A stretch of DNA of 64,000 nt, from contig NZ_JAKMCP010000010.1 of the NCBI RefSeq assembly GCF_022662105.1, positions 1 to 64,000 on the forward strand. Direction: 5' to 3'. The notes under the pieces were generated by a model that did no database searches, was not told where the DNA came from, and saw nothing but the letters and a program-made list of their open reading frames with translations. Below, one piece after another: positions 1-64,000 of the stretch. This DNA comes from Aestuariivivens sediminis. Its GTDB lineage: Bacteria; Bacteroidota; Bacteroidia; Flavobacteriales; Flavobacteriaceae. Every line of letters starts with the position of its first letter. Position 1 is the first letter of the stretch. The translations under genes were made by a program, and so were the position numbers.

Positions 1-1897
1 TGTTACCGGCACAGTCGGTAAAGGTATAGGTAAATGTTCTTGTACCCTCACACTCTACGGCTCCTGTGTCTCCTGTAAGCTCGCTCATCAGGTCATTACC
101 ACAGGTATCCTGTAGTGTTGGTGCTCCGGGAGCTACCGCATCGTCAGGACAGTTAACCGTTTCAGCGCCATCTCCAGGCAAGGTGAAAGGAAGGATGTCT
201 ACTGAAATTGTTTGAGTGACATCAATGTACAATCCACATTCATCAGTAATTCTATATGTTCTTGTAATTGTAGGTTCACAAGCATCATTATCGGATTGAT
301 CTCCCACATGGGTCACTGTGGGTGTACCACAATTATCAGCCTCATCATTCACAACAGAGATATCTGGTACTGGAATTTCATCTATACAGTTTACCGTTAT
401 AGGGTTAGGATTACTTGCCGTTGGAGGTGTCGTATCCTGAGCCAAAGTGAATGTAGAACTGCAATTTACATCTTGATTACACTCATCTGTTGCATGAAGC
501 ATTATAGTAATACTGTCGCCCGCACAGAAATCACTTGGAGCATTTAAATCTTCCAAATTAACTTCTTCACCTTCAACAGTGTAGGTAGTTGTTACCGTAC
601 CATAACCACCAGTAACACTAAATCCATTAATCCAATTGCTAAATGCAGTGGCAATATCATCTGTACAAGAGACATTAACGTTGGTTGGACAATTGGGAAC
701 TAAGGTCTCAGGCATAATTTTATCAATAGTTATACTAGCTGATTCCGTTGCACATCCCATATTATCAACGACAACATAATAAGTTCCAGCCATTGTGGCT
801 TCATAGGTACTTGATGTAGCCCCATCGATCATACCATTGCCATCATACCACTGATAGGTCACCGTTGGAGGTGTTGCAGTAGCGGTCAATAAAGATGATT
901 CTGCCCCACAAGCAATATCCTCACCTGAAATACTTACTTCAGGGATTAAATTAAAACTACCACCGGCAAAGTCATGCAATCTGGCAGTAAGTTCGAAAGA
1001 GGCTCTTGTTTCAAAAAGCCATCCTGCATTACAAATGGCAGATGGGTTATTCATTAAATCAAAAACAGGAGTCAAATCAATGACACCTTCATAAAATTCG
1101 TTATAATCATATACAATTTGTCCTGGTTTAACGCTCCAGCCATCGGGAATACCAGTTGTTGTATCATTGTTGCTGGCAATTTGAGAATCGATACCACTTA
1201 ATTCAGGCACCAAATCGAGGGATAAGTTATTTCCATAACTACCATTACCTACTCCAACCCATTGGTAGACGGTCACTTCTGCTAAACGACCACCACCACT
1301 AAAATCACTTAGCACTAGTAAATCACCAATGGCATGCGGAGGAGTAAATATATAGTCTCCATCTACAATTGCTGGTGCAGTGCCATCCAGGTAAAACCAG
1401 AAACCTATCTCAGCCGACCCATTGTTACTTTCCCGATCCCCTGCAAAAAACAGATAGGTATGATCTGGATCGTAAACATAATCATTTGAACAGCCACTTC
1501 CCGGGTCATTTTCTAAACCCGTCAATATGACAGCCGCCGCGTTCATAATATCATTTTTCGCTAAGACTGAACTGTAGGTCCATTCTAAATTATCCGAATC
1601 AGCAGTACCCGCTTCCATAAAATCTTTAGAACCCGTATGGAATTTCGTATCTTGATTGGAATTTCCATATATATCCTGGACATACTGAAATAAAGGTTCG
1701 GAACCTAGTTGACCTGAACCCCATTCAAAGGAATTTCCATCAATACATGGTACTACTTGAGCCTGCAATGTGCTCGCAGATAACAAAAAAAGCATAACCA
1801 GGCCAAAGCCCATTATACTTTTTGAAAAGATACCACCTAACTTAAAGCAACAGCGTATCATTCGTGAATAAAATTGGGTAAAATTGTACATTAACAT
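1..1897 (-). CDS. Large secreted Ig/HYR-domain protein, 5' part (runs off left edge)
   Basis: The reading frame is open from the start near 1897/1891 down to base 1, so about 630 residues are visible and the C-terminus is missing. The N-terminus has a basic stretch, a hydrophobic segment (GLVMLFLLSAS) and an AQA-like cleavage site, so it is probably Sec-exported. Residues about 40-300 form a domain naming a fixed pattern of Asp/Asn-rich, secreted-protein-like sequence that I cannot assign. After it come an Ig-like segment (TYQWYDGNG) and repeated cysteine-containing HYR-like units (NCPTNVNVSC, TVNCIDEIPVPDIS, TVNCPDDAVAP). In Bacteroidota such proteins are usually very long surface proteins ending in a gliding-motility or type IX sorting domain; that end is outside the window. 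Start choice among ATG at 1897, 1891 and 1861 is uncertain. Adhesin or matrix role is inference. Confidence 0.8.
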   Translation of the reverse strand, partial: MLMYNFTQFYSRMIRCCFKLGGIFSKSIMGFGLVMLFLLSASTLQAQVVPCIDGNSFEWGSGQLGSEPLFQYVQDIYGNSNQDTKFHTGSKDFMEAGTADSDNLEWTYSSVLAKNDIMNAAAVILTGLENDPGSGCSNDYVYDPDHTYLFFAGDRESNNGSAEIGFWFYLDGTAPAIVDGDYIFTPPHAIGDLLVLSDFSGGGRLAEVTVYQWVGVGNGSYGNNLSLDLVPELSGIDSQIASNNDTTTGIPDGWSVKPGQIVYDYNEFYEGVIDLTPVFDLMNNPSAICNAGWLFETRASFELTARLHDFAGGSFNLIPEVSISGEDIACGAESSLLTATATPPTVTYQWYDGNGMIDGATSSTYEATMAGTYYVVVDNMGCATESASITIDKIMPETLVPNCPTNVNVSCTDDIATAFSNWINGFSVTGGYGTVTTTYTVEGEEVNLEDLNAPSDFCAGDSITIMLHATDECNQDVNCSSTFTLAQDTTPPTASNPNPITVNCIDEIPVPDISVVNDEADNCGTPTVTHVGDQSDNDACEPTITRTYRITDECGLYIDVTQTISVDILPFTLPGDGAETVNCPDDAVAPGAPTLQDTCGNDLMSELTGDTGAVECEGTRTFTYTFTDCAGN

Positions 1898-2145
1898 AAC
1901 ATTTTGTTTAATTAATAAATGATGTTAACATAAATAAGACAAGACAATCACCAAAGCATTTTTGGGTCACAAAAAAGCTTTAGCCAATTGCCAAATTTAA
2001 GGTAATTCGAGGGCTACTTAAAATTGCTATTAATCAAGTATGCTCTCCAAAAAAATAAGTAGTGCGAAGTGAAAAATGTAGATATGAGGGACAATCAAAA
2101 TTAGCGCAAAGCTGGAATACTTACAAGGCGAAACAGGTGCTTTTA

Positions 2146-2205
2146 GACCATCGGCAGTAATATTTGGACCATCGACATCTTTATTTTCGATTTTTAGACC
2201 ATTGG
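2146..2205. repeat. Three degenerate GACCATYG repeats
   Basis: GACCATCG at 2146, GACCATCG at 2167 and GACCATTG at 2197, each in a T-rich setting (TTTTAGACC twice). Spacings are 21 and 30 bp. They lie between two divergent genes and could be regulator half-sites or chance; there is no further support. Confidence 0.35.
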
Positions 2206-2456
2206 TATTTTTTAATCGATTATCAGCAAAACGATCCGAGTTTTAACAATATTTCAATAAAAAACATGGAATGTTGAGAGTTTTGTAATAGTGCCATCCT
2301 GTAACTTTGAATTATCTAAGGATCTGAACAAAACCCCTTTAGGTGAAATGGCATGGCATAAAATACGATGCGAGGCCACTAAAAAAAGTTTGCCTTGAAA
2401 ATGTTAATTAAACTTTAAAAGTAGACCCTGTTTTCCAGTGGACGCTTTCATTTAAT

Positions 2457-2464
2457 TATCTTTG
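2457..2464 (+). promoter_or_regulatory. TAnnTTTG-type -7 box upstream of the TlpA-like lipoprotein gene
   Basis: TATCTTTG matches the Bacteroidota sigma-ABfr -7 consensus TAnnTTTG and lies 22 bp before the ATG at 2487. A clear TTTG -33 element at the usual distance is not visible, so this is a moderate call. Confidence 0.4.
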
Positions 2465-2486
2465 AACCTTAAAAATAACAATTGAT

Positions 2487-3860
2487 ATGAAATACCCCAT
2501 CTTTCTATTAGCCTTTGTGCTGTTCTACATGAGTTGTAAAACCGAAGTGCCCAGGGAGTATGCCCTGGTAACCGGTAAAGTGACCAATAGTCCCGGTCAG
2601 GTTGTTCTTGGAGCCATGGATAGAAGTTTTTCTATTCCAATTCCTACCGATAATGAGGGTCTGTTCCTCGATACCCTTAGAACAGGTTTTGGGCATTATA
2701 TGTTTTATGACGGAAGAAATTTTACGCCCATTTACGTGGGTAAAGGCGATAGTATTTACATTTCCTATGATGCCAACGATTTTAAAAACACCCTGGCATT
2801 CTCCGGTGAGGGCTCTCAAATAAGCGCATATTTGCAGGACAAATCGAAATTGGAAAGGGAATTGTTGCGTAGTAACGGTAATGTCTACACATTGGATGAA
2901 AATGAATTCAAAACGGTCTATGGCCATATTAGAGATTCATTAATGGCCAACGTCGCTTCTATATCAAGCCTTCCGAATGATTACCGGGAAAAGGAAGAGC
3001 GAAATATTAAATACAACTATCTGGCCCAGCTGCATATGTACAAACCCTATCATTCTTATTATACCGGCAATCCGGATTTCGAGGTGTCTGATGATTTTAT
3101 GAATGAACTGGACGGGTTGGACGTGAACAATGAAGAGGATTTTAAATTTTCGATGTCCTATGTTAATTTATTAGGTGCCCATTACAATAAAATGGCCACG
3201 GCATTGGCTAAATCGGATTCTATAGCTGAATATATAGCCTTTAACAAGCTCGTATCCAATGCGAAGAGTGACCTCATCAAAAATACCTTGTTATACAAAA
3301 ATGCCAAGGCAGGAATCACCTATACCGATGACCTAACGGGATACTATAAATCCTTTATGGAACATTCTACCGATAACGCTCATAAAACCGAAATAACTGA
3401 AACCTACGATAGGCTTAAGGTCCTGGATAAAGGCGAACCCTCTCCCGAATTTATCGATTATGAAAACTATCAAGGAGGCACCATGTCTTTAACCGACCTG
3501 AAAGGAAAATACGTTTACATCGATGTTTGGGCAACCTGGTGTGGCCCCTGTAAAAAAGAAATCCCCTTCTTAAAAGAAGTTGAAGAAAAATACCATGACA
3601 AAAATATAGCATTTGTGAGCATCTCAATTGATAAAGCCAGTGATCATGATAAATGGAAAACAATGGTTGCCGAAAAAGAACTTGGAGGCATTCAATTATT
3701 TGCCGATAAGGATTGGAATTCAGATTTTGTCAAGAACTATCAAATAAGTGGTATCCCTCGCTTTATTTTGATTAACCCTGAGGGTCAAATCATAAGTGCC
3801 AATGCACCGCGTCCATCCGACCCTAAATTAATTGATTTATTGAGAGAATACGATATTTAG
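2487..3860 (+). CDS. TlpA-like thioredoxin-domain lipoprotein
   Basis: A 457-residue envelope protein. The N-terminus is a lipoprotein signal with lipobox YMSC, so it should be lipid-anchored. Residues about 25-115 resemble the beta-rich DUF4369 domain often found before thioredoxin domains in Bacteroidota. A helical middle part follows, and a TlpA/AhpC-TSA thioredoxin fold occupies about 310-457 with the redox motif WCGPC at residues 351-355 and the cis-Pro region SGIPRF near the end. Family members reduce disulphides or help cytochrome maturation in the periplasm; the substrate here is unknown. The gene stands alone, convergent with the downstream gene. A second, distant member of the same architecture lies at 23919-25406. 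Confidence 0.88.
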   Translation: MKYPIFLLAFVLFYMSCKTEVPREYALVTGKVTNSPGQVVLGAMDRSFSIPIPTDNEGLFLDTLRTGFGHYMFYDGRNFTPIYVGKGDSIYISYDANDFKNTLAFSGEGSQISAYLQDKSKLERELLRSNGNVYTLDENEFKTVYGHIRDSLMANVASISSLPNDYREKEERNIKYNYLAQLHMYKPYHSYYTGNPDFEVSDDFMNELDGLDVNNEEDFKFSMSYVNLLGAHYNKMATALAKSDSIAEYIAFNKLVSNAKSDLIKNTLLYKNAKAGITYTDDLTGYYKSFMEHSTDNAHKTEITETYDRLKVLDKGEPSPEFIDYENYQGGTMSLTDLKGKYVYIDVWATWCGPCKKEIPFLKEVEEKYHDKNIAFVSISIDKASDHDKWKTMVAEKELGGIQLFADKDWNSDFVKNYQISGIPRFILINPEGQIISANAPRPSDPKLIDLLREYDI

Positions 3861-3905
3861 AGATTACCTAAACCAAACTTTAAAAGCCGCATAATGTGAC
3901 TTTTT

Positions 3906-5468
3906 TTACGTCCCGTTTCCATTGGAGGCCTCATCGTCTTCCTGAGAGGGCTGTTCCTCCGGTTCAAATAAACTCAAATAGGCTTGGCCTAAATAGTCAA
4001 TCACATGACTGGCGATTACACTTTGATAGCCAAAGTCTTCAACGGCTATATCGGCTGATTTACCATGCAGGTACACCCCAAAGAGACTTGCTGATAAGGG
4101 TTCATACCCCTGGGAGATTAAACCCGAAATAATACCGGTCAGGACATCCCCACTCCCCGCAGTTGCCAGACCCGGATTACCGGAGGTATTCACATATAAC
4201 TTATCCTTATAGACCGTAATGGTATGCGCCCCTTTAAGGACGATGATACTGTCGTATTTTTTTGAAAAAGCCTTAACCTTATTCAATTTTTCAAAATCGT
4301 CGGACCATGAACCTATCAAACGTTCCAATTCCTTAGGATGTGGTGTTAAAACGGATTGTTGGGGTAACCATTGTAATGCTTTTTTGTTATCGGAAAGAAT
4401 ATTAAGCCCATCGGCATCTATAACCAGAGGGGTTTTATTTCCTTTTAAAAAGGTAATCAAGGCAGCAGCAGTTTTTGTATGGGTGCCAATGCCTATTCCA
4501 ATACCAATTACTGTTGGTGTGATATTATAAACCACAGAAGTGATGTGTTCTTGATCGGTATCGGTAATGACCATGATTTCCGGAACGGAGGACTGAAGAG
4601 CATCATAACCGCATTGGGGTACAAATGCCGTCACCAAACCAGCCCCTGAACACAAGGCGGCCTTACCGGCTAATATAACTGCTCCGATTTTTCCATAGCT
4701 ACCGCCCACAATCATAGTATGTCCAAAGGTTCCCTTATGCGCAAACTTGTCTCTGGGGATATACATGGTAATGGCCTCATGTTTGCCTATTAACGCCACT
4801 GCGGTATCGGTGTCTTGCAAAAACTCCTGATCCAGTCCAATGTCCAATACTTCCCATTGCATGGTGTATTTGGCCGTTTCCGGCAAGAAGAAAACCAGTT
4901 TAGGCGAGCCAAAACTTAAGGTATATCCGGCATGAACAACCCCTTCAGGGTCCTCCACAGCTTTATCCATGTATAACCCGGAAGGGATGTCGACCGATAA
5001 GGTAAAGGCCTTGCTGTTTCTGAAATACAGAAACAGGGCCTTGACCCACTGATCCACCGGTCTATTCAAACCTATACCAAAAATGGCATCCACGATAATG
5101 TCCTCCGGCTCTATTTTTGGAAAATCTTCTTTACAGCTTAAAAGAACCGGCCAATCTTTAGTGACCTGCTTTATACGATCATAGTTAACTAAAAAATCCT
5201 TAGAACGTTTATTGCTACAATTAACCACATAGGTTTTCACATGATAGCCATGGGTTATGAGATGTCTGCCCAGTACCAGCCCATCCCCTCCATTATTTCC
5301 TATGCCACAGAATATATGGATCGGGACTTGAGCGCCCTGCATGCGTAAATGCATCCAATTAAAAATTTGGGTTCCTGCCCGCTCCATTAAATCAGCAGAC
5401 GTAATCTTTTGGCGTGCTATGGTTAATGCGTCGCCTTTATAAATCTGTTCTTTGGAAAATATTTTCAT
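3906..5468 (-). CDS. nnrDE: Bifunctional NAD(P)H-hydrate epimerase / ADP-dependent NAD(P)H-hydrate dehydratase
   Basis: A 520-residue cytosolic repair enzyme that epimerises and then dehydrates damaged NADHX and NADPHX back to NAD(P)H. The N-terminal YjeF_N domain (about 1-215) shows the epimerase loop CGIGNNGGDG starting at residue 54. The C-terminal ribokinase-like dehydratase domain (about 225-500) shows VGGSYGKIGA, DADGLNIL, TPHPKE and the nucleotide-binding GSGDVLTG near residue 440. Length is normal for the fused form. It is a single gene, divergent from the threonine operon; the roughly 340 bp between them holds the thr leader. The last 20 residues are acidic and low-complexity. The symbol describes the fusion; yjeF is the older name. 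Confidence 0.95.
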   Translation of the reverse strand: MKIFSKEQIYKGDALTIARQKITSADLMERAGTQIFNWMHLRMQGAQVPIHIFCGIGNNGGDGLVLGRHLITHGYHVKTYVVNCSNKRSKDFLVNYDRIKQVTKDWPVLLSCKEDFPKIEPEDIIVDAIFGIGLNRPVDQWVKALFLYFRNSKAFTLSVDIPSGLYMDKAVEDPEGVVHAGYTLSFGSPKLVFFLPETAKYTMQWEVLDIGLDQEFLQDTDTAVALIGKHEAITMYIPRDKFAHKGTFGHTMIVGGSYGKIGAVILAGKAALCSGAGLVTAFVPQCGYDALQSSVPEIMVITDTDQEHITSVVYNITPTVIGIGIGIGTHTKTAAALITFLKGNKTPLVIDADGLNILSDNKKALQWLPQQSVLTPHPKELERLIGSWSDDFEKLNKVKAFSKKYDSIIVLKGAHTITVYKDKLYVNTSGNPGLATAGSGDVLTGIISGLISQGYEPLSASLFGVYLHGKSADIAVEDFGYQSVIASHVIDYLGQAYLSLFEPEEQPSQEDDEASNGNGT

Positions 5469-5592
5469 TTATGGAACGATTATTAATTTTTCAATTCTTT
5501 AGGATTTTAGTGCTTTAAATTTTAATATAACGAATGCTAAATAAGAATTTTATAAAAAACGGTCTTTTATTTTTTTATTGACTTAAAAGTAA

Positions 5593-5600
5593 TACTTTTG
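5593..5600 (+). promoter_or_regulatory. Probable thr operon -7 promoter box
   Basis: TACTTTTG fits TAnnTTTG and lies 22 bp before the leader-peptide ATG. A TTG sits at 5578-5580, closer than the normal -33 spacing, so the upstream element is uncertain. The position is right for starting a transcript that includes the leader and attenuator. Confidence 0.45.
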
Positions 5601-5622
5601 ACTTGTATTTTATAGCCAGACC

Positions 5623-5730
5623 ATGAATCTTTTAGTCAAAAACACACGTTTAACCTTACCTTCTGTTTTACCGGGTAACACGGCTATTTTTGTAACTACT
5701 ACAATTATCACAACCCCTTGGGGTTGCTAA
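5623..5730 (+). CDS. Threonine operon leader peptide (thrL-like)
   Basis: A 35-codon ORF, too short to be found by usual gene callers, ending 82 bp before thrA. Residues 24-35 read VTTTIITTPWGC: five Thr and two Ile codons in a row (ACT ACT ACA ATT ATC ACA ACC, 5695-5715). Three further Thr codons precede this run. A Thr/Ile codon run before a threonine biosynthesis operon is the hallmark of translation-coupled attenuation, as in the thrL leader of enterobacteria. The RNA downstream can form alternative hairpins, listed separately. There is no sequence similarity to E. coli ThrL beyond composition, so the call rests on position, codon content and adjacent structure. Confidence 0.8.
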   Translation: MNLLVKNTRLTLPSVLPGNTAIFVTTTIITTPWGC

Positions 5731-5791
5731 TTACATATACTTCGGACTATTGTTGTGATTTCTTGAATCACTTCTTTTTAATTATTTTTTT
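5707..5791 (+). promoter_or_regulatory. Threonine operon attenuator: alternative hairpins and terminator
   Basis: Three mutually exclusive pairings are visible. The terminator is GTGATT (5755-5760) with AATCAC (5766-5771), loop TCTTG, followed by a T-rich tract to 5791. A competing 8-bp perfect pairing joins ATCACAAC (5707-5714, inside the leader Thr/Ile codons) with GTTGTGAT (5752-5759), which would block the terminator. A third hairpin, CAACCCC (5711-5717) with GGGGTTG (5720-5726), competes with the second. A ribosome reaching the leader stop (5728-5730) would cover the 5' strand and allow termination. The exact stall position that gives antitermination is inferred, not shown. Confidence 0.75.
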
Positions 5792-5812
5792 CAACAATCA
5801 ATTTATTGAAAC

Positions 5813-8257
5813 ATGCAAGTATTAAAATTCGGAGGAACTTCTGTAGGTTCATCAAAAAATATAAATAAGGTCATTAGTATTTTAGAATCCTATTCTAAAA
5901 AGGATAGGGTTGCCTGTGTGGTATCTGCCGTGGGAGGGATTACCGACAAACTGCTTTTGGCCGGTGAGCAAGCTAAACAAAAAGACCAAACTTTTAAAGA
6001 TACCTTTAATACGATACTGAACATTCACTTAGATATCATAAACGATTTAAATCCAAAGAACAGCCAGGTTCTATTAGACTATTTGGATGACAAATCAACG
6101 GCCTTAAAACAGCTTTTAGAAGGGATTTATTTGATTAATGAATTATCTCCAAAAACATCGGACAAATTGGTGAGTTTCGGTGAAAAAATATCCTCTTTCA
6201 TCATTTCTGAAACCATGAAAAACAGGGGGCTTTCTGTCGCCAGAAAAAACACTCAGGAATTAATCATTACAAACTCCAATTATACAAAAGCCGAGGTGGA
6301 TTACCAAAGGACAAATGCCAACATACAAGCGTATTTTAAATCGACTGAGGAACAAATAACGGTTTTACCCGGTTTTATATCCAAATCCGTTCAAGGAGAG
6401 GAGACCACACTGGGGCGTGGGGGGTCCGATTTTACGGCTGCCATTATTGCTGCGGCCTTACAAGTGGATCAACTGGACATATGGACCGATGTGAGTGGCA
6501 TGTTTACCACCAATCCAAAATTGGTTAAACAAGCCTATCCCATTAAAACCATTTCCTATCAGGAAGCCATGGAGTTATCCCATTTTGGGGCAAAGGTCTT
6601 GTATCCCCCAACCGTGCAGCCTGTGTTGGATTTAAATATTCCAATCCACATAAAAAATACCAATGCACCGGAAGATACGGGGACCATTATTTCTAATGAA
6701 GAAACACGAACAAGTAACCCTGTAACGGGCATCAGTAATATTGGGAATATTGCCTTACTCACCCTTCAAGGCAGTGGGATGGTCGGTATCCCCGGATTTT
6801 CTAAACGCCTGTTTGAAACCCTGGCCCAGGAGAAAATCAATGTTATTTTAATCACTCAGGCCTCTTCAGAACATTCGATTTGTTTAGGTATTGATGCCGG
6901 AGATGCCGAAAGGGCCAAGATGGCGGTAGACCTCATATTTGAAAATGAAATCGCCTTACATAAAATTGATCCTATTATCGTAGAGACCGGCCTGTCTATT
7001 ATTGCTCTTGTCGGGGATAATATGAAAAACCATCAAGGGATTAGTGGTAAGATGTTTAGCACCTTAGGTAAAAACAACATCAATATCAGGGCCATAGCGC
7101 AAGGCGCATCAGAGAAAAATATTTCGGCTGTAATTGCAGATAAAGATGTCAAAAAAGCCCTTAACACCCTTCATGAGCAGTTTTTTGAAGCGAAAACCAA
7201 ACAGCTTAATGTATTCATTACCGGTGTTGGAAATGTCGGTGAACGCTTAGTGGAACAAATTAAACAACAAAGGACCTATTTAAAGGAAAACCTAAAAATA
7301 AATCTTCGTATTATTGGCCTGTCCAATTCAAGAACCATGTGCTTCGATGAGGAGGGCATTGATTTAAAAGATTGGAAAACGATTTTGGCCAATGGTCCGA
7401 AGGCCTCGCTTGATGGCTTTTTACAACAGGTTATTGATCTCAATCTGCGAAACAGTATTTTCGTTGATGTTACCGCAAATGAAGAGGTGGCCCGGTTGTA
7501 TCCCAATTACCTGAGAGAAAGCATTGGCGTGGTAGCCTGTAACAAAATTGCCTGCTCCAGTGCTATGGATACCTATGCCTTACTGAAGCGATTATCGTTA
7601 AAGTATAATGCACCGTTCTTATTTGAAACCAATGTCGGGGCCGGACTGCCTGTCATCGACACCCTGAATAATTTAGTGGCATCAGGGGATAAAATAACCT
7701 CCATACAAGCCGTACTTTCCGGGAGTTTAAATTTTGTGTTTAATCACTTTAATGACACTACCCGATTTTATGACGTTGTAAAACAAGCTCAAGCAGAAGG
7801 CTATACAGAACCGGATCCAAGAATTGATTTAAGTGGCGTTGATGTAGCCAGAAAAATACTTATTTTGGCAAGGGAAAGTGGGATGGACATGAATTTGGAA
7901 GATATTGAAAACAATTCATTCCTGTCTGAATCGGGGTTGCACAGTGATACCGTAGCGGATTTCTTTCAAACCCTGATTGAAGATGAAGACCACTATCAAC
8001 GCTTATATGCAGCGGCCAAAGCAAAACATTGTCGACTTAAGTATGTGGCCCAATTCCACAATGCCAAAGCCAGTGTAGGCCTTCAGGAAATTCCGGAAGG
8101 CCACCCGTTCTATAATTTAGAAGGAAAGGATAATATCGTCATGTTCTATACCCATCGCTATCCGGAGCAACCCATGATTATCAAAGGGGCCGGAGCAGGT
8201 GCAGATGTGACCGCGTCGGGATTGTTCGCCGATATTATTAGGTTAGGAAATAATTAG
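5813..8257 (+). CDS. thrA: Bifunctional aspartokinase / homoserine dehydrogenase
   Basis: An 814-residue cytosolic enzyme catalysing the first step (aspartate phosphorylation) and third step (aspartate semialdehyde to homoserine) of Thr/Met synthesis. The kinase domain begins with KFGGTSVG at residue 4 and carries GRGGSDFTA near 200. Two ACT-type regulatory segments lie at about 320-460 (ITQASSEHSICLGI and GISGKMFSTLGKNNINIRAIAQG). The homoserine dehydrogenase part starts near 465 with the NAD(P)-binding FITGVGNVGE and has the ETNVGAGLPVI catalytic region. Length matches E. coli ThrA (820). It is the first gene of thrA-thrB-thrC, behind the leader peptide and attenuator, so end-product control is likely both by ACT domains and by attenuation. 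Confidence 0.97.
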   Translation: MQVLKFGGTSVGSSKNINKVISILESYSKKDRVACVVSAVGGITDKLLLAGEQAKQKDQTFKDTFNTILNIHLDIINDLNPKNSQVLLDYLDDKSTALKQLLEGIYLINELSPKTSDKLVSFGEKISSFIISETMKNRGLSVARKNTQELIITNSNYTKAEVDYQRTNANIQAYFKSTEEQITVLPGFISKSVQGEETTLGRGGSDFTAAIIAAALQVDQLDIWTDVSGMFTTNPKLVKQAYPIKTISYQEAMELSHFGAKVLYPPTVQPVLDLNIPIHIKNTNAPEDTGTIISNEETRTSNPVTGISNIGNIALLTLQGSGMVGIPGFSKRLFETLAQEKINVILITQASSEHSICLGIDAGDAERAKMAVDLIFENEIALHKIDPIIVETGLSIIALVGDNMKNHQGISGKMFSTLGKNNINIRAIAQGASEKNISAVIADKDVKKALNTLHEQFFEAKTKQLNVFITGVGNVGERLVEQIKQQRTYLKENLKINLRIIGLSNSRTMCFDEEGIDLKDWKTILANGPKASLDGFLQQVIDLNLRNSIFVDVTANEEVARLYPNYLRESIGVVACNKIACSSAMDTYALLKRLSLKYNAPFLFETNVGAGLPVIDTLNNLVASGDKITSIQAVLSGSLNFVFNHFNDTTRFYDVVKQAQAEGYTEPDPRIDLSGVDVARKILILARESGMDMNLEDIENNSFLSESGLHSDTVADFFQTLIEDEDHYQRLYAAAKAKHCRLKYVAQFHNAKASVGLQEIPEGHPFYNLEGKDNIVMFYTHRYPEQPMIIKGAGAGADVTASGLFADIIRLGNN

Positions 8258-8329
8258 ATTGAAATGACATTACATAAGACCAGTTCAAGTTACTGCTCCA
8301 GTGCAGCCGAGAACTATTTAATAGATAAC

Positions 8330-9256
8330 ATGAATGAAATAAGAATATTTTCTCCTGCAACTGTTGCCAATGTATCCTGTGGATTTGATGTCATGGGCTT
8401 TTGCTTAGACCATGTGGGTGATGAAATGGTGATAAGAAAAGTAGAACAAAAAGGAATACACATTGTCCATATCGAAGGTTTTGATTTGCCCTATGACGCA
8501 AAATTAAATGTTGCCGGCGTTTCTGCTCTGGCCATGTATGATACCTTGGATTTAGATTTTGGTTTCGACATAGAAATCTATAAAAACATTAAACCGGGAA
8601 GTGGTATTGGTAGTAGTGCAGCAAGTGCTGTGGGAAGTGTTTTTGGTATGAATGAGCTTTTAAACCGGCCCTTTAACAAAACTGAATTAACAGCCTTTGC
8701 CATCAAGGGTGAAGCCCTGGCCAGTAAATGTGAACATGCCGATAACCTGGCCCCTGCCATATTTGGTGGATTTACCTTAGTTAAAAGCCTAGCGCCCTTG
8801 CAGGTATTGGAAATTCCATCACCGGATAACCTGTATGCGGTCATTATCCATCCGCAAATTGAAATTAAGACCTCCGAGGCAAGAGCCATTCTTCCCGGGC
8901 AAATTTCCCTGGATAAAGCCATAACACAGTGGGCCAATTTTGGAAGTTTAATCCATGCCTTGCATACTTCAAATTACGATTTGATTAAAGCATCATTGCA
9001 AGATGTGGTGGTTGAACCGCACAGAAGCAAGCTTATTCCGTATTACGACCGGGTAAAAGAAGCTGCTTTGCATGCAGGAGCCTTAGGTTCCGGTATTTCC
9101 GGGTCCGGGCCCTCGATTTTCACCCTTTGTGAAGGAATGCAAACGGCCCAACGCGTTGCAGATGAACTAAAAGCAACCTATGCCGAAACAGGAATTGCAT
9201 TCGACATACATGTCTCAAAAATTAATACCGAGGGCATTAGAATAATTAACTCATAA
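8330..9256 (+). CDS. thrB: Homoserine kinase
   Basis: A 308-residue GHMP-family kinase that phosphorylates homoserine. I chose the ATG at 8330 (MNEIRIFSPATVANVSCGFD), because that is where conserved homology starts; the frame is open further upstream to 8264, but those 22 residues are not family-like. The phosphate-binding GHMP motif KPGSGIGSSAASAVGS lies at about 88-103, and the C-terminal GSGISGSGPSIF motif is present. It begins 72 bp after thrA and is followed by thrC after 134 bp. It acts in the cytosol between ThrA and ThrC. Confidence 0.96.
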   Translation: MNEIRIFSPATVANVSCGFDVMGFCLDHVGDEMVIRKVEQKGIHIVHIEGFDLPYDAKLNVAGVSALAMYDTLDLDFGFDIEIYKNIKPGSGIGSSAASAVGSVFGMNELLNRPFNKTELTAFAIKGEALASKCEHADNLAPAIFGGFTLVKSLAPLQVLEIPSPDNLYAVIIHPQIEIKTSEARAILPGQISLDKAITQWANFGSLIHALHTSNYDLIKASLQDVVVEPHRSKLIPYYDRVKEAALHAGALGSGISGSGPSIFTLCEGMQTAQRVADELKATYAETGIAFDIHVSKINTEGIRIINS

Positions 9257-9336
9257 TGCAAACCTTAACCATTGAACGGCGTGAAACATCTCGATATTTA
9301 TATTTTATTTGATAATCCGGACCCTTTACATTCCCC

Positions 9337-9366
9337 ATGTACATAGACATGACCCCCTGGGGGTAA
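9337..9366 (+). promoter_or_regulatory. Mini-ORF with CCCCC-T-GGGGG palindrome before thrC
   Basis: ATG TAC ATA GAC ATG ACC CCC TGG GGG TAA encodes nine residues ending TPWG. Its last codons form the palindrome ACCCCCTGGGGGT (9352-9364). The thrA leader peptide ends TPWGC over a similar palindrome, CAACCCCTTGGGGTTG (5711-5726). The element lies 24 bp before the thrC start. It may be a hairpin, a DNA-binding site or a translated control element; the function is unknown. Confidence 0.4.
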
Positions 9367-9390
9367 CGGTCCACGATCCATAATAAAAAC

Positions 9391-10686
9391 ATGAATTATT
9401 ATTCTTTACATAAAAAAGCACCCATTTCAACCTTTAAAAATGCCGTCATAAAAGGGTTGGCACCGGACAAAGGACTGTATTTTCCCGAAAACATCACTCC
9501 CCTACCCGGGAATTTTTTTGATGAGATAGATCGCTTGTCTAACACGGATATTGCCTTTAGGGCCATAAAACAATTTATTGTCCCTGAAATTCCGGAAAAA
9601 GAGTTGCAGCACATTATTGAAGAAACCCTGTCGTTCGAGTTTCCCGTGCTAAGCTTAAACGACACGATGTCCACCTTGGAACTGTTTCATGGACCAACGA
9701 TGGCATTCAAGGATGTCGGGGCCCGTTTTATGGCCCGCTGTTTGGGGTATTTCAATAAGGATAATGACAGGGAGGTCACTGTTTTGGTAGCGACATCGGG
9801 CGATACCGGTGGTGCTGTGGCTCATGGGTTTTTAGGGGTAAAAGGCGTTAATGTCGTTATTCTTTATCCAAGTGGAAAAGTGAGTGCCATTCAAGAAAAA
9901 CAATTAACCACTTTGGGACAAAATATAACGGCATTGGAAGTTAATGGCACTTTCGATGATTGCCAGGCCATGGTAAAACGGGCCTTTTTGGATGCATCAT
10001 TAACCCAAACTATGCAATTAACATCGGCCAACTCCATTAATGTCGCACGATGGCTCCCCCAAATGTTCTATTTTATGTTTGCATATAAGCAATTACATAA
10101 GAAACACAGCAATATCGTCTTTTCAGTGCCCAGTGGTAATTTTGGTAATATTTGTGCCGGGATGATGGCCCAACAATTAGGTTTACCCATAAGGCATTTT
10201 ATCGCGGCAAACAATGCCAATAATGTGGTTACCCGTTATTTACTATCGCAGTTATATGCGCCCAGACCCTCGGTCCAGACGATTAGTAATGCCATGGATG
10301 TTGGTGCACCCAGTAACTTTATCCGTATCGAGGAAATTTATAAAAACAAGTTTGATACCCTTAAAGAAAACCTGTCCTCTTATAGTTTTACCGATGACGA
10401 AACCAGGGCGGCCATGTTAGACCTGTATAATACATACCAGTACGTGGCCGATCCGCATGGTGCAGTTGGGTATTTGGGGTGCAAGGCCTATTTAAAAGAA
10501 AACCCTAATGCCCATTGCGTATTTTTAGAGACCGCTCACTCTACAAAATTCCTGGATGTTGTTGAAGCCGTGATTGAAAAAAAGCAGCCATTGCCGGAAC
10601 AGATTCGGGCCGTTATGGATAAGAAAAAGGTTTCCATAAGCATCAACACCTATGATGATTTAAAAGGTGTTTTGCTTAACCCATAA
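9391..10686 (+). CDS. thrC: Threonine synthase
   Basis: A 431-residue PLP enzyme converting O-phosphohomoserine to threonine. The PLP-binding lysine is in GPTMAFKDVGARF (Lys107). Other family motifs are LVATSGDTGGAVAHGF, the phosphate-binding SANSINVARWLPQ and SNAMDVGAPSNF. The N-terminus MNYYSLHKKAPISTFKNAVIKGLAPDKGLYFPE is typical of the type that starts the family. Length matches E. coli ThrC (428). It is the last gene of the operon; no clear terminator follows immediately. Confidence 0.97.
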   Translation: MNYYSLHKKAPISTFKNAVIKGLAPDKGLYFPENITPLPGNFFDEIDRLSNTDIAFRAIKQFIVPEIPEKELQHIIEETLSFEFPVLSLNDTMSTLELFHGPTMAFKDVGARFMARCLGYFNKDNDREVTVLVATSGDTGGAVAHGFLGVKGVNVVILYPSGKVSAIQEKQLTTLGQNITALEVNGTFDDCQAMVKRAFLDASLTQTMQLTSANSINVARWLPQMFYFMFAYKQLHKKHSNIVFSVPSGNFGNICAGMMAQQLGLPIRHFIAANNANNVVTRYLLSQLYAPRPSVQTISNAMDVGAPSNFIRIEEIYKNKFDTLKENLSSYSFTDDETRAAMLDLYNTYQYVADPHGAVGYLGCKAYLKENPNAHCVFLETAHSTKFLDVVEAVIEKKQPLPEQIRAVMDKKKVSISINTYDDLKGVLLNP

Positions 10687-11015
10687 GCGGTTTTGATATT
10701 CCATCTAAGGCATTGGTGTTAAACCGAATAAGGACTATCTTCACTTTTTGGGATATCGAGGCAATAAAATGGTTTCCTTCAGTGTGAAAGATGGCAATGC
10801 ATAAGCAGCCGTGTTTAAAAAACTCCTGTGAATTTTGAAAAAACTCCTGTGTTTTTTGAAAAAACTCCTGTGTTTTTTAGTCATCCCTGCCTAAAAGATG
10901 ATAAAGGGGTAAGCATCGCTTTGTGATTTTATGCCTAATGCTTTCAAGATAGCACCCGGCACAAGTATTGATCCATTTCAAAGAAGGCGAATCATTCCTG
11001 GTAATCCCTGAGCGT
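10687..11015. other. Intergenic region between thrC and the fucosidase gene
   Basis: These 329 bp lie between convergent genes. A short open stretch without a start codon (ending VSFSVKDGNA at a TAA near 10803) may be a coding remnant or chance. The only clear structure is the three-unit 21-bp tandem repeat, listed separately. No confident terminator was found. Confidence 0.5.
10817..10879. repeat. Three 21-bp tandem repeats
   Basis: Three head-to-tail 21-bp units, AAAAAACTCCTGTG followed by a T-rich 7-mer, at 10817-10837, 10838-10858 and 10859-10879. Units 2 and 3 are nearly identical; unit 1 differs in the T-rich part (AATTTTG). They lie 130 bp after thrC in a gap between convergent genes. 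Each CTCCTGTG could pair poorly with itself, so no hairpin terminator is obvious. Confidence 0.85.
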
Positions 11016-13376
11016 TTAGGGAATAAAGGTGTAGGTTTGCCCCTTTTTAAGGCCAACAGGTTTGGTTTTTCCTTCGTAATTCAGATTAAAATTTTGATCT
11101 ATTGACGCGTGAATCACCGCTTTTTCAAGTTTGTGATCCTTCCAATACATATCGAAACACAGTCCGCCTCTTGCCCTTATTCCCGTAATCGATCCCTCTG
11201 TCCATTGGGGTGGTAAGGCCGGCAATAAACGAATACCATTGGTTTCATGGGATTGTAACAACATTTCCGCAACTCCGGCAGTATACCCAAAATTACCGTC
11301 TATTTGGAATGGTGGATGCAAATCGAACAGGTTCGCACTCATCGATTTTTGTAATAGCAGCTGAATATGCTTATGGGCCATGGCTCCGTCCAGTAATCGT
11401 GCACTGCAATTAATTAACCAGGCCCTGCTCCAACCGGTACCTGCCCCACCATGATCTAAACGATAATCCAATGTTTTACGGACGGCTTCAAAAAGTTCCG
11501 GGGTCCGGTTTTTGGTTACGTAATCTCCCGGATGGAATCCATACAAATGGGACATATGCCGGTGACCCGGTTCGGTTTCCTCATATTCCCGATCCCATTC
11601 CAATAGTCTACCGTCTGTGCCTATAACAAATCCGGGGCGTAATCGGGCTTTTTGGGATTTTATTTTTTCAACTAACGGATCGTCTATCTGCAACAGGTCA
11701 CATGCCTTTAAATAATGATCGAAGACCTCATAAATGATTTGCTGATCCATGGCACTGCCCAAACAAGTGGCAACGGATAAGCCCTGGGGGTTATAAAATC
11801 GATTTTCAGGCGATGTGGAAGGCGCTGAAACTAAAAACCCATCCCTGGGGTCTTCAATAAGCCAGTCACTATAAAACAAGGCCACTTCATTCAAGGCCGG
11901 CCAAACCCGTTCCCTCAGGAAGGTGTGATCGAGCGTATATTCATAATGTTGCCAATAATGTTGCATGAGCCAGCCCCCTGCACCTACCGAACATCCCCAA
12001 TAGGCGGTTGGCGCCCGTAACCAGGTCGGTGCCCATAAATCGGTGGCATGGGGTATAAAGGAACCCCTACAGCCAAAATTCGTCCTGGCCGTTTTTTGTC
12101 CTGAGGCTACCAATCGGTCAATGTAATCAAATAAGGGACGATTAAGTTCTCCCAGATTTGTAACATCCGCCAGCCAATAGTTCATTTGTAAATTGATGTT
12201 GAGATGATAATCGGCATTCCAAGGGGCATTAATGTGTTCATTCCACAAGCCTTGCAAATTTGCCGGATTGGTGCCCGGTCTGGATGAAGAAATCAATAAA
12301 TAACGGCCATACTGAAACAACAGTGTTTCGAGATTGGTATCGACATGCCCGTCTTTAATCCGCTTTAAGCGTTCATCAATGGGGATAGAATCCAAATGGT
12401 TGTCCTTAAGCCGGAAGTCTAATCTGGAATACAAATTTTGATAATCCTTAATATGTTCCTTTTCAAGGGTTTCAAATGATTTAGACGCCACGGCCTCTAA
12501 ATCCTTTTGGTTTTGTGCCTGATAATCTTCAAAATAATAGGATGAATTGGAAACCAAATACAAAGTGGCTTTACGGACCCCGCTTAAATCAATGAAATCA
12601 GACCCCTTAACCAGATCGCCGCCCTCATGCGTGACATGAAGACAGGTTTCAAATTGAACGCCATTTAAAATGGGATAAGGCTCGGAATTGAAAAATCCTT
12701 TCCGCTGGGTCACTTCACCTTGCATGACCAGTTGGGTTTGGCCCCTGGTAAAGGTCTTTGCCGTGGGAAATCCATCATCATCCGGCCGACTGAGCCTTAA
12801 TCTGGCCCTTAAACCCTCCTGGCTTTGCGTGGTCAATTCAACAGCAATGACGGATTTGGGATTTGAAACAAATATTTTCTCTGTAAATAATTGATTATAT
12901 GTTTTATAGGTTACTTTAGCTATAGCTTTACTTATATCTAATTCTCTTTTGTATTCCGTAATGTTTTGATGCTTGAAATCAATGAATAAATCCCCCAAGG
13001 TTTGATGGGATCTCACCACTTTTTTTCGTGAAAATTTATTGACGAATAAACTATCTGCCTTTTCATTTTTGCCTTCAAAGAGTAGATTCCGAATGGCTTC
13101 GAGGTCATCCTTATTCCCCTCTGGGTTATTCCAGTCGTCACTATCGGCAGGCCACATGGAATCATCATTGAGTTGAATACGTTCGTTAATGGGATTCCCA
13201 AAGACCATGACCCCCAGTTTACCATTTCCCAGGGGCAAGGCCTCATTCCAATCATTCGCCGGTTGCGTATACCACAAGGCCAGTTTATGTATACGATCTT
13301 CAGATTTCATGCAGGCGCATAGCACAGCCATCATAAAGAATGAAAACAGTACTAACCGGATATTAAATTTTTGCAT
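11016..13376 (-). CDS. GH95 alpha-L-fucosidase/alpha-L-galactosidase lipoprotein
   Basis: A 786-residue glycoside hydrolase of family 95, which removes terminal alpha-1,2-linked L-fucose (some members L-galactose) with inversion. The signal peptide has lipobox AVLCAC (Cys about 21), so it is probably a surface or periplasmic lipoprotein. The N-terminal beta-sandwich starts LWYTQPANDWNEALPLGNG. The (alpha/alpha)6 barrel carries family catalytic positions: Asn393 and Asn395 in HLNINLQMNYW, Glu524 in SPENRF and Asp693 in QIDGNFGYTAG. These correspond to the Asn/Asn/Glu/Asp set of the Bifidobacterium enzyme. It is solitary: no SusC/SusD pair, sulfatase or other glycan genes are next to it, so its target (algal fucose-containing glycan, perhaps) is inference. 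Confidence 0.93.
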   Translation of the reverse strand: MQKFNIRLVLFSFFMMAVLCACMKSEDRIHKLALWYTQPANDWNEALPLGNGKLGVMVFGNPINERIQLNDDSMWPADSDDWNNPEGNKDDLEAIRNLLFEGKNEKADSLFVNKFSRKKVVRSHQTLGDLFIDFKHQNITEYKRELDISKAIAKVTYKTYNQLFTEKIFVSNPKSVIAVELTTQSQEGLRARLRLSRPDDDGFPTAKTFTRGQTQLVMQGEVTQRKGFFNSEPYPILNGVQFETCLHVTHEGGDLVKGSDFIDLSGVRKATLYLVSNSSYYFEDYQAQNQKDLEAVASKSFETLEKEHIKDYQNLYSRLDFRLKDNHLDSIPIDERLKRIKDGHVDTNLETLLFQYGRYLLISSSRPGTNPANLQGLWNEHINAPWNADYHLNINLQMNYWLADVTNLGELNRPLFDYIDRLVASGQKTARTNFGCRGSFIPHATDLWAPTWLRAPTAYWGCSVGAGGWLMQHYWQHYEYTLDHTFLRERVWPALNEVALFYSDWLIEDPRDGFLVSAPSTSPENRFYNPQGLSVATCLGSAMDQQIIYEVFDHYLKACDLLQIDDPLVEKIKSQKARLRPGFVIGTDGRLLEWDREYEETEPGHRHMSHLYGFHPGDYVTKNRTPELFEAVRKTLDYRLDHGGAGTGWSRAWLINCSARLLDGAMAHKHIQLLLQKSMSANLFDLHPPFQIDGNFGYTAGVAEMLLQSHETNGIRLLPALPPQWTEGSITGIRARGGLCFDMYWKDHKLEKAVIHASIDQNFNLNYEGKTKPVGLKKGQTYTFIP

Positions 13377-13526
13377 AGGAAGGACAATATTTCATGTGTT
13401 TTGTTACGACATATCAAACAAGGCAAAGCATTACGACAAATGCAACTTAAATTTTAGCCTTCTAAGATATGACGAAAACCTGGTTTTTACTAATTAAATG
13501 GTAGGTTTGGTGATGGTAACCGGTAA

Positions 13527-13560
13527 CAAAAAACCCCTTTCAACAGGATGAAAGGGGTTG
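13527..13560 (-). terminator. Rho-independent terminator on the minus strand
   Basis: A 9-bp perfect stem, AACCCCTTT (13532-13540) with AAAGGGGTT (13551-13559), has a 10-nt loop. Read on the minus strand it is followed by TTTTTTG, which gives a classical terminator. On the plus strand no T-run follows. The nearest minus-strand ORF ends 500 bp upstream at 14057, so the terminated transcript may be a separate small RNA. Confidence 0.75.
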
Positions 13561-14056
13561 ACATTGGATATCCCGGGAATACAGGCGGTAACCAACCAAA
13601 TTTTAACCTAACTAAAGTTACTTCCATTACCCGATATGGTCCTTTGCCGATGTTATATATACGTGTTATCCTGGGTAATGGATGATAATTGTGTTTCAGA
13701 AGTAATGTAGTGATTATTTTAAGAAAACGACACCAATGCTATACATCGAAACCTGAAAAGGGAACCCCATGAGGTAATCAAGTTTTGTAGGAACTAGAAC
13801 CCAATTTATCAATCAGATTCCGGGACCACTGGCATATTAAAACATAACCCTATTTTTAATATTATTATTTTACTTGACATATAAAGTTAATTACTATATC
13901 ATTTAAGGTAAGGTTTTACATGTCAAGTGAATTGTAGAGGAATTTTAGTTTAAAGATTACATGGGATAGTTATGCCAAATTTGTTCAAAATAGGATTAGT
14001 ATTGAGATTGAAAAGTTAAAGGACAGTGGGGAAATCCCCTTTATTTTAATAAGGAA
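13561..14056 (-). other. Gene-free stretch with inverted repeats; possible ncRNA
   Basis: No credible ORF is present. Two inverted repeats are visible: TCCATTACCC (13623-13632) with GGGTAATGGA (13673-13682), a 10-bp perfect match, and ACTTGACAT (13872-13880) with ATGTCAAGT (13920-13928), 9 bp. Together with the minus-strand terminator at 13527-13560 this suggests a structured transcript read leftward. I do not recognise 6S RNA, SRP RNA, RNase P RNA or tmRNA in it. Confidence 0.35.
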
Positions 14057-14554
14057 TTATTTACTCACTTTAGCTAAATGTTGATGCCATTCACTAGGAA
14101 TTTCATTTATGTCATATACTTTCAATTCTGGTTCGTTTAAGTTAGCCGTTGATTGATATAAGGTTTCATTAAACACTTCAACTTCCAATTTATACATTGC
14201 TCCAGTGGCAGGATCAACTATAAGCATACCAATTAAGCCACCGATTAATATGTTTCCAAAATACCAACCATCTAATTTAAATTTTACAGGAACCGTTTTA
14301 GTATTGTAACCATCTTTCGTGAATGTAATTCGGTACTCTGCTTTAACAAAAAATCCAGCACTAGCTTTTAAAATTAAATTTGCAGGAGTGTTTCCTGAAT
14401 ATATTTGATCCCCTTTCTTATCTGTAACAACAATATTTGCCTCAGAAGGATTGCTGTTTATTGATATTGGATATTTGCTAGTACTAACAATACTGGCACA
14501 ACTTGATAGGAGAAGTATTATTCCTCCTAAAATTAAACTTGTAATTTTTTTCAT
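14057..14554 (-). CDS. PEGA-like lipoprotein of unknown function
   Basis: A 165-residue protein with a lipoprotein signal (lipobox LSSC). Residues about 30-95 (ISINSNPSEANIVVTDKKGDQIYSGNTPANLIL...) look like a PEGA-type beta domain, which in envelope proteins binds or presents surface structures. A glycine-rich hydrophobic stretch (GNILIGGLIGMLIVDPATGAMYKL) follows. Similar small proteins are common in Bacteroidota and Proteobacteria without a known role. It is the last gene of the leftward AT-rich island. The sequence AACGAAATCTTGAA upstream faintly resembles the proximal half of the island's operator but does not have the second half in place. Confidence 0.6.
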   Translation of the reverse strand: MKKITSLILGGIILLLSSCASIVSTSKYPISINSNPSEANIVVTDKKGDQIYSGNTPANLILKASAGFFVKAEYRITFTKDGYNTKTVPVKFKLDGWYFGNILIGGLIGMLIVDPATGAMYKLEVEVFNETLYQSTANLNEPELKVYDINEIPSEWHQHLAKVSK

Positions 14555-14664
14555 TTTGGTTGATTTAAATTAGATGTCTACTTCAAGATTTCGTTGGCTT
14601 TTTGGCTAGCCTCCAACATATATTTTTAATTGAGTTTTGTTATTAACCATTATAAGGGCCTGCT

Positions 14665-15228
14665 TTACTTTACAAAAAGCAAGTCTTCCTTATCAATAGT
14701 CATATCTGGGTTGAGTTGAAATATATTTTTTCCTTTACTTTGTAATTTTTTATAGTTTTCCATTCCACGATCAATTACGTCCTTCATCTCTTCTTGTAGC
14801 ATATTTAATTCAGACTCACTAAATGGTTCAGGTCCACGTTTGGTTAAAAGTTTTTGTATCTTTTTCATTTTATAATTATTCTTATCTACAGGAACTAACT
14901 TTACACTTGTTTTAATGGCCCCCATTTTTGGAATAACATCAATGACATACATTTTTCCAGCTTTTAAATTGGCTTCTACAAAAGACTTGTTTTCAGACCT
15001 TACCCAAAATAAATGTTCGCCTGGGTTGCACTCATAAATCATATATTTCGGCCCATTAAATCTTCCAATTACTTTTTCGCCATCAAAATAGGTGAAGTTA
15101 ATAACGCCCCCTATCATAGAGGCTCTGGTAAAATATACTATGGCTTTGTCACTTGGGACCCCCTTATTATTCTGTGAGAACATAAAGGCAGTTTGTAATA
15201 CAAATAAAAGACTTAAAATAGTTTTCAT
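14665..15228 (-). CDS. Secreted DUF2846-like protein
   Basis: A 187-residue protein with a signal peptide (MKTILSLLFVLQTAFMFSQ). The core (KAIVYFTRAS...INFTYFDGEKVIGRFNGPKYMIYECNPGEHLFWV...AGKMYVIDVIP) resembles DUF2846-type beta domains found in envelope proteins. It starts 4 bp after the LytR stop codon, so it is the fourth gene of the operon lipoprotein-lytS-lytR-this gene. This placement suggests it is an output of, or accessory to, that two-component system. The function is unknown. Confidence 0.6.
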   Translation of the reverse strand: MKTILSLLFVLQTAFMFSQNNKGVPSDKAIVYFTRASMIGGVINFTYFDGEKVIGRFNGPKYMIYECNPGEHLFWVRSENKSFVEANLKAGKMYVIDVIPKMGAIKTSVKLVPVDKNNYKMKKIQKLLTKRGPEPFSESELNMLQEEMKDVIDRGMENYKKLQSKGKNIFQLNPDMTIDKEDLLFVK

Positions 15229-15232
15229 GGTG

Positions 15233-15934
15233 TTAGGTTTTAGTATTGTTTATAAAGGTTAGAAACTCAGATTTATATTTTTGACCAATGGGAATTTTAT
15301 AATTCTTAATAGTAATAAGATTGCCGCTTATGCTATTTAAATGTTTAAAATTGATGGCAAACGATTTGTGGGTCCTTACAAATATATGTTCAGGTAAGGA
15401 TTCGAGGATAGAAGTAAAGGTGGCATTAGTCAATATAAACTCATTTATTAAATGTACTTTAACATAATCGCCATACGCCTCGATAAATAAAATATTCTCG
15501 AAATTTATTTTATGAAGGGTCTTATTGGATTTAATGAAGATATACCAATCATCGTCAATTTGGTTGCCGTTATTGAATCTTTTTTCTACTACTTTATTCA
15601 CTGCTGTAAAAAAACGCTCAAATGAAAAGGGTTTTAATAAATAATCAATGGCATTCACCTCAAACCCATCTACGGCGTATTGGGGATAAGCTGTTGTAAA
15701 GATAACCTCGGGTGGATTTTGCAATGATTTGTAAAAAGTGAGACCCGAAATTTTAGGCATGTTCACATCCAAAAACAGCAAGTCAATGTCTTGGTTTTGT
15801 TTTAAAACATGAAGTGCATCGACGGCATTATTGCAAACCTTTACGAGTTCCAAAAATTCCACATCGCCTACAAATTTTTTAAGGACTGCTTGTGAAGAAG
15901 GTTCGTCATCTATAATCAGGCATTTAATTTTCAT
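15233..15934 (-). CDS. LytTR-family response regulator
   Basis: A 233-residue response regulator. The receiver domain (1-120) has the acidic pair DD at 9-10, phospho-acceptor Asp56 (LLFLDVNMP) and the conserved Lys in LLKPFSFERF. The C-terminal LytTR DNA-binding domain (about 135-233) has FIEAYGDYVKVHL and RTHKSFAINFKHL. LytTR proteins bind two direct repeats about 21 bp apart. Its start overlaps the kinase gene by 11 bp, so the two are translated together. Five 21-bp-spaced sites in the island are its probable targets, including one before its own operon. Confidence 0.93.
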   Translation of the reverse strand: MKIKCLIIDDEPSSQAVLKKFVGDVEFLELVKVCNNAVDALHVLKQNQDIDLLFLDVNMPKISGLTFYKSLQNPPEVIFTTAYPQYAVDGFEVNAIDYLLKPFSFERFFTAVNKVVEKRFNNGNQIDDDWYIFIKSNKTLHKINFENILFIEAYGDYVKVHLINEFILTNATFTSILESLPEHIFVRTHKSFAINFKHLNSISGNLITIKNYKIPIGQKYKSEFLTFINNTKT

Positions 15935-16976
15935 TTGTGAATAATTTTAAAGTAACTCTGAAGACATCTTCGGTTTTATCAATTTCAAATTGATGTTCTT
16001 TTGGATACACAATGCCAAGGTTTTTTCTAATATTCTCTATACCTACTCCAGAATGGTTGTTGTTTTCCATATGGATTTCAGAATAGTTATTCTCAATACT
16101 AAAGATAAAGTTTTTATTCTTTAGGGTTAAATTGATATGGATATAGGGATTTTCAATATCGCTCTTTAATCCGTATTTAAAACTGTTTTCCAATAAGGGC
16201 AGCATAAGCATGGGGTGAATTTGGTAGTTTTCGTCGTCTATGGAGCAATGGAATTTAATGTTGTCAGCTTGCCGATGACGAAACTGATGAAATTCGATAT
16301 AGTTTTTTAATAGTGTTACTTCTTCTTTTATGGCAACACGTTCAATACCTGAATCGTAAATCACATAACGCAAAATATCCGACAGTTGTACAATGGCATG
16401 TTTGGTCTCGGCTTTATTTTCAATTGCTAAAGAATAGATGACATTCAAGGAATTAAATAAAAAATGGGGGTTAATTTGTGAGCGTAGTAATGCCAATTGG
16501 GTTTCAATCTGTTGGTTCCTTAGTTTAAGTCTTAGATTTTCGCTTCTGTTATAATATATCCAATCTACGGAAAACCTGATTAATGTAGTACCCACTAAAA
16601 ATATAACAAAAAGTGTGATGAGTTTGGTTCCGGAATGGTAAGAAATAAAATAATAATCAGGAAAGAGGTAATCAATAATATACGTGAAAAACCAAATATT
16701 TATTTGAGCAAATACAAAGAGATTCATAATAAATAACAAGCAGTACAACATGTATTTTTCCTGCTTTAAAAACTTGGGAATTAAAATGTAAAGATTTATA
16801 AGTACAGGGAAAATGATGGTAGCTAAAAAACAGCCTGTATAGATATAGTCAATTTTTTGGGGGATATCTTCTCCAGAAAATGCAAATAGAAGAATAGCAA
16901 ATGAAATAGCCCATAAAACCATATTAAATATTAAAGGCCTATAGTTATTTCTTTTTGATAATTTGATGGTTGTCAT
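15924..16976 (-). CDS. LytS-like sensor histidine kinase
   Basis: A 350-residue membrane kinase. Four transmembrane segments lie at about 13-33, 46-66, 75-100 and 117-137. The His_kinase (PF06580-type) domain follows, with phospho-acceptor His171 in QINPHFLFNSLN, then an ATPase region (LPLLENSFKYG, GVGIENIRKNL). No extracellular sensor domain is present, so the signal is probably sensed in or at the membrane. It starts 8 bp after the lipoprotein gene at 16985-17716 and overlaps lytR, so all are in one operon. Confidence 0.92.
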   Translation of the reverse strand: MTTIKLSKRNNYRPLIFNMVLWAISFAILLFAFSGEDIPQKIDYIYTGCFLATIIFPVLINLYILIPKFLKQEKYMLYCLLFIMNLFVFAQINIWFFTYIIDYLFPDYYFISYHSGTKLITLFVIFLVGTTLIRFSVDWIYYNRSENLRLKLRNQQIETQLALLRSQINPHFLFNSLNVIYSLAIENKAETKHAIVQLSDILRYVIYDSGIERVAIKEEVTLLKNYIEFHQFRHRQADNIKFHCSIDDENYQIHPMLMLPLLENSFKYGLKSDIENPYIHINLTLKNKNFIFSIENNYSEIHMENNNHSGVGIENIRKNLGIVYPKEHQFEIDKTEDVFRVTLKLFTNEN

Positions 16977-16984
16977 GGCTGTTT

Positions 16985-17716
16985 TTAGTTTAAATCAATA
17001 CCATTTAATTTCTCTTCACCACTGATCAATTTTTTGATGAATTCAAATGATTTTTCACTACTTTCAGTCCTTTCTAAATCATAGGCAACATCGGTTTTCC
17101 ATTTTTCTTTTTCGTTGGAAACTATATATTTGGCGATGAATTTCTGCAATTCTTCAGGCGACGCTGTTAGCAGATATCCTGGCTTTAGCTTTTCGTGCTT
17201 GATATTTATTTTGTGGTTTTTAAATAAATCCTCAATTTTCTTAGATGATAACCAGGTGATGGAGATACTGTTATCATTAAAAACATCAAACTTTACGAGA
17301 GAATGCGTTATAACTTCATGATAACCCATAAGGTCAATACTACATTCGCAACTAGAAGTTATAGGTTTAAAGTCTAAAAACAATTGATTGTTTATTTTAA
17401 AAGGCATCGCCAAAAAAATGCCCACATCATTTTTTTGTTTTTTGAGAACTAAATACCCTTCTTTTTCTTTGTTATACCTTTCTAAATCTTCGGGAGAAGG
17501 AGGCATGGTATCTCTTTTCCATTCTTCTTTATAATAATCTTTTACCGAAGTAATAATCCATTGATTATTGGGGTCTTCGTTATCCTTCCATATGCCTAAA
17601 AATCTTTTTTCAAATGATAGGGTATTTTTGGTGTAAAATGGGTGTAAAGACTTTATGATACAGGAATGTAGGATGAGTATCGCGATTGCAAAAATGAAGA
17701 GGTGACGTGTTTTCAT
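16985..17716 (-). CDS. SLHPFYT-family lipoprotein, copy A
   Basis: A 243-residue lipoprotein (lipobox LHSC). Directly after the cysteine comes IIKSLHPFYTKNTLSFEKRFLGIW, the family signature. The middle has LAMPFKINNQLFLDF, and the C-terminal part has HSLVKFDVFNDNSISITWLSSKK, KINIKHEK and LLTASPEELQKFIAKYI. Three more intact copies (18648, 19406, 20274), one decayed copy (22409-23050) and a fragment (21667-21805) share these blocks. I do not know a function for the family. This copy has an extra C-terminal tail of about 25 residues and heads the lytS-lytR operon, 8 bp from lytS, behind its own operator at 17782-17808. A role in signalling to LytS is inference. Confidence 0.75.
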   Translation of the reverse strand: MKTRHLFIFAIAILILHSCIIKSLHPFYTKNTLSFEKRFLGIWKDNEDPNNQWIITSVKDYYKEEWKRDTMPPSPEDLERYNKEKEGYLVLKKQKNDVGIFLAMPFKINNQLFLDFKPITSSCECSIDLMGYHEVITHSLVKFDVFNDNSISITWLSSKKIEDLFKNHKINIKHEKLKPGYLLTASPEELQKFIAKYIVSNEKEKWKTDVAYDLERTESSEKSFEFIKKLISGEEKLNGIDLN

Positions 17717-17781
17717 AATATTAAGATTTTAATATTCTGAATTGAAAGTAAACTAATGGTTTCATCTTTTATAATTGTTTC

Positions 17782-17808
17782 GACAAATATGGTAGTTTGA
17801 GGGACAAA
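17782..17808 (-). promoter_or_regulatory. Operator-like element (LytTR type) for the copy A-lytS-lytR operon
   Basis: On the minus strand, TTTGTC (17803-17808) and TTTGTCGAAA (starting 17787) are exactly 21 bp apart. The distal half sits in an inverted repeat GTTTG-N5-CAAAC. The proximal half ends 66 bp before the start codon at 17716. The same geometry recurs before four other genes of the island. Autoregulation by LytR is inferred. Confidence 0.6.
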
Positions 17809-17844
17809 CACTTAATGATTTTAATGTTTTGCTATCTACCAGAA

Positions 17845-18225
17845 CTACTCCATATTCTTTCTATTTAAAGTTATTTGAAAGATTACAAAAACAGCAAGCC
17901 AAATACCCAAAACAATTGCCAAATAGTCAAACGAGGTTGAAACTTGCCCAACCCCTTTCAATGCGGTATTATATGGAGATTTTAGTAAATAGTCGTAGTT
18001 TCCATCGCAGTCTTTAAAAGTCACAGTCATGGCTCCCAATAATCCACTCATGACGACTGAGGTTTTAAAGCTATCGTTCCAGATTTCGCCAAACCTTTCG
18101 GTTATTTTTTTTATTAAAGTTTTGTTAGGCCGTAAATACCATAATATCAATACATCCACAATTACTGAAATAATTAAACCTGAATAATAAACAATGGCTA
18201 TATGAAACTCCGTCCAATTTTTCAT
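17845..18225 (-). CDS. Small membrane protein, second of a related pair
   Basis: A 126-residue protein with three predicted transmembrane segments (about 12-32, 57-75 and 99-119). Basic residues follow TM1 (PNKTLIKKITERFGEIW), a small-residue-rich TM2 reads SVVMSGLLGAMTVTF, and the C-terminus is basic. It overlaps the upstream gene by 4 bp (ATGA), so translation is coupled. The two proteins share layout and short motifs (K..F/W..S-V-x-L-x-G-x-LGA) and look like diverged duplicates. Such a pair could form a heteromeric membrane complex; function unknown, no match recognised. Confidence 0.6.
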   Translation of the reverse strand: MKNWTEFHIAIVYYSGLIISVIVDVLILWYLRPNKTLIKKITERFGEIWNDSFKTSVVMSGLLGAMTVTFKDCDGNYDYLLKSPYNTALKGVGQVSTSFDYLAIVLGIWLAVFVIFQITLNRKNME

Positions 18226-18581
18226 TTAGCTTTTTTTCTTAAAATCAGTTGAATAATAAAAAAGGCTATCGTAAAAATCATGAGGGTAATGAATAGTCTA
18301 AATAACGACTCTTCTAATTGCTCTGCTATATCCCATGTTAAAGTCAACCAATTTGGATCTTTGGAAGTGTTGTAACCCGTCGCCAAGGCGGCACCGAGCC
18401 CACCAAGCAAAATGACACTATTGGTCAATTTGGTAAAAAATGCTGAAATGTCATGATCTTGGGTAAGGTTTTCAAAGAATTTTTTTAGGCCCTTGTTCAT
18501 AATCATAATAAGCCCTACTGACAATATTGCACATGCAATAAAGGTTAATAGATAAGTCATAAAAAATGTTGAGTTTTCCAT
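18222..18581 (-). CDS. Small membrane protein, first of a related pair
   Basis: A 119-residue protein with three predicted transmembrane segments (about 8-28, 52-70 and 92-112). It has a charged linker (NKGLKKFFENLTQDHD), TM2 with NSVILLGGLGAALATGY, and a basic C-terminus (LRKKAK). The next gene starts inside its stop codon region (4-bp overlap). It lies 66 bp after lipoprotein copy B and so is probably in the copy C-copy B transcript. I do not recognise the family. Confidence 0.6.
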   Translation of the reverse strand: MENSTFFMTYLLTFIACAILSVGLIMIMNKGLKKFFENLTQDHDISAFFTKLTNSVILLGGLGAALATGYNTSKDPNWLTLTWDIAEQLEESLFRLFITLMIFTIAFFIIQLILRKKAK

Positions 18582-18647
18582 AGTTGTAAGTTTTAATTCT
18601 TTTTATAAATTTTTGTTTATTTTATTCTAAATGTAATAATTACATAT

Positions 18648-19409
18648 TCATCTTCTTTTCAATTGAAATTTTAGTTTCTGATTCTCATCAGAATCCCATC
18701 TGTCTCCATTTTTGGAATTCATATACTTTTTAATAAACTCTACCAATTCTTCAGACGAAGTGGTTAAAAGGGTTTTTCCCTTAACACCAGTTTTTTCGTA
18801 TTTTATTTTAATTTTATGTGCATCTAAAAGCGCATTTATTTTTTCCTCAGTGAGCCATGTAATGGTTATTTGGTTTTTAGAATCCATATCCACTTTGGCC
18901 AAAGAGTGGGTGTCTATTTTATGACTTGAACTATTTGAGGGCATTGTCATTACTATTGGTGAATTTGAAGAATTTGTAGCTGTACCTTTATGGTGTGGCG
19001 TAAGATCGAGAAACAAATGATGATTTATTTTAAAAGGTACTGCTAGAAAATATACAGCATCTTTCAAAGGGATGCCCTGATGGCTAAAGGTAGAGTTATT
19101 TGATTCAAATTCTACCATGTAAAATTGTTTTAATAAGTGATAGAATTCTGTTTTTTTTTCATTCATATCTACAGTATCCTTTTTCTTTAGATCAAAGTAA
19201 CCATTATTAAAGTCTATATATCGCATAACTTTCCAAAGTCCACCCTCTGAATCGGACCACTGGCCAATCAATTGTTTCTCAAAATGAATTAAATCTTTGG
19301 TGTAAAATGGGTATAAAGAAGTTATAAAACAGGAGTGCAATAGCAATCCTATTAATAAAAGGAATGCAAATAGTTTAAATCTTCTGAAATTATTTAAAGA
19401 CCTGTTCAT
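18648..19409 (-). CDS. SLHPFYT-family lipoprotein, copy B
   Basis: A 253-residue lipoprotein (lipobox LHSC followed by FITSLYPFYTKDLIHFEKQLIGQWSD). Family blocks LAVPFKINHHLFLDLTP, HSLAKVDMDSKNQITITWL, HKIKIKYEKTG and LLTTSSEELVEFIKKYMNSKNGDRW are all present. It carries an unusual Ser/Asn-rich insertion (KGTATNSSNSPIVMTMPSNSSSHK) before the HSLAKVD block. Its start codon overlaps the stop of copy C by 4 bp (ATGA), so B and C are translationally coupled; there is no operator of its own. Function unknown. Confidence 0.72.
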   Translation of the reverse strand: MNRSLNNFRRFKLFAFLLLIGLLLHSCFITSLYPFYTKDLIHFEKQLIGQWSDSEGGLWKVMRYIDFNNGYFDLKKKDTVDMNEKKTEFYHLLKQFYMVEFESNNSTFSHQGIPLKDAVYFLAVPFKINHHLFLDLTPHHKGTATNSSNSPIVMTMPSNSSSHKIDTHSLAKVDMDSKNQITITWLTEEKINALLDAHKIKIKYEKTGVKGKTLLTTSSEELVEFIKKYMNSKNGDRWDSDENQKLKFQLKRR

Positions 19410-20113
19410 CTTCTTTTTAAATTAAATATTAATTTTTTTCCTTGTTCATTAAAATTCCGTTGGTCTCCATCTTTGGAATTCATGTATTTTTCAAGAAATT
19501 TTACCAATTCCTCTGAAGAGGCCGTTAAAACAATTTTTGAAATAAAACCTCTTGGAGTTTCGTGTTTTATTTTTATTTTATTGGAAGCTAAAAGTTTGCT
19601 GAACTTTTCATCCCCAAGCCATGTAATGCTGATATTGTTATTGGAATGTATATCCACCTTGGCTAATGCATGGACATCAATTTTATGATTATTATAAAGA
19701 TTGATTGCAGGGACTTTACTATTTGAAATTTGTTGGAGCGGCGTATAGTCTAGAAATAACTGGTCATCAATTTTAAAGGGGACTGCCAAATGAAATAGCG
19801 TATCTCTGCTTTTAGCATCTGCTTTATATTGTACCGCATAAAACAAGTGGGCATTATGCCATACTTCTAATTCATTTTTATTAAAATTTAGAGTATTTAT
19901 TTCTTTCCCTGATTTTTTGGATTCACTCAGCATAAAGTCTTTATAGCCTAAAATCTTCCAACTCCCATTAGCCGTATCAGCCCATTTTCCTATTAGTTGT
20001 TCCTCAAAATGTATTAAATCATTGGTGTAATAGGGATGCAAGGATAACAGAAGGCAGGAGCTTAACATTAAAGCCAAAGCAATTAATAAGGAAAAGGATT
20101 TAATGGTTTTCAT
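19406..20113 (-). CDS. SLHPFYT-family lipoprotein, copy C
   Basis: A 235-residue lipoprotein (lipobox LSSC, then LLLSLHPYYTNDLIHFEEQLIGKWAD). It has LAVPFKIDDQLFLDYTPLQQ, HALAKVDIHSNNNISITWLGDEK, NKIKIKHE and VLTASSEELVKFLEKYMNSKDGDQR. It is closest to copy B in the C-terminal half and both end in LKRR. The operator-like element at 20174-20200 lies 61 bp before its start, exactly the same distance as for copy D. It is the first gene of a C-B unit that may include the two small membrane proteins downstream. Confidence 0.72.
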   Translation of the reverse strand: MKTIKSFSLLIALALMLSSCLLLSLHPYYTNDLIHFEEQLIGKWADTANGSWKILGYKDFMLSESKKSGKEINTLNFNKNELEVWHNAHLFYAVQYKADAKSRDTLFHLAVPFKIDDQLFLDYTPLQQISNSKVPAINLYNNHKIDVHALAKVDIHSNNNISITWLGDEKFSKLLASNKIKIKHETPRGFISKIVLTASSEELVKFLEKYMNSKDGDQRNFNEQGKKLIFNLKRR

Positions 20114-20173
20114 GGAACTCTAACTAGTTTGACAACAAGTTAATGAGAATATCATCACAATTTAACGTTTTTC

Positions 20174-20200
20174 GTCAAACAATGTAAATTGGAAGTCAAA
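20174..20200 (-). promoter_or_regulatory. Operator-like element (LytTR type) for copy C
   Basis: On the minus strand, TTTGAC (20195-20200) and TTTGACGAAA (from 20179) are 21 bp apart. The proximal hexamer begins 61 bp from the ATG at 20113, identical to copy D. A shared GATATTCTCA block lies between element and gene in both. Confidence 0.6.
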
Positions 20201-20273
20201 CCCTTTCGGTTTGATTTGGGAGCTTGATGCGATAAGATAGAATTATAAGGTATAATATACCGCTTTGTATAAT

Positions 20274-20954
20274 TTATTTTCTTTTAAGGCTAAATTCAAC
20301 ATTCGTTTGCCATTTGTCGATATCTTCAGATTTCATGTATTTTGTAATAAATTTAACCAATTCCTCTGATGATGCCGTTAGAAGGAATTTATCATTAAAT
20401 TCGTCTCTTTCATGTCTTATTTTTATCCTATTCTCTTTTATAAGTGCGTCGAGTTTATCCTCATCCAACCATTTAATACTTAGGCTATTGTTAGAAGTTA
20501 AATCTACTTTAGCCAGCGAATGGACTTTGGTTAAGTGCATCCCTTCCAAATCTTTTTCATTCTCATAAATGCCCAATCCACCATCAAATAAAATAAAATC
20601 AAGGAATAACTGATTGTCAATTTTAAAAGGCATGGCCTGAAACCATGAACTGTCCCGATTCTTTATATGAGTTACACCATAGCTCTTATGGTAATGGTGT
20701 ATATTAAAAACGGAATCTATTTCCTTCATGCTTACTTTACTAACATTAGGCAAATCTTCTATATTTCTTAAATATAAATCTTTAAAGGGCTCAAGTTTAA
20801 ACGATATCCCATCTGTATTGGTCCAATTACCGGTGAGTTTTGGTTCATAATAGATGAGGTCTTTTGTATAAAAGGCGTGCAATGATTTTACGATGCAGGA
20901 AGTAAGCAAGAGAGCGACAAATGTCATTAGTGACCAGGATTTAATGTTTTTCAT
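20274..20954 (-). CDS. SLHPFYT-family lipoprotein, copy D
   Basis: A 226-residue lipoprotein (lipobox LTSC, then IVKSLHAFYTKDLIYYEPKLTGNW). Family blocks QAMPFKIDNQLFLDFIL, HSLAKVDLTSNNSLSIKWLDEDK, NRIKIRHERDE and LLTASSEELVKFITKYMKSEDIDKW are intact. It lacks the Pro of HPFYT (HAFYT). A 160-bp gap separates it from copy C downstream, and its own operator-like element lies at 21015-21041. Function unknown; surface or periplasmic location follows from the lipobox. Confidence 0.72.
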   Translation of the reverse strand: MKNIKSWSLMTFVALLLTSCIVKSLHAFYTKDLIYYEPKLTGNWTNTDGISFKLEPFKDLYLRNIEDLPNVSKVSMKEIDSVFNIHHYHKSYGVTHIKNRDSSWFQAMPFKIDNQLFLDFILFDGGLGIYENEKDLEGMHLTKVHSLAKVDLTSNNSLSIKWLDEDKLDALIKENRIKIRHERDEFNDKFLLTASSEELVKFITKYMKSEDIDKWQTNVEFSLKRK

Positions 20955-21014
20955 TAGGCTTAAGCTTATTAGTTACAATGTAGTGAGAATATCTAATCTA
21001 TTTCAAGCATTTTC

Positions 21015-21041
21015 GTCAAACAAAGTGGTTTGGCAGACAAA
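21015..21041 (-). promoter_or_regulatory. Operator-like element (LytTR type) for copy D
   Basis: On the minus strand, TTTGTC (21036-21041) and TTTGACGAAA (from 21020) are 21 bp apart; the distal half is part of GTTTG-N5-CAAAC. The proximal hexamer starts 61 bp from the ATG at 20954. It is the clearest example of the shared element together with the copy A site. Confidence 0.6.
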
Positions 21042-21165
21042 CCTTTTTTAGGTCTCTTAGATTATAATATTCAATGGTTTCTTTTTTGCCGGATATTGGA
21101 AAAAAGGACAACGAAAACTTTTTTTATCGTTTAGATTAAAAAATGCTGCACCTTAACTTCTTGTT

Positions 21166-21591
21166 TTAGCCACCAGCGACAAGTAAGGTAAGGACAATCA
21201 GACTAGTTAAAACAGCTAAAAGGTATAGCGCAACAGTTCCAAAGCCAACAACTTTTAGAGCATTGGTTTTACCTTTGTTGTAGAGATGAATTTCATTTAC
21301 CAAACTGTCTGTGAGGAGAATTTTTACATATTTATCGTTAGGGTTTTGGTTGACTATATTATTGTTAAATTCGTTTTTTGACTCAGCCTTAACTTTTTTT
21401 CCAATTCCATATAAGCTATCGCCCTCCATTATTAATTTTTCAAATTTATAACTTGTATTTGAAACAGATTTTACTTTGACTTTTCCCGAAAACAACAGAG
21501 CGTCTTCTTTTGTTGTAGATTTTGAGTCATAAATTTTACAACCTTGAAATAGTAATATAAATAGAAGTAATAGAGATAATTTGTATTTCAT
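21166..21591 (-). CDS. Small lipoprotein with C-terminal membrane segment
   Basis: A 141-residue protein with a lipoprotein signal (LLLLFILLFQGCKIYD). A short beta-rich middle (LFSGKVKVKSVSNTSYKFEKLIMEGDSLYGIGKK...) is followed by a hydrophobic C-terminal segment (VVGFGTVALYLLAVLTSLIVLTLLVAGG). Lipid anchor plus a C-terminal membrane helix is unusual. It lies between copy D and the copy-family fragment, in the same direction. The start has no clear operator of the island type. Function unknown. Confidence 0.55.
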   Translation of the reverse strand: MKYKLSLLLLFILLFQGCKIYDSKSTTKEDALLFSGKVKVKSVSNTSYKFEKLIMEGDSLYGIGKKVKAESKNEFNNNIVNQNPNDKYVKILLTDSLVNEIHLYNKGKTNALKVVGFGTVALYLLAVLTSLIVLTLLVAGG

Positions 21592-21666
21592 AATTTATGG
21601 GTGCTAATGTTTGAAATATATTGGGATTAAACGATTTAAGCACATTTTGTTTTAAATTAGTGATGA

Positions 21667-21805
21667 TTATCTTCTACTCAAATTAAATTCTGTTCGGGTT
21701 TCCCATTTCTTTTCCTCTTCAGATTCCATATATTTTTCAATAAGTTTTACCAATTCTTCTGAAGTAGCGGTTAATACAATGTCGTCATCTACTCCAGTTT
21801 TTTCA
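21667..21805 (-). pseudogene. Fragment of an SLHPFYT-family lipoprotein (C-terminal block only)
   Basis: On the minus strand one frame reads YEKTGVDDDIVLTATSEEL and continues through VKLIEKYM, KKWETRTEFNLSRR to a stop at 21667. This is the C-terminal block of copies A-D (compare KYEKTGVKGKTLLTTSSEELVEF in copy B). Nothing upstream in this frame matches; instead the 3' end of another lipoprotein gene lies there in a different frame. It is therefore a remnant without a start. Confidence 0.8.
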
Positions 21806-22265
21806 TAGAAGTTACTCTTCCATTAGCAGTCATGTAACCACTGAATGTATATGTTCCAAGGCTCCGGAATTTGTTTTTTATATTGAAAGTTACTGTGGAA
21901 TCATTGATCCATTCGTAATCTGCCACATCAAAAGTAAATTCAGAAATTATATGCGCTCTATAGTTCCTTACTTTACCATTTTGATTTCGGTAGATGATTA
22001 ACGCATAAACAAAATGACTGTCCTTGTTTAACTTATTTATAATTGCATCAGTTGCTCTTTTTTTAGGTTCTGGATCAAGCTTGGGTAATATATATTCAGG
22101 TTGAACAGTTTTGATCCTATAAACTTCCACATCATGATTCTGATGTCCTTCGAAATTGATGTTTTCGATGTCTTCAACTTCTTTAATGACAATTGACAAC
22201 TCTGGTCTTTGAGTTTTGCAACCAGTTAACAAAATGAGTAAAATAATAGTGTATAATATTCTCAT
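21789..22265 (-). CDS. Lipoprotein of unknown function, 3' end fused to a paralog remnant
   Basis: A 158-residue lipoprotein (lipobox LTGC). The sequence after the anchor is Glu/Lys-rich, then a beta-rich part (FVYALIIYRNQNGKVRNYRAHIISEFTFDVADYEWINDSTVTFNIKNKF, ending SGYMTANGRVTSMKKLE). The last codons (ATG AAA AAA CTG GAG TAG) overlap, in another frame, the first codons of the lipoprotein fragment (TAT GAA AAA ACT GGA GTA). So its stop codon may have been supplied by a recombination joint. An operator-like element lies at 22332-22358. No family is recognised. Confidence 0.55.
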   Translation of the reverse strand: MRILYTIILLILLTGCKTQRPELSIVIKEVEDIENINFEGHQNHDVEVYRIKTVQPEYILPKLDPEPKKRATDAIINKLNKDSHFVYALIIYRNQNGKVRNYRAHIISEFTFDVADYEWINDSTVTFNIKNKFRSLGTYTFSGYMTANGRVTSMKKLE

Positions 22266-22331
22266 ATTTATTGATTGAAATTTTGAAAAGATTAAATTAA
22301 CTTAAAAAATGATTGTTACACCACAAATTTC

Positions 22332-22358
22332 GACAAACAAGGATTGTGAGCAGGCCAA
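22332..22358 (-). promoter_or_regulatory. Operator-like element (LytTR type) before the 158-residue lipoprotein gene
   Basis: The proximal half TTTGTCGAAA (minus strand, from 22337) is perfect. At the 21-bp position the distal half is TTGGCC (22353-22358), matching TTTGTC at four of six bases. The proximal hexamer begins 67 bp from the ATG. This is a weaker member of the set. Confidence 0.45.
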
Positions 22359-22408
22359 CAATAAAAATCTACTTTTAAATTTTATTACTCATTTATAGAT
22401 TTTATTTT

Positions 22409-23050
22409 TCAAATACCTCTCTTAAGACTAAATTCAGTACTAGTATCCCACTTGTTTTCGTTTTTGGAGTTCATATATTTTTTAATAAATTTTACCATTT
22501 CCTGTGATGATGATGTCTGTATGGCTGTTTGGACACCCATAACACCCACAACCTCGCGCTTAATTTTTTTAAAAGATATTTAAGTTTATTCGAGACAAAC
22601 CATTTAATGCCGATACTGTCATTGGAGTAGATATCCAACTTTGCTAGCGAATGAGCTTGTACAATATGCATTTCATGCAAATAGTTTTTTTACTGCTACT
22701 TCCATAATAGGGTGTAACATCAAGAAATAACTGATTGTCTATTTTAAAGGGCCATGCCACAAATGAAGTTTTGGAGATGACTATTAAATATTGTACCTTA
22801 TAAGCTCTATTATATTCGTCATAAATTTTCCAATCTATATTTTTAAATTCTGAGAAATTTATATCATTCTCATTTCAAAATGTTTCAACTTCCCAAAGCC
22901 CTTTGTCATCATCCTCCCAAAGGCCAATAAGATTTGATTCAAAATAAAGAAGGTCTCGAGTAAAAAAGGAGTATAGGGTTAAAAAAATATTGCAGGAGTT
23001 CAACATTAAAGCTAAAACCAAAAACAGCATAAAGGCTTAAAGCATTTCAT
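22409..23050 (-). pseudogene. Decayed SLHPFYT-family lipoprotein, copy E
   Basis: The whole family pattern can be read on the minus strand, but only by changing frame. Near the start: LVLALMLNSC, FFTRDLLYFESNLIGLWEDDDKGLWEV; then an in-frame TGA; then FVAWPFKIDNQLFLDVTPYYG; a frame change; QAHSLAKLDIYSNDSIGIKWFVSNKLKYLLKK; another frame change; IKREV, then SSSQEMVKFIKKYM, NSKNENKWDTSTEFSLKRG and the stop at 22409. At least three frameshifts and one nonsense codon make it non-functional as a full protein. It lies downstream of the 212-residue lipoprotein gene. Confidence 0.85.
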
Positions 23051-23089
23051 GAGTTTTTAAATTAGGTATAGGAAACCAAAACAATATAA

Positions 23090-23728
23090 TTACATATCTT
23101 GATTTATTCTTTGGTATATCTTTTTGTATTTTGTTTTTGAACCAAAATTAATTGCGGGTACAATAAAAGCTGGATAAAACACACCACCCGTTGTAAATTC
23201 TGAGGTCTCGAAAAGTAAGTCGTTATCCTTAGTTAACGCCAATCGGTTTCTTTTCGTCTTAAATCCACCCATCACATAAGGAATGCCAATGATTTTAAAA
23301 TTCCTATGTTTTAGATTAACATAACCCTCTTCCTTCAATTTATATCTTATTTTATTTCTTCTAATAAGGCTGTCATCTTCTAAATAATTGATTTGGATTC
23401 GTTTTGTGCTTAAAATTTTTAAAGAAAATTTATAGCTTTTTAAGGAGTTTACCTCTAAACGTTTTACGAATACACCATTATTGATTTCATCAAATAGGGT
23501 AAGATATTGATTGTTATCCTCATTGACAAAGCTCATATCAAGAACACTATCTTTTGAGTAGACTGAAGAACTATGTTTAATGGAATAAGTTCCTTCTAAT
23601 AAATATATATTGTTGCTATTGATATATGAAATTGACGGAGATTTCTTTTTAGGAAATGATGCACATCCGAAAATAATTACTGAAAGCAATAAATAAGCGA
23701 ATATTTTATTTAAACTTAATTTTTTCAT
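23090..23728 (-). CDS. Lipoprotein of unknown function (212 residues)
   Basis: A lipoprotein signal (AYLLLSVIIFGCASFPKKK) is followed by about 190 residues of mixed beta and charged sequence (YLLEGTYSIKHSSSVYSKDSVLDMSF, LKSYKFSLKILSTKRIQINYLEDD). A GVFYPAFIVPAINFGSK segment lies near the C-terminus. It shows some resemblance in layout to the SLHPFYT lipoproteins (lipid anchor, then a check of values such as KILSTKRIQINYLEDDSLI), but the signature blocks are absent. It is in the island, same strand; no operator-like site was found just upstream. Function unknown. Confidence 0.55.
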   Translation of the reverse strand: MKKLSLNKIFAYLLLSVIIFGCASFPKKKSPSISYINSNNIYLLEGTYSIKHSSSVYSKDSVLDMSFVNEDNNQYLTLFDEINNGVFVKRLEVNSLKSYKFSLKILSTKRIQINYLEDDSLIRRNKIRYKLKEEGYVNLKHRNFKIIGIPYVMGGFKTKRNRLALTKDNDLLFETSEFTTGGVFYPAFIVPAINFGSKTKYKKIYQRINQDM

Positions 23729-23918
23729 TGCACGGATTATTTAAATTTAGAAGATCAATGATATTATAGCACTTTTCCTAAATATAAATGTTTACAACAT
23801 TATTAATCTCATGTTTCTATCTAAATAAATTTGTAGTGATTTTACAACGATATCGGCTACTCATAGTGTCCAGAAGGACATTGGCAATAGGTGTTGTTAT
23901 GACTCTTTTTCATTCTTC

Positions 23919-25406
23919 TTATTGTCTTAGTAATTCATCTATTTCTTCATGTATTAGATTAGACCGTTTCGCTCGTGCATTTACAATATTTCCTTTTTGA
24001 TCGATAAGGACATGGGTTGGTGCAAAATTGATTTTGTAGGCACTAATAGATTCATTCAGAAATTGCCTTTCTGCAACTAAATGAATACCTGGAAAAGGCT
24101 TATTATTTAGCAATTCGCTAAATCTGGTATTTTTCCCGACAATAAATTCTTTCCAATCCGCAATATTGATACTGTCATACTCCATTGCCACATATAGAAA
24201 AATCACGGGTTGGTTTTTATATTTTTCTTGTAATTTTAAAGCATCTGGTATTTCTTGTATGCAAGGGTAGCACCAGGTTCCCCAGAAATCAATGTACACC
24301 ACACTCCCTTTAAAGTCGCTCAATCTTCTTAATTTGCCTACTGAATCAGGTAATTCAAAGTCAGGTGCAGGATTTCCTGGCGCTAAATTCTTATATGTTT
24401 CGCTATTTATTTCATAAAGCCTTTGGTTTTTACTATTGAAAAATCGATCACTCATATCTATAGTAAATTTCTCCAGATCTACAAAAAAATCATCTGTCAT
24501 GAGTCCATCTGAATATTCGTTAACCGTACTCAATGCAAGTAAATCAGTCCATAAGGATTTTGGGTTATCCAATACCAACTTTAATTTATAACCTAAATTT
24601 TCTTTCCACCATTCTTCGTCAGTATTTGTTTGATATGCTATTCTGGCAAAATAATTTAAGTAATTTTTAGCCAATAGTCTTGAAGCAGTGGTCTGGGAAA
24701 ATTTATTATCAAATCTAATACTATCAAGAAAAATAATGTAACTCGTATCAGGATAAAAATAGCTATCCTTTTCATTCATGTAATAATTTCTACTTTCCAA
24801 GTACTCCAATAAAATTTGTGCTCTTTCAGCTTCTAAAGTATTTTGATGATAAACTCTTAATAATTCTGGTACGACATTGACTGATGCCAATCCATTAACC
24901 CTCTCAAAATATAGACCATCTATAAATCTTTTGAAATCAATCTCGGACGCAAAGAAATTACTCCTGATTTTGTTGTAGAAGGCCTTATCTTTTGGAAAAA
25001 TAGAATAGTCTTTTTCTAGATATTTAAACTTTTCACAGCCTTTTCCATTTATTTGAAACTTTGGGCTATCACGCCATGAGGATTGATTTATAAATAATGA
25101 ATCACCCGGTTCAAGGTATATATCAGCTTTTAACTGATGGTAATTATTATGTACAATTTGATAAAAATTTGAATTCGATTCGATTAATTTAAATTTATAT
25201 TCTCCAAGGCTATCTGTCTCAACAGTTGGATAAGAATCATCTAGCGTTAATCCTGGGAAATAATCTTGAACTGGCACTAGAGTAATTGATTCATTTTTTA
25301 AGTCAGGTAACATTCCAGAAACAATAATTTCAGCTCTTTTTTTTTCTGATGTACAAGCTCCTAAAAAATTCAATATTACAAATACAATAATTAGTTTTGA
25401 TTTCAT
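23919..25406 (-). CDS. TlpA-like thioredoxin-domain lipoprotein
   Basis: A 495-residue lipoprotein (lipobox LGAC) of the same architecture as the protein at 2487-3860. A DUF4369-like N-terminal domain (about 25-130) is followed by a long helical middle. The thioredoxin fold (about 345-495) has the redox motif WCYPC at residues 378-382 and NFAPTHVLID near the C-terminus. It is expected to reduce or sense thiols in the envelope. It begins 13 bp after the outer-membrane protein gene, so both are probably one transcript under the operator-like element at 26003-26029. Confidence 0.85.
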   Translation of the reverse strand: MKSKLIIVFVILNFLGACTSEKKRAEIIVSGMLPDLKNESITLVPVQDYFPGLTLDDSYPTVETDSLGEYKFKLIESNSNFYQIVHNNYHQLKADIYLEPGDSLFINQSSWRDSPKFQINGKGCEKFKYLEKDYSIFPKDKAFYNKIRSNFFASEIDFKRFIDGLYFERVNGLASVNVVPELLRVYHQNTLEAERAQILLEYLESRNYYMNEKDSYFYPDTSYIIFLDSIRFDNKFSQTTASRLLAKNYLNYFARIAYQTNTDEEWWKENLGYKLKLVLDNPKSLWTDLLALSTVNEYSDGLMTDDFFVDLEKFTIDMSDRFFNSKNQRLYEINSETYKNLAPGNPAPDFELPDSVGKLRRLSDFKGSVVYIDFWGTWCYPCIQEIPDALKLQEKYKNQPVIFLYVAMEYDSINIADWKEFIVGKNTRFSELLNNKPFPGIHLVAERQFLNESISAYKINFAPTHVLIDQKGNIVNARAKRSNLIHEEIDELLRQ

Positions 25407-25419
25407 AGGTATTTATTTT

Positions 25420-25932
25420 TTATGAGTCTAACATATTATATCCTATACCAACCAACAAACCATGTAATTTCACGGTGCCATCATAAAATTTGTCATCAAT
25501 TAAATTAGACAATCCCAAATTGTATTGTGCTTCTATCAAAAAATTTTCCGTTACATTATATGAAAGGCCAAAGTCAAGTCCAAAATTGAATGCTTTTCCA
25601 TCTACTTCTGGATCTAATATAAATCCAAAGCTTGGTCCAGCTAGAAGATTAAACTTGTCCACTATTTCTAGTTCTACCATTAGAGGCAATTGAATTTGGT
25701 CTAAATCCTCAACGTGAATGTAATTAACCTCCGTTCTAATTTTTAGATTTTCTAAAACTTTGAGTTGAGTAAACGCACCTATATAAAATCCGGTTTCGCT
25801 TTCGCTTTCCGAAATGCCATAATAATCAGCTTTAGCCGTTGCGAAATCAACTCCTGCTTTTACACCGAAATTTTGAGCATTTATATTTATTATGAATCCA
25901 AAAAGCATTAGTGTTAAAATAATTTTTTTCAT
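25420..25932 (-). CDS. Small outer-membrane beta-barrel protein (porin/PorT-like family)
   Basis: A 170-residue protein with a Sec signal (ILTLMLFGFIININAQ) followed by alternating beta strands: NFGVKAGVDFATAKADY, TGFYIGAFTQLKVLENLKIRTEVNYIHVE, FNLLAGPSFGFILD, FNFGLDFGLSYNVTENFLIEAQYNLGLSNL, and LHGLLVGIGYNML at the end. This fits the eight-stranded OmpX/PorT-type barrels common in Bacteroidota. It is the promoter-proximal gene of the island and has an operator-like element upstream. Confidence 0.8.
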   Translation of the reverse strand: MKKIILTLMLFGFIININAQNFGVKAGVDFATAKADYYGISESESETGFYIGAFTQLKVLENLKIRTEVNYIHVEDLDQIQLPLMVELEIVDKFNLLAGPSFGFILDPEVDGKAFNFGLDFGLSYNVTENFLIEAQYNLGLSNLIDDKFYDGTVKLHGLLVGIGYNMLDS

Positions 25933-26002
25933 AATGGGGTAGTTTTAAAAGTTTTTATGTAAGTAAATAAAAATCTAAAAGAAGGAGAATTCAATATTTT
26001 TC

Positions 26003-26029
26003 GTTGAACACATTAAATAGAAGGTCAAA
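26003..26029 (-). promoter_or_regulatory. Operator-like element (LytTR type) before the outer-membrane protein gene
   Basis: The distal half TTTGAC (26024-26029) is perfect and the proximal half reads TTCAACGAAAA (from 26008), 21 bp away. Around it the match to the copy C site is good (TTTGACCTTCTATTTAATGTG against TTTGACTTCCAATTTACATTG). This gene is unrelated to the lipoproteins, so shared descent of the coding genes cannot explain the element. Confidence 0.55.
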
Positions 26030-26159
26030 AATTTAAAATAGATGTACTTTTTATTAAGTCAAGGAAAGAAAACTATTTAAAACACAAATTCTTTTCTGTT
26101 TTCTGGAAATAAAATAAAGTGTTACTGGAGATTTTTCTAGTTTAAGTCCATGATAAAGG

Positions 26160-26207
26160 CAATAACAAAACCTTGACTGATTAATGATTATTGCGGTTTT
26201 GTTATTG
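26160..26207. repeat. 13-bp perfect inverted repeat
   Basis: CAATAACAAAACC (26160-26172) and GGTTTTGTTATTG (26195-26207), separated by 22 bp. It lies about 230 bp upstream of the outer-membrane protein gene, at the edge of the island. No T-run follows on either strand. It could be a hairpin, a mobile-element scar or a binding site. Confidence 0.8.
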
Positions 26208-26554
26208 TATACGAAGGAACGAAAAACAAATAATCGTACATAAATCATACAATTTATTAAAATCAAAGTTCAGCACCTATATAAGAAATTGTTCATGCAA
26301 TCTATACTAATTATGGTTTAACATGAGGAAAGATAATGTTTTGGCTTAAAATGATAAATTTCTATTATTGCGTGGATAATGGGAAAATAAATTTAAAAAA
26401 TATCGCAATAAATTGATTATCAATGAAGTTGTGATGTTTTAATGCGGAGGAAGACGGGTCCAATTCCCGTGTGACTTGAACCTGAATCACACCAACAATC
26501 CATAGCCATGGAAGACACTCTATCTAAACGTAATGGTTTTAGATTATGACATAC
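26208..26554. other. Intergenic region with compact paired-hairpin element
   Basis: About 350 bp without a gene, AT-rich except for a GC-rich core at 26443-26492. The core has ACGGG (26454-26458) pairing with CCCGT (26466-26470) around the loop TCCAATT, then GTGTGA (26469-26474) pairing with TCACAC (26487-26492). TGTGAT at 26430-26435 can also pair with ATCACA at 26486-26491. The first hairpin resembles a tRNA T-arm or a riboswitch arm, but no complete tRNA, cobalamin or TPP pattern can be drawn. It lies just 3' of the LRR gene on the minus strand. Confidence 0.4.
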
Positions 26555-27736
26555 CTAAAGTTTAATCCATTTTTTCGTTGTTTGGCCATGGGGTGATACG
26601 ATATTAATGAAATAGATACCTTTAGACATCAAGGACAAATCGATAGTATGCATTCCCGAATTAAAATTACCTTTTGATAGTTCCTGCCCTTGAAGGCTCA
26701 GCAACCAATAATTAATGGGCTCCTGGGCACTAATATTTACCACGCCATGACTAGGATTAGGAAAAATATTAATCATTGATATCAAGCTATCATCAGGAAT
26801 TCCAAGATTTTGGCAACTTTCAGAATAAGAAGCGGTTACATCTTTCTGCCATGCACTGTAGGAACCACTCCCGGCTTCGGCAGCTGTAGCATCATCCACT
26901 TGAATACAGCTTAAGTTGTTATTTAAAGCGCTAAAGGATGTAATCACTGAATTAAATCCATTATTAACATTGAGATAGGTGAGTAAATTATTATCGCAAT
27001 TAATGCTAACATTGGTAATCGCCCCATGTCCTCCAAAATTGGATAAATCCAGAGAAGAAAGTTGGTTATCACTTAAATCGATGTTAGACAGCCTTGAACT
27101 GGCTCCAATGGTTATGCTTGTTAATTGACTCCCCGTGCATTGTACCGTACCCAGGTAATAGGTATTGCCCGAAAAATCCAGAGTTGTTAAAGCAGTTGCA
27201 TTTGCCAAAAACGTGACGATGTTTGTACTGCCACTAATATCTAAAGTGGATAGAAAGGGATTGTTTGACAAATAAACAATCTGAAGGTTTAATTTATTGG
27301 AGAGATCTAATGATGTGAGTTCATTATCCGTGCAATAGATTTGGTATAATGAGGCACACCCTGAAACATTTAATGATGTAAGCGCATTATTGTTACAATT
27401 TAAGGTTAACAAGTTTGTATTTGAACTTAGATCCAGACTTGTTAAGGAACTATTGGCACATAACAAGGTTTGCAAACTGGAAAAATCCTCAATACCGGAC
27501 AAATCCGTAACATTATAACCATAGGTATCCACAGATGTACGGGTGCTAATATCACTTGTCAGGACCTGTCCATTGACCGTGGCATCGGTATCCCAGCCTT
27601 TATTCACTAAGTATTGTTCAAATTCGGTATCTTTTATACAGGTGTATCCCGGATCCGGAGTACCATTTGGACATTGCGAAACCGCAATGAAATAACAAGA
27701 AAGAATCAGACAAACTGAGAGTAATGTTGTTTTCAT
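26555..27736 (-). CDS. Leucine-rich-repeat, type IX secreted protein (short)
   Basis: A 393-residue exported protein. A signal peptide (LLSVCLILSCYFIAVSQ) is followed by the start CPNGTPDPGYTCIKDTEFEQYLVNKGWDTD typical of flavobacterial surface LRR proteins. About eight LRR units of 20-22 residues follow (e.g. LTSLDLSSNTNLLTLNCNNN). The C-terminal 80 residues (INIFPNPSHGVVNISAQEP ... GMHTIDLSLMSKGIYFINIVSPHGQTTKKWIKL) are a type A type IX sorting tail with the usual end (SKGIYFI...KWIKL). It is close in architecture to the upstream tandem gene, 4 bp away. Role likely adhesion or binding; inference. Confidence 0.9.
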   Translation of the reverse strand: MKTTLLSVCLILSCYFIAVSQCPNGTPDPGYTCIKDTEFEQYLVNKGWDTDATVNGQVLTSDISTRTSVDTYGYNVTDLSGIEDFSSLQTLLCANSSLTSLDLSSNTNLLTLNCNNNALTSLNVSGCASLYQIYCTDNELTSLDLSNKLNLQIVYLSNNPFLSTLDISGSTNIVTFLANATALTTLDFSGNTYYLGTVQCTGSQLTSITIGASSRLSNIDLSDNQLSSLDLSNFGGHGAITNVSINCDNNLLTYLNVNNGFNSVITSFSALNNNLSCIQVDDATAAEAGSGSYSAWQKDVTASYSESCQNLGIPDDSLISMINIFPNPSHGVVNISAQEPINYWLLSLQGQELSKGNFNSGMHTIDLSLMSKGIYFINIVSPHGQTTKKWIKL

Positions 27737-27740
27737 AATT

Positions 27741-29708
27741 TTACTGTTTAATAATTTTTTGAGTCAGGTTACCCTGGAAGGCGTTCAGCTGTAAAAAGTA
27801 AATCCCTTTTGAAAGGACAGACAGGTCCAATTGATTCATACCCGAACTAAAACGGCCATTAAGCATGTTTTGCCCCTGCACATTAATGAGACGGTAATCG
27901 GCATCCGATTGCAGATCGACAGACATCGTATGTCTTGTGGGATTGGGATAAATGGAGATGCTTTCCCTGGTTTGTTCTGTAAGACTTAAGGCAGGACAAC
28001 TTGTGGAATAACTGGCGCCTCCGCTTTTCCAATCATCAATATCCCTGGAATTGGCATCCGAAACATTATCAACCTGGATACAATCAAGATTGGTATCATG
28101 TGCCCACATAGTCACTAAATTTCCATTGAAGCCATTTTGTATATTCAGGTAGGATAACGAAGCATTTCCATTACAATAAAACGCCTTTAAGCTAGGCATA
28201 TCGCTTACATTGATGCTAGTTAAATTCCCATTCCCAACATCAAAATATTGAATGTAATCATAGTTATTGGAATTTAAGAAATCTAAATTGGTCAAACCAT
28301 TGCCAAAGGCATAAAACGCAGTCAGCAGAGGCGTATTGGGTATAGTGATGTTGGATAAATTCATGTTCCCCCCACAACTTATCCATTGTAGAGAGGTGTT
28401 ACTGCCCACATTAAGTTCAGTAAGATCGTTTTCATAAAGGCCGACAAAAGGACCGTTATTAAGATTATAAACACCTACATATTGTAACTGACCGTTGGAT
28501 GCCAGATTAATGGAGGTTAAATTGTTGTTGTTACAATACAATTCTTGAAGATTCGCATTGGAAGCGACATTTAGCCCCGCTGTAAAAGGGTTTATGCCAC
28601 AATCAAGAAGTATCAAGGCGCCATTGCCGGATACATCAATTTCCTGTAAATCATTATCATAGCACCACAGTTTCCTTAAATTCGATAAACCACTAACATC
28701 CAATGCCGTCAAATTATTTCCATTACACCAAATATCTAATTGAGCACCTGTAACTGTAGCTGGCAAAAGCAAATTATCTATGTTTGCATCATTACACCGC
28801 AACGTGGTAAGGGCATTATTGTTAGTAAGATCCAATGTTGGAATGCTGTTGTTATCGCACACAAAACGAAACAAGGTATCCAAATCATCCGGCATAGTCA
28901 CTCCCGAAAAATTATTATCTCCAATATCTGCATTTCTTAAAACGATATTATTCGACAGGTCCAGTGATCCCAAAAAATTATTGTTATAGCACCATAAAAT
29001 GTCAAGATCCGGATAACCAGAGACATCCAGAGATCCAGACAAACTGTTATTATAGCAATCCAACCGCGTTACGGTATTGGTTACAGGCAATGTAAGATTC
29101 GTCAATCCATTGTTAGCACAAAAAATAGTTTGAAGATTTTGATTACTTGATAAATTCAACGTACCAATACTATTGGAAGTTACCGTAATACTTTTTAACA
29201 TCAAATTATTGGAAACATCCAGGGCCCCCAAATTATTTGATCCGGCTCCTAAGACTTCGAGATCCACGTTATATTGCAGATCAATCATTGAGACGTTATT
29301 ATTGGCAAACGCCAAAGTGATTAATCCCGTAAGATTGGTAACATCCAACTCGGTTAAATTATTCTGGAAAAGATCCACATAGGTCAATGCCGTGTTTGCT
29401 GAAAGATCAACAGCAGATAAACTATTATATCTGCATTCCAGTCTGGTTAGTGCTGTAAAGCCTTCAATCCCGGTGAGATCACTGATGCCCAGGTTAAAAA
29501 GTATTAATTCCGTTTCATCATTAATATCATTGGTCAATACCTGTCCATCCAAGGCACCTACAGTATCAATCCCCTGGCTTATCAAAGCCTGTTCAAAGTT
29601 CATGTCAGGAATGCAGGTATACCCGGGATCGGGCGTACCACCCGGACATTGGGCATACAGTTGAGATATCGAAATAATCAGGGCAAGCAGTAGTAGTCTT
29701 GTTTTCAT
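27741..29708 (-). CDS. Leucine-rich-repeat, type IX secreted protein (long)
   Basis: A 655-residue version of the preceding type. The signal peptide (LLALIISISQLYAQ) is followed by CPGGTPDPGYTCIPDMNFEQALISQGIDTVGALDG, LRR units to about residue 560 (LTRLECRYNSLSAVDLSANTALTYVDLFQNNLTELDV and so on), and a type IX sorting tail (ISIYPNPTRHTMSVDLQSDADYRL ... LSKGIYFLQLNAFQGNLTQKIIKQ). Repeats are less regular than in the short copy, and several are shortened. The two genes are a tandem duplicate pair in the same operon (4-bp gap). The substrate or partner is unknown. Confidence 0.9.
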   Translation of the reverse strand: MKTRLLLLALIISISQLYAQCPGGTPDPGYTCIPDMNFEQALISQGIDTVGALDGQVLTNDINDETELILFNLGISDLTGIEGFTALTRLECRYNSLSAVDLSANTALTYVDLFQNNLTELDVTNLTGLITLAFANNNVSMIDLQYNVDLEVLGAGSNNLGALDVSNNLMLKSITVTSNSIGTLNLSSNQNLQTIFCANNGLTNLTLPVTNTVTRLDCYNNSLSGSLDVSGYPDLDILWCYNNNFLGSLDLSNNIVLRNADIGDNNFSGVTMPDDLDTLFRFVCDNNSIPTLDLTNNNALTTLRCNDANIDNLLLPATVTGAQLDIWCNGNNLTALDVSGLSNLRKLWCYDNDLQEIDVSGNGALILLDCGINPFTAGLNVASNANLQELYCNNNNLTSINLASNGQLQYVGVYNLNNGPFVGLYENDLTELNVGSNTSLQWISCGGNMNLSNITIPNTPLLTAFYAFGNGLTNLDFLNSNNYDYIQYFDVGNGNLTSINVSDMPSLKAFYCNGNASLSYLNIQNGFNGNLVTMWAHDTNLDCIQVDNVSDANSRDIDDWKSGGASYSTSCPALSLTEQTRESISIYPNPTRHTMSVDLQSDADYRLINVQGQNMLNGRFSSGMNQLDLSVLSKGIYFLQLNAFQGNLTQKIIKQ

Positions 29709-29986
29709 AATATGGTGGTTTAATAGTACAATTACCTACCATAACACGAAGACGCATCAAAGATGCGAAGCTCCTGGACTATTTTTGAGACAGCTATTAA
29801 TCAGAAAAATAGTTTTAAAAAGCGAAGTTCTAATCTAAATAAAATTAAGGACTTATACAATAGATTCTAAAAATTACATCAAAAAAAAGTGACTGCGCCG
29901 GGCAAACCTGGTCACGAGGCACCGTGCCTTTACTTCATCTGTGATAACGGCATTCATCGGTCCGGGAACTCCATACATCACCATGC
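29709..29986. other. Intergenic region between lpd and the LRR genes
   Basis: No gene seen. It holds the lpd terminator listed separately and, further left, about 150 bp of AT-rich sequence that should contain the promoter of the LRR pair. Confidence 0.5.
29878..29915 (-). terminator. Rho-independent terminator of lpd
   Basis: On the minus strand GTGAC (29911-29915) pairs with GTCAC (29889-29893), enclosing a GC-rich loop (CAGG..CCGG can pair inside), and is followed by eight T residues (29888-29881). It lies about 70 bp after the lpd stop codon. Confidence 0.75.
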
Positions 29987-31387
29987 CTAAATATGCAAAG
30001 CCCTGTCTTCGGTAGCTGCCAAAGCCGCCTCCTTAATCGCTTCAGTAAATGTGGGATGGGCATGCGACATTCTGGAGATATCTTCTGCAGAGGCCCGGTA
30101 TTCCATGGCGACAACGGCTTCAGCAATCATATCTGCCGCCCGTGCACCAATCATATGCACGCCTAAAATTTCATCTGTCGATTGATCTGCTAAAATTTTA
30201 ACAAAGCCATCAATGTCCATACTGGCACGACTTCGCCCCAGAGCACGCATGGGAAATTGGCCAACCTTATAGGCAATGCCGGCCGCTTTCAATGCTTCTT
30301 CGGTTTTACCAACTGCCGCGACTTCCGGCCAGGTATAGACGACCCCCGGAATTAAATTGTAGTCGATATGTGGTTTTTGACCGGCCAGGGTCTCTGCAAC
30401 AAATACCCCTTCTTCTTCTGCTTTATGCGCCAGCATCGCCCCCTTCACCACATCGCCAATGGCATAAATGTTTTTGGCAGTGGTCTGCAAATGCGCATTG
30501 ACTTCCACCTGACCACGGTCATTAATTTTTACACCTGCAGCTTCAGCATTTAAACCATCGGTATAAGGACGGCGTCCAACCGAAACCAGACAATAATCGC
30601 CTTTAAATTCCACTTCCTCCCCTTTCTTATTATCCGCTTTCACAATAACCGCATCCCCATTGCGCTCCACAGATTTCACCTTGTGTGACACATGGATTCC
30701 AAATTTTGCTTTTTTAAAGACTTTATTCAGTTCTTTGGATAACCCTGAATCCATTGTTGGGATCAGGCGATCCATATATTCCACTACAGTAACCTCGGCA
30801 CCTAAGCGCTTGTAGACCTGACCCAGTTCCAAACCAATCACACCCCCGCCTATAACAATTAAATGTTTAGGGATTTCCTTAAGCTTCAAGGCTTCAGTAG
30901 AGGTAATGATACGCTCTTTATCAATCTTGATAAACGGCAATGTTGAGGGCTTGCTACCCGTAGCTATGATGGTGTGTTTGGCTTCGATGGCGCTATTTTT
31001 GTCACCGGAAATACTAATGTGGGTGGCATCCGTAAAGCGGCCCACCCCCTGGTACACATCAATCTTATTTTTCTTCATTAAGAAATCAATACCCCCGGTA
31101 GTTTGATCTACCACCGCCTGTTTACGGGCTATCATTTTTTCGAGATTTACCTTGATCTCTCCTGGAATATCAATACCGTGTTCTTCAAAATGCTTCACGG
31201 CATCTTCATAGTGGTGTGATGAATCCAAAAGGGCTTTACTGGGTATACAACCTACATTAAGGCAGGTACCGCCTAAAGTGGCATATTTTTCAATTATTGC
31301 CGTTTTCATGCCCAATTGCGCACAGCGAATGGCGGCAACATATCCTCCGGGACCTGACCCTATAATGGCTACATCGTATGAACTCAT
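29987..31387 (-). CDS. lpdA: Dihydrolipoyl dehydrogenase
   Basis: A 466-residue FAD flavoprotein, the E3 component that re-oxidises dihydrolipoamide in the pyruvate, 2-oxoglutarate or branched-chain dehydrogenase complexes and the glycine system. N-terminal FAD-binding GSGPGGYVAA is followed by the redox disulphide GGTCLNVGCIPSKAL (Cys42, Cys47). The NAD-binding GGGVIGLELGQVYKRLG is present, as is the C-terminal catalytic HAHPTFTEA (His about 444). Length is normal. It is solitary and ends in a clear terminator. No E1/E2 genes lie nearby. Confidence 0.97.
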   Translation of the reverse strand: MSSYDVAIIGSGPGGYVAAIRCAQLGMKTAIIEKYATLGGTCLNVGCIPSKALLDSSHHYEDAVKHFEEHGIDIPGEIKVNLEKMIARKQAVVDQTTGGIDFLMKKNKIDVYQGVGRFTDATHISISGDKNSAIEAKHTIIATGSKPSTLPFIKIDKERIITSTEALKLKEIPKHLIVIGGGVIGLELGQVYKRLGAEVTVVEYMDRLIPTMDSGLSKELNKVFKKAKFGIHVSHKVKSVERNGDAVIVKADNKKGEEVEFKGDYCLVSVGRRPYTDGLNAEAAGVKINDRGQVEVNAHLQTTAKNIYAIGDVVKGAMLAHKAEEEGVFVAETLAGQKPHIDYNLIPGVVYTWPEVAAVGKTEEALKAAGIAYKVGQFPMRALGRSRASMDIDGFVKILADQSTDEILGVHMIGARAADMIAEAVVAMEYRASAEDISRMSHAHPTFTEAIKEAALAATEDRALHI

Positions 31388-31591
31388 AGTAAAAATTTGA
31401 ATGTTAAAAATTGCGATTCAAAAATACAAATGTTTTATGGGAAGACAAGTAAAACATGCGTTTATAATGCACTTTTTAAAATTATTGGGATCATCAAATT
31501 GAAAGGCCATACCCGCTAATTTAAAAGGATATCCGCTATATCCTTCATTTTTTGTATTTTAAAGGGTACATTAACTTAAATACCTAATACC

Positions 31592-31798
31592 ATGGAAGAA
31601 CATGTTTATAAGATTGTTGAAATTGTAGGAACTTCAGAAACATCCAGTGATGATGCCGTTAAAAACGCCTTGGCGAAAGCTTCAAAGTCCATTCACAATA
31701 TGCGGTGGTTTAATGTAACTGAAACGCGTGGAAGTATTCAAGATGGGGGACTACAACATTGGCAAGTCACTATAAAACTGGGTTTTACAATGAAATAA
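31592..31798 (+). CDS. Dodecin
   Basis: A 68-residue protein of the dodecin family, which forms hollow dodecamers binding flavin (or other aromatic cofactors) and is thought to buffer them. The sequence MEEHVYKIVEIVGTSETSSDDAVKNALAKASKSIHNMRWFNVTETRGSIQDGGLQHWQVTIKLGF has the family signature: V(Y)KxxEIVGTS start, DDAVKNALAKAS helix, W36-F-V strand and HWQVTIKLGF end. It stands between lpd and smpB, on the opposite strand to lpd. Confidence 0.93.
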   Translation: MEEHVYKIVEIVGTSETSSDDAVKNALAKASKSIHNMRWFNVTETRGSIQDGGLQHWQVTIKLGFTMK

Positions 31799-31841
31799 TA
31801 ATTCGGGTTAAAAACATAAAATTTCCTTAGTTTTGTGTCCC

Positions 31842-32300
31842 ATGCAAAACCGGATTAACATACAGAACAAAAAGGCCAGATTTCAATACGAGATATTGGA
31901 CAAGTATACTGCGGGCCTTGTTTTAACCGGTACCGAAATAAAATCGATTAGAAGCAGTAAGGCTTCTATCGCAGAGAGTTTTTGTGAGTTTAATGACAAT
32001 GGGGAATTGTTTGTGGTTAACATGACGATCGAGGAATATCTGTACGGGACTCACTACAATCATAAGCCTAAAGCAACAAGAAAGTTATTACTCAATAAGA
32101 AAGAGCTTAAAAAATTGCATAAAGAGGTTCAAAATTCCGGGCTTACCATTATTCCTTTACGCTTGTTTATTAATGAAAAGGGGTTGGCCAAACTGGACAT
32201 TGCCCTGGCAAAGGGCAAAAAGTTATATGATAAACGCGAAACCATTAAGGACAGAGATAATAAACGTCACCTTGACCGGATTAAGAAAATTTATAAATGA
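31842..32300 (+). CDS. smpB: SsrA-binding protein SmpB
   Basis: A 152-residue trans-translation factor that binds tmRNA and rescues stalled ribosomes. I chose the ATG at 31842 ([26 protein letters not shown]); the open frame starts at a TTG nine bases earlier. Conserved blocks [10 protein letters not shown], the core and the C-terminal [16 protein letters not shown] are present, and length is normal. A TAGTTTTG box at 31828-31835 lies only 7 bp before the ATG; if used, the transcript would be nearly leaderless. The tmRNA gene is not in this window. Confidence 0.96.
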
Positions 32301-32400
32301 TTTGAAGTTGGCCGGTACAGTCATTAATTTGATCAGCCCGATGGCTATTTCCGGCGTGTATATTCAATTAAAACGGGCGAGATTAATTAAAAATAAACGC

Positions 32401-32946
32401 ATGAAACAACTTTTTACGATGCTGCTCCTTTGCGGGATGGCCTTTGGAGTAAATGCCCAGGAAGTGGCAAAAAAAGACACTCCTGAAGAACAGGTGTTGG
32501 ATACTACCGTAGTATTAACTTTAGATCATACCATTAAATCGCTTTATGACGTGATTTCCGGTGAATCGGGTGAGAAACGTAACTGGAAGCAATTTAAATT
32601 TCTTTTTCATCCCAATGCCAAATTAATTCCGGGAGGACGAGATGATTTTGGGGACTACAAAGTGCTGTACATGGATCCGAAAGCCTATATAAAACAATCC
32701 GGGCCATGGCTTGAGGAACACGGTTTTTTTGAAAAGGAAATCCATAGGAAAACGGAGATGTTTGGGAATATGGCCCATGTATTCAGTACCTACGAGTCCT
32801 TTCACAGTGAAGCAGATGAAGAATCATTTATGAGGGGAATTAACAGCATTCAGCTTTTTAACGATAGTAAACGGTGGTGGATTATAAACATTTTCTGGTC
32901 TCAGGAGACCCAAATCAATCCTATCCCGAAATCCTATTTACCATAA
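32401..32946 (+). CDS. Exported NTF2-like (SnoaL/DUF4440-type) protein
   Basis: A 181-residue protein starting at the ATG at 32401, where a signal peptide begins (MKQLFTMLLLCGMAFGVNAQE). The open frame extends upstream to 32173 inside smpB, but that part is a shadow of it. The fold is the NTF2-like cone: SLYDVISGESGEKRNWKQFKFLFHPNAKLIP, YKVLYMDPKAYI, GNMAHVFSTYESF, and C-terminal SIQLFNDSKRWWIINIFWSQE. No catalytic residues are evident. It lies 13 bp before the CocE-type hydrolase, so the two probably share a transcript. Its role is not known. Confidence 0.7.
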   Translation: MKQLFTMLLLCGMAFGVNAQEVAKKDTPEEQVLDTTVVLTLDHTIKSLYDVISGESGEKRNWKQFKFLFHPNAKLIPGGRDDFGDYKVLYMDPKAYIKQSGPWLEEHGFFEKEIHRKTEMFGNMAHVFSTYESFHSEADEESFMRGINSIQLFNDSKRWWIINIFWSQETQINPIPKSYLP

Positions 32947-32958
32947 AACAGATTCGAG

Positions 32959-34812
32959 ATGATTTCCTTTGTAAAAATTAAATACCATGTGATATGGGCT
33001 ATGGTGTTCCTTCAACTGGGAACCATATGGTCCATAGCAGCTCAAGAAAAGGCAGTACCGCGATTTCAGGACGGTGAAGCACAGGTTGTTGCAGCCTTTA
33101 ATACCCCGAAAAAATGGATTCGTCATGATTTATTTGTGGAAACCACATTCGACACGGATGGCGATGGACTATTGGATCGCATGCATGTTGATGTAACCAG
33201 GCCTTACCAAACCGAAACCGAAGGGCTTAAACTCCCTGTTATCTATGAATCCAGCCCCTACTATGCCGGCGTTGCCCCGGAGGTAGACGGCTTCTTTTGG
33301 GACGTGCATCATGAACTCGGCGAAAAAGGAAAACCGCGTGTTCATCCCGAAGTCGTACGTACGGGTAAACGCCCCATTATATCCAACTCACAAATTGAAA
33401 CCTGGGTGCCACGTGGGTATATTGTTGTACACTCCTCATCCCCCGGGACAGGACGATCTCAAGGCGCTCCCACCGTTGGTGGCGACAATGAATCTCTTGC
33501 CCCAAAAGCCGTCATCGATTGGTTGAATGGTCGTGCCAAAGGGTATTCAGAGCCCTATGGAGGTGAAGAAGTTAAGGCCTATTGGAGTACCGGTAAAGTT
33601 GGTATGACGGGGACATCCTATAACGGGACCATACCATTGGCTGCTGCCACCACTGGCGTAGACGGGTTGGAGGTCATTATCCCTGTAGCGCCCAATACCT
33701 CGTATTATCATTACTATCGTTCCCATGGTTTAATACGATCTCCGGGAGGGTATTTGGGTGAAGATATTGATGTCTTATTTGATTTTATACATAGTGGAGA
33801 TGCGTCCAAAAGAGCCCATAACAATGCCACGATAAGGGACGATGTTATGAAGAATGGTATGGACCGCATTACCGGAGATTATAATGCCTTTTGGGCCGGA
33901 CGTGATTATTTAAACGATATGGCACCCATGAAGGCAGCACTGTTAATGTCCCATGGTTTTAATGATTGGAATGTCATGCCGGAGCACAGTTACCGCATCT
34001 ATAAAAAAGCCAGGGAAATGGGATTGGAAGCAGGAATTTATTACCATCAGTTCGGACATGGTGGTCCCCCACCCTTGGACATGATGAATAGATGGTTTAC
34101 GCATTATTTACATGGGGTGGATAACGGGATTGAAAAGGAACCAAATAGAGCATGGATTGTCCGTGAAGACGATAACATCACTAACCCGACACCATATAAG
34201 GATTATCCCAACCCTGATGCCGAGGACCTCACGTTATACCCGGTTTCAGGGGCGCCCGAGATAGGCGGCTTATCCCCTTTAAGAGTGCCCAACCAAGAAC
34301 CGGAAACCCTAATCGACAATTACTCCTTTAACGGTGAAGCTCTGGCAAGGGCTGAAATTACCAGCCATCGTTTATTATATGTTACCCCTAAGCTTTCCAG
34401 AGACTTACATATTTCCGGGGTCCCAAAAATAACGATTACATTGGCCAGCAGTAAACCTGCTGTCAACCTGTCGGTTTGGATATTGTCCTTACCCTGGGAT
34501 GACAGTAGAATGGCAAAGACCACCGACAATATTATAACACGAGGTTGGGCAGATCCACAAAACCATAACTCATTGACCAGGGGAGAACCCTTAAAAGTGG
34601 GTGAATATTATGAGGTTAGCTTTGAGCTCCAACCCGACGATCAGGTTATTAAGGCGGGTCAGCAAATAGGGCTCATGATTTTTTCGAGTGATAAGGACTT
34701 TACGCTGCATCCAAAACCAGGTACGAAATTGGCTGTTGACCTGGACAGGACGTATGTAACGCTGCCTGTGGTTGGAGGATTGGACGCTTTTAAAACGGCC
34801 ATGAATGACTAA
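32959..34812 (+). CDS. CocE/NonD-type serine hydrolase, Xaa-Pro dipeptidyl-peptidase-like (family S15)
   Basis: A 617-residue alpha/beta hydrolase with a signal-like N-terminal segment (YHVIWAMVFLQLGTIWSIAAQE), so it is probably exported. The catalytic domain (DLFVETTFDTDGDGLLDRMHVDVTRP) has nucleophile Ser220 in GTSYNG. The Asp/His partners are probably in the SHGFNDWNVMPEHS and YYHQFGHGGPPPLD segments. The C-terminal jelly-roll domain (LSRDLHISGVPKITITLASSKPAVNLSVWILSLP) is typical of X-Pro dipeptidyl-peptidases and related acyl hydrolases. Which substrate is cleaved cannot be told from the sequence. It sits between two NTF2-like proteins. Confidence 0.88.
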   Translation: MISFVKIKYHVIWAMVFLQLGTIWSIAAQEKAVPRFQDGEAQVVAAFNTPKKWIRHDLFVETTFDTDGDGLLDRMHVDVTRPYQTETEGLKLPVIYESSPYYAGVAPEVDGFFWDVHHELGEKGKPRVHPEVVRTGKRPIISNSQIETWVPRGYIVVHSSSPGTGRSQGAPTVGGDNESLAPKAVIDWLNGRAKGYSEPYGGEEVKAYWSTGKVGMTGTSYNGTIPLAAATTGVDGLEVIIPVAPNTSYYHYYRSHGLIRSPGGYLGEDIDVLFDFIHSGDASKRAHNNATIRDDVMKNGMDRITGDYNAFWAGRDYLNDMAPMKAALLMSHGFNDWNVMPEHSYRIYKKAREMGLEAGIYYHQFGHGGPPPLDMMNRWFTHYLHGVDNGIEKEPNRAWIVREDDNITNPTPYKDYPNPDAEDLTLYPVSGAPEIGGLSPLRVPNQEPETLIDNYSFNGEALARAEITSHRLLYVTPKLSRDLHISGVPKITITLASSKPAVNLSVWILSLPWDDSRMAKTTDNIITRGWADPQNHNSLTRGEPLKVGEYYEVSFELQPDDQVIKAGQQIGLMIFSSDKDFTLHPKPGTKLAVDLDRTYVTLPVVGGLDAFKTAMND

Positions 34813-34824
34813 ACTGTAATCCAA

Positions 34825-35265
34825 ATGAAATTAGTTTATATCGCTGCGCTGTTGTTTTTACACATATCCTGTAAAACTGATCCAAAGGATAACCCAGCGC
34901 TAATGGAGGTCTGGAAAAATGAAATTCTGGAAACCGAACACCAATTTTCTAAAATGGCTCAAGAGGAAGGCATGAATAAGGCCTTTCTGAAATATGTGGC
35001 GGATGACGGGGTGCTTTTAAGAAATGACAGCCTTATTAAAGGCAAACAATCCATTGAGCACTACATGGAAAATGCCACCTCAAAAGGCTTACAATGGCAG
35101 CCCGATTTTGTGGACGTATCGGCTTCTGGGGATTTAGGTTATACGTATGGAGAATACGTTTACCGGTATCAAGATTCAACCGGTCAAACAAAACAGTCTA
35201 AAGGCATATTCCACACGGTGTGGAAAAGGCAGCCCGATAACAGCTGGAAGTTTGTTTGGGACTAA
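34825..35265 (+). CDS. NTF2-like (DUF4440-type) lipoprotein
   Basis: A 146-residue lipoprotein (lipobox HISC). The fold is DUF4440/SnoaL-like: ETEHQFSKMAQEEGMNKAFLKYVADDGVLLRNDSLIKGKQSIEHYM, then SASGDLGYTYGEYVYRYQDSTG and KSKGIFHTVWKRQPDNSWKFVWD. Such small proteins are common in Bacteroidota, often without known enzymatic function. It follows the hydrolase by 12 bp and is convergent with pcm (4-bp gap). Confidence 0.75.
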   Translation: MKLVYIAALLFLHISCKTDPKDNPALMEVWKNEILETEHQFSKMAQEEGMNKAFLKYVADDGVLLRNDSLIKGKQSIEHYMENATSKGLQWQPDFVDVSASGDLGYTYGEYVYRYQDSTGQTKQSKGIFHTVWKRQPDNSWKFVWD

Positions 35266-35269
35266 GTGC

Positions 35270-35911
35270 CTAATTTTTGTCTTCCAATAATGGCACAAAA
35301 CGAAATTCACCATATTCCTGTTGTTCAAATTCTTTCGGTCCCTTTCTGATAAAAAGGGTCATAATTTGAACATCATGCCCTACGGGGATAACCATTCGCC
35401 CTCCTATTTTTAATTGCGATAACAGCGTTTTCGGGACATGTGGTGCCCCGGCCGTTACAATAATGCCATCAAAAGGAGCTTCATCCTTCAACCCCAGGTA
35501 ACCATCGCCAAAAACGAGCTTTTTGGGACGGTACCCTAATTTAGGTAAAAACTTGCTGGTTTTTTTAAACAATTCATTTTGTCGTTCTATGCTGTATACC
35601 CGTGCCCCCAATTCACACAATACTGCGGTTTGGTAACCGCTTCCCGTACCGATCTCCAGTATTTTGTCTCCGGGTTTAATCTGAAGTAATTCCGTTTGAA
35701 AGGCTACCGTATAAGGCTGTGAAATCGTTTGATCTGCAGCAATGGGAAAGGCGGCATCCCTGTAGGCGTGATCTAAAAACCCGGAATCCATGAACAAATG
35801 TCTGGGGATGTTTCCAATGGCCTTTAATACCTTTTCATCGGTTATCCCTTTGCGTTTTATGGTGTCCACTAGTTTTTGTCGCAGTCCCTGGTGCTTAAAA
35901 GTATCTTTCAA
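35270..35911 (-). CDS. pcm: Protein-L-isoaspartate O-methyltransferase
   Basis: A 213-residue SAM-dependent enzyme methylating isoaspartyl residues to start repair of aged proteins. The class I fold motif DKILEIGTGSGYQTAVL and the family block ADQTISQPYTVAFQTELLQ are clear, with VYSIERQNELF binding the SAM ribose. Length is typical (about 210). It is a single gene, convergent with the lipoprotein at 34825-35265. Confidence 0.96.
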   Translation of the reverse strand: MKDTFKHQGLRQKLVDTIKRKGITDEKVLKAIGNIPRHLFMDSGFLDHAYRDAAFPIAADQTISQPYTVAFQTELLQIKPGDKILEIGTGSGYQTAVLCELGARVYSIERQNELFKKTSKFLPKLGYRPKKLVFGDGYLGLKDEAPFDGIIVTAGAPHVPKTLLSQLKIGGRMVIPVGHDVQIMTLFIRKGPKEFEQQEYGEFRFVPLLEDKN

Positions 35912-36121
35912 TTTATGGTATCGTTTAGTTGGCTAAAATTAAATAAACATTTAAAACAAGCGGTAACAATTTATAAAAATATAGGGTTTCGAATTTTTTA
36001 ATTTCTGCCACCAGTATGGAAGGCTTTTAGTAATCGTCTTCCGATACTTTTTATAAATTTTCACTTCAATTGATTTAATACACACTTTAAATATCTTATT
36101 TTTGTTGAAAACGAAACAATT

Positions 36122-37081
36122 ATGCTAAAAGCAGGTGTTCTTGGTGCTGGTCACCTTGGAAAAATTCATTTGAGACTTTTAAAGCAATCTGAAAAATACA
36201 ATCTCGTTGGCTTTTATGATGCCGATGCGGACAATGGTCGAAGAGTAGCCCAGGAATTAGGGTATACGTTTTTCGATTCCATAGAATCCCTTATTGATGC
36301 GGTGGACATGGTAGATATTGTCACACCGACTCTATCCCATTATGAATGTGCTAAAATGGCTATAGCCAAGGGAAAACATATTTTTATTGAAAAGCCGATT
36401 ACCAATACGGTTGAAGAGGCTGAACACATTAGAGCGTTACTGGCGAAACATAATCTTCGCGGACAAGTAGGACATGTAGAGCGTTTTAACCCTGCTTTTG
36501 TCGCTGTTAAAAACGACATCAAATCACCGATGTTTATAGAAACACACCGCTTGGCCGAGTTCAATCCTCGCGGGACGGACGTCCCCGTGGTTTTGGATTT
36601 AATGATTCATGATATCGATATTATTTTAAGTATTGTAAAATCTGAGATTCGGCATATTTCAGCCAGTGGAGTTGCCGTAATTAGTGATACCCCCGATATT
36701 GCCAATGCGCGTATTGAATTTGAAAATGGCTGTGTGGCGAATTTAACAGCCAGTAGAATTTCGCTTAAAAAAATGCGAAAGGCACGCTTTTTTCAGAAGG
36801 ATGCCTATATCTCCGTGGATTTTTTGTCCAAAACATGTGAAGTGGTGAAAATGAAGGATGCTCCTGAAAGACCGGATGATTTTGATATGATTTTACAAAA
36901 TGCTGAAGGTGTAAAAAAGCAAATTTATTTTGACAATCCCAAAATAACCGAAACCAATTCGATTTTAGATGAATTAGAGACTTTTGCCGATGCCATTACT
37001 AATGATACAACACCTGTTGTAACCCTTCATGATGGTACCGAAGCCCTTCGTGTGGCCACTCAAATCATTAATTGTTTTTAA
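36122..37081 (+). CDS. Gfo/Idh/MocA-family oxidoreductase
   Basis: A 319-residue NAD(P)-dependent sugar-type oxidoreductase. The N-terminal Rossmann motif is GAGHLGKIHLRLL, EKPITN carries the conserved EKP catalytic signature (about residue 95), and the second domain (MFIETHRLAEFNPRGTDVPVVLDLMIHDIDIILS) is typical. It is likely first in a run of plus-strand genes. A TATTTTTG -7 box lies at 36097-36104. Which substrate it oxidises is unknown. Confidence 0.9.
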   Translation: MLKAGVLGAGHLGKIHLRLLKQSEKYNLVGFYDADADNGRRVAQELGYTFFDSIESLIDAVDMVDIVTPTLSHYECAKMAIAKGKHIFIEKPITNTVEEAEHIRALLAKHNLRGQVGHVERFNPAFVAVKNDIKSPMFIETHRLAEFNPRGTDVPVVLDLMIHDIDIILSIVKSEIRHISASGVAVISDTPDIANARIEFENGCVANLTASRISLKKMRKARFFQKDAYISVDFLSKTCEVVKMKDAPERPDDFDMILQNAEGVKKQIYFDNPKITETNSILDELETFADAITNDTTPVVTLHDGTEALRVATQIINCF

Positions 37082-37177
37082 AATCGAGCATCCATACTAC
37101 AACCAAAGATGGTATTCATAAATTAGGAATATGTATAGCATTTGTAACGTATTGGCTTTCAATAATTTTTTTCAAAT

Positions 37178-38068
37178 ATGAAAAACGTAGCAGTTATCGG
37201 CGCAGGAACCATGGGAAATGGTATTGCGCATACCTTTGCCCAAAGTGGATTCAAAGTGCAGCTTATTGATGTGAATGAGACTGCCTTGAAAAATGGAATG
37301 GAGACCATATCGCATAATTTAGAGAGAATGGTCTCTAAAGAAACGATAACGGAAAAGGATAAAGCAGAAACCTTAGGCAACATTTCCACTTTTACCAATC
37401 TCATCGAAGGGGTTGAATATGCCAGTTTAGTCATTGAAGCAGCCACAGAACGTGTCGATTTAAAGCTTAATATATTTCAACAATTAGCGGAGGCCTGTCC
37501 GGAAGATACGATTTTAGCGACCAATACCTCCTCTATTTCCATCACTCAAATTGCAGCAGTAACCACAAGACCTGAAATGGTTATAGGGATGCATTTTATG
37601 AATCCGGTGCCCGTCATGAAACTCGTCGAGGTTATTCGTGGCTATAATACCAGTGATGCGGTTACACGTACCATTCTGGAATTGTCTGAGACCTTGGGTA
37701 AGGTTCCGGTCGTTGTACAGGACTATCCCGGTTTTGTTGCCAACCGAATTTTAATGCCAATGATTAATGAGTCTATCGAAACGCTATATCATGGTGTAGC
37801 CGGTGTTGCCGAAATCGATACGGTTATGAAATTAGGGATGGCCCATCCCATGGGACCGCTTCAATTAGCAGATTTTATAGGATTGGACATTTGTCTTTCC
37901 ATTTTAGAGGTCATGTATGAAGGCTTTAAGAACCCTAAATATGCCCCATGTCCTTTATTGGTAAATATGGTTAGGGCGGGCAAACTGGGCGTTAAATCCG
38001 GTGAAGGGTTTTACGATTATTCCGTAAGCAAAAAAGCAGAAACTATTGCGGCACAGTTTACCCCATAA
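37178..38068 (+). CDS. 3-hydroxybutyryl-CoA dehydrogenase
   Basis: A 296-residue NAD-dependent dehydrogenase of the short 3-hydroxyacyl-CoA family. N-terminal GAGTMGNGIAHTFAQSGF binds NAD. The catalytic region HFMNPVPVMKLVEVI and the C-terminal domain (GFVANRILMPMINESI, LGMAHPMGPLQLADFIGLDICLSILE) are conserved. It oxidises or reduces C4 3-hydroxyacyl-CoA in fatty-acid degradation or hydroxybutyrate metabolism. Length matches Hbd/PaaH. Neighbours are housekeeping genes. Confidence 0.94.
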   Translation: MKNVAVIGAGTMGNGIAHTFAQSGFKVQLIDVNETALKNGMETISHNLERMVSKETITEKDKAETLGNISTFTNLIEGVEYASLVIEAATERVDLKLNIFQQLAEACPEDTILATNTSSISITQIAAVTTRPEMVIGMHFMNPVPVMKLVEVIRGYNTSDAVTRTILELSETLGKVPVVVQDYPGFVANRILMPMINESIETLYHGVAGVAEIDTVMKLGMAHPMGPLQLADFIGLDICLSILEVMYEGFKNPKYAPCPLLVNMVRAGKLGVKSGEGFYDYSVSKKAETIAAQFTP

Positions 38069-38130
38069 ATGGGATTAAGCGAAGTATCACATGATAAAGG
38101 TACTGTTACAATTACCCATCGGTTCATTTT

Positions 38131-39354
38131 ATGACAAAAATAAAGCCATTTAAAGCAGTAAGACCAACAAGAGACAAAGTCAGTTTAGTCGCCTCTCGTT
38201 CTTATCAAACCTATACCAAAGATGAGATCAGGGCACGATTAAATTACAATCCGTTCTCATTCTTGCATATCATAAATCCGGGTTATAGATACGATCAAAA
38301 AATTACGGGTAGGGAACGTTATACATTGGTCAGGAACCGCTATTTGGAATTTAAGGAAAACCATATTTTTATTCAGGATGAAATGCCTTGTTTTTATGTG
38401 TACAAAATCGTTAACAGAGAAGGCCATGAATGTTCAGGTATCATTGCTGCTGCCAGTACCCTGGACTACGAACAGGGTATTATCAAAAGACATGAAGACA
38501 CGATTGAGTATCGTGAGCATATATTTAAGGACTATTTGAAAATAACAGGTTTTAATGCAGAACCTGTACTTCTTACCTATCCGGATAACACGGTTATTTC
38601 AGAAATAATTGAAAAGGCACAAACGGGACGTGCCGAATTTGAGTTTACAACCACCAACAGGGATACCCACTACTTATGGCTATTGAATGATGAAAGGCTA
38701 ATGGAAACCATTGAAAAGGAATTTGAGTCCATTCCAAGGGTTTATATTGCGGACGGACATCATCGTTTAGCGTCTTCACATTTACTTTCCAAAGACATGC
38801 AATCCGGTATGGAAAAGGATTCGTACAACTATTTTATGAGTTATTTGATACCGGAATCCCATTTAAGGATTTACGAATTCAACAGACTGATTCAAGACTT
38901 AAATGGATGGAGTAAAAATGATTTTTTAATGCAATTGGATACCTGGTTTAGAATAGAAAACAGAGGTGAAAAGGTATATCAACCTACCAAGAAACATCAT
39001 TTTAGCATGTATTTGGATGGGCATTTCTATTCCTTGTATTTAAGAAGCACCTATGCTATGCATACGGCTTTGGATGCCCTGGACACTCAAATATTATATA
39101 AAACCATTTTAGAACCTATTTTAGGGCTCTCCGATCTGCGCAATGACACCCGTATTGCGTATTCATCCGGTAATAATGATGTGGTGACGATTAAGACCAA
39201 GGTAGATTCAGGAGCTTATGCTGTTGGATTTGGTCTGGTTCCCATTACGGTCTACGAATTGAAAGCTATTGCTGATGCCGGACAAACGATGCCTCCAAAA
39301 AGCACCTGCATCACTCCAAAATTACGCAGTGGGCTAACCATCTATGAATTTTAA
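38131..39354 (+). CDS. DUF1015 family protein
   Basis: A 407-residue protein conserved across Bacteroidota and other bacteria. Typical blocks are the N-terminal IKPFKAVRPTRDKVSLVASRSYQTYTKDEIRARLNYNPFSFLHIINPG and YIADGHHRLASSH in the centre, with the C-terminal VPITVYELKAIADAGQTMPPKSTCITPKLRSGL. The HHR block and glutamate residues suggest an enzyme, but none has been identified. It precedes the PLP-binding protein gene by 30 bp. Confidence 0.88.
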   Translation: MTKIKPFKAVRPTRDKVSLVASRSYQTYTKDEIRARLNYNPFSFLHIINPGYRYDQKITGRERYTLVRNRYLEFKENHIFIQDEMPCFYVYKIVNREGHECSGIIAAASTLDYEQGIIKRHEDTIEYREHIFKDYLKITGFNAEPVLLTYPDNTVISEIIEKAQTGRAEFEFTTTNRDTHYLWLLNDERLMETIEKEFESIPRVYIADGHHRLASSHLLSKDMQSGMEKDSYNYFMSYLIPESHLRIYEFNRLIQDLNGWSKNDFLMQLDTWFRIENRGEKVYQPTKKHHFSMYLDGHFYSLYLRSTYAMHTALDALDTQILYKTILEPILGLSDLRNDTRIAYSSGNNDVVTIKTKVDSGAYAVGFGLVPITVYELKAIADAGQTMPPKSTCITPKLRSGLTIYEF

Positions 39355-39384
39355 TTAACCACCCTTAGTGACTAAAGCAGAACG

Positions 39385-40053
39385 ATGTCTATATCAGAAA
39401 ATTTAAAAAAAATAAAGGCCACTTTACCGGATCATGTTACCCTTGTCGCCGTTTCTAAAACGAAGCCCATAAGTGATATTATGGAAGCGTATCAGGCCGG
39501 TCATCGCGTTTTTGGAGAAAACAAAATTCAGGAAATGGTGGAAAAGTATGAGCAACTGCCCAGGGATATTGAATGGCATATGATTGGTCATGTTCAGCGC
39601 AATAAAGTAAAATATATGGCACCATTTGTCCATGTCATTCATGGTGTGGATCAAATAAAGTTATTAAAGGAAATCAACAAGCAAGCTCAAAAGCACAATC
39701 GCATTATACAGTGTTTATTACAAATAAAAATCGCTGAAGAGGACTCGAAATTTGGAATGACCTTCGACAATGCCCGATCTCTTATTACCGGCAGTGAAGT
39801 TTCGGAATTAAAAAACATTAAAATTGTCGGGCTTATGGGAATGGCTACTTTTACTGATGATATGGATCAGGTCGAACAAGAGTTCTCCCGATTAAGAAGT
39901 ACTTTTGAAAACCTGAAACAACATTCGGCCTCGAATGTTGATCTTTCCATCTTAAGCATGGGGATGAGTGGTGATTATAAATTGGCTTTAGCCTGCGGCA
40001 GCACCATGATTCGAGTAGGAAGTAGTATATTTGGGGAGCGTAATTACCATTAA
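39385..40053 (+). CDS. YggS-family pyridoxal phosphate homeostasis protein
   Basis: A 222-residue PLP-binding protein that helps keep the free PLP pool and amino/keto acid balance. The PLP lysine is in VSKTKP (about residue 25), followed by FGENKIQEMVEKYE and WHMIGHVQRNKVKY; the C-terminal block is LSMGMSGDYKLALACGSTMIRVGSSIFG. Length matches the family. It is followed 17 bp later by the exonuclease gene. Confidence 0.94.
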   Translation: MSISENLKKIKATLPDHVTLVAVSKTKPISDIMEAYQAGHRVFGENKIQEMVEKYEQLPRDIEWHMIGHVQRNKVKYMAPFVHVIHGVDQIKLLKEINKQAQKHNRIIQCLLQIKIAEEDSKFGMTFDNARSLITGSEVSELKNIKIVGLMGMATFTDDMDQVEQEFSRLRSTFENLKQHSASNVDLSILSMGMSGDYKLALACGSTMIRVGSSIFGERNYH

Positions 40054-40070
40054 TCTTAAACCATAATTAT

Positions 40071-41432
40071 ATCTACGCCATACTAGACATAGAAACCACT
40101 GGGGGGAAGTACAATGAAGAGGGCATTACCGAAATTGCTATCTACAAATATGACGGTCATTCCATTGTCGATCAGTTTATCAGTCTGATCAATCCGGAGC
40201 GTGAGATCCAACCTTTTGTAATAAACCTTACCGGCATTAACAGTCAAATGCTACGTCATGCCCCGAAGTTTTATGAAGTGGCGAAACGTATTGTAGAAAT
40301 AACATCCGACTGTGTGGTAGTGGCCCATAATGCCCAATTCGATTATCGCATATTATGCATGGAGTTTCGCAGACTGGGCTATGAGTTTGAGCGAAGAACG
40401 CTTTGCACTGTAGAATTAGCCAAACATCTCATTCCCGGGCAACCCACCTATAGTCTTGGAAAATTGGTTAGAGCATTAGGGATTCCCGTTTCCGATAGAC
40501 ATCGCGCAGCGGGAGATGCCCAAGCGACGGTAAAACTGTTTAAAATGCTCATGGATAAGGACGTATCCAAAACAATTATCCAAAACAATATCAGGCTGGA
40601 TCCCAAATATCAGTTAGAGCCTAAACATATCGATATTATTGCAGATCTGCCTTCCTTAACCGGGGTGTATTATATCCACAAATCCGATGGCGAAATCATC
40701 TATATTGGTAAAAGTAAAAATATAAAAAGACGTATCAATCAACATTTTACCAGTACCAATCACAAGTCAAAAAAAATCCAACAATTAGTGAGTACGGTAA
40801 CCTATGAGGCCACGGGTAGCGAACTGGTGGCACTGTTAAAGGAAAGTGAAGAAATTAAACGGGTCAGGCCCATTTTCAATAGAGCTTTAAGACGAACCAT
40901 CTTTACACATGCACTTTTCAGTTTTAAAGACGATCAGGACTACATGAATTTAAAAATTGATGTTGCCGATGGCCGAAAACATCCCATTACCACTTTTAGT
41001 AATCGCCAAAGCGGTAAAAGCTTCATGGTGAAAGCTGTTGAGGATTATAAGCTTTGCCAGAAATTAGTCGGGCTGTATAAAACAAAGACCAGTTGTTTTA
41101 ATTATGATATCAAAGCTTGTCATGGGGCCTGCGTTCAGGAAGAAGCACCGGAACAGTACAATAAACGTGTAGAAGCCTTAATTGATAAAAACAGTTATGC
41201 CAATAAAAATATGGTCATTATAGATTCCGGACGAGATATTGATGAACGGAGTGCCATATTGATCAAAAATGGTGTTTTTAAAGGCGTCGGTTTTTATAAC
41301 TTGAATTATCAAATTCGGAATATTGAGGTGTTGGAATCCATAATTACGCCCATGCAAAACAATAGGGATACCCAACACATTATTCAAAGTTATTTGAGGA
41401 AAAACAAAAAAGTCAAACAACTCATTTTATAA
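40071..41432 (+). CDS. DEDDh exonuclease / GIY-YIG / UvrC-like fusion protein
   Basis: A roughly 453-residue DNA-repair-type protein. The N-terminal 3'-5' exonuclease domain has DIETTGG, the middle motif HNAQFDYRIL and HRAAGDAQATVKLF (DEDDh). A GIY-YIG nuclease domain follows (GVYYIHKSDGEIIYIGKSKNIKRRINQHF), then a UvrC-type Cys-containing region (CFNYDIKACHGACVQ). This DnaQ-plus-Cho-like design is known in actinobacteria and Bacteroidota. The first in-frame ATG is at 40248, which would delete the catalytic DIETT motif. In the homologous position (normally MYAILDIETTGG) the codon is ATC at 40071, and no ATG, GTG or TTG lies between the in-frame stop at 40041 and 40248. I place the start at 40071 provisionally. 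Confidence 0.85.
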   Translation: MYAILDIETTGGKYNEEGITEIAIYKYDGHSIVDQFISLINPEREIQPFVINLTGINSQMLRHAPKFYEVAKRIVEITSDCVVVAHNAQFDYRILCMEFRRLGYEFERRTLCTVELAKHLIPGQPTYSLGKLVRALGIPVSDRHRAAGDAQATVKLFKMLMDKDVSKTIIQNNIRLDPKYQLEPKHIDIIADLPSLTGVYYIHKSDGEIIYIGKSKNIKRRINQHFTSTNHKSKKIQQLVSTVTYEATGSELVALLKESEEIKRVRPIFNRALRRTIFTHALFSFKDDQDYMNLKIDVADGRKHPITTFSNRQSGKSFMVKAVEDYKLCQKLVGLYKTKTSCFNYDIKACHGACVQEEAPEQYNKRVEALIDKNSYANKNMVIIDSGRDIDERSAILIKNGVFKGVGFYNLNYQIRNIEVLESIITPMQNNRDTQHIIQSYLRKNKKVKQLIL

Positions 41433-41434
41433 AG

Positions 41435-41764
41435 ATGTGTAAAAAATCGACCCGATTAATGATTGTCCTTTTTAGTAGTATCCTGTTCAGTCCGTCCAAT
41501 TATAATGCCGAGTCCTTTAAAGTGACCTCAGGAGATCTTGAGGCAACGACCAAGGATAAGGATGCCTTAGCCACGGCCCAGGTAATATATGAAAACGGCA
41601 ACAGTTTCGTCGATAAGAACAATTACGGGTTACAGACCGAAGTTAAACGCAAACTAAAGACTCCCCTATTGCCTGCCGACTATGACCCATACCTTAAAGC
41701 GTTTATGAATACGATGGTGGATGTTCAAAAAAACAGTATAATAGTACTAAACAGGAAAATATAG
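41435..41764 (+). CDS. Small exported protein of unknown function
   Basis: A 109-residue protein with a signal-type N-terminus (RLMIVLFSSILFSPSNYNA). The rest is polar without recognisable motif (TSGDLEATTKDKDALATAQVIYENGNSFVDKNNYGLQTEVKRKLKTPLLPADYDPYLKAFMNTMVDVQ). It begins 2 bp after the exonuclease stop, so is probably in the same transcript, and precedes the K+ channel. No family recognised. Confidence 0.55.
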   Translation: MCKKSTRLMIVLFSSILFSPSNYNAESFKVTSGDLEATTKDKDALATAQVIYENGNSFVDKNNYGLQTEVKRKLKTPLLPADYDPYLKAFMNTMVDVQKNSIIVLNRKI

Positions 41765-41789
41765 TTCTTTATTTATTATTTTTGGACAT

Positions 41790-42665
41790 ATGAGCAAATT
41801 CACAAGGAACCGATGGCGATTGAAACTTCAAGAAATTATTTATGAAGCCGACACGCCTGCCGGAAAGTTGTTTGATGTCGTTCTGCTCATTACCATTTTG
41901 GCCAGCATCGTTTTGGTCATGCTGGAAAGTGTTAGGACCATTGATGCAGAGTACCATTCCTTTTTAAACATTTCGGAATGGGTAATTACCATTTTGTTCA
42001 GTTTGGAATACATCGCCCGCATCATCACTGTTAAAAAACCGTTTAAATATATATTTAGTTTTTATGGCCTTGTCGATTTTCTGTCCACGATACCCAAGTA
42101 CATCTCCTTAATTGTAGGTGGCGTACATGCCCTGGCAGCCCTAAGAGCGCTTCGTTTACTACGTGTTTTTAGGATCTTAAAACTGGCACGTTACCTCGGG
42201 GCATCCCATACGCTCATGAATGCCATAAAGGCCAGTCGGGCCAAAATATCGGTGTTTTTATTTGCCGTACTTATAGTAGCCATTATTTTAGGAACTATCA
42301 TGTACCTCATTGAAGGGGAAGCCAATGGATTTACCAATATTCCTAAAGGCGTTTACTGGTGCATTGTAACCCTAACCACAGTTGGCTTTGGTGATATAGC
42401 GCCTCAAACGCCTTTAGGCCAGTTTATTGCGTCTTTGGTTATGATTTTGGGGTATGGCATAATTGCAGTCCCTACCGGAATTGTTTCTGCGGAATACACG
42501 AGTCAAAGTAGGACAAGAAAGGAAACAGAGCCAGAAAATGAATTGAATAAGGCTCAGGAATCGATCCCGTTAAACTCTCAATGTTGTTCTAATTGTTTAA
42601 GCGAATCCCATCGCGATGATGCCGAGTTTTGCTTTAAATGTGGTGCCAGGTTACATCATGACTAA
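41790..42665 (+). CDS. Voltage-gated-type potassium channel with C-terminal zinc ribbon
   Basis: A 291-residue ion channel of the Kv-like family. Six transmembrane segments lie between about residues 25 and 235, with a voltage-sensor-like S4 (ALRALRLLRVFRILKLARYLG) and the pore filter TTVGFGD. The cytoplasmic tail ends in two CxxC pairs (CSNC, CFKC) that form a zinc-ribbon-like element, an uncommon addition. Its role is probably K+ flux and membrane potential; gating is not known. The miaA start overlaps its last 8 bases. Confidence 0.88.
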   Translation: MSKFTRNRWRLKLQEIIYEADTPAGKLFDVVLLITILASIVLVMLESVRTIDAEYHSFLNISEWVITILFSLEYIARIITVKKPFKYIFSFYGLVDFLSTIPKYISLIVGGVHALAALRALRLLRVFRILKLARYLGASHTLMNAIKASRAKISVFLFAVLIVAIILGTIMYLIEGEANGFTNIPKGVYWCIVTLTTVGFGDIAPQTPLGQFIASLVMILGYGIIAVPTGIVSAEYTSQSRTRKETEPENELNKAQESIPLNSQCCSNCLSESHRDDAEFCFKCGARLHHD

Positions 42666-43581
42666 ATATGTACTTTCCATTATTGGTCCAACCGCCATTG
42701 GTAAAACGGCGTTAAGTATAAAAGTGGCCCAACATTTTAAAACGGAGATCCTTTCTGCCGATTCCAGGCAGTTTTTTAAAGAAATGGCAATAGGTACTGC
42801 GGTCCCGAGTCCGGAGGAATTATCGAAAGTAAAACATCATTTCATCCATCACAAATCCATACATGACTCTTATAATGTCGGAGCATTTGAAAAGGACGCC
42901 ATAAACCGTTTGGAAGACCTGTTTAAAACACAGAATATTGTTGTGATGGTTGGTGGATCCGGACTCTACGTTGATGCCATTACAAAAGGACTGGATGATT
43001 TTCCAAACGTAGATCCTAAAATTAGGACAAGATTAAACCGTGAACTTGAAACCAAAGGCCTGGAACCATTACAGGATCAACTCAAGGCACTGGACCTAAA
43101 CGCCTATCATACGATTGCCATCGCTAATCCACACCGTGTGATTCGGGCTCTTGAGGTTTGTATAGGCACCAATAGGCCCTATTCCTCCTACTTAAATAAA
43201 TTAAAGGACAACCGTCCTTTTAAAACGATAACCATAGGTCTCACTGCAGATCGTGAAATCATTTATGACCGCATAAACCGGCGGGTGGACACGATGATTG
43301 AAGCGGGATTGCTTGATGAAGTGAAGACCCTTCTGCCCCATCGGCATTTAAATGCATTGAATACCGTGGGTTACAAGGAACTGTTCCGCTATTTTGAGGG
43401 GCAATGGCCCTTGGAATTTGCCATTTCGGAAATTAAGAAAAATTCACGACGTTTCGCGAAACGTCAACTCACCTGGTTTAGAAAAGACCCCGATATTTTA
43501 TGGTTTGAGCACAGCACGTCAACAGAACACATCATACAGTCCCTACAAGCTGCAATACCGTTTAAAAATGGAGCCTCATGA
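42658..43581 (+). CDS. miaA: tRNA dimethylallyltransferase
   Basis: A 307-residue enzyme adding the isopentenyl group to A37 of tRNAs reading UNN codons. I chose the ATG at 42658 (MTKYVLSIIGPTAIGKTALSIKVA) because the P-loop GPTAIGKT starts the family; the open frame upstream overlaps the channel gene. The SADSRQFFKEMAIGTA and LVGGSGLY-like (VVMVGGSGLYVDAITKGL) motifs are present. It overlaps the channel gene by 8 bp and the acetyltransferase by 4 bp (ATGA). Confidence 0.95.
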   Translation: MTKYVLSIIGPTAIGKTALSIKVAQHFKTEILSADSRQFFKEMAIGTAVPSPEELSKVKHHFIHHKSIHDSYNVGAFEKDAINRLEDLFKTQNIVVMVGGSGLYVDAITKGLDDFPNVDPKIRTRLNRELETKGLEPLQDQLKALDLNAYHTIAIANPHRVIRALEVCIGTNRPYSSYLNKLKDNRPFKTITIGLTADREIIYDRINRRVDTMIEAGLLDEVKTLLPHRHLNALNTVGYKELFRYFEGQWPLEFAISEIKKNSRRFAKRQLTWFRKDPDILWFEHSTSTEHIIQSLQAAIPFKNGAS

Positions 43582-44258
43582 ATAGCCCCGATGAAAGACC
43601 ACTCGACAATCCGGTATGGTATGCCTTGACAGAACATCAGTTTAATGAAGCCATTGATTATGGAAATGTCAAGTTCTATCATCCTGATTATGCGCCGTTT
43701 GGGGCCTTTATAAATCACCAAGATACCAGTGCGGCAATAGAAAAACATGCGCGACTCATCCGGGATTTTTTTATTGTTGGCGAAAAACCTCGGCTACCCA
43801 TGCATTTTAAGTCACCGAAGCAATATATAGGGTTGCAAATGATCAATTATAACAGAATCAATCATCCGATCACAGAAGGTATTACTGAATTAACAGATTC
43901 GCATTATGACGACTTAATTCGGTTAATAAAATTGGTCTATCCGGAATATTTTAAATCTAAAACCCAGCAACTTGGACAGTATTATGGGATTTACAAAAAT
44001 GGTGAATTGGTTGCAGCGGCTGGCGAACGTATGCAGACCCGGAATTTTATTGAGATTAGTGCTGTAATCACACATCCCCATCATACCGGAAAGGGGTTTG
44101 CCAAACAATTGATAGCACATACCGCTGAGCACATTTTTAACAAAGGGAAGGTCCCTTTTCTCCATGTGGATGAAACCAACACGAATGCCATTCAACTCTA
44201 TTTGAAAATGGGTTTTACTATAAGAAGACGATTTAGTTTTTGGAAAATTAGCGTTTAA
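43578..44258 (+). CDS. GNAT family acetyltransferase
   Basis: A 226-residue protein. The N-terminal half (ALTEHQFNEAIDYGNVKFYHPDYAPFGAF) is a family-specific extension; the C-terminal half is a GNAT fold with the acetyl-CoA loop HPHHTGKGFAKQLI and FLHVDETNTNAIQLYLKMGFTIRRRFSFWK. It starts inside the miaA stop (ATGA), so is translated with it, and is convergent with parC (4-bp overlap). The substrate is unknown. Confidence 0.85.
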   Translation: MNSPDERPLDNPVWYALTEHQFNEAIDYGNVKFYHPDYAPFGAFINHQDTSAAIEKHARLIRDFFIVGEKPRLPMHFKSPKQYIGLQMINYNRINHPITEGITELTDSHYDDLIRLIKLVYPEYFKSKTQQLGQYYGIYKNGELVAAAGERMQTRNFIEISAVITHPHHTGKGFAKQLIAHTAEHIFNKGKVPFLHVDETNTNAIQLYLKMGFTIRRRFSFWKISV

Positions 44259-46912
44259 AACAAGGTAATTTGTCCTTCTCCATCTATTTCAAAATCATCC
44301 TTTTGGGCTTCACCGTTACTGGAGGTATCCGTTTCTTGTTTAGCGTCACTAATCACCTCTTCATCAACGACTTCCAACTCGTCGGCATGAATCTCTTCCG
44401 GCGCTTCATAAGGCAAAGGATCCAGTAGATTTATCTGATTGACCTTATCTTTTGTCAGCTGGTTTCCTAAAGCCGTAATGCCTTTTATGGCTATAAATTC
44501 TTCTAAATTTACTTCCATGTTATCTTTTCGGTCCTTGCCGCGCTCCTTGGCAAATACCACTTCTGCCATGGGTTTCCAATCTGTAGAGATAATTTCCAAT
44601 TGCGAGGCGGGGTGTTCTGAAATAAAAGCTTCTTCCTTTCCCTCATTTTCAATTAAAAACCGTTTAACATAATACAATTCTTTTTCCCCGTTATAGTAAA
44701 TGGCTGATATGGGTTTTTTAGGTATCCATTTTTCCAGTACAATCATATCATCATCGAAGTGCATCGTAACTTCCGGAGTTACCGTTTTAGCTATGCCGGA
44801 TTGCGTGATGATCAATAGTTTGTCCTCCCCTCTGAATTCCCCAATCAACTCCCCTCTGCCATCAACATTGAGACGTTGAACGGCATCATCGAACCAGATT
44901 TTACGGGGTTTTAAGGTGGACACCCCTTTTTCTTTAAGTTCAATGCGCTTTACAGCGTATTTGGTGACCAGATTTCCTTTGGAGGATCGTCCTTTAATGA
45001 TGATATCGGCAAAATCAATATCCCATTTTAGCTTTTTAATACTCCCGGATTGTCTTAGCAACACCGTAACCACTTCTGCTTCACCATTTGGATTGGCTGA
45101 AAAATACAACACAGAAGATCCTTTGCTATCGCTTGCCATTTGGTACTCCCTGTCACGCGTAACTCCAGTGACCGCAAATCTTTTGATGTATGAAGGACCT
45201 CGTGTGCCATCGCGATAAATCATATTGTAGATGGTTCTTTTGTCTTTCTTCTTAAAAACGGCTACATGAATAATATCCTTGCCCACAAAAGTTTTGGTAT
45301 CCACTTTGGTGACCATCATGGTTCCTTGTTTGGTAAACACAATGATATCGTCTATATCACTGCAGTCACATACATATTCGTCACGTCTTAGGGACGTGCC
45401 AATAAATCCTTCCGCCCTATTTACATAGAGCTTGGTATTTCTAATGACCACTTTGGTTGCATCGACGTCATCAAAAATTCGTATTTCAGTTTTACGCTCC
45501 CGACCATCTCCATACTCTTTTTTCAATCTGGTAAAATAGGCTATGGCATAATCAATGAGGTGGGCCAGATGATGCTTCACTTCAGCTATTTGATCTTCCA
45601 GAGCCTCTATACGTTGCTGGGCTTTATCAATATCAAATTTGGAAATACGCTTGATCCTGATTTCTGTTAATCGTACAATATCCTCTTCAGTAACGGCTCG
45701 CTTAAGATGTTTTATATGAGGCACTAAGCCTTTATCTATGGCCGTAATGACCCCTTCCCATGTTTCCTCTTCTTCGATATCGCGATATATCCTGTTTTCA
45801 ATAAATATGCGTTCTAAGGAAGCATAATGCCATTGTTCTTCAAGTTCGTTCAGTTTGATGTCCAGTTCTTGTTTTAAGAGCTGAACTGTATTATCGGTGG
45901 AGCGTCGAAGCATTTCTGAAACACCAATAAATAAAGGCTTGTTATCCTCAATGATACAGCCTAAAGGTGAAATTGAAGACTCACAACTGGTAAAGGCATA
46001 GAGTGCATCGATGGTTTTATCCGGTGACAATCCGGATGGCAAGTGTACCAAAATCTCCACTTCGGCTGCGGTATTATCCTCGATGCGTTTGATTTTGATT
46101 TTTCCTTTATCATTGGCCTTTAAAATAGAATCAATTAAGGACGAGGTGGTTGTTCCATAAGGAATTTCGGAAATGACCAGGGTATTTTTATCCAATTGGG
46201 AAATTCTCGCTCGAATACGAACCTTACCGCCGCGCAATCCGTCATTATAGTTTGAAAAATCAGCAATTCCGGCTGTTGGAAAGTCAGGTACCAATTTAAA
46301 GCGTTTGCCATTTAAATGCTTTATGGAGGCCTCAATAAGTTCTATAAAATTATGTGGTAATATCTTTGTGGATAGCCCAACAGCAATGCCTTCCCCTCCT
46401 TGTGCCAGAAGCAATGGAAATTTTACCGGTAAATTAACGGGTTCTTTTCTACGACCGTCATAACTGGCTTGCCATTCCGTAATCTTCGGACTGTAAACCA
46501 CATCCAAAGCAAATTTAGACAATCGGGCTTCAATGTATCGCGAGGCGGCAGCACTGTCACCGGTTAAAATATTTCCCCAATTCCCCTGGGTGTCAATCAG
46601 TAAATCCTTTTGTCCTATTTGCACCATGGCATCGGCAATACTGGCATCGCCGTGGGGATGATATTGCATGGTATGTCCCACAATGTTAGCGACCTTGTTG
46701 TAACGTCCATCGTCCAGATCCTTCATGGAATGCATGATGCGTCTTTGGACGGGTTTAAATCCATCCTCTATGGCCGGTACCGCCCGTTCTAATATGACAT
46801 AAGACGCATAATCAAGAAACCAATCTTTATACATGCCCGTAACACGGGTAATGGTTTCTTTGGGCTCGTCTTGCTCGTTCTTCAAATCGTCGTGCTCTTC
46901 TTCTATCATCAA
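44255..46912 (-). CDS. parC: DNA topoisomerase IV subunit A
   Basis: An 885-residue DNA cleavage subunit that decatenates daughter chromosomes with ParE. The N-terminal winged-helix domain begins TRVTGMYKDWFLDYASYVILERAVPAIEDGFKPVQRR, and the catalytic tyrosine is Tyr126 in AAASRYIEA. The beta-propeller-like C-terminal half (from about 480) and an acidic tail follow. Length is between E. coli ParC (752) and GyrA (875); pairing with a parE-type partner gene two genes upstream and the lack of a GyrA-box-like QGG motif favour ParC over GyrA. The start could be either of the two leading Met codons. Confidence 0.9.
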   Translation of the reverse strand: MMIEEEHDDLKNEQDEPKETITRVTGMYKDWFLDYASYVILERAVPAIEDGFKPVQRRIMHSMKDLDDGRYNKVANIVGHTMQYHPHGDASIADAMVQIGQKDLLIDTQGNWGNILTGDSAAASRYIEARLSKFALDVVYSPKITEWQASYDGRRKEPVNLPVKFPLLLAQGGEGIAVGLSTKILPHNFIELIEASIKHLNGKRFKLVPDFPTAGIADFSNYNDGLRGGKVRIRARISQLDKNTLVISEIPYGTTTSSLIDSILKANDKGKIKIKRIEDNTAAEVEILVHLPSGLSPDKTIDALYAFTSCESSISPLGCIIEDNKPLFIGVSEMLRRSTDNTVQLLKQELDIKLNELEEQWHYASLERIFIENRIYRDIEEEETWEGVITAIDKGLVPHIKHLKRAVTEEDIVRLTEIRIKRISKFDIDKAQQRIEALEDQIAEVKHHLAHLIDYAIAYFTRLKKEYGDGRERKTEIRIFDDVDATKVVIRNTKLYVNRAEGFIGTSLRRDEYVCDCSDIDDIIVFTKQGTMMVTKVDTKTFVGKDIIHVAVFKKKDKRTIYNMIYRDGTRGPSYIKRFAVTGVTRDREYQMASDSKGSSVLYFSANPNGEAEVVTVLLRQSGSIKKLKWDIDFADIIIKGRSSKGNLVTKYAVKRIELKEKGVSTLKPRKIWFDDAVQRLNVDGRGELIGEFRGEDKLLIITQSGIAKTVTPEVTMHFDDDMIVLEKWIPKKPISAIYYNGEKELYYVKRFLIENEGKEEAFISEHPASQLEIISTDWKPMAEVVFAKERGKDRKDNMEVNLEEFIAIKGITALGNQLTKDKVNQINLLDPLPYEAPEEIHADELEVVDEEVISDAKQETDTSSNGEAQKDDFEIDGEGQITLF

Positions 46913-46915
46913 CTT

Positions 46916-47389
46916 CTACTTTTGGTTTGCCTTAATCATTTTTCTTAAGGATTGCCTAATATATCTTAATTTTCTTCGGTCTACCAAGGTGACATTAAAA
47001 TGGACCTTTTTACTCCCGCCATTTCTACTCCGAATGTAAAGGACCAACGTTTTATAAACGACATAGTTATGAAACTTATAGGAGATAAGGTTTTTCTTTT
47101 CGAACTCCACCTTATGCTCCCTGTAATTCAAATAGTCAGATAACAACAGCCCTTTATTAATGACAATCACTTTCATGCCATCACTATCGTATTCAAAATA
47201 TTTGGAAATCCAATGGACCAATAAAAAGAGCCCTATAAATCCAAACAAAACCAATAAAAACGTAAGTGTCGGGTTACCGGTTAAGTTTTTAAAGGCATTA
47301 AAAACCGTAGATGAAATAATGGCGGCAACGATTAGAATAAAATATACCGATATGATTATGTTTCTAATATTACCGTTATTGGTTCGCAT
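46916..47389 (-). CDS. Small membrane protein with PH-like domain, between parE and parC
   Basis: A 157-residue protein with two N-terminal transmembrane segments (about 10-30 and 40-62), then a short beta-rich part (DGMKVIVINKGLLLSDYLNYREHKVEFEKKNLISYKFHNYVVYKTLVLYIRSRNGGSKKVHFNVTLVDRRKLRYIRQSLRKMIKAN) resembling a bacterial PH-like domain. Its start codon abuts the parE stop and it ends 3 bp before parC, so it is translated within that operon. No family is recognised and a link with topoisomerase is unproven. Confidence 0.6.
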   Translation of the reverse strand: MRTNNGNIRNIIISVYFILIVAAIISSTVFNAFKNLTGNPTLTFLLVLFGFIGLFLLVHWISKYFEYDSDGMKVIVINKGLLLSDYLNYREHKVEFEKKNLISYKFHNYVVYKTLVLYIRSRNGGSKKVHFNVTLVDRRKLRYIRQSLRKMIKANQK

Positions 47390-49249
47390 CTATTTTTCCT
47401 CCTCAATAAGATCCAACTCCACCTTTAAATTATCTATTATGAACTCTTGTCGTGTAGGTGTATTTTTTCCCATGTAAAAGGCCAGTAATTCTTCAATGGA
47501 CATATTATCATCTAACATTACGGGATCCAATCGAATATCTTCACCGATAAAGTGTTTAAATTCATCCGGAGAAATCTCGCCAAGTCCTTTAAAACGTGTT
47601 ATTTCTGGTTTTGGTTTTAATTTCTCAATGGCATTTACGCGCTCTTCTTCCGAATAACAATAAATGGTTTCCTTTTTATTTCTTACCCTGAATAAGGGTG
47701 TCTGCAAAATATACAAATGCCCTTCCTTGATAAGTTCAGGAAAAAATTGAAGGAAAAAGGTGATTAATAATAATCGAATATGCATCCCATCAACATCAGC
47801 ATCGGTTGCAATGACCACATTGTTATATCTTAAATCCTCCAGGGACTCCTCAATATTCAAAGCCGCCTGAAGCAGATTGAACTCTTCATTCTCATAAACT
47901 ATTTTTTTGCTAAGACCATAGCAATTTAGCGGTTTACCCTTTAAGCTAAATACAGCTTGCGTATTGACATCACGGGATTTGGTGATACTACCCGACGCCG
48001 AATCTCCCTCTGTGATAAACAAGGTCGTTTCCAAATTACGTTCATTTTTGGTATCTCCAAAATGAATACGGCAATCTCTCAATTTTTTATTATGAAGGCT
48101 GGCTTTCTTGGCACGTTCTCTTGCTAATTTCCGAATGCCCGACAGTTCCTTACGTTCGCGTTCAGCCTGTAAAATTTTACGTTGTATCTTTTCGGCCGTG
48201 TCAGGATTCTTGTGCAGAAAATTATCCAGGTTGGTTTTTAAAAAATCATTGATATACGTGCGTACGGTGGGCAAGTCCCCACCCATATCTGTAGATCCCA
48301 GCTTGGTTTTTGTCTGACTTTCGAAAACGGGCTCCATAACTTTTATGGCCACCGCACTGATAATGGATTTTCTAATATCGGAAGCATCAAAATTTTTACC
48401 GTAGAACTCGCGAATGGTTTTTACCAATGCTTCCCGAAAGGCATTGAGATGAGTCCCCCCCTGTGTAGTATTTTGCCCGTTAACGAAGGAGTGGTACTCC
48501 TCACTATACTGACTTTTGCTATGGGTTATGGCAACTTCAATATCGACACCGCGCAGGTGTATAATAGGATATAACAGGTCGGCCTCATTGCTGTTATCGG
48601 CCAGTAAATCCTTTAACCCGTTCTCACTAAAATACTTATCGCCATTGAACACTATGGTTAGGCCCGGATTCAGGTAAACATAGTTCTTAAGCAATTTCAC
48701 CACATACTCACTGCGAAACTTATAGTTTTTAAAAATGGAATCGTCCGGTATAAAAGACACTTTGGTGCCTTTACGTCTTGTGGTGTCATCGAGCAGTTCG
48801 TTATGGGTTAAATTACCTTGTTCGAACTCTGCCGAAGCCGATTTTCCATCTCGTGTAGACTCCACCCTAAAGTAATTGGACAAGGCATTAACGGCCTTAG
48901 TACCAACACCATTTAGTCCAACCGCTTTTTTAAATGCTTTGGTATCATATTTCCCCCCGGTATTCATTTTCGACACCACATCCACCACTTTACCAAGAGG
49001 GATACCGCGTCCATAGTCCCGAACGATCACCTTATTGCCTTGAATGGAGATATCTATGGTCTTTCCAGCCCCCATCACAAACTCGTCTATGGAGTTGTCC
49101 AGAACTTCCTTGAGTAGGATGTAAATACCGTCATCCGGTGATGATCCATCACCGAGCTTTCCAATATACATACCGGGACGCATACGAATATGCTCCTTCC
49201 AGTCCAGTGAACGGATATTATCTTCGGTATAATTGGATTGTACGGTCAT
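47390..49249 (-). CDS. parE: DNA topoisomerase IV subunit B
   Basis: A 619-residue ATPase subunit. I chose the ATG at 49249 ([35 protein letters not shown]), where homology begins; the open frame upstream to 49318 is not family-like. The GHKL ATPase has the Asn-containing VLDNSIDEF and the Gly loops ([22 protein letters not shown]). The TOPRIM domain has [10 protein letters not shown] and the [12 protein letters not shown] acidic triad. Length matches E. coli ParE (630). It is the first gene of parE-157-residue protein-parC. Confidence 0.95.
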
Positions 49250-49464
49250 AAATACTATTGGAATTAATGATAGATCGCTAATATAACATTTCAACAGAAA
49301 AAATGAAACAGCGCCCAAACAAAGTAATTAACAATAAAAATACAATTTTGTTGAGAACCTTAAGGTACGACAGAGAAATTAAAATGGACCTTGTGTCATC
49401 AGACTTTTTTACAAAAAATGAGCATCGAAATGCTGTCTCAATAAAAAGTAATGGTACCGGTGCA

Positions 49465-50622
49465 CTAATTCATATACTTTTTCTTCTTACTACCCTCATA
49501 CATCACGTATTTAACCAGTTTCGCTTCCAACTTGGCATTGTATAATGATATTTTTCGCGAAGGCCTTAATCCTACGTGCTTTAAGGCATCCAGATTACTG
49601 GTGATAAACCAGGCTTCTGTACCCGGATAGTTTTGTTTTAAGGTATCGCCAATATGCTTATAGAAAGCTTCCATATCAATATTTAAGCGTTCGCCATAAG
49701 GTGGATTGAATACCATATGCAGCTTTTCGCTACCTCCTTTTTTGGTTTTAAAGAAGTCTTCGTGTTGTACATGAATGAAATCCTCCAGGCGGGCGGACTT
49801 TATATTTTCTTTAGCCTTGGCTATGGCACTCGGTGCTTTATCGAAACCTGTAATCCTATGATGAAAATCCCGGGTTTTCTTGAGCAGGGATTCCTCTATT
49901 TTTTCAAACAGATCCACATCCCAATCTTGCCAACGTTCAAAGGCAAATTCTTTACGCATGAGGTTTGGAGGAATATTGCAGGCTATCATAGCAGCTTCAA
50001 TAAGCAGGGTGCCACTACCACACATCGGATCCATAAAATCGGATTGCCCGTCCCATCCCGACAGCATAAGCATTCCAGCCGCAAGAACTTCATTAATAGG
50101 AGCAATATTGGTTGCAGATCTATACCCTCTTTTATGCAGGGACTCCCCTGAAGAGTCCAGGGATACTGTACATTGGTGCCGGTCTATGTGGACATTAATT
50201 TTAACATCCGGGAATTTTAAGTCAACATTGGGCCTCTGACCTGTGGAATCGCGGAACTTATCCACAATAGCGTCCTTTGTCTTTTGTGCTATAAATAAGG
50301 AATGCTTAAACTTTTCGGAATGAACGGTGGCATCGACGGCTAATGTCCCTTTGGCACTTAAATAATCCTCCCAGGACATGTTATAGAGGTTCTCGTACAA
50401 ATCATTTTCATTAGATACCGTAAAGGATGTAATAGGTTTTAGAATTTTAATGGCCGTTCGCAGGCCTAAATTGGATTTATACATGAACCCTTTATCTCCA
50501 TAAAACGAGACATGCCGCACGCCCTTTTCTACCTTCTGTGCTCCCAGCTTCAAAAGTTCCTCGGCTAACAGATCCTCAAAGCCAAATAAGGTTTTGGCGA
50601 CCATCTTAAAATTTTCTTCCAT
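49465..50622 (-). CDS. THUMP-domain RNA methyltransferase (RlmL/YcbY-type)
   Basis: A 385-residue SAM-dependent methyltransferase. The N-terminal THUMP-type RNA-binding region (AKTLFGFEDLLAEELLKLGAQKVEKGVRHVSFYGDKGFMYKSNLGLRTAIKIL) and the methyltransferase core with DPMCGSGTLLIEAAMIA and the catalytic NPPYGERL place it with the 23S rRNA m2G methyltransferases of the RlmL/RlmKL kind. The exact nucleotide is not determinable. It stands alone, upstream of a divergent methyltransferase gene. Confidence 0.9.
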   Translation of the reverse strand: MEENFKMVAKTLFGFEDLLAEELLKLGAQKVEKGVRHVSFYGDKGFMYKSNLGLRTAIKILKPITSFTVSNENDLYENLYNMSWEDYLSAKGTLAVDATVHSEKFKHSLFIAQKTKDAIVDKFRDSTGQRPNVDLKFPDVKINVHIDRHQCTVSLDSSGESLHKRGYRSATNIAPINEVLAAGMLMLSGWDGQSDFMDPMCGSGTLLIEAAMIACNIPPNLMRKEFAFERWQDWDVDLFEKIEESLLKKTRDFHHRITGFDKAPSAIAKAKENIKSARLEDFIHVQHEDFFKTKKGGSEKLHMVFNPPYGERLNIDMEAFYKHIGDTLKQNYPGTEAWFITSNLDALKHVGLRPSRKISLYNAKLEAKLVKYVMYEGSKKKKYMN

Positions 50623-50780
50623 GGGTTTAATCGAATAGGTTGCAAAAATAATGTAATTTTACAGCAAACATAAATATTACTTAAATTATGGGTTAAGGAT
50701 GAAGTGATATACCCCGGATAAAGAATCCGTAATACTCGAGAATCCTGACCACACTCATGGTGTGGTAACCTCCAAATTGT

Positions 50781-51512
50781 ATGGTCAACAACACATCAAC
50801 ATGGTATGCCTCCTGGTTTGACACACCCTTTTACCACATCTTGTACAAGGACCGTGATGCTATTGAAGCTCATAAATTTATGGATCGGCTAACGCACTAT
50901 CTGAATATCCCAAAAGGGGGCAGTATTTTGGATTTGGCCTGTGGTAAAGGTCGACATGCGCGCTATTTAAATAAAATAGGGTTTGATGTTACAGGAGCGG
51001 ACTTAAGTGAAAATAGTATTAATTACGCCAAACAATATGAAAATCACAGGTTACATTTTGTGGTACACGATATGAGCAAACCTTTTCGTAAATCCTTTGA
51101 TGCCATTTTTAATTTGTTTACCAGTTTTGGATATTTTGAAAATGATGATGATAACCTCAATACGATTAAAGCGATTAAGGCGGGATTAAATACCCATGGA
51201 TTTGGGGTCATAGACTTCATGAACAGCAATTTTGTAATTGATGGTTTAGTCCCTGAAGAAGTTAAAATCGTTAATGATATTGAATTTCATTTGAAACGCT
51301 ATGTTAAGGATGGTTATATTTTTAAAGATATTAAATTCATGGCCCAGGGTGAAGACTTTGCATTTACAGAACGGGTTAAGGCATTCTCTTTAGCAGATTT
51401 TGAAACGCTTTTTGAACTAGCCGATGTTAATTTATTGGAGATTTTTGGTGATTATAAATTGCATAAATTTGATGCAAACACTTCAGAACGTTTAATTATG
51501 ATCTTTAAATAG
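50781..51512 (+). CDS. Class I SAM-dependent methyltransferase
   Basis: A 243-residue methyltransferase. SAM-binding motif I is GSILDLACGKGRHARYL, followed by GFDVTGADLSENSINYAK and a C-terminal beta domain (YIFKDIKFMAQGEDFAFTERVKAFSLADFETLFELADVNLLEIFGDY). Small-molecule substrate specificity is not visible. It starts a short plus-strand run with the ZIP transporter 10 bp later. Confidence 0.88.
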   Translation: MVNNTSTWYASWFDTPFYHILYKDRDAIEAHKFMDRLTHYLNIPKGGSILDLACGKGRHARYLNKIGFDVTGADLSENSINYAKQYENHRLHFVVHDMSKPFRKSFDAIFNLFTSFGYFENDDDNLNTIKAIKAGLNTHGFGVIDFMNSNFVIDGLVPEEVKIVNDIEFHLKRYVKDGYIFKDIKFMAQGEDFAFTERVKAFSLADFETLFELADVNLLEIFGDYKLHKFDANTSERLIMIFK

Positions 51513-51522
51513 TAGTTCCCTT

Positions 51523-52197
51523 ATGAATGATTATCTTTTACCTATTTATGCAGTTATTTTAGGCGTCATTATTGCGAGCATCACCTTGGATAAACGAGCA
51601 TGGAACTTGAAATTGCTTTTATCATTTAGTGGTGCATTCTTATTGGCTCTCACACTTTTCGAACTGCTTCCTGAAGTTTACCATAAGCTGGAGGCCAAAC
51701 GTACAGGTCTTTATATTATGAGTGGTATATTGTTACAGATTATTTTAGAACTGTTCTCTAAAGGTGCCGAACATGGACATGTGCATATTCACAAAGGTAA
51801 AGCGGGATTTCCCCTGCTACTGTTTTTAAGCCTTTGTATCCATAGTTTTTTGGAAGGCTTTCCAATTCATGAACATAATGACATGGTTTATGGGGTATTA
51901 ATCCATAAAATCCCGATAGCCATATTAATTTCAATGTTTTTGTTCCACTCCAAATTTAGCAGGCTTCAAATTGTCGTATTCCTTGTGATTTTTGCCATTA
52001 TGACCCCTTTAGGGACCTTTATTTCAAACCATACCACTCCTCTATCACCCTTTATTCCTGTTGTTAATGCCGTAGTAATAGGTATCTTTTTACATATTTC
52101 CACTACCATTCTTTTTGAAAGTAGTGCGGGCCACAAGTTTAACTTATCAAAATTCGTTGCTATTATTCTCGGAGTTGGAATAGCCTACTTTATGTAA
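51523..52197 (+). CDS. ZIP family divalent metal transporter
   Basis: A 224-residue membrane protein with about seven to eight transmembrane segments. The family motifs HSFLEGFPI in one helix and HKIPIAILISMFLFH in the next give the metal-binding His and Glu; the loop before carries a His-rich stretch (GAEHGHVHIHKGK). It likely imports Zn2+ or another divalent metal. The stop codon overlaps the start of the DUF4268 gene by 1 base. Confidence 0.88.
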   Translation: MNDYLLPIYAVILGVIIASITLDKRAWNLKLLLSFSGAFLLALTLFELLPEVYHKLEAKRTGLYIMSGILLQIILELFSKGAEHGHVHIHKGKAGFPLLLFLSLCIHSFLEGFPIHEHNDMVYGVLIHKIPIAILISMFLFHSKFSRLQIVVFLVIFAIMTPLGTFISNHTTPLSPFIPVVNAVVIGIFLHISTTILFESSAGHKFNLSKFVAIILGVGIAYFM

Positions 52198-52625
52198 TGT
52201 TCAGTAAGGAAGAATCAAGGCGGATAAGACAAGAGTTTTGGACCAGTTTTGGAAAATCCTTTCCCAGAAAATGGATTTTATACAACACCAAGCTAAAGGG
52301 GCTGAGTTTTAAGTTTCATTTTGATACCAAAAACGCATTGGTGGCCCTGGAGCTGGAGGACCCTTTGGAAAAGCGTATAGCCTATTGGGATAAGTTAACC
52401 GGCCTCAAATCGATTCTCAAGGAAGACTATTTACCCAATGCCATTTATGATGAGATCTGCCTTTTGGACAATGGCAAGGAAATATCCAGAATTTATGTGC
52501 CTTTGGAAAACAAAGTCTCCATACACAACAAAAACTCCTGGCAGGAAGTCATGCTTTTTTTTAATAACACGATGGGGTTGTTTGAAGCCTTTTTTGTCGC
52601 GTATAAAGAGGTCATAGAAGGATAG
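52197..52625 (+). CDS. DUF4268 domain protein
   Basis: A 142-residue cytosolic protein of the DUF4268 type (FSKEESRRIRQEFWTSFGKSFPRKWILYNTKLKGLSFKFHFDTKNALVALELEDPLEKRIAYWDKLTGL ... WQEVMLFFNNTMGLFEAFFVAYKEVIEG). Function unknown. Some relatives are found near restriction or nuclease domains, but nothing of that kind is near here. Its start overlaps the ZIP gene stop by 1 bp, indicating cotranscription. Confidence 0.8.
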   Translation: MFSKEESRRIRQEFWTSFGKSFPRKWILYNTKLKGLSFKFHFDTKNALVALELEDPLEKRIAYWDKLTGLKSILKEDYLPNAIYDEICLLDNGKEISRIYVPLENKVSIHNKNSWQEVMLFFNNTMGLFEAFFVAYKEVIEG

Positions 52626-52698
52626 ATCCGACCTTAATGCATATTTCCCTTTTTATTATTAACCAAAATACCTAGCTTTACTTTTCTAAAGTTTTCAT

Positions 52699-53787
52699 AT
52701 GGATTCTAATATAATTTCAAAGGGCATTTTAAGGGCCATAGCCATTATTGTTGGGGTTACGGTTATTTTATTGTTTCTTTATGAAATACAATCTGTTATT
52801 GCTTATATAGCCATAGCAGCGGTGGTATCCCTTATAGGGAGGCCCATAGTATTATTTTTAACGAGTCGTTTAAAATTTAAGAATACCCTGGCCGTTGTGG
52901 TCACTATGGTATTAATGCTGGGTCTTTTTATTGGATTGGTAGGCCTGTTTATTCCATTAATCTTAAAGCAGGGACATAATTTATCACTCTTAAACATAGA
53001 AGAACTGAGGGGTAATATCGAGGACCTATATGCTGAAATTGTGCGTTATTTTAATTTGCATGAGATAGATGTTGAACAGTCTTTAAAAGATTCCAATTTA
53101 CTTTCCAAAATTGATTACTCGGTGATCCCCAATTTTTTAAATTCCGTGGTTAGCGGTTTAGGCAGTTTTAGCATTGGACTATTTTCGGTATTGTTCATTT
53201 CATTTTTCTTTTTGAAAGACAGCAGGTTGTTTGAAAATGCCTTATTAACTTTAATTCCGGACAGTAAGGAATCCCGTTGGAAGGATTCTTCCGAAAAAAT
53301 CAAGAACCTGTTATCCCGGTATTTCGTGGGACTCATATTTCAAATCTTTATTCTTTTCGTCATTTATACCACAGGATTATTAATAATTGGTGTTGAAAAC
53401 GCCATAGTCATTGCGTTCTTATGTGCATTACTTAATTTGATTCCCTATGTGGGTCCGCTTATTGGTGCCTTTTTAATGATTACCCTTACCATGACCAGTA
53501 GTCTGGGACAAAGCTTCAGCGGGGTTATTTTGCCGAAAACCTCCTGGGTACTGGTCATTATTGCTATCGGCCAATTGGTGGATAATTTTTTCAGTCAACC
53601 GGTAATTTTCTCAAAAAGTGTAAAATCCCATCCTCTGGAGATTTTTTTGGTCATTCTCATAGCAGGAATTCTATTTGGTGTTTTGGGCTTAATTATTGCC
53701 ATACCTGCTTATACTGCCATTAAAGTGATTTTAAAGGCCTTTTTATCTGAAAATAAAATTGTAAAAAAGCTTACTAAAAACTTATAG
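52699..53787 (+). CDS. AI-2E family transporter
   Basis: A 362-residue membrane protein with about eight transmembrane helices, TIM-barrel-less permease type. N-terminal helices (LRAIAIIVGVTVILLFLYEIQSVIAYIAIAAVVSLIGRPIV) and the signature LLNLIPYVGPLIGAFLMI and PVIFSKSVKSHPLEIFLVILIAG are present. The family is known as AI-2E (TqsA-like), although many members do not export AI-2. The next gene starts 7 bp later. Confidence 0.9.
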   Translation: MDSNIISKGILRAIAIIVGVTVILLFLYEIQSVIAYIAIAAVVSLIGRPIVLFLTSRLKFKNTLAVVVTMVLMLGLFIGLVGLFIPLILKQGHNLSLLNIEELRGNIEDLYAEIVRYFNLHEIDVEQSLKDSNLLSKIDYSVIPNFLNSVVSGLGSFSIGLFSVLFISFFFLKDSRLFENALLTLIPDSKESRWKDSSEKIKNLLSRYFVGLIFQIFILFVIYTTGLLIIGVENAIVIAFLCALLNLIPYVGPLIGAFLMITLTMTSSLGQSFSGVILPKTSWVLVIIAIGQLVDNFFSQPVIFSKSVKSHPLEIFLVILIAGILFGVLGLIIAIPAYTAIKVILKAFLSENKIVKKLTKNL

Positions 53788-53794
53788 TTTTTAT

Positions 53795-54985
53795 TTGAAT
53801 AAATCTATTTTAAATATTGATATACAAGAATTTATAAATAAAAATATAAATTCTGATATGACTACATTGGCCTTAAAAGGAAGTTCTTTTGAATCGGTAG
53901 AGACTAAAGCTCTTATTGAGCAGATTGAAGCCAAAAGGAAGTGTGAAAAAAAGTTACCCACCTGGTACAATTGTGATCAGATTTATTACCCAAACAAGCT
54001 CCATATTGAGCAGACCTCCTCTGAAATTACAGCAGCGTATAAATCCCGTTTGATCGATGGTCAATCCCTTATTGACATTACAGGTGGTTTTGGGGTGGAT
54101 TGTTATTATTTTGCCACAGGTTTTGAGGAGGTCATCCACTGTGAAATAAATGAGGAATTATCTGAGATCGTTGCTCATAACTTTAAACAATTGGGCTGTA
54201 GTCATGTAAAACCATTAACCACTGATGGTTTAGACTATATAAGAAAGCGTAAAGCGGCATGGGATTGGATTTTTATTGATCCTTCACGAAGACATGATAC
54301 AAAGGGAAAGGTGTTCTTTTTAAAGGATTGCCAACCTAATGTACCCATACATTTAAACCTGCTTTTTAGGCATTCCAAACATATTATGATTAAGACCTCC
54401 CCCCTTTTGGATGTATCGGTCGGGATTAGCGAATTGAGCCATGTTAAAGCCATACATGTTGTCGCGGTTAATAATGAAGTCAAGGAATTATTGTGGATTT
54501 TAGACCGCGATTATCATGGAGACATTGCTATGCATGCGGTAAATCTGAAAGCAGCCGAAACGGAGCGTTTTGATTTTAACTTAAATGAGGAAAAACTGGC
54601 TCGGTTAAGTTACGGTCAACCCGGTACTTATTTATATGAACCCCATGCAGCCATCTTAAAATCCGGTGGGTTTAAAACATTGTCCCAGAGGTTATCCATT
54701 TGCAAATTACATCCCCATTCGCATTTGTATACGAGTGATACCCTTCTCGAATTTCCGGGAAGAACATTTCATATCGAAACCGTCCTACCCTATAACAAAA
54801 AGGACTTTAGGCGTTTAGGGATTAAAAAGGCGAATGTCACCACCAGAAACTTTCCCGAGACCGTAGAACAGATTCGAAAAAAATTGAAGATACAAGACGG
54901 TGGTGCCTACTATTTATTTTTCACCACCGATTACCAAAATAACCTGATTGTAATCATTACCAAAAAACCAGAACACGGAACATAA
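53795..54985 (+). CDS. Class I SAM-dependent methyltransferase (THUMP-like), TTG start
   Basis: A 396-residue protein. The start is TTG at 53795, giving MNKSILNIDIQEFINKNINSDMTTLALKGSSF; I accept it because this N-terminus looks conserved and there is no earlier ATG in the intergenic gap. A methyltransferase core (DGQSLIDITGGFGVDCYYFATGFEEVIHCEINEELSEIVAHNFKQLG) has the DxTGGFGVD motif I. The DPSRRHDTKGKVF block is the catalytic loop region. The C-terminal part (FRRLGIKKANVTTRNFPETVEQIRKKLKIQDGGAYYLFFTT) is an RNA-binding-like domain. Substrate unknown. Confidence 0.82.
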   Translation: MNKSILNIDIQEFINKNINSDMTTLALKGSSFESVETKALIEQIEAKRKCEKKLPTWYNCDQIYYPNKLHIEQTSSEITAAYKSRLIDGQSLIDITGGFGVDCYYFATGFEEVIHCEINEELSEIVAHNFKQLGCSHVKPLTTDGLDYIRKRKAAWDWIFIDPSRRHDTKGKVFFLKDCQPNVPIHLNLLFRHSKHIMIKTSPLLDVSVGISELSHVKAIHVVAVNNEVKELLWILDRDYHGDIAMHAVNLKAAETERFDFNLNEEKLARLSYGQPGTYLYEPHAAILKSGGFKTLSQRLSICKLHPHSHLYTSDTLLEFPGRTFHIETVLPYNKKDFRRLGIKKANVTTRNFPETVEQIRKKLKIQDGGAYYLFFTTDYQNNLIVIITKKPEHGT

Positions 54986-55045
54986 CCTTAATTCAAGGAC
55001 CTAAACAGGCAAGTTCGTGCCCTATATTATGGGTAACATAAGGGA

Positions 55046-56227
55046 TTACCCTACTAAATTTCTTGAAATCCCCAACTCCAGACCTCTTAATTCAGCGAGA
55101 CCTCTTAACCGTCCTATGGCCGAATACCCGGGATTGGTCATCTTACCAAGATCATCCAACATCTGATGGCCATGATCCGGTCTCATGGGAATGGCATGAT
55201 CGGTTCTTCCTTCAATTTTACGTCTTTGTTCTTCTTTTAAGACTTCGTAAACGATAGCAAACATATCGACATCGCCATCTAAATGGTTGGCTTCATAAAA
55301 ATTGCCCATGGCATCCCTCTTGGTACTTCTTAAGTGTAAAAAATGAACCCGATTAGCAAATCGCTTGAACATTTGTATCAAGTCATTATCGGGTCTTACA
55401 CCCAATGATCCTGTACAGAATGTGATTCCGTTAGAGGGTTCCGGAACCTGCTCAAATATATAGGCGTAGTCCGCCTCACTGCTTACTACTCGGGGTAATC
55501 CCAATATGGAATACGGTGGGTCGTCAGGATGAATACACATCAACACGCCAAGTTCAGCCGCGACAGGAATGATTTCCTTAAGAAATAAGACTAGGTGGTT
55601 CTTTAATGTATCAGCGTCTATATTGGCATACGTATCCAGGACCTCTTGAAATTGTTCCAGGGAGTAGCCCTCTTCAGCACCCGGTAAACCGGCGATGATA
55701 TTATTGATTAACTTCTGCTTTTGCGCATCCGACATACTTTTCAAATAGGATTTAGCCCTTTCCTTTTGATCCATGGTATAGGAACGCTCTGCCCCCGGCC
55801 GTTTTAACAAATACAATTCAAATGCAGCAAAGGCGATGATGTCAAATCGAAGGGCCCTGGAACCATCCTCCACTTTAAAATCCAAATCGGTTCTTGTCCA
55901 ATCCAATACAGGCATGAAATTGTAACATATTATTTTTATACCACAATGTGCTAAATGTCGTATACTTTGCTTGTAGTTTTCAATGTATTGCGTATAGTTG
56001 CCAGACCGCGTCTTAATATGCTCATGTACAGGAATACTCTCTACCACGCTCCATTTCAGACCGGCGTCTTCAATGATTTGCTTTCGTTTGTTAATTTCCT
56101 CGATGGTCCAAACGGAGCCATTCGGAATATGATGCAATGCCGAAACAATGCCGGTAGCTCCGGCCTGTTTGATGTCTTCTAACGATACGGGGTCTTTAGG
56201 TCCGTACCAGCGCCATGTTTGTTCCAT
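55046..56227 (-). CDS. uxuA: Mannonate dehydratase
   Basis: A 393-residue enzyme of hexuronate catabolism that converts D-mannonate to 2-keto-3-deoxygluconate. The sequence [37 protein letters not shown] is typical, as are the metal-site residues in [46 protein letters not shown] and [15 protein letters not shown]. Length matches E. coli UxuA (394). It follows the SDR gene by 22 bp, and both are divergent from a LacI regulator; glucuronate-type substrate use is likely. Confidence 0.96.
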
Positions 56228-56249
56228 AGTAATTTAATTCTTTTGGGTA

Positions 56250-57077
56250 TTATACCCCACTATAGGCTGCGAATCCACCATCGATAGGTATAACCACACC
56301 GGTTATAAACGAAGAGGCGTCATCGCATAAAAATAAGGTTGAACTTATTAAATCCTCGGGTTCTCCATAACGTCCCATAGGAGTTTGATCGATAATTTGT
56401 TGTCCGCGTTGGGTTAAGCTTCCATCGGTATTTGTCAATAAGGTTCTATTTTGTTCTGTCAGGAAAAATCCGGGAGCCAAAGCATTGACACGGATACCAA
56501 CTTTTGAAAAATGTACGGCCAGCCATTGCGTGAAATTCGATACTGCTGCCTTAGCACCACTATAGGCCGGTATTTTTGTTAACGGTGTAAACGCATTCAT
56601 AGACGAGATATTTAAAATACTGCAACCGGGTTTACCCACCATATCACGAGCAAATATTTGTGTAGGGAGTAAGGTGCCGATAAAGTTTAAATTAAAAACG
56701 AATTTTATCCCTTCGGGATCGAGATCAAAAAAAGTTTTAAAGCCCTCAGTAGTGTTCTTCAAATCGCTTTCTAATAAAAAAGGATTAGAGGTTGTTCCTA
56801 AGGGATGGTTTCCTCCCGCACCATTTATTAAAATATCACAACTCCCCCATTGATCGTTCACTTTCGTTTTAGCCCCTTCCAGGGAACTTTTATCCAAAAC
56901 ATTGGCGGCTAAACCTATGGCTTCACCTCCGTCCTTAAGAATGGCCTCTGCGACCAAGTTGGCCGATTCAAGATTCAAATCCATTACGGCTATTTTGTGA
57001 CCTTTTTTGGCCAGGGCTTTTGCCATCGTACTGCACAAAATACCTCCGCCTCCCGTTATTACTATTACTTTACCCAT
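56250..57077 (-). CDS. SDR-family D-mannonate oxidoreductase
   Basis: A 275-residue short-chain dehydrogenase that most likely interconverts fructuronate and mannonate, feeding UxuA. The cofactor loop is TGGGGILCSTMAKALAKKG, and the catalytic residues are in SILNISSMNAFTPLTKIPAYSGAKAAV (Ser, Tyr, Lys). I chose the ATG at 57077 (MGKVIVITGGGG); the frame is open to 57158 but the extra N-terminus overlaps the operator region. The assignment rests on the neighbouring uxuA; the non-homologous UxuB is replaced by an SDR in many Bacteroidota. Confidence 0.88.
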   Translation of the reverse strand: MGKVIVITGGGGILCSTMAKALAKKGHKIAVMDLNLESANLVAEAILKDGGEAIGLAANVLDKSSLEGAKTKVNDQWGSCDILINGAGGNHPLGTTSNPFLLESDLKNTTEGFKTFFDLDPEGIKFVFNLNFIGTLLPTQIFARDMVGKPGCSILNISSMNAFTPLTKIPAYSGAKAAVSNFTQWLAVHFSKVGIRVNALAPGFFLTEQNRTLLTNTDGSLTQRGQQIIDQTPMGRYGEPEDLISSTLFLCDDASSFITGVVIPIDGGFAAYSGV

Positions 57078-57113
57078 GTTTTTAAGTTTAAACCACACGC
57101 ATTTATTGATGAA

Positions 57114-57159
57114 CGTGTACGCACACGCAAATATAATAAAATTTTCGTGTGCGCACACA
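57114..57159. promoter_or_regulatory. Two LacI-type operators between uxu genes and their regulator
   Basis: Site 1, CGTGTACGCACACG (57114-57127), has arms CGTGT/ACACG. Site 2, CGTGTGCGCACACA (57146-57159), contains the perfect 12-bp palindrome GTGTGCGCACAC. Their centres are 32 bp apart, about three helical turns, so the same face of DNA is used. They lie in the gap between the SDR start (57077) and the regulator start (57247), where both promoters must be. Confidence 0.8.
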
Positions 57160-57246
57160 TTATTAAATTAATTTTATTATTTTGCCAAGAATATGGTCGG
57201 TTTACGGATAACTGGAATCCATATTCTTACAGCATGGTCTATTAAA

Positions 57247-58323
57247 ATGGTTACAATCAAGGATATAGCAAGAGAAGCGCAGGTTTCCGAGGGCACTGTG
57301 GACCGCGTCTTACACAATCGCGGAGGGGTTTCGAAACAAACGGAGACCAAAATTAAGGCTATCCTTAAAAAACATAATTTTACTATTAATCCTGTAGCCA
57401 GTGCACTGGCCTCCAAAAACAAATACCACATCGCGGTTTTAATTCCGAAGTTTAGTGATACCGATATATTCTGGAAATCTCCCTACATGGGGATCCAAAA
57501 AGCAGCCCATGACTATAGAAGCTTTGGCATTGACGTCCGTTTTTATCGGTTTGACCAATATGATTCCCGTTCCTATGAAAATCATTTTAAAGCCTTACTT
57601 AGAACAACACCTTCCATCGTCCTTGTTGTGCCGTTATTTCTGAAAGAAACCAAACGGTTTGTTGGTGAACTTGAGCAGCAAAGCATTCCGTATATGTTTT
57701 TGAATATTGATGTCCAGGGGTTTCATAACATGACCTTTATTGGGCAGGACTCGTATACCGCCGGGTACTTAGCAGGCAAATTGATGCATTCCATTTTTTC
57801 TGAAGACACCAATGTCTTAATTATTCATTCCAAGCATAATACTTCAGTAAACCAAACGGTTTCAAAGAGAATTGAAGGGTTTACCGATTTTTTTGCAAAA
57901 CAGCATTTTAAAAACCGTCCTTTAATTTTAAAAATTGACGCCTTTAACACCTCAAAGGAAACCAAAGCGGCCATTACAACGTTTCTAAAAAAGCATCCTA
58001 AGGTGAAGGGCCTGTTTATTCCATCCAGTCGAATCAATATCATAGTTGATTGTATTGCCCCTGCCCTATTGAAGCACTATAGAATGATTGGGTTTGACAA
58101 TACTCCAAAAAATATTGAATGTCTGGAAAATGAATCCGTCTCCTTTTTAATATCGCAGAAACCTTTCGATCAGGGTTACGAATCCATACAAGTCATGGCA
58201 GACTATCTGCTAAAGAAGAAAATCCCAAATGACAAAATATACCTTCCCATTGATATTTTAACAAAAGAGAATGTGAAATACAACGAGCGTAACGAGTTGT
58301 TATTTGAAATGGGGAATCTGTAA
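57247..58323 (+). CDS. LacI family transcriptional regulator (hexuronate genes)
   Basis: A 358-residue DNA-binding protein. I chose the ATG at 57247 (MVTIKDIAREAQVSEGTVDRVLHNRGGVSKQTETKI), where the LacI helix-turn-helix starts; the open frame to 57193 is not family-like. The ligand-binding periplasmic-binding-protein-type domain follows (IAVLIPKFSDTDIFWKSPYMGIQKAAHDY ...). It lies divergent to the uxu genes with two palindromic operators in between, so it probably represses or activates them in response to a hexuronate-derived sugar acid. TVDRVLH replaces the common TVSRVLN, which may explain the GTGTGCGCACAC rather than the usual operator. Confidence 0.93.
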   Translation: MVTIKDIAREAQVSEGTVDRVLHNRGGVSKQTETKIKAILKKHNFTINPVASALASKNKYHIAVLIPKFSDTDIFWKSPYMGIQKAAHDYRSFGIDVRFYRFDQYDSRSYENHFKALLRTTPSIVLVVPLFLKETKRFVGELEQQSIPYMFLNIDVQGFHNMTFIGQDSYTAGYLAGKLMHSIFSEDTNVLIIHSKHNTSVNQTVSKRIEGFTDFFAKQHFKNRPLILKIDAFNTSKETKAAITTFLKKHPKVKGLFIPSSRINIIVDCIAPALLKHYRMIGFDNTPKNIECLENESVSFLISQKPFDQGYESIQVMADYLLKKKIPNDKIYLPIDILTKENVKYNERNELLFEMGNL

Positions 58324-58458
58324 ATCGGTTAACCTTACTGAAAATACCGCTATCGCAATGTCGACAGCCGAAGAATCCCTGTACGTTCTGACTTGGGGTT
58401 TGTTTTTAGATTAAAGTTCGTAAACATGTCGAACACCTTCGGATTAGAACGGCTTATA

Positions 58459-58866
58459 TTATACCGCCTGGGTGAGGTAGAAATTAATAATATCGGCGGT
58501 TGAGACGATTCCTACTAATTTGTCCTCTTCCAGAATGGGAACGGCATGATAGTATTGCGTAGACAACACTTTTGCGACATCTTCAACACTCGCCTCTGTA
58601 GTTAAATAAAAAGGCTTTGGGGTCATGATATCCTTCACCTTTAAGCTCTTATAAACCTCTTGATCATCATTCATTCCGGCTCCGGAGATATTATACATAA
58701 AATCCACTAAACTCACCATTCCAACTAATTTATCATCCTGCAAAACAGGAATGTGATGGTGCCATTTTTTCTTTTCATAGATATGTTTTACATCCAAAAG
58801 ATCTTGATTTGGAGTAACATAAACGACTTCTTTGGTCATTACCGGTACTACAGAATTCCTTTTCAT
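58459..58866 (-). CDS. CBS domain pair protein
   Basis: A 135-residue cytosolic protein made only of two tandem CBS motifs (MTKEVVYVTPNQDLLDVKHIYEKKKWHHHIPVLQDDKLVGMVSLVDFM and MTPKPFYLTTEASVEDVAKVLSTQYYHAVPILEEDKLVGIVSTADIINF). These bind adenosyl nucleotides and usually regulate partner proteins. No partner is adjacent; convergent with the LacI gene. Confidence 0.9.
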   Translation of the reverse strand: MKRNSVVPVMTKEVVYVTPNQDLLDVKHIYEKKKWHHHIPVLQDDKLVGMVSLVDFMYNISGAGMNDDQEVYKSLKVKDIMTPKPFYLTTEASVEDVAKVLSTQYYHAVPILEEDKLVGIVSTADIINFYLTQAV

Positions 58867-59000
58867 TTCGTGAAATATTAATGGGTTATCGTTCTCCTTT
58901 TAAAATTAACCCATAGGTATCCGTTCTAAAATGATTTAGATCATATTACATCAAAGAATTTGTTAATACATTTAATACTGGTTACTTTAAATAATGAGTC

Positions 59001-59369
59001 ATGAAAACGAAAACAATATTGGAGTTGCTCACCTTAAGTTCTAGTATATATGTCCTGGCCAGAGACACTAAATTTTTAGATAAAATAAACGAGCTTTCCG
59101 AAAAAGGAAAAAACAACATTAACAAATCAATGGCTGAAACCCTGGTGGATGAGAATGGTAATGAACTAGAATTTATGGATCGGGTCATTTTAAAAGTTCA
59201 TGAACTTAAAGAAGAACTTCATGATAAGATAGAAGAACTGGTTGCCGAATTTTACAAAAAAATAAACATAGCGCATATAGATGAAATCAAGGCCTTAAAC
59301 CAACAAATTGAAAAGTTAGACAGTACCGTGGCGCTATTGGAGGCCAGATTAAATAAATTGGAAGCTTAG
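59001..59369 (+). CDS. Small coiled-coil protein preceding the UbiB-family gene
   Basis: A 122-residue protein. An N-terminal hydrophobic stretch (ILELLTLSSSIYVLA) is followed by two helices with heptad pattern, ending ALNQQIEKLDSTVALLEARLNKLEA, a classical coiled coil. It resembles phasin- or PhaI-type granule/lipid-associated proteins in composition, but I cannot assign it. It stops 2 bp before the UbiB start, so is cotranscribed. Confidence 0.65.
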   Translation: MKTKTILELLTLSSSIYVLARDTKFLDKINELSEKGKNNINKSMAETLVDENGNELEFMDRVILKVHELKEELHDKIEELVAEFYKKINIAHIDEIKALNQQIEKLDSTVALLEARLNKLEA

Positions 59370-59371
59370 AC

Positions 59372-61075
59372 ATGGGGGTCATTAGTGATACTATTAAAAG
59401 ATTAAAATCCATCTCTAGATATAATCAAATTCTTAAGGTCCTAATGAAATATGGTTTTGAGGATTTTGTTCAATATCTGGAGGAAAACAGTCATTATAGA
59501 ATTGTCCAGAAACTAATTCCGAATACCACAAAGAAACGCGTTGCCAAGTATAGTAAATGGGCTAAAATGAGGCTGGTATGTGAAGAATTGGGACCTACCT
59601 TTGTGAAATTTGGACAAATTTTAAGCAATAGGCCGGATCTGGTCCCTCTGGAATTAACCTTTGAGTTAGAAAAATTACAGGATCATGTGCCCCATATGTC
59701 CGAAACTATGGCCAAGTCTGTTGTGGAAACGGAATTAAATAATAAGGTGGAACACTTATTTGCCTGGTTCGAACCCATTCCTTTTGCATCTGCTTCTGTG
59801 GCACAGGTGCATAAAGTTACCTTACATTCCGGTAAACGCATTGCTTTAAAGATACAGCGACCCGGCATATATGAGGTGATAATTGAGGACATTAAGGTGA
59901 TGTATAGAATTGCCCATCTCATAGAAAGACGAATACCATCCTTAAAAAGTTTTGATCCCGTGGGTCTGGTTAAAAATTTTGAAGCTTCCATCTTAAAGGA
60001 ACTCGATTTTATTCATGAGTCCATTAACGTACAAAGGTTTTATAATAACCTCGCAAAGGATAATTCATTAGAACAATTTGCACGGGCACCCAAAGTATAC
60101 CAAGAATTTACTACCTCAAAAGTTTTGGCTCTCGAATTTATTTCAGGCATAAAAATTGACAAAATTGAGGAACTGAAATCCCATGACATAGATATCAAGG
60201 TTACGGCCCGGCGTCTGGCCATTAGCTTTTTTAAACAGATTTTTGAATACGGGTTCTTTCATGCCGATCCGCATCCGGGGAATTTACTGGTCCTTCCCAA
60301 TAATCATATTGGTTATTTGGATTTTGGTATGATGGGAAGTATGTTGCCCAGGGATATTTTAATTTTTGGAAAGTTATTTATAGCCATTAGCAACAAGGAT
60401 GTAAAAAAATTAATTAGAGTTTTGCAACAACTGTCGAACAATGCCGCTATTCTAAACCGACGCGATTTGGAACTTGACATTAACGAGTTTATAGAAAAAT
60501 ATTACGTGAGAGATGTCCATAAAAATGAAATGAGCACCATATTAATGGAACTGAAGGACATTATTATTGCACACGGATTAAAAGTTCCGACCTATTTTTT
60601 CCTTTTTGCAAGAGCTTTGGTAACCATTGAAGGGGTTCTTGATAAATTGGATCCTAATTTAGAGCAATTTGAAATGGTAAAACCCTATCTAAGAAATAGT
60701 GTCTCAAAACGATACCACCCCATTACTATGGGTATGAAAATTGTTAATTCCATTGTTGAACTTACAGATTACATAGATGAATTTCCAATGGACTTAAAGA
60801 ATGCCATACGTAAAATAAATTCGGGCCAAATCAAGGTAGATTTAACCCACAAGGGCATAGACCCCATGGTACACACCCTTCAAAGAATAACCAAACAACT
60901 CATTGCGGCCTTTATTATGGTGGCATTAATAATCGGAGCCTCCCTATTTATTATTTTTGAAATAAGTCCGCTTTGGAAAGGGATTTCTATATTGGGTATG
61001 GCTAGTTTTGCTCTGGCTGTAACTTTGGGCTTTGGAATGGTAACGAATATTAAAAAAGGGGATTATGATTATTGA
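59372..61075 (+). CDS. UbiB/ABC1 family atypical protein kinase
   Basis: A 567-residue protein of the UbiB/COQ8 family, which supports quinone biosynthesis or lipid homeostasis. Family motifs are KxGQ in TFVKFGQILSNRPDLVP, the ASASVAQVH loop (alanine-rich, replacing the Gly-rich loop), HADPHPGNLLV (catalytic) and LDFGMMG. Two C-terminal transmembrane helices (IAAFIMVALIIGASLFIIF and GISILGMASFALAVTLGFGM) anchor it in the membrane. No other ubiquinone or menaquinone genes are adjacent. Confidence 0.92.
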   Translation: MGVISDTIKRLKSISRYNQILKVLMKYGFEDFVQYLEENSHYRIVQKLIPNTTKKRVAKYSKWAKMRLVCEELGPTFVKFGQILSNRPDLVPLELTFELEKLQDHVPHMSETMAKSVVETELNNKVEHLFAWFEPIPFASASVAQVHKVTLHSGKRIALKIQRPGIYEVIIEDIKVMYRIAHLIERRIPSLKSFDPVGLVKNFEASILKELDFIHESINVQRFYNNLAKDNSLEQFARAPKVYQEFTTSKVLALEFISGIKIDKIEELKSHDIDIKVTARRLAISFFKQIFEYGFFHADPHPGNLLVLPNNHIGYLDFGMMGSMLPRDILIFGKLFIAISNKDVKKLIRVLQQLSNNAAILNRRDLELDINEFIEKYYVRDVHKNEMSTILMELKDIIIAHGLKVPTYFFLFARALVTIEGVLDKLDPNLEQFEMVKPYLRNSVSKRYHPITMGMKIVNSIVELTDYIDEFPMDLKNAIRKINSGQIKVDLTHKGIDPMVHTLQRITKQLIAAFIMVALIIGASLFIIFEISPLWKGISILGMASFALAVTLGFGMVTNIKKGDYDY

Positions 61076-61102
61076 TCCTAAGTTCTTGGTTTTAAATCAA
61101 CA

Positions 61103-61130
61103 AAAGCGCACCGGATATCCGGTGCGCTTT
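61103..61130. terminator. Perfect palindrome, bidirectional terminator
   Basis: A 28-bp perfect palindrome with arms AAAGCGCACCGGAT and ATCCGGTGCGCTTT forms a 12-14-bp stem. It lies between the convergent ends of the UbiB-family gene (61075) and the coiled-coil gene (61141), so it can terminate both. The T-run on each side is short (CTTT). Confidence 0.8.
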
Positions 61131-61140
61131 AGCATGATGT

Positions 61141-61743
61141 TTAAGACTTTGAAAATGCTTTTTTAAAATGCCCATAGGCTTCAGATATTTCATTTTGGAA
61201 ATGTTCAAACCGGGTTTCTTCCTTTTTTCCGGTATATTTTCCCCTTAATTTATCTATAAAAGAATTAAAGTCCTGCTTTCCTTTTTCAAAAGACTCTTTG
61301 GCTACGTTGGTATCTTTTTTAAACTTTTGCTCTAAAATCTCCAACTGAATTTTAAATTGTTCAATTTCAATGAGTGTTAAGGCGTACATTCTATTTAAAG
61401 TTTCATTGGTTTTAATTTTTACTTCAATATCATGTAATAGTAAAAGCAATTGTTTTTTTTGCTTTTTAAAAACATCCTTAGTTTCCGCCTTGCCTAACGC
61501 TAATTGCACCCGAAGCTCATCAAATTTGGTATGAAGCTCTTCAATGTTTTCTTTAATAGGTTTTATTTTTTCTTCACTTTCATGGAGATAACGGTTAAAT
61601 TTCTTTTTGACTTCTTCAAACTTATCTTTGGCCTCTGCTTTACCCAAAGCAGCTTTTACCTGGAATTCCTCTAATTCAACGGCCGACTTTCGAAGAGCCC
61701 TGATTAATTTATCTACAAATTGAATATCTGCTTTATTTTTCAT
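61141..61743 (-). CDS. Coiled-coil protein with internal duplication
   Basis: A 200-residue protein starting at the ATG at 61743 (MKNKADIQFVDKLIRALRKSAVELEEFQ); the open frame extends 18 codons upstream but is hydrophobic and non-coding-like. It is nearly all charged helix. Two units, AALGKAEAKDKFEEVKKKFNRYL and LALGKAETKDVFKKQKKQLLLLL, show an internal duplication, with a weaker third part near EILEQKFKKDTNVAKESFEKGKQDF. No known function. It may interact with membranes or other helices like apolipoprotein- or stress-type proteins. Confidence 0.65.
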   Translation of the reverse strand: MKNKADIQFVDKLIRALRKSAVELEEFQVKAALGKAEAKDKFEEVKKKFNRYLHESEEKIKPIKENIEELHTKFDELRVQLALGKAETKDVFKKQKKQLLLLLHDIEVKIKTNETLNRMYALTLIEIEQFKIQLEILEQKFKKDTNVAKESFEKGKQDFNSFIDKLRGKYTGKKEETRFEHFQNEISEAYGHFKKAFSKS

Positions 61744-61961
61744 GATAATAAGATTTATGATTAGCTTAAATATCCAAACAATATAGACTTTATACAATGA
61801 TGCCTATCAGTTTTCCTTTGTTGCAATGGTTATCCTCTTACCCCGAAGAAACATGGATTAACTGCTATTCCAAACTAAACATTCAACTATAACTTCATGA
61901 TTTTAATCATTTTATATGTAGTAGTGTTATCCTAACTTTAAAAATTAGGAATACAAATTTT

Positions 61962-62732
61962 ATGATGAATTTAATTCTAATAAAGTCATTCTTCGTCGAA
62001 ATCGGTGAACTCGCTTATTTTGCCAGAAGATTTTTTAAAGAACTTGTTAAAAAACCATTTGAATTTAGTGAGTTTTTAAAGCAATGCTTTCATATTGGAA
62101 ACAGATCATTTCTTTTGGTGGGGGTTACGGCTTTTATTATTGGTTTGGTCATCACTTTACAGACACGACCAACATTAGAGGAGTTTGGGGCTGAATCATG
62201 GATGCCTTCCATGGTAAGCATATCCATTATAAGAGAAGTGGGCCCTGTTATTATAGCGCTGACATTCGCCGGACGCATCGCTTCTGGAATAGGTGCGGAA
62301 CTAGGTTCTATGCGAGTGACAGAACAAATTGATGCCATGGAGGTTTCGGGAACCAATCCTTTTAATTTCTTGGTTGTTACCCGAGTTTTGGCCGCTACGC
62401 TGATGCTGCCTATTTTGGTCATTCTGGGCGATGCCATTGCCCTCTATGGTTCTTATATTGTAGAACACCTAAAAGGCGATGTGTCTTTCCAATTATATTT
62501 TAACAAGGTATTCAATGCCTTGGAATTCGGGGATATCATTCCAGCTACGGTTAAAACTTATTTTTTCGGATTTGCAATCGGATTGGTTGGCTGTTTTAAA
62601 GGGTATAATTGTAATAAAGGCACGGTTGGCGTAGGTAAAGCGGCTAATTCTGCAGTGGTTTTTTCATCGATGCTATTATTTATTATTGACTTTATAGCCG
62701 TATTTGTAACCGATATATTTTTTGAAATTTAA
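61962..62732 (+). CDS. mlaE: MlaE-type ABC transporter permease
   Basis: A 256-residue membrane permease of the MCE-associated lipid transport system. Five transmembrane segments lie along the sequence with the typical motif (LTFAGRIASGIGAELGSMRVTEQIDAMEVSGTNPFNFLVVTRVLAATLMLPILVI) and GLVGCFKGYNCNKGTVGVGKAANSAVV near the C-terminus. It works with the ATPase 2 bp downstream and the MCE protein after that to move phospholipids between membranes. The start is ATGATG; either Met is possible. Confidence 0.94.
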   Translation: MMNLILIKSFFVEIGELAYFARRFFKELVKKPFEFSEFLKQCFHIGNRSFLLVGVTAFIIGLVITLQTRPTLEEFGAESWMPSMVSISIIREVGPVIIALTFAGRIASGIGAELGSMRVTEQIDAMEVSGTNPFNFLVVTRVLAATLMLPILVILGDAIALYGSYIVEHLKGDVSFQLYFNKVFNALEFGDIIPATVKTYFFGFAIGLVGCFKGYNCNKGTVGVGKAANSAVVFSSMLLFIIDFIAVFVTDIFFEI

Positions 62733-62734
62733 TC

Positions 62735-63514
62735 ATGACGCAATCACTCAACATAAAAGACTCCAAAACCTCTTTACCAATTAAAAGTCCCATACTTGAG
62801 ATTAAGGATTTAAAAAAATCATTTGGGAAAAATCATGTTTTAAATGGATTCAATTTAGAACTTTTTGAAGGTGAAAATGTCGTAATTATGGGCAGGTCAG
62901 GATCCGGTAAATCTGTAATGATAAAATGCCTGGTAGGGTTATTGGAACCTGATTCCGGAAGTATTAAAGTCATGGGTAAAGATATTAGTACGCTAAACCC
63001 ATTCGATTTAAATGCATTGCGTACCGACATAGGTTTTCTATTTCAGGGCAGCGCCTTGTATGACTCCATGACGGTAAGGGAGAATTTGGAATTTCCGTTA
63101 CGACGCCATAAACGCAAATTTGAACAAGGGACTAATACTACTGATCTCGTTATTGAAGTCCTGGAAAGTGTGGGATTGGTCGATGCTATAGACTTAATGC
63201 CAGCGGAGCTCTCAGGAGGTATGCAAAGACGTGTGGCTCTGGCAAGAACCTTAATATTAAAGCCCAAAATTATTTTATACGACGAACCCACAAGTGGTTT
63301 AGACCCTATTACCGCTAAAGAGATCATTGAACTTATGAGACGTGTTCAGCATCAATACAAAACCTCATCACTGATAATAACACATGATGTAGACTGTGCC
63401 CGTGTGGTATCAGAACGCATTATTTTGTTGATAGATGGAATTAACTACTTGGAAGGAAATTTTGAACAGTTAAAACATTCAAAGGACGAAAAGGTTAAGG
63501 CTTTCTTTAAATAA
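62735..63514 (+). CDS. mlaF: MlaF-type ABC transporter ATP-binding protein
   Basis: A 259-residue ATPase. Walker A is GRSGSGKS (about residue 52), the Q-loop follows (LFQGSALYDSMTV), the signature is LSGGMQRRVALART, Walker B is IILYDEPTSGLDP and the switch His is in ITHDVD. It powers the MlaE-type permease and belongs to the same operon (2 bp from mlaE, 15 bp before the MCE gene). Confidence 0.95.
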   Translation: MTQSLNIKDSKTSLPIKSPILEIKDLKKSFGKNHVLNGFNLELFEGENVVIMGRSGSGKSVMIKCLVGLLEPDSGSIKVMGKDISTLNPFDLNALRTDIGFLFQGSALYDSMTVRENLEFPLRRHKRKFEQGTNTTDLVIEVLESVGLVDAIDLMPAELSGGMQRRVALARTLILKPKIILYDEPTSGLDPITAKEIIELMRRVQHQYKTSSLIITHDVDCARVVSERIILLIDGINYLEGNFEQLKHSKDEKVKAFFK

Positions 63515-63528
63515 AAAAACGTGGTGTC

Positions 63529-64000
63529 ATGAAAAAAACATATATCCAGAAACTCAATGTAGGCATATTTGTCGTAATGGGATTAATTCTTTTTGTAATT
63601 GCCGTTTATTTAATTGGTAATCGCCAAAATATGTTTGTCAAAACATTTTCCATCAGTGCTAATTTCAATAATGTAAATGGACTAATGCAAGGCAACAATG
63701 TACGCTATTCGGGTATAAACATAGGAAATGTAAAATCAATTACCATGATAAACGATTCGACTATTAATGTGGACATGGTTATCGAAGAAAAAATGGTGAA
63801 ACATATCAAAAAGGATGCTATAGCCACCATTGGTACCGATGGATTGGTTGGAAATATGATCGTAAACATTATTCCCGGGAAGGGAGATTCAAGGATGATA
63901 TCCTCTGGAGATGTCATTCAATCTTATACAAAAATAGGCACCAATGAAATGCTCAACACCTTGAACGTAACCAATGAAAATGCGGCCTTATTAACCGCTA
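63529..64000 (+). CDS. MCE domain protein (MlaD-like), 5' part, runs off right edge
   Basis: About 157 residues are visible. An N-terminal basic stretch and one transmembrane helix (VGIFVVMGLILFVIAVYLIG) anchor it, followed by an MCE domain (ISANFNNVNGLMQGNNVRYSGINIGNVKSITMINDSTINVDMVIEEKMVKHIKKDAIATIGTDGLVGNMIVNIIPGKGD). It is the substrate-binding part of the lipid transporter encoded by the two genes upstream. The C-terminal part is outside the window. Confidence 0.93.
   Translation, partial: MKKTYIQKLNVGIFVVMGLILFVIAVYLIGNRQNMFVKTFSISANFNNVNGLMQGNNVRYSGINIGNVKSITMINDSTINVDMVIEEKMVKHIKKDAIATIGTDGLVGNMIVNIIPGKGDSRMISSGDVIQSYTKIGTNEMLNTLNVTNENAALLTA

Follow-up and report, generated by a model that had tools for sequence, protein, structure and literature searches.

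In E. coli, a short leader peptide with clustered Thr and Ile codons, encoded by thrL, precedes the thrABC operon, and the position of the ribosome serves as the sensor. In the leader-peptide switches tnaC and mgtL, which depend on Rho, the leader ribosome decides whether Rho acts. Detailed knowledge of leader-peptide attenuation comes from proteobacteria; here we describe a putative thr attenuator of the Flavobacteriaceae with a different anatomy. Bacteroidetes/Chlorobi are reportedly named in the abstract of Vitreschak 2004 among the taxa with candidate attenuators. An Rfam-based survey suggested a gamma-proteobacterial origin of the amino-acid attenuator motifs in Rfam (PMC3766115). Leader-like ORFs have been mentioned in 5' UTRs of B. 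thetaiotaomicron (PMC7366714), Rho action within mRNA leaders and the Rho of B. thetaiotaomicron have been treated (PMC13269538), and clues to leader-peptide attenuation before amino-acid operons have come from F. psychrophilum, in which conserved 5' elements of pheA, hisG, and others have no Rfam match (PMC9723704). In the literature that we searched on threonine and other amino-acid attenuators of Bacteroidota, none was named for thr, and an earlier prediction is possible.

The stretch analyzed, called the window below, comprises 64,000 nucleotides of an Aestuariivivens sediminis contig (NZ_JAKMCP010000010.1, positions 1 to 64,000), and all features described here lie on its forward strand. 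It contains thrA (5813 to 8257), encoding a bifunctional aspartate kinase/homoserine dehydrogenase (NCBIfam NF006959, 1029.7 bits against a cut-off of 726), thrB (8264 to 9256), encoding homoserine kinase (TIGR00191 and NF002288, both above the cut-off), and thrC (9391 to 10686), encoding threonine synthase (TIGR00260, above the cut-off). The thrA gene is 87% identical to that of A. sediminicola and 83% identical to that of A. marinum. A second aspartate kinase/homoserine dehydrogenase, with an open frame of about 1134 amino acids, is found elsewhere in the genome (G000:C6:107507-109909) and also in many relatives.

Upstream of thrA, an ORF of 35 codons plus a stop (5623 to 5730; TAA at 5728 to 5730) encodes the peptide MNLLVKNTRLTLPSVLPGNTAIFVTTTIITTPWGC and ends with VTTTIITTPWGC. 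The VTTTIITT that a sequence-only reading of this DNA had pointed out in it is present, and the codons T-T-T-I-I-T-T at 5695 to 5715 are the presumptive regulatory ones. A -7 promoter box, TACTTTTG (5593 to 5600), lies 22 nt 5' of the leader start and follows TAnnTTTG, quoted as the Bacteroidota -7 consensus (PMC9723704). That reading had described the arrangement as enterobacterial in its logic without sequence similarity, and the latter held, since RF00506 (Thr_leader) was unmatched in the window and in the leader. No Rfam family reached its gathering score in the window, and between 5560 and 5830 only two chance-level matches appeared up to E=10, RF00506 not being among them.

The same reading had proposed a comparison of relatives for conserved leader codons and for compensatory pair changes. 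We collected 161 thrA upstream regions (30 + 25 + 106), of which only L030 comes from outside the window's family. They were the best-scoring thrA matches listed, from 234 of 299 genomes matched, so that they lean toward close relatives and are not a random sample. The regions were searched for the palindrome pattern [AG]CCC-n3-7-GGG, which was found within 230 nt 5' of thrA in 137 and between the count limits of 230 and 70 nt in 136, the difference being L159 with the pattern 66 nt from thrA. In these 136 regions, the 12 codons 5' of the palindrome, read in the frame that places ACC in the 5' arm, were 33% Thr and 20% Ile, whereas the other two frames of the same stretch gave 1.5% and 0.5% Thr and 4.3% and 2.5% Ile. 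Stop codons were absent from this stretch in frame (0/136) and occurred in 42% and 17% of the sequences in the other frames. Threonine occupied codons -6 to -1 before the palindrome ACC in 46, 54, 58, 26, 43, and 59% of the loci, so that Thr is most frequent from codon -6 up to codon 0 of the hairpin, which is Thr by the search rule. The leader ORF began with ATG in 132/136 and had a median length of 35 amino acids, and a -7 box lay within 60 nt 5' of the first ATG in 109/136 (median, 19 nt). The Thr content was uneven among single leaders, with a few Thr-poor ones such as L135. The frame-specific run of Thr/Ile codons in 136/161 regions led us to reject a chance ORF, and a short ORF with clustered end-product codons 5' of a biosynthetic operon, the general mark of an attenuator, is what these regions contain. 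Judging from these regions, the ORF very likely encodes a Thr/Ile-sensing leader peptide of the thr operon.

The palindrome near the leader end that the sequence-only reading had noticed, here called hairpin A (CAACCCCTTGGGGTTG, 5711 to 5726; arms 5711-5717 and 5720-5726), carries the last Thr codon in its 5' arm and has the leader stop directly 3' of it. It had been taken for an additional, third state outside the textbook scheme. That scheme, however, has its 1:2 hairpin at the corresponding place, and the comparison makes hairpin A the conserved core of the element and its core switch hairpin rather than an extra. The conserved core consists of ACCC-loop-GGGT, followed by ATAT and then by a C-containing motif. 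Its closing A-T pair was retained in 133/136 and its loops varied (TTTG in 42 of the 136 loci, TTT in 16, CTTG in 14, TTTT in 11, GTTA in 10, TTCG in 1, and others), while the CCC:GGG pairing has no covariation support because the core is invariant, partly through the search rule. Counted from the A of ACCC, the leader stop began at a distance of 6, 12, or 15 nt in 123/136 and of 18 to 30 nt in the remaining 13. The peptide ends differ (TTPWGC*, TTLWGC*, ITPLG*, TTR*, and TTP*) and the ACCC/GGGT arms stay constant, which points to selection on the RNA, although the CCC/GGG core was required by the search. Hairpin A usually lies about 100 nt from thrA.

Behind hairpin A is a conserved unpaired linker (5727 to 5748), consisting of an A/T-rich tract with ACATATA (5733-5739) and then CTTCGGAC (5740-5747), which is replaced by ATATATTCCGTCCG or CATATCATCCG in other clades. 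ATAT occurred 3' of the stem in 115/136 (49 in base shuffles), mostly 8 to 13 nt on, and TCCG, TTCG, TTCA, or ATCC occurred in 114/136 (61 in shuffles) at a median of 17 nt. A pairing of the linker with GGNGG of thrA codons 6 to 8, considered by eye, was dropped, as it fits the clades with TTCCGTCCG but not the CTTCGGAC of the window.

When the transcript was folded with a ribosome-sized mask reaching from -17 to +12 nt of the A site (equilibrium folding with an assumed footprint), hairpin A was the sole element toggled by the modelled ribosome. In the window, its probability was 0.99 for A-site positions through codon 26, dropped to 0.23 at codon 27, and was 0.0 between codon 28 and the stop; over the 136 loci it was 0.90 on the ribosome-free RNA, fell to 0.58 when the A site reached codon -4, and was 0.0 from -3 onward. 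Thus, in this model, hairpin A is an RNA structure switched by ribosome position. With the ribosome stalled at the upstream Thr codons 8, 11, 20, 25, and 26 of the window, nothing in the model kept hairpin A from folding. Severe starvation could therefore produce the wrong state; a larger footprint, or dominance of the later codons, would avoid this.

The element extends beyond these regions. In a second set, which overlaps the first, the leader rule was passed by 63 of 80 named loci, including 8/8 Flavobacterium records (e.g., MKNNRTTYQSSISTPIGVAISVTTTTTP* in L315), and some of the 17 failures kept the hairpin with fewer Thr/Ile codons. Among 39 further thrA loci (36 + 3) inspected outside the family, six passed the leader and hairpin rule (L205, L211, L212, L230, L235, and L239), and three more (L204, L226, and L228) looked similar by eye. 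Classical thr leaders with strong terminators were also recognized by eye, one within the window's family (L189) and five in a single other family (L225, L229, L231, L233, and L234; L221 is less certain). The class thus holds at least two thr leader designs, with apparent switches between the two, to judge by the leaders compared. Within the window's genome, a search with model R1 returned the thr site only among the 150 of 2465 first-look candidates that were scored, the loose pattern, with 57 places, was no more frequent than its reversed control (69), and the hairpin A pattern was absent from the ilvD upstream regions inspected (15 of 16). One ilvD upstream region from another family of the order (L051) has a short ORF, MRVNNVILSIIILLCQL, followed by a terminator-like ACCTTCC...GGAAGGT and a T run by eye, and looks like a classical branched-chain leader.

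The pattern was missing within 230 nt 5' of thrA in 24/161 regions, suggesting that the element is dispensable in some lineages. By eye, two of these (L118 and L173) have a leader further upstream and were left out of the count, one is the classical leader of L189 named above, seven seem to lie directly 3' of another gene, and several have a promoter-like box without a leader, such as L013. The gene end preceding thrA in those seven is presumably that of a threonine dehydratase. A -7-like box (TACWTTTS) near thrA without a leader was seen by eye in L013, L122, L286, L290, L293, L295-L298, and L304. The attenuator has apparently been lost repeatedly, with several cases in Lacinutrix.

By eye, nine loci (L077, L118, L158, L167, L173, L186, L250, L251, and L255) carry about 50 to 210 nt of extra sequence between thrA and the next hairpin downstream of hairpin A, called hairpin B below. 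Five of these pieces (L077, L158, L250, L251, and L255) are copies of one dispersed element of about 90 nt (ATGAAAC ... CATGTGACCATTRAAAAACAATAA ... ACAC), which is placed exactly at start codons, is also found at L352-L376, and is flanked in most places by ATGAAA or a near copy on both sides. Its exact pattern has 25 occurrences, spread over 15 of 199 family genomes; in 20 cases an ORF of at least 60 amino acids begins 33 to 36 nt from the start of the pattern, and the remaining five belong to 90-nt tandem arrays in a single genome. For the element in the five thrA cases, Rfam gave no match at the gathering score.

Hairpin B itself (GTGATTTCTTGAATCAC, 5755 to 5771; arms 5755-5760 and 5766-5771) is weak and is followed by TTCTTTTT, its T-rich tail in the window's genus (5772-5779). 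Its folding energy in the window's genome was -5.3 kcal/mol, compared with -7.2 for hairpin A and -16.6 for the his-leader terminator. A terminator scan listed none at the leader, and the whole fold of 5600-5800 was unremarkable (z, -1.23). The sequence-only reading had assigned the OFF signal to a Rho-independent terminator here; as a conserved feature, however, this did not withstand comparison. Under a strict rule (stem of at least 6 with at least 4 GC pairs and at least 5 T in 7), an intrinsic terminator was found in 0/136 thr leaders against 18/18 hisG upstream regions (L032-L049; the window's own genome, L039), which by eye have a His-codon leader. A middle rule (stem 5, 3 GC, 6 T in 8) gave 1/136 against 18/18, and a lax rule (stem 5, 2 GC, 5 T in 7) gave 15/136, with 4.4 in shuffles, against 18/18. 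The intrinsic terminator of a classical attenuator, a GC stem with a U run before the first structural gene, is thus absent from the thr leaders as a group. The window satisfies the lax rule only, with a 7-bp stem containing 2 GC pairs, and a stem of 5 with 2 GC and 6 T in 8 was found in eight of the 136 leaders, including the window and L002 and L003 of the same genus. The T-rich tail after a small hairpin is present in the window and in these two of its three same-genus relatives, and in this genus hairpin B with its tail may add some intrinsic termination. In the 43-sequence clade of the window, 92% of the hairpin B cells were paired with 23 double-change cells, and the hairpin exceeded shuffles there (mean z, -1.85) and in the remaining loci (-1.17), single sequences reaching P<0.05 in a third of the clade and a quarter elsewhere. 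These pairing and shuffle tests used 135 loci (43 from the clade and 92 others, one locus being too short), and their statistics, like the others given here except the swap test below, ignore the kinship of the mutually related sequences.

In classical attenuation of the enterobacterial type, as the sequence-only reading had it, a stalled ribosome would let 5707-5714 pair with 5752-5759 and so prevent the terminator at 5755-5779. The 8-bp complement (span 5707 to 5759) is indeed exact, and the window has a hairpin with a T-rich tail. In the clade, hairpin B has good support, the same genomes have his leaders that follow the classical scheme, and strong-terminator thr leaders exist in the loci named above. 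Within the clade, the pairing was also stronger than with shuffled downstream sequence (mean z, -1.47). However, in the swap test pairs taken within a species had no advantage over those taken between species (P=0.12), and the 92 other loci gave no signal (mean z, -0.12). Only 75% of its cells in the clade were paired, where slid controls were paired at 30 to 48%, its five double-change cells fell below the nine seen in two of four slid versions, and its eighth pair was retained in 2/42 scored sequences. In the folding model, the pairing had a probability of at most 0.17 in every ribosome state, since it loses to hairpin A and its strand contains most of the regulatory codons, while hairpin B formed in every state of the longer window transcript (0.97 to 0.99). 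Limited to one clade, without co-evolution and improbable in the model, the 8-bp pairing was rejected as the operating switch, and a mutually exclusive antiterminator conserved by compensatory change, as expected of a classical attenuator, was not found in these leaders. Together with the strict-rule count of 0/136, this makes classical attenuation unlikely at this locus.

The lack of a conserved terminator and the usual spacing of hairpin A from thrA would also suit a control of thrA translation or mRNA decay, in which leader translation and hairpin A alter ribosome access or mRNA stability rather than transcription. The extra sequence before thrA in nine loci speaks against a direct control of the thrA start and fits a device acting on the transcript before thrA, and the segment 3' of hairpin A paired with the downstream region no better than shuffles, so that we regard such control as fairly unlikely. 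The recurrence of ACCC/GGGT and of the unpaired ATAT and TCCG-like motifs in several families of the class might instead indicate that hairpin A and the linker form the site of a sequence-reading protein, with the leader ribosome as its competitor. The search rule is itself partly responsible for the invariant core, though, no candidate protein is at hand, and the motifs would be equally accounted for by a conserved pause or Rho signal; a protein site thus appears quite improbable.

We consider it moderately probable that the thrABC leader is a ribosome-occluded, single-hairpin Thr/Ile attenuator, whose OFF step would most likely be Rho-assisted or pause-based. A short transcript would start from the promoter about 20 nt upstream of the leader, and a ribosome would translate the leader to the Thr/Ile codon run that adjoins the 5' arm of hairpin A and ends within it. 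When charged Thr- or Ile-tRNA is scarce, the ribosome would pause on this run and cover the 5' arm, blocking hairpin A. With a good supply, it would reach the stop in or directly behind hairpin A and depart, allowing hairpin A to fold. The folded hairpin, together with the A/T-rich tract, ATAT, and the C-containing motif, would then act as the OFF signal, halting or holding RNA polymerase before thrA; that folding means OFF is suggested by the physiological need of a biosynthetic operon. As neither an intrinsic terminator nor an antiterminator is conserved downstream, this step is most likely aided by Rho or made by a hairpin-stabilized pause, to which the A/T tract with ATAT, the motif, and the excess of C over G also point. 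We infer both the control at the level of transcription and the role of Rho or pausing.

Between hairpin A and thrA, the C/G ratio of the thr set was 2.21, with C exceeding G in 97% of the regions, although composition cannot call Rho sites. The ratio was 1.18 (61%) in 134 other upstream regions, from which thrA was skipped by a start-sequence rule that a few may have slipped past, and 0.94 (33%) in 15 ilvD regions. The window itself has a modest bias (13 C against 8 G), and a rho gene is present in its genome. Of the attenuation proposed in the sequence-only reading, the Thr/Ile leader peptide and an attenuation-like logic remain, while the antiterminator, the conserved Rho-independent terminator, and the third state do not. 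Extending the design to the class is more tentative: Bacteroidia may possess an attenuator composed of a single hairpin at the leader stop and a sequence-specific ATAT/TCCG linker, which would stop transcription with neither intrinsic terminator nor antiterminator and in which the starved ribosome occupies the hairpin.

By comparison, this candidate thr attenuator was recognized in the majority of the Flavobacteriaceae regions studied and at some loci from other families of the class, and annotators gain both a leader peptide and an RNA element to seek before thrA. If its OFF step is driven by Rho or a pause, it would offer a compact system for studying transcription-translation coupling in bacteria without Shine-Dalgarno sequences (PMC6847099).

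Compared with described systems, the sensor is of a known kind, and the single-hairpin, terminator-less build is undescribed in the literature searched. In the same genome and its relatives, the hisG leaders likewise place a codon-run leader peptide, recognized by eye, before a biosynthetic operon, but differ in the strict-rule terminator (18/18 his, 0/136 thr). The F. psychrophilum attenuators are similar in belonging to the same bacterial family, in preceding amino-acid operons, and in matching no Rfam family; neither the thr operon nor the hairpin-linker build, however, is named in the attenuation section of that paper, and the word threonine is absent from its main text (PMC9723704). The C-over-G bias 3' of the thr leader and the presence of rho would suit a switch of the tnaC and mgtL kind, in which the leader ribosome decides whether Rho acts. 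To our knowledge, a short hairpin at the leader stop and a conserved linker are not part of the tnaC and mgtL switches. Unlike E. coli thrL, the flavobacterial leader has no RF00506 match and conserves neither a strong intrinsic terminator nor an antiterminator, and its stop codon lies in or directly behind the hairpin in 123/136. What it has in common with thrL (RF00506) is a leader of Thr/Ile codons before thrABC, with ribosome position as the probable sensor.
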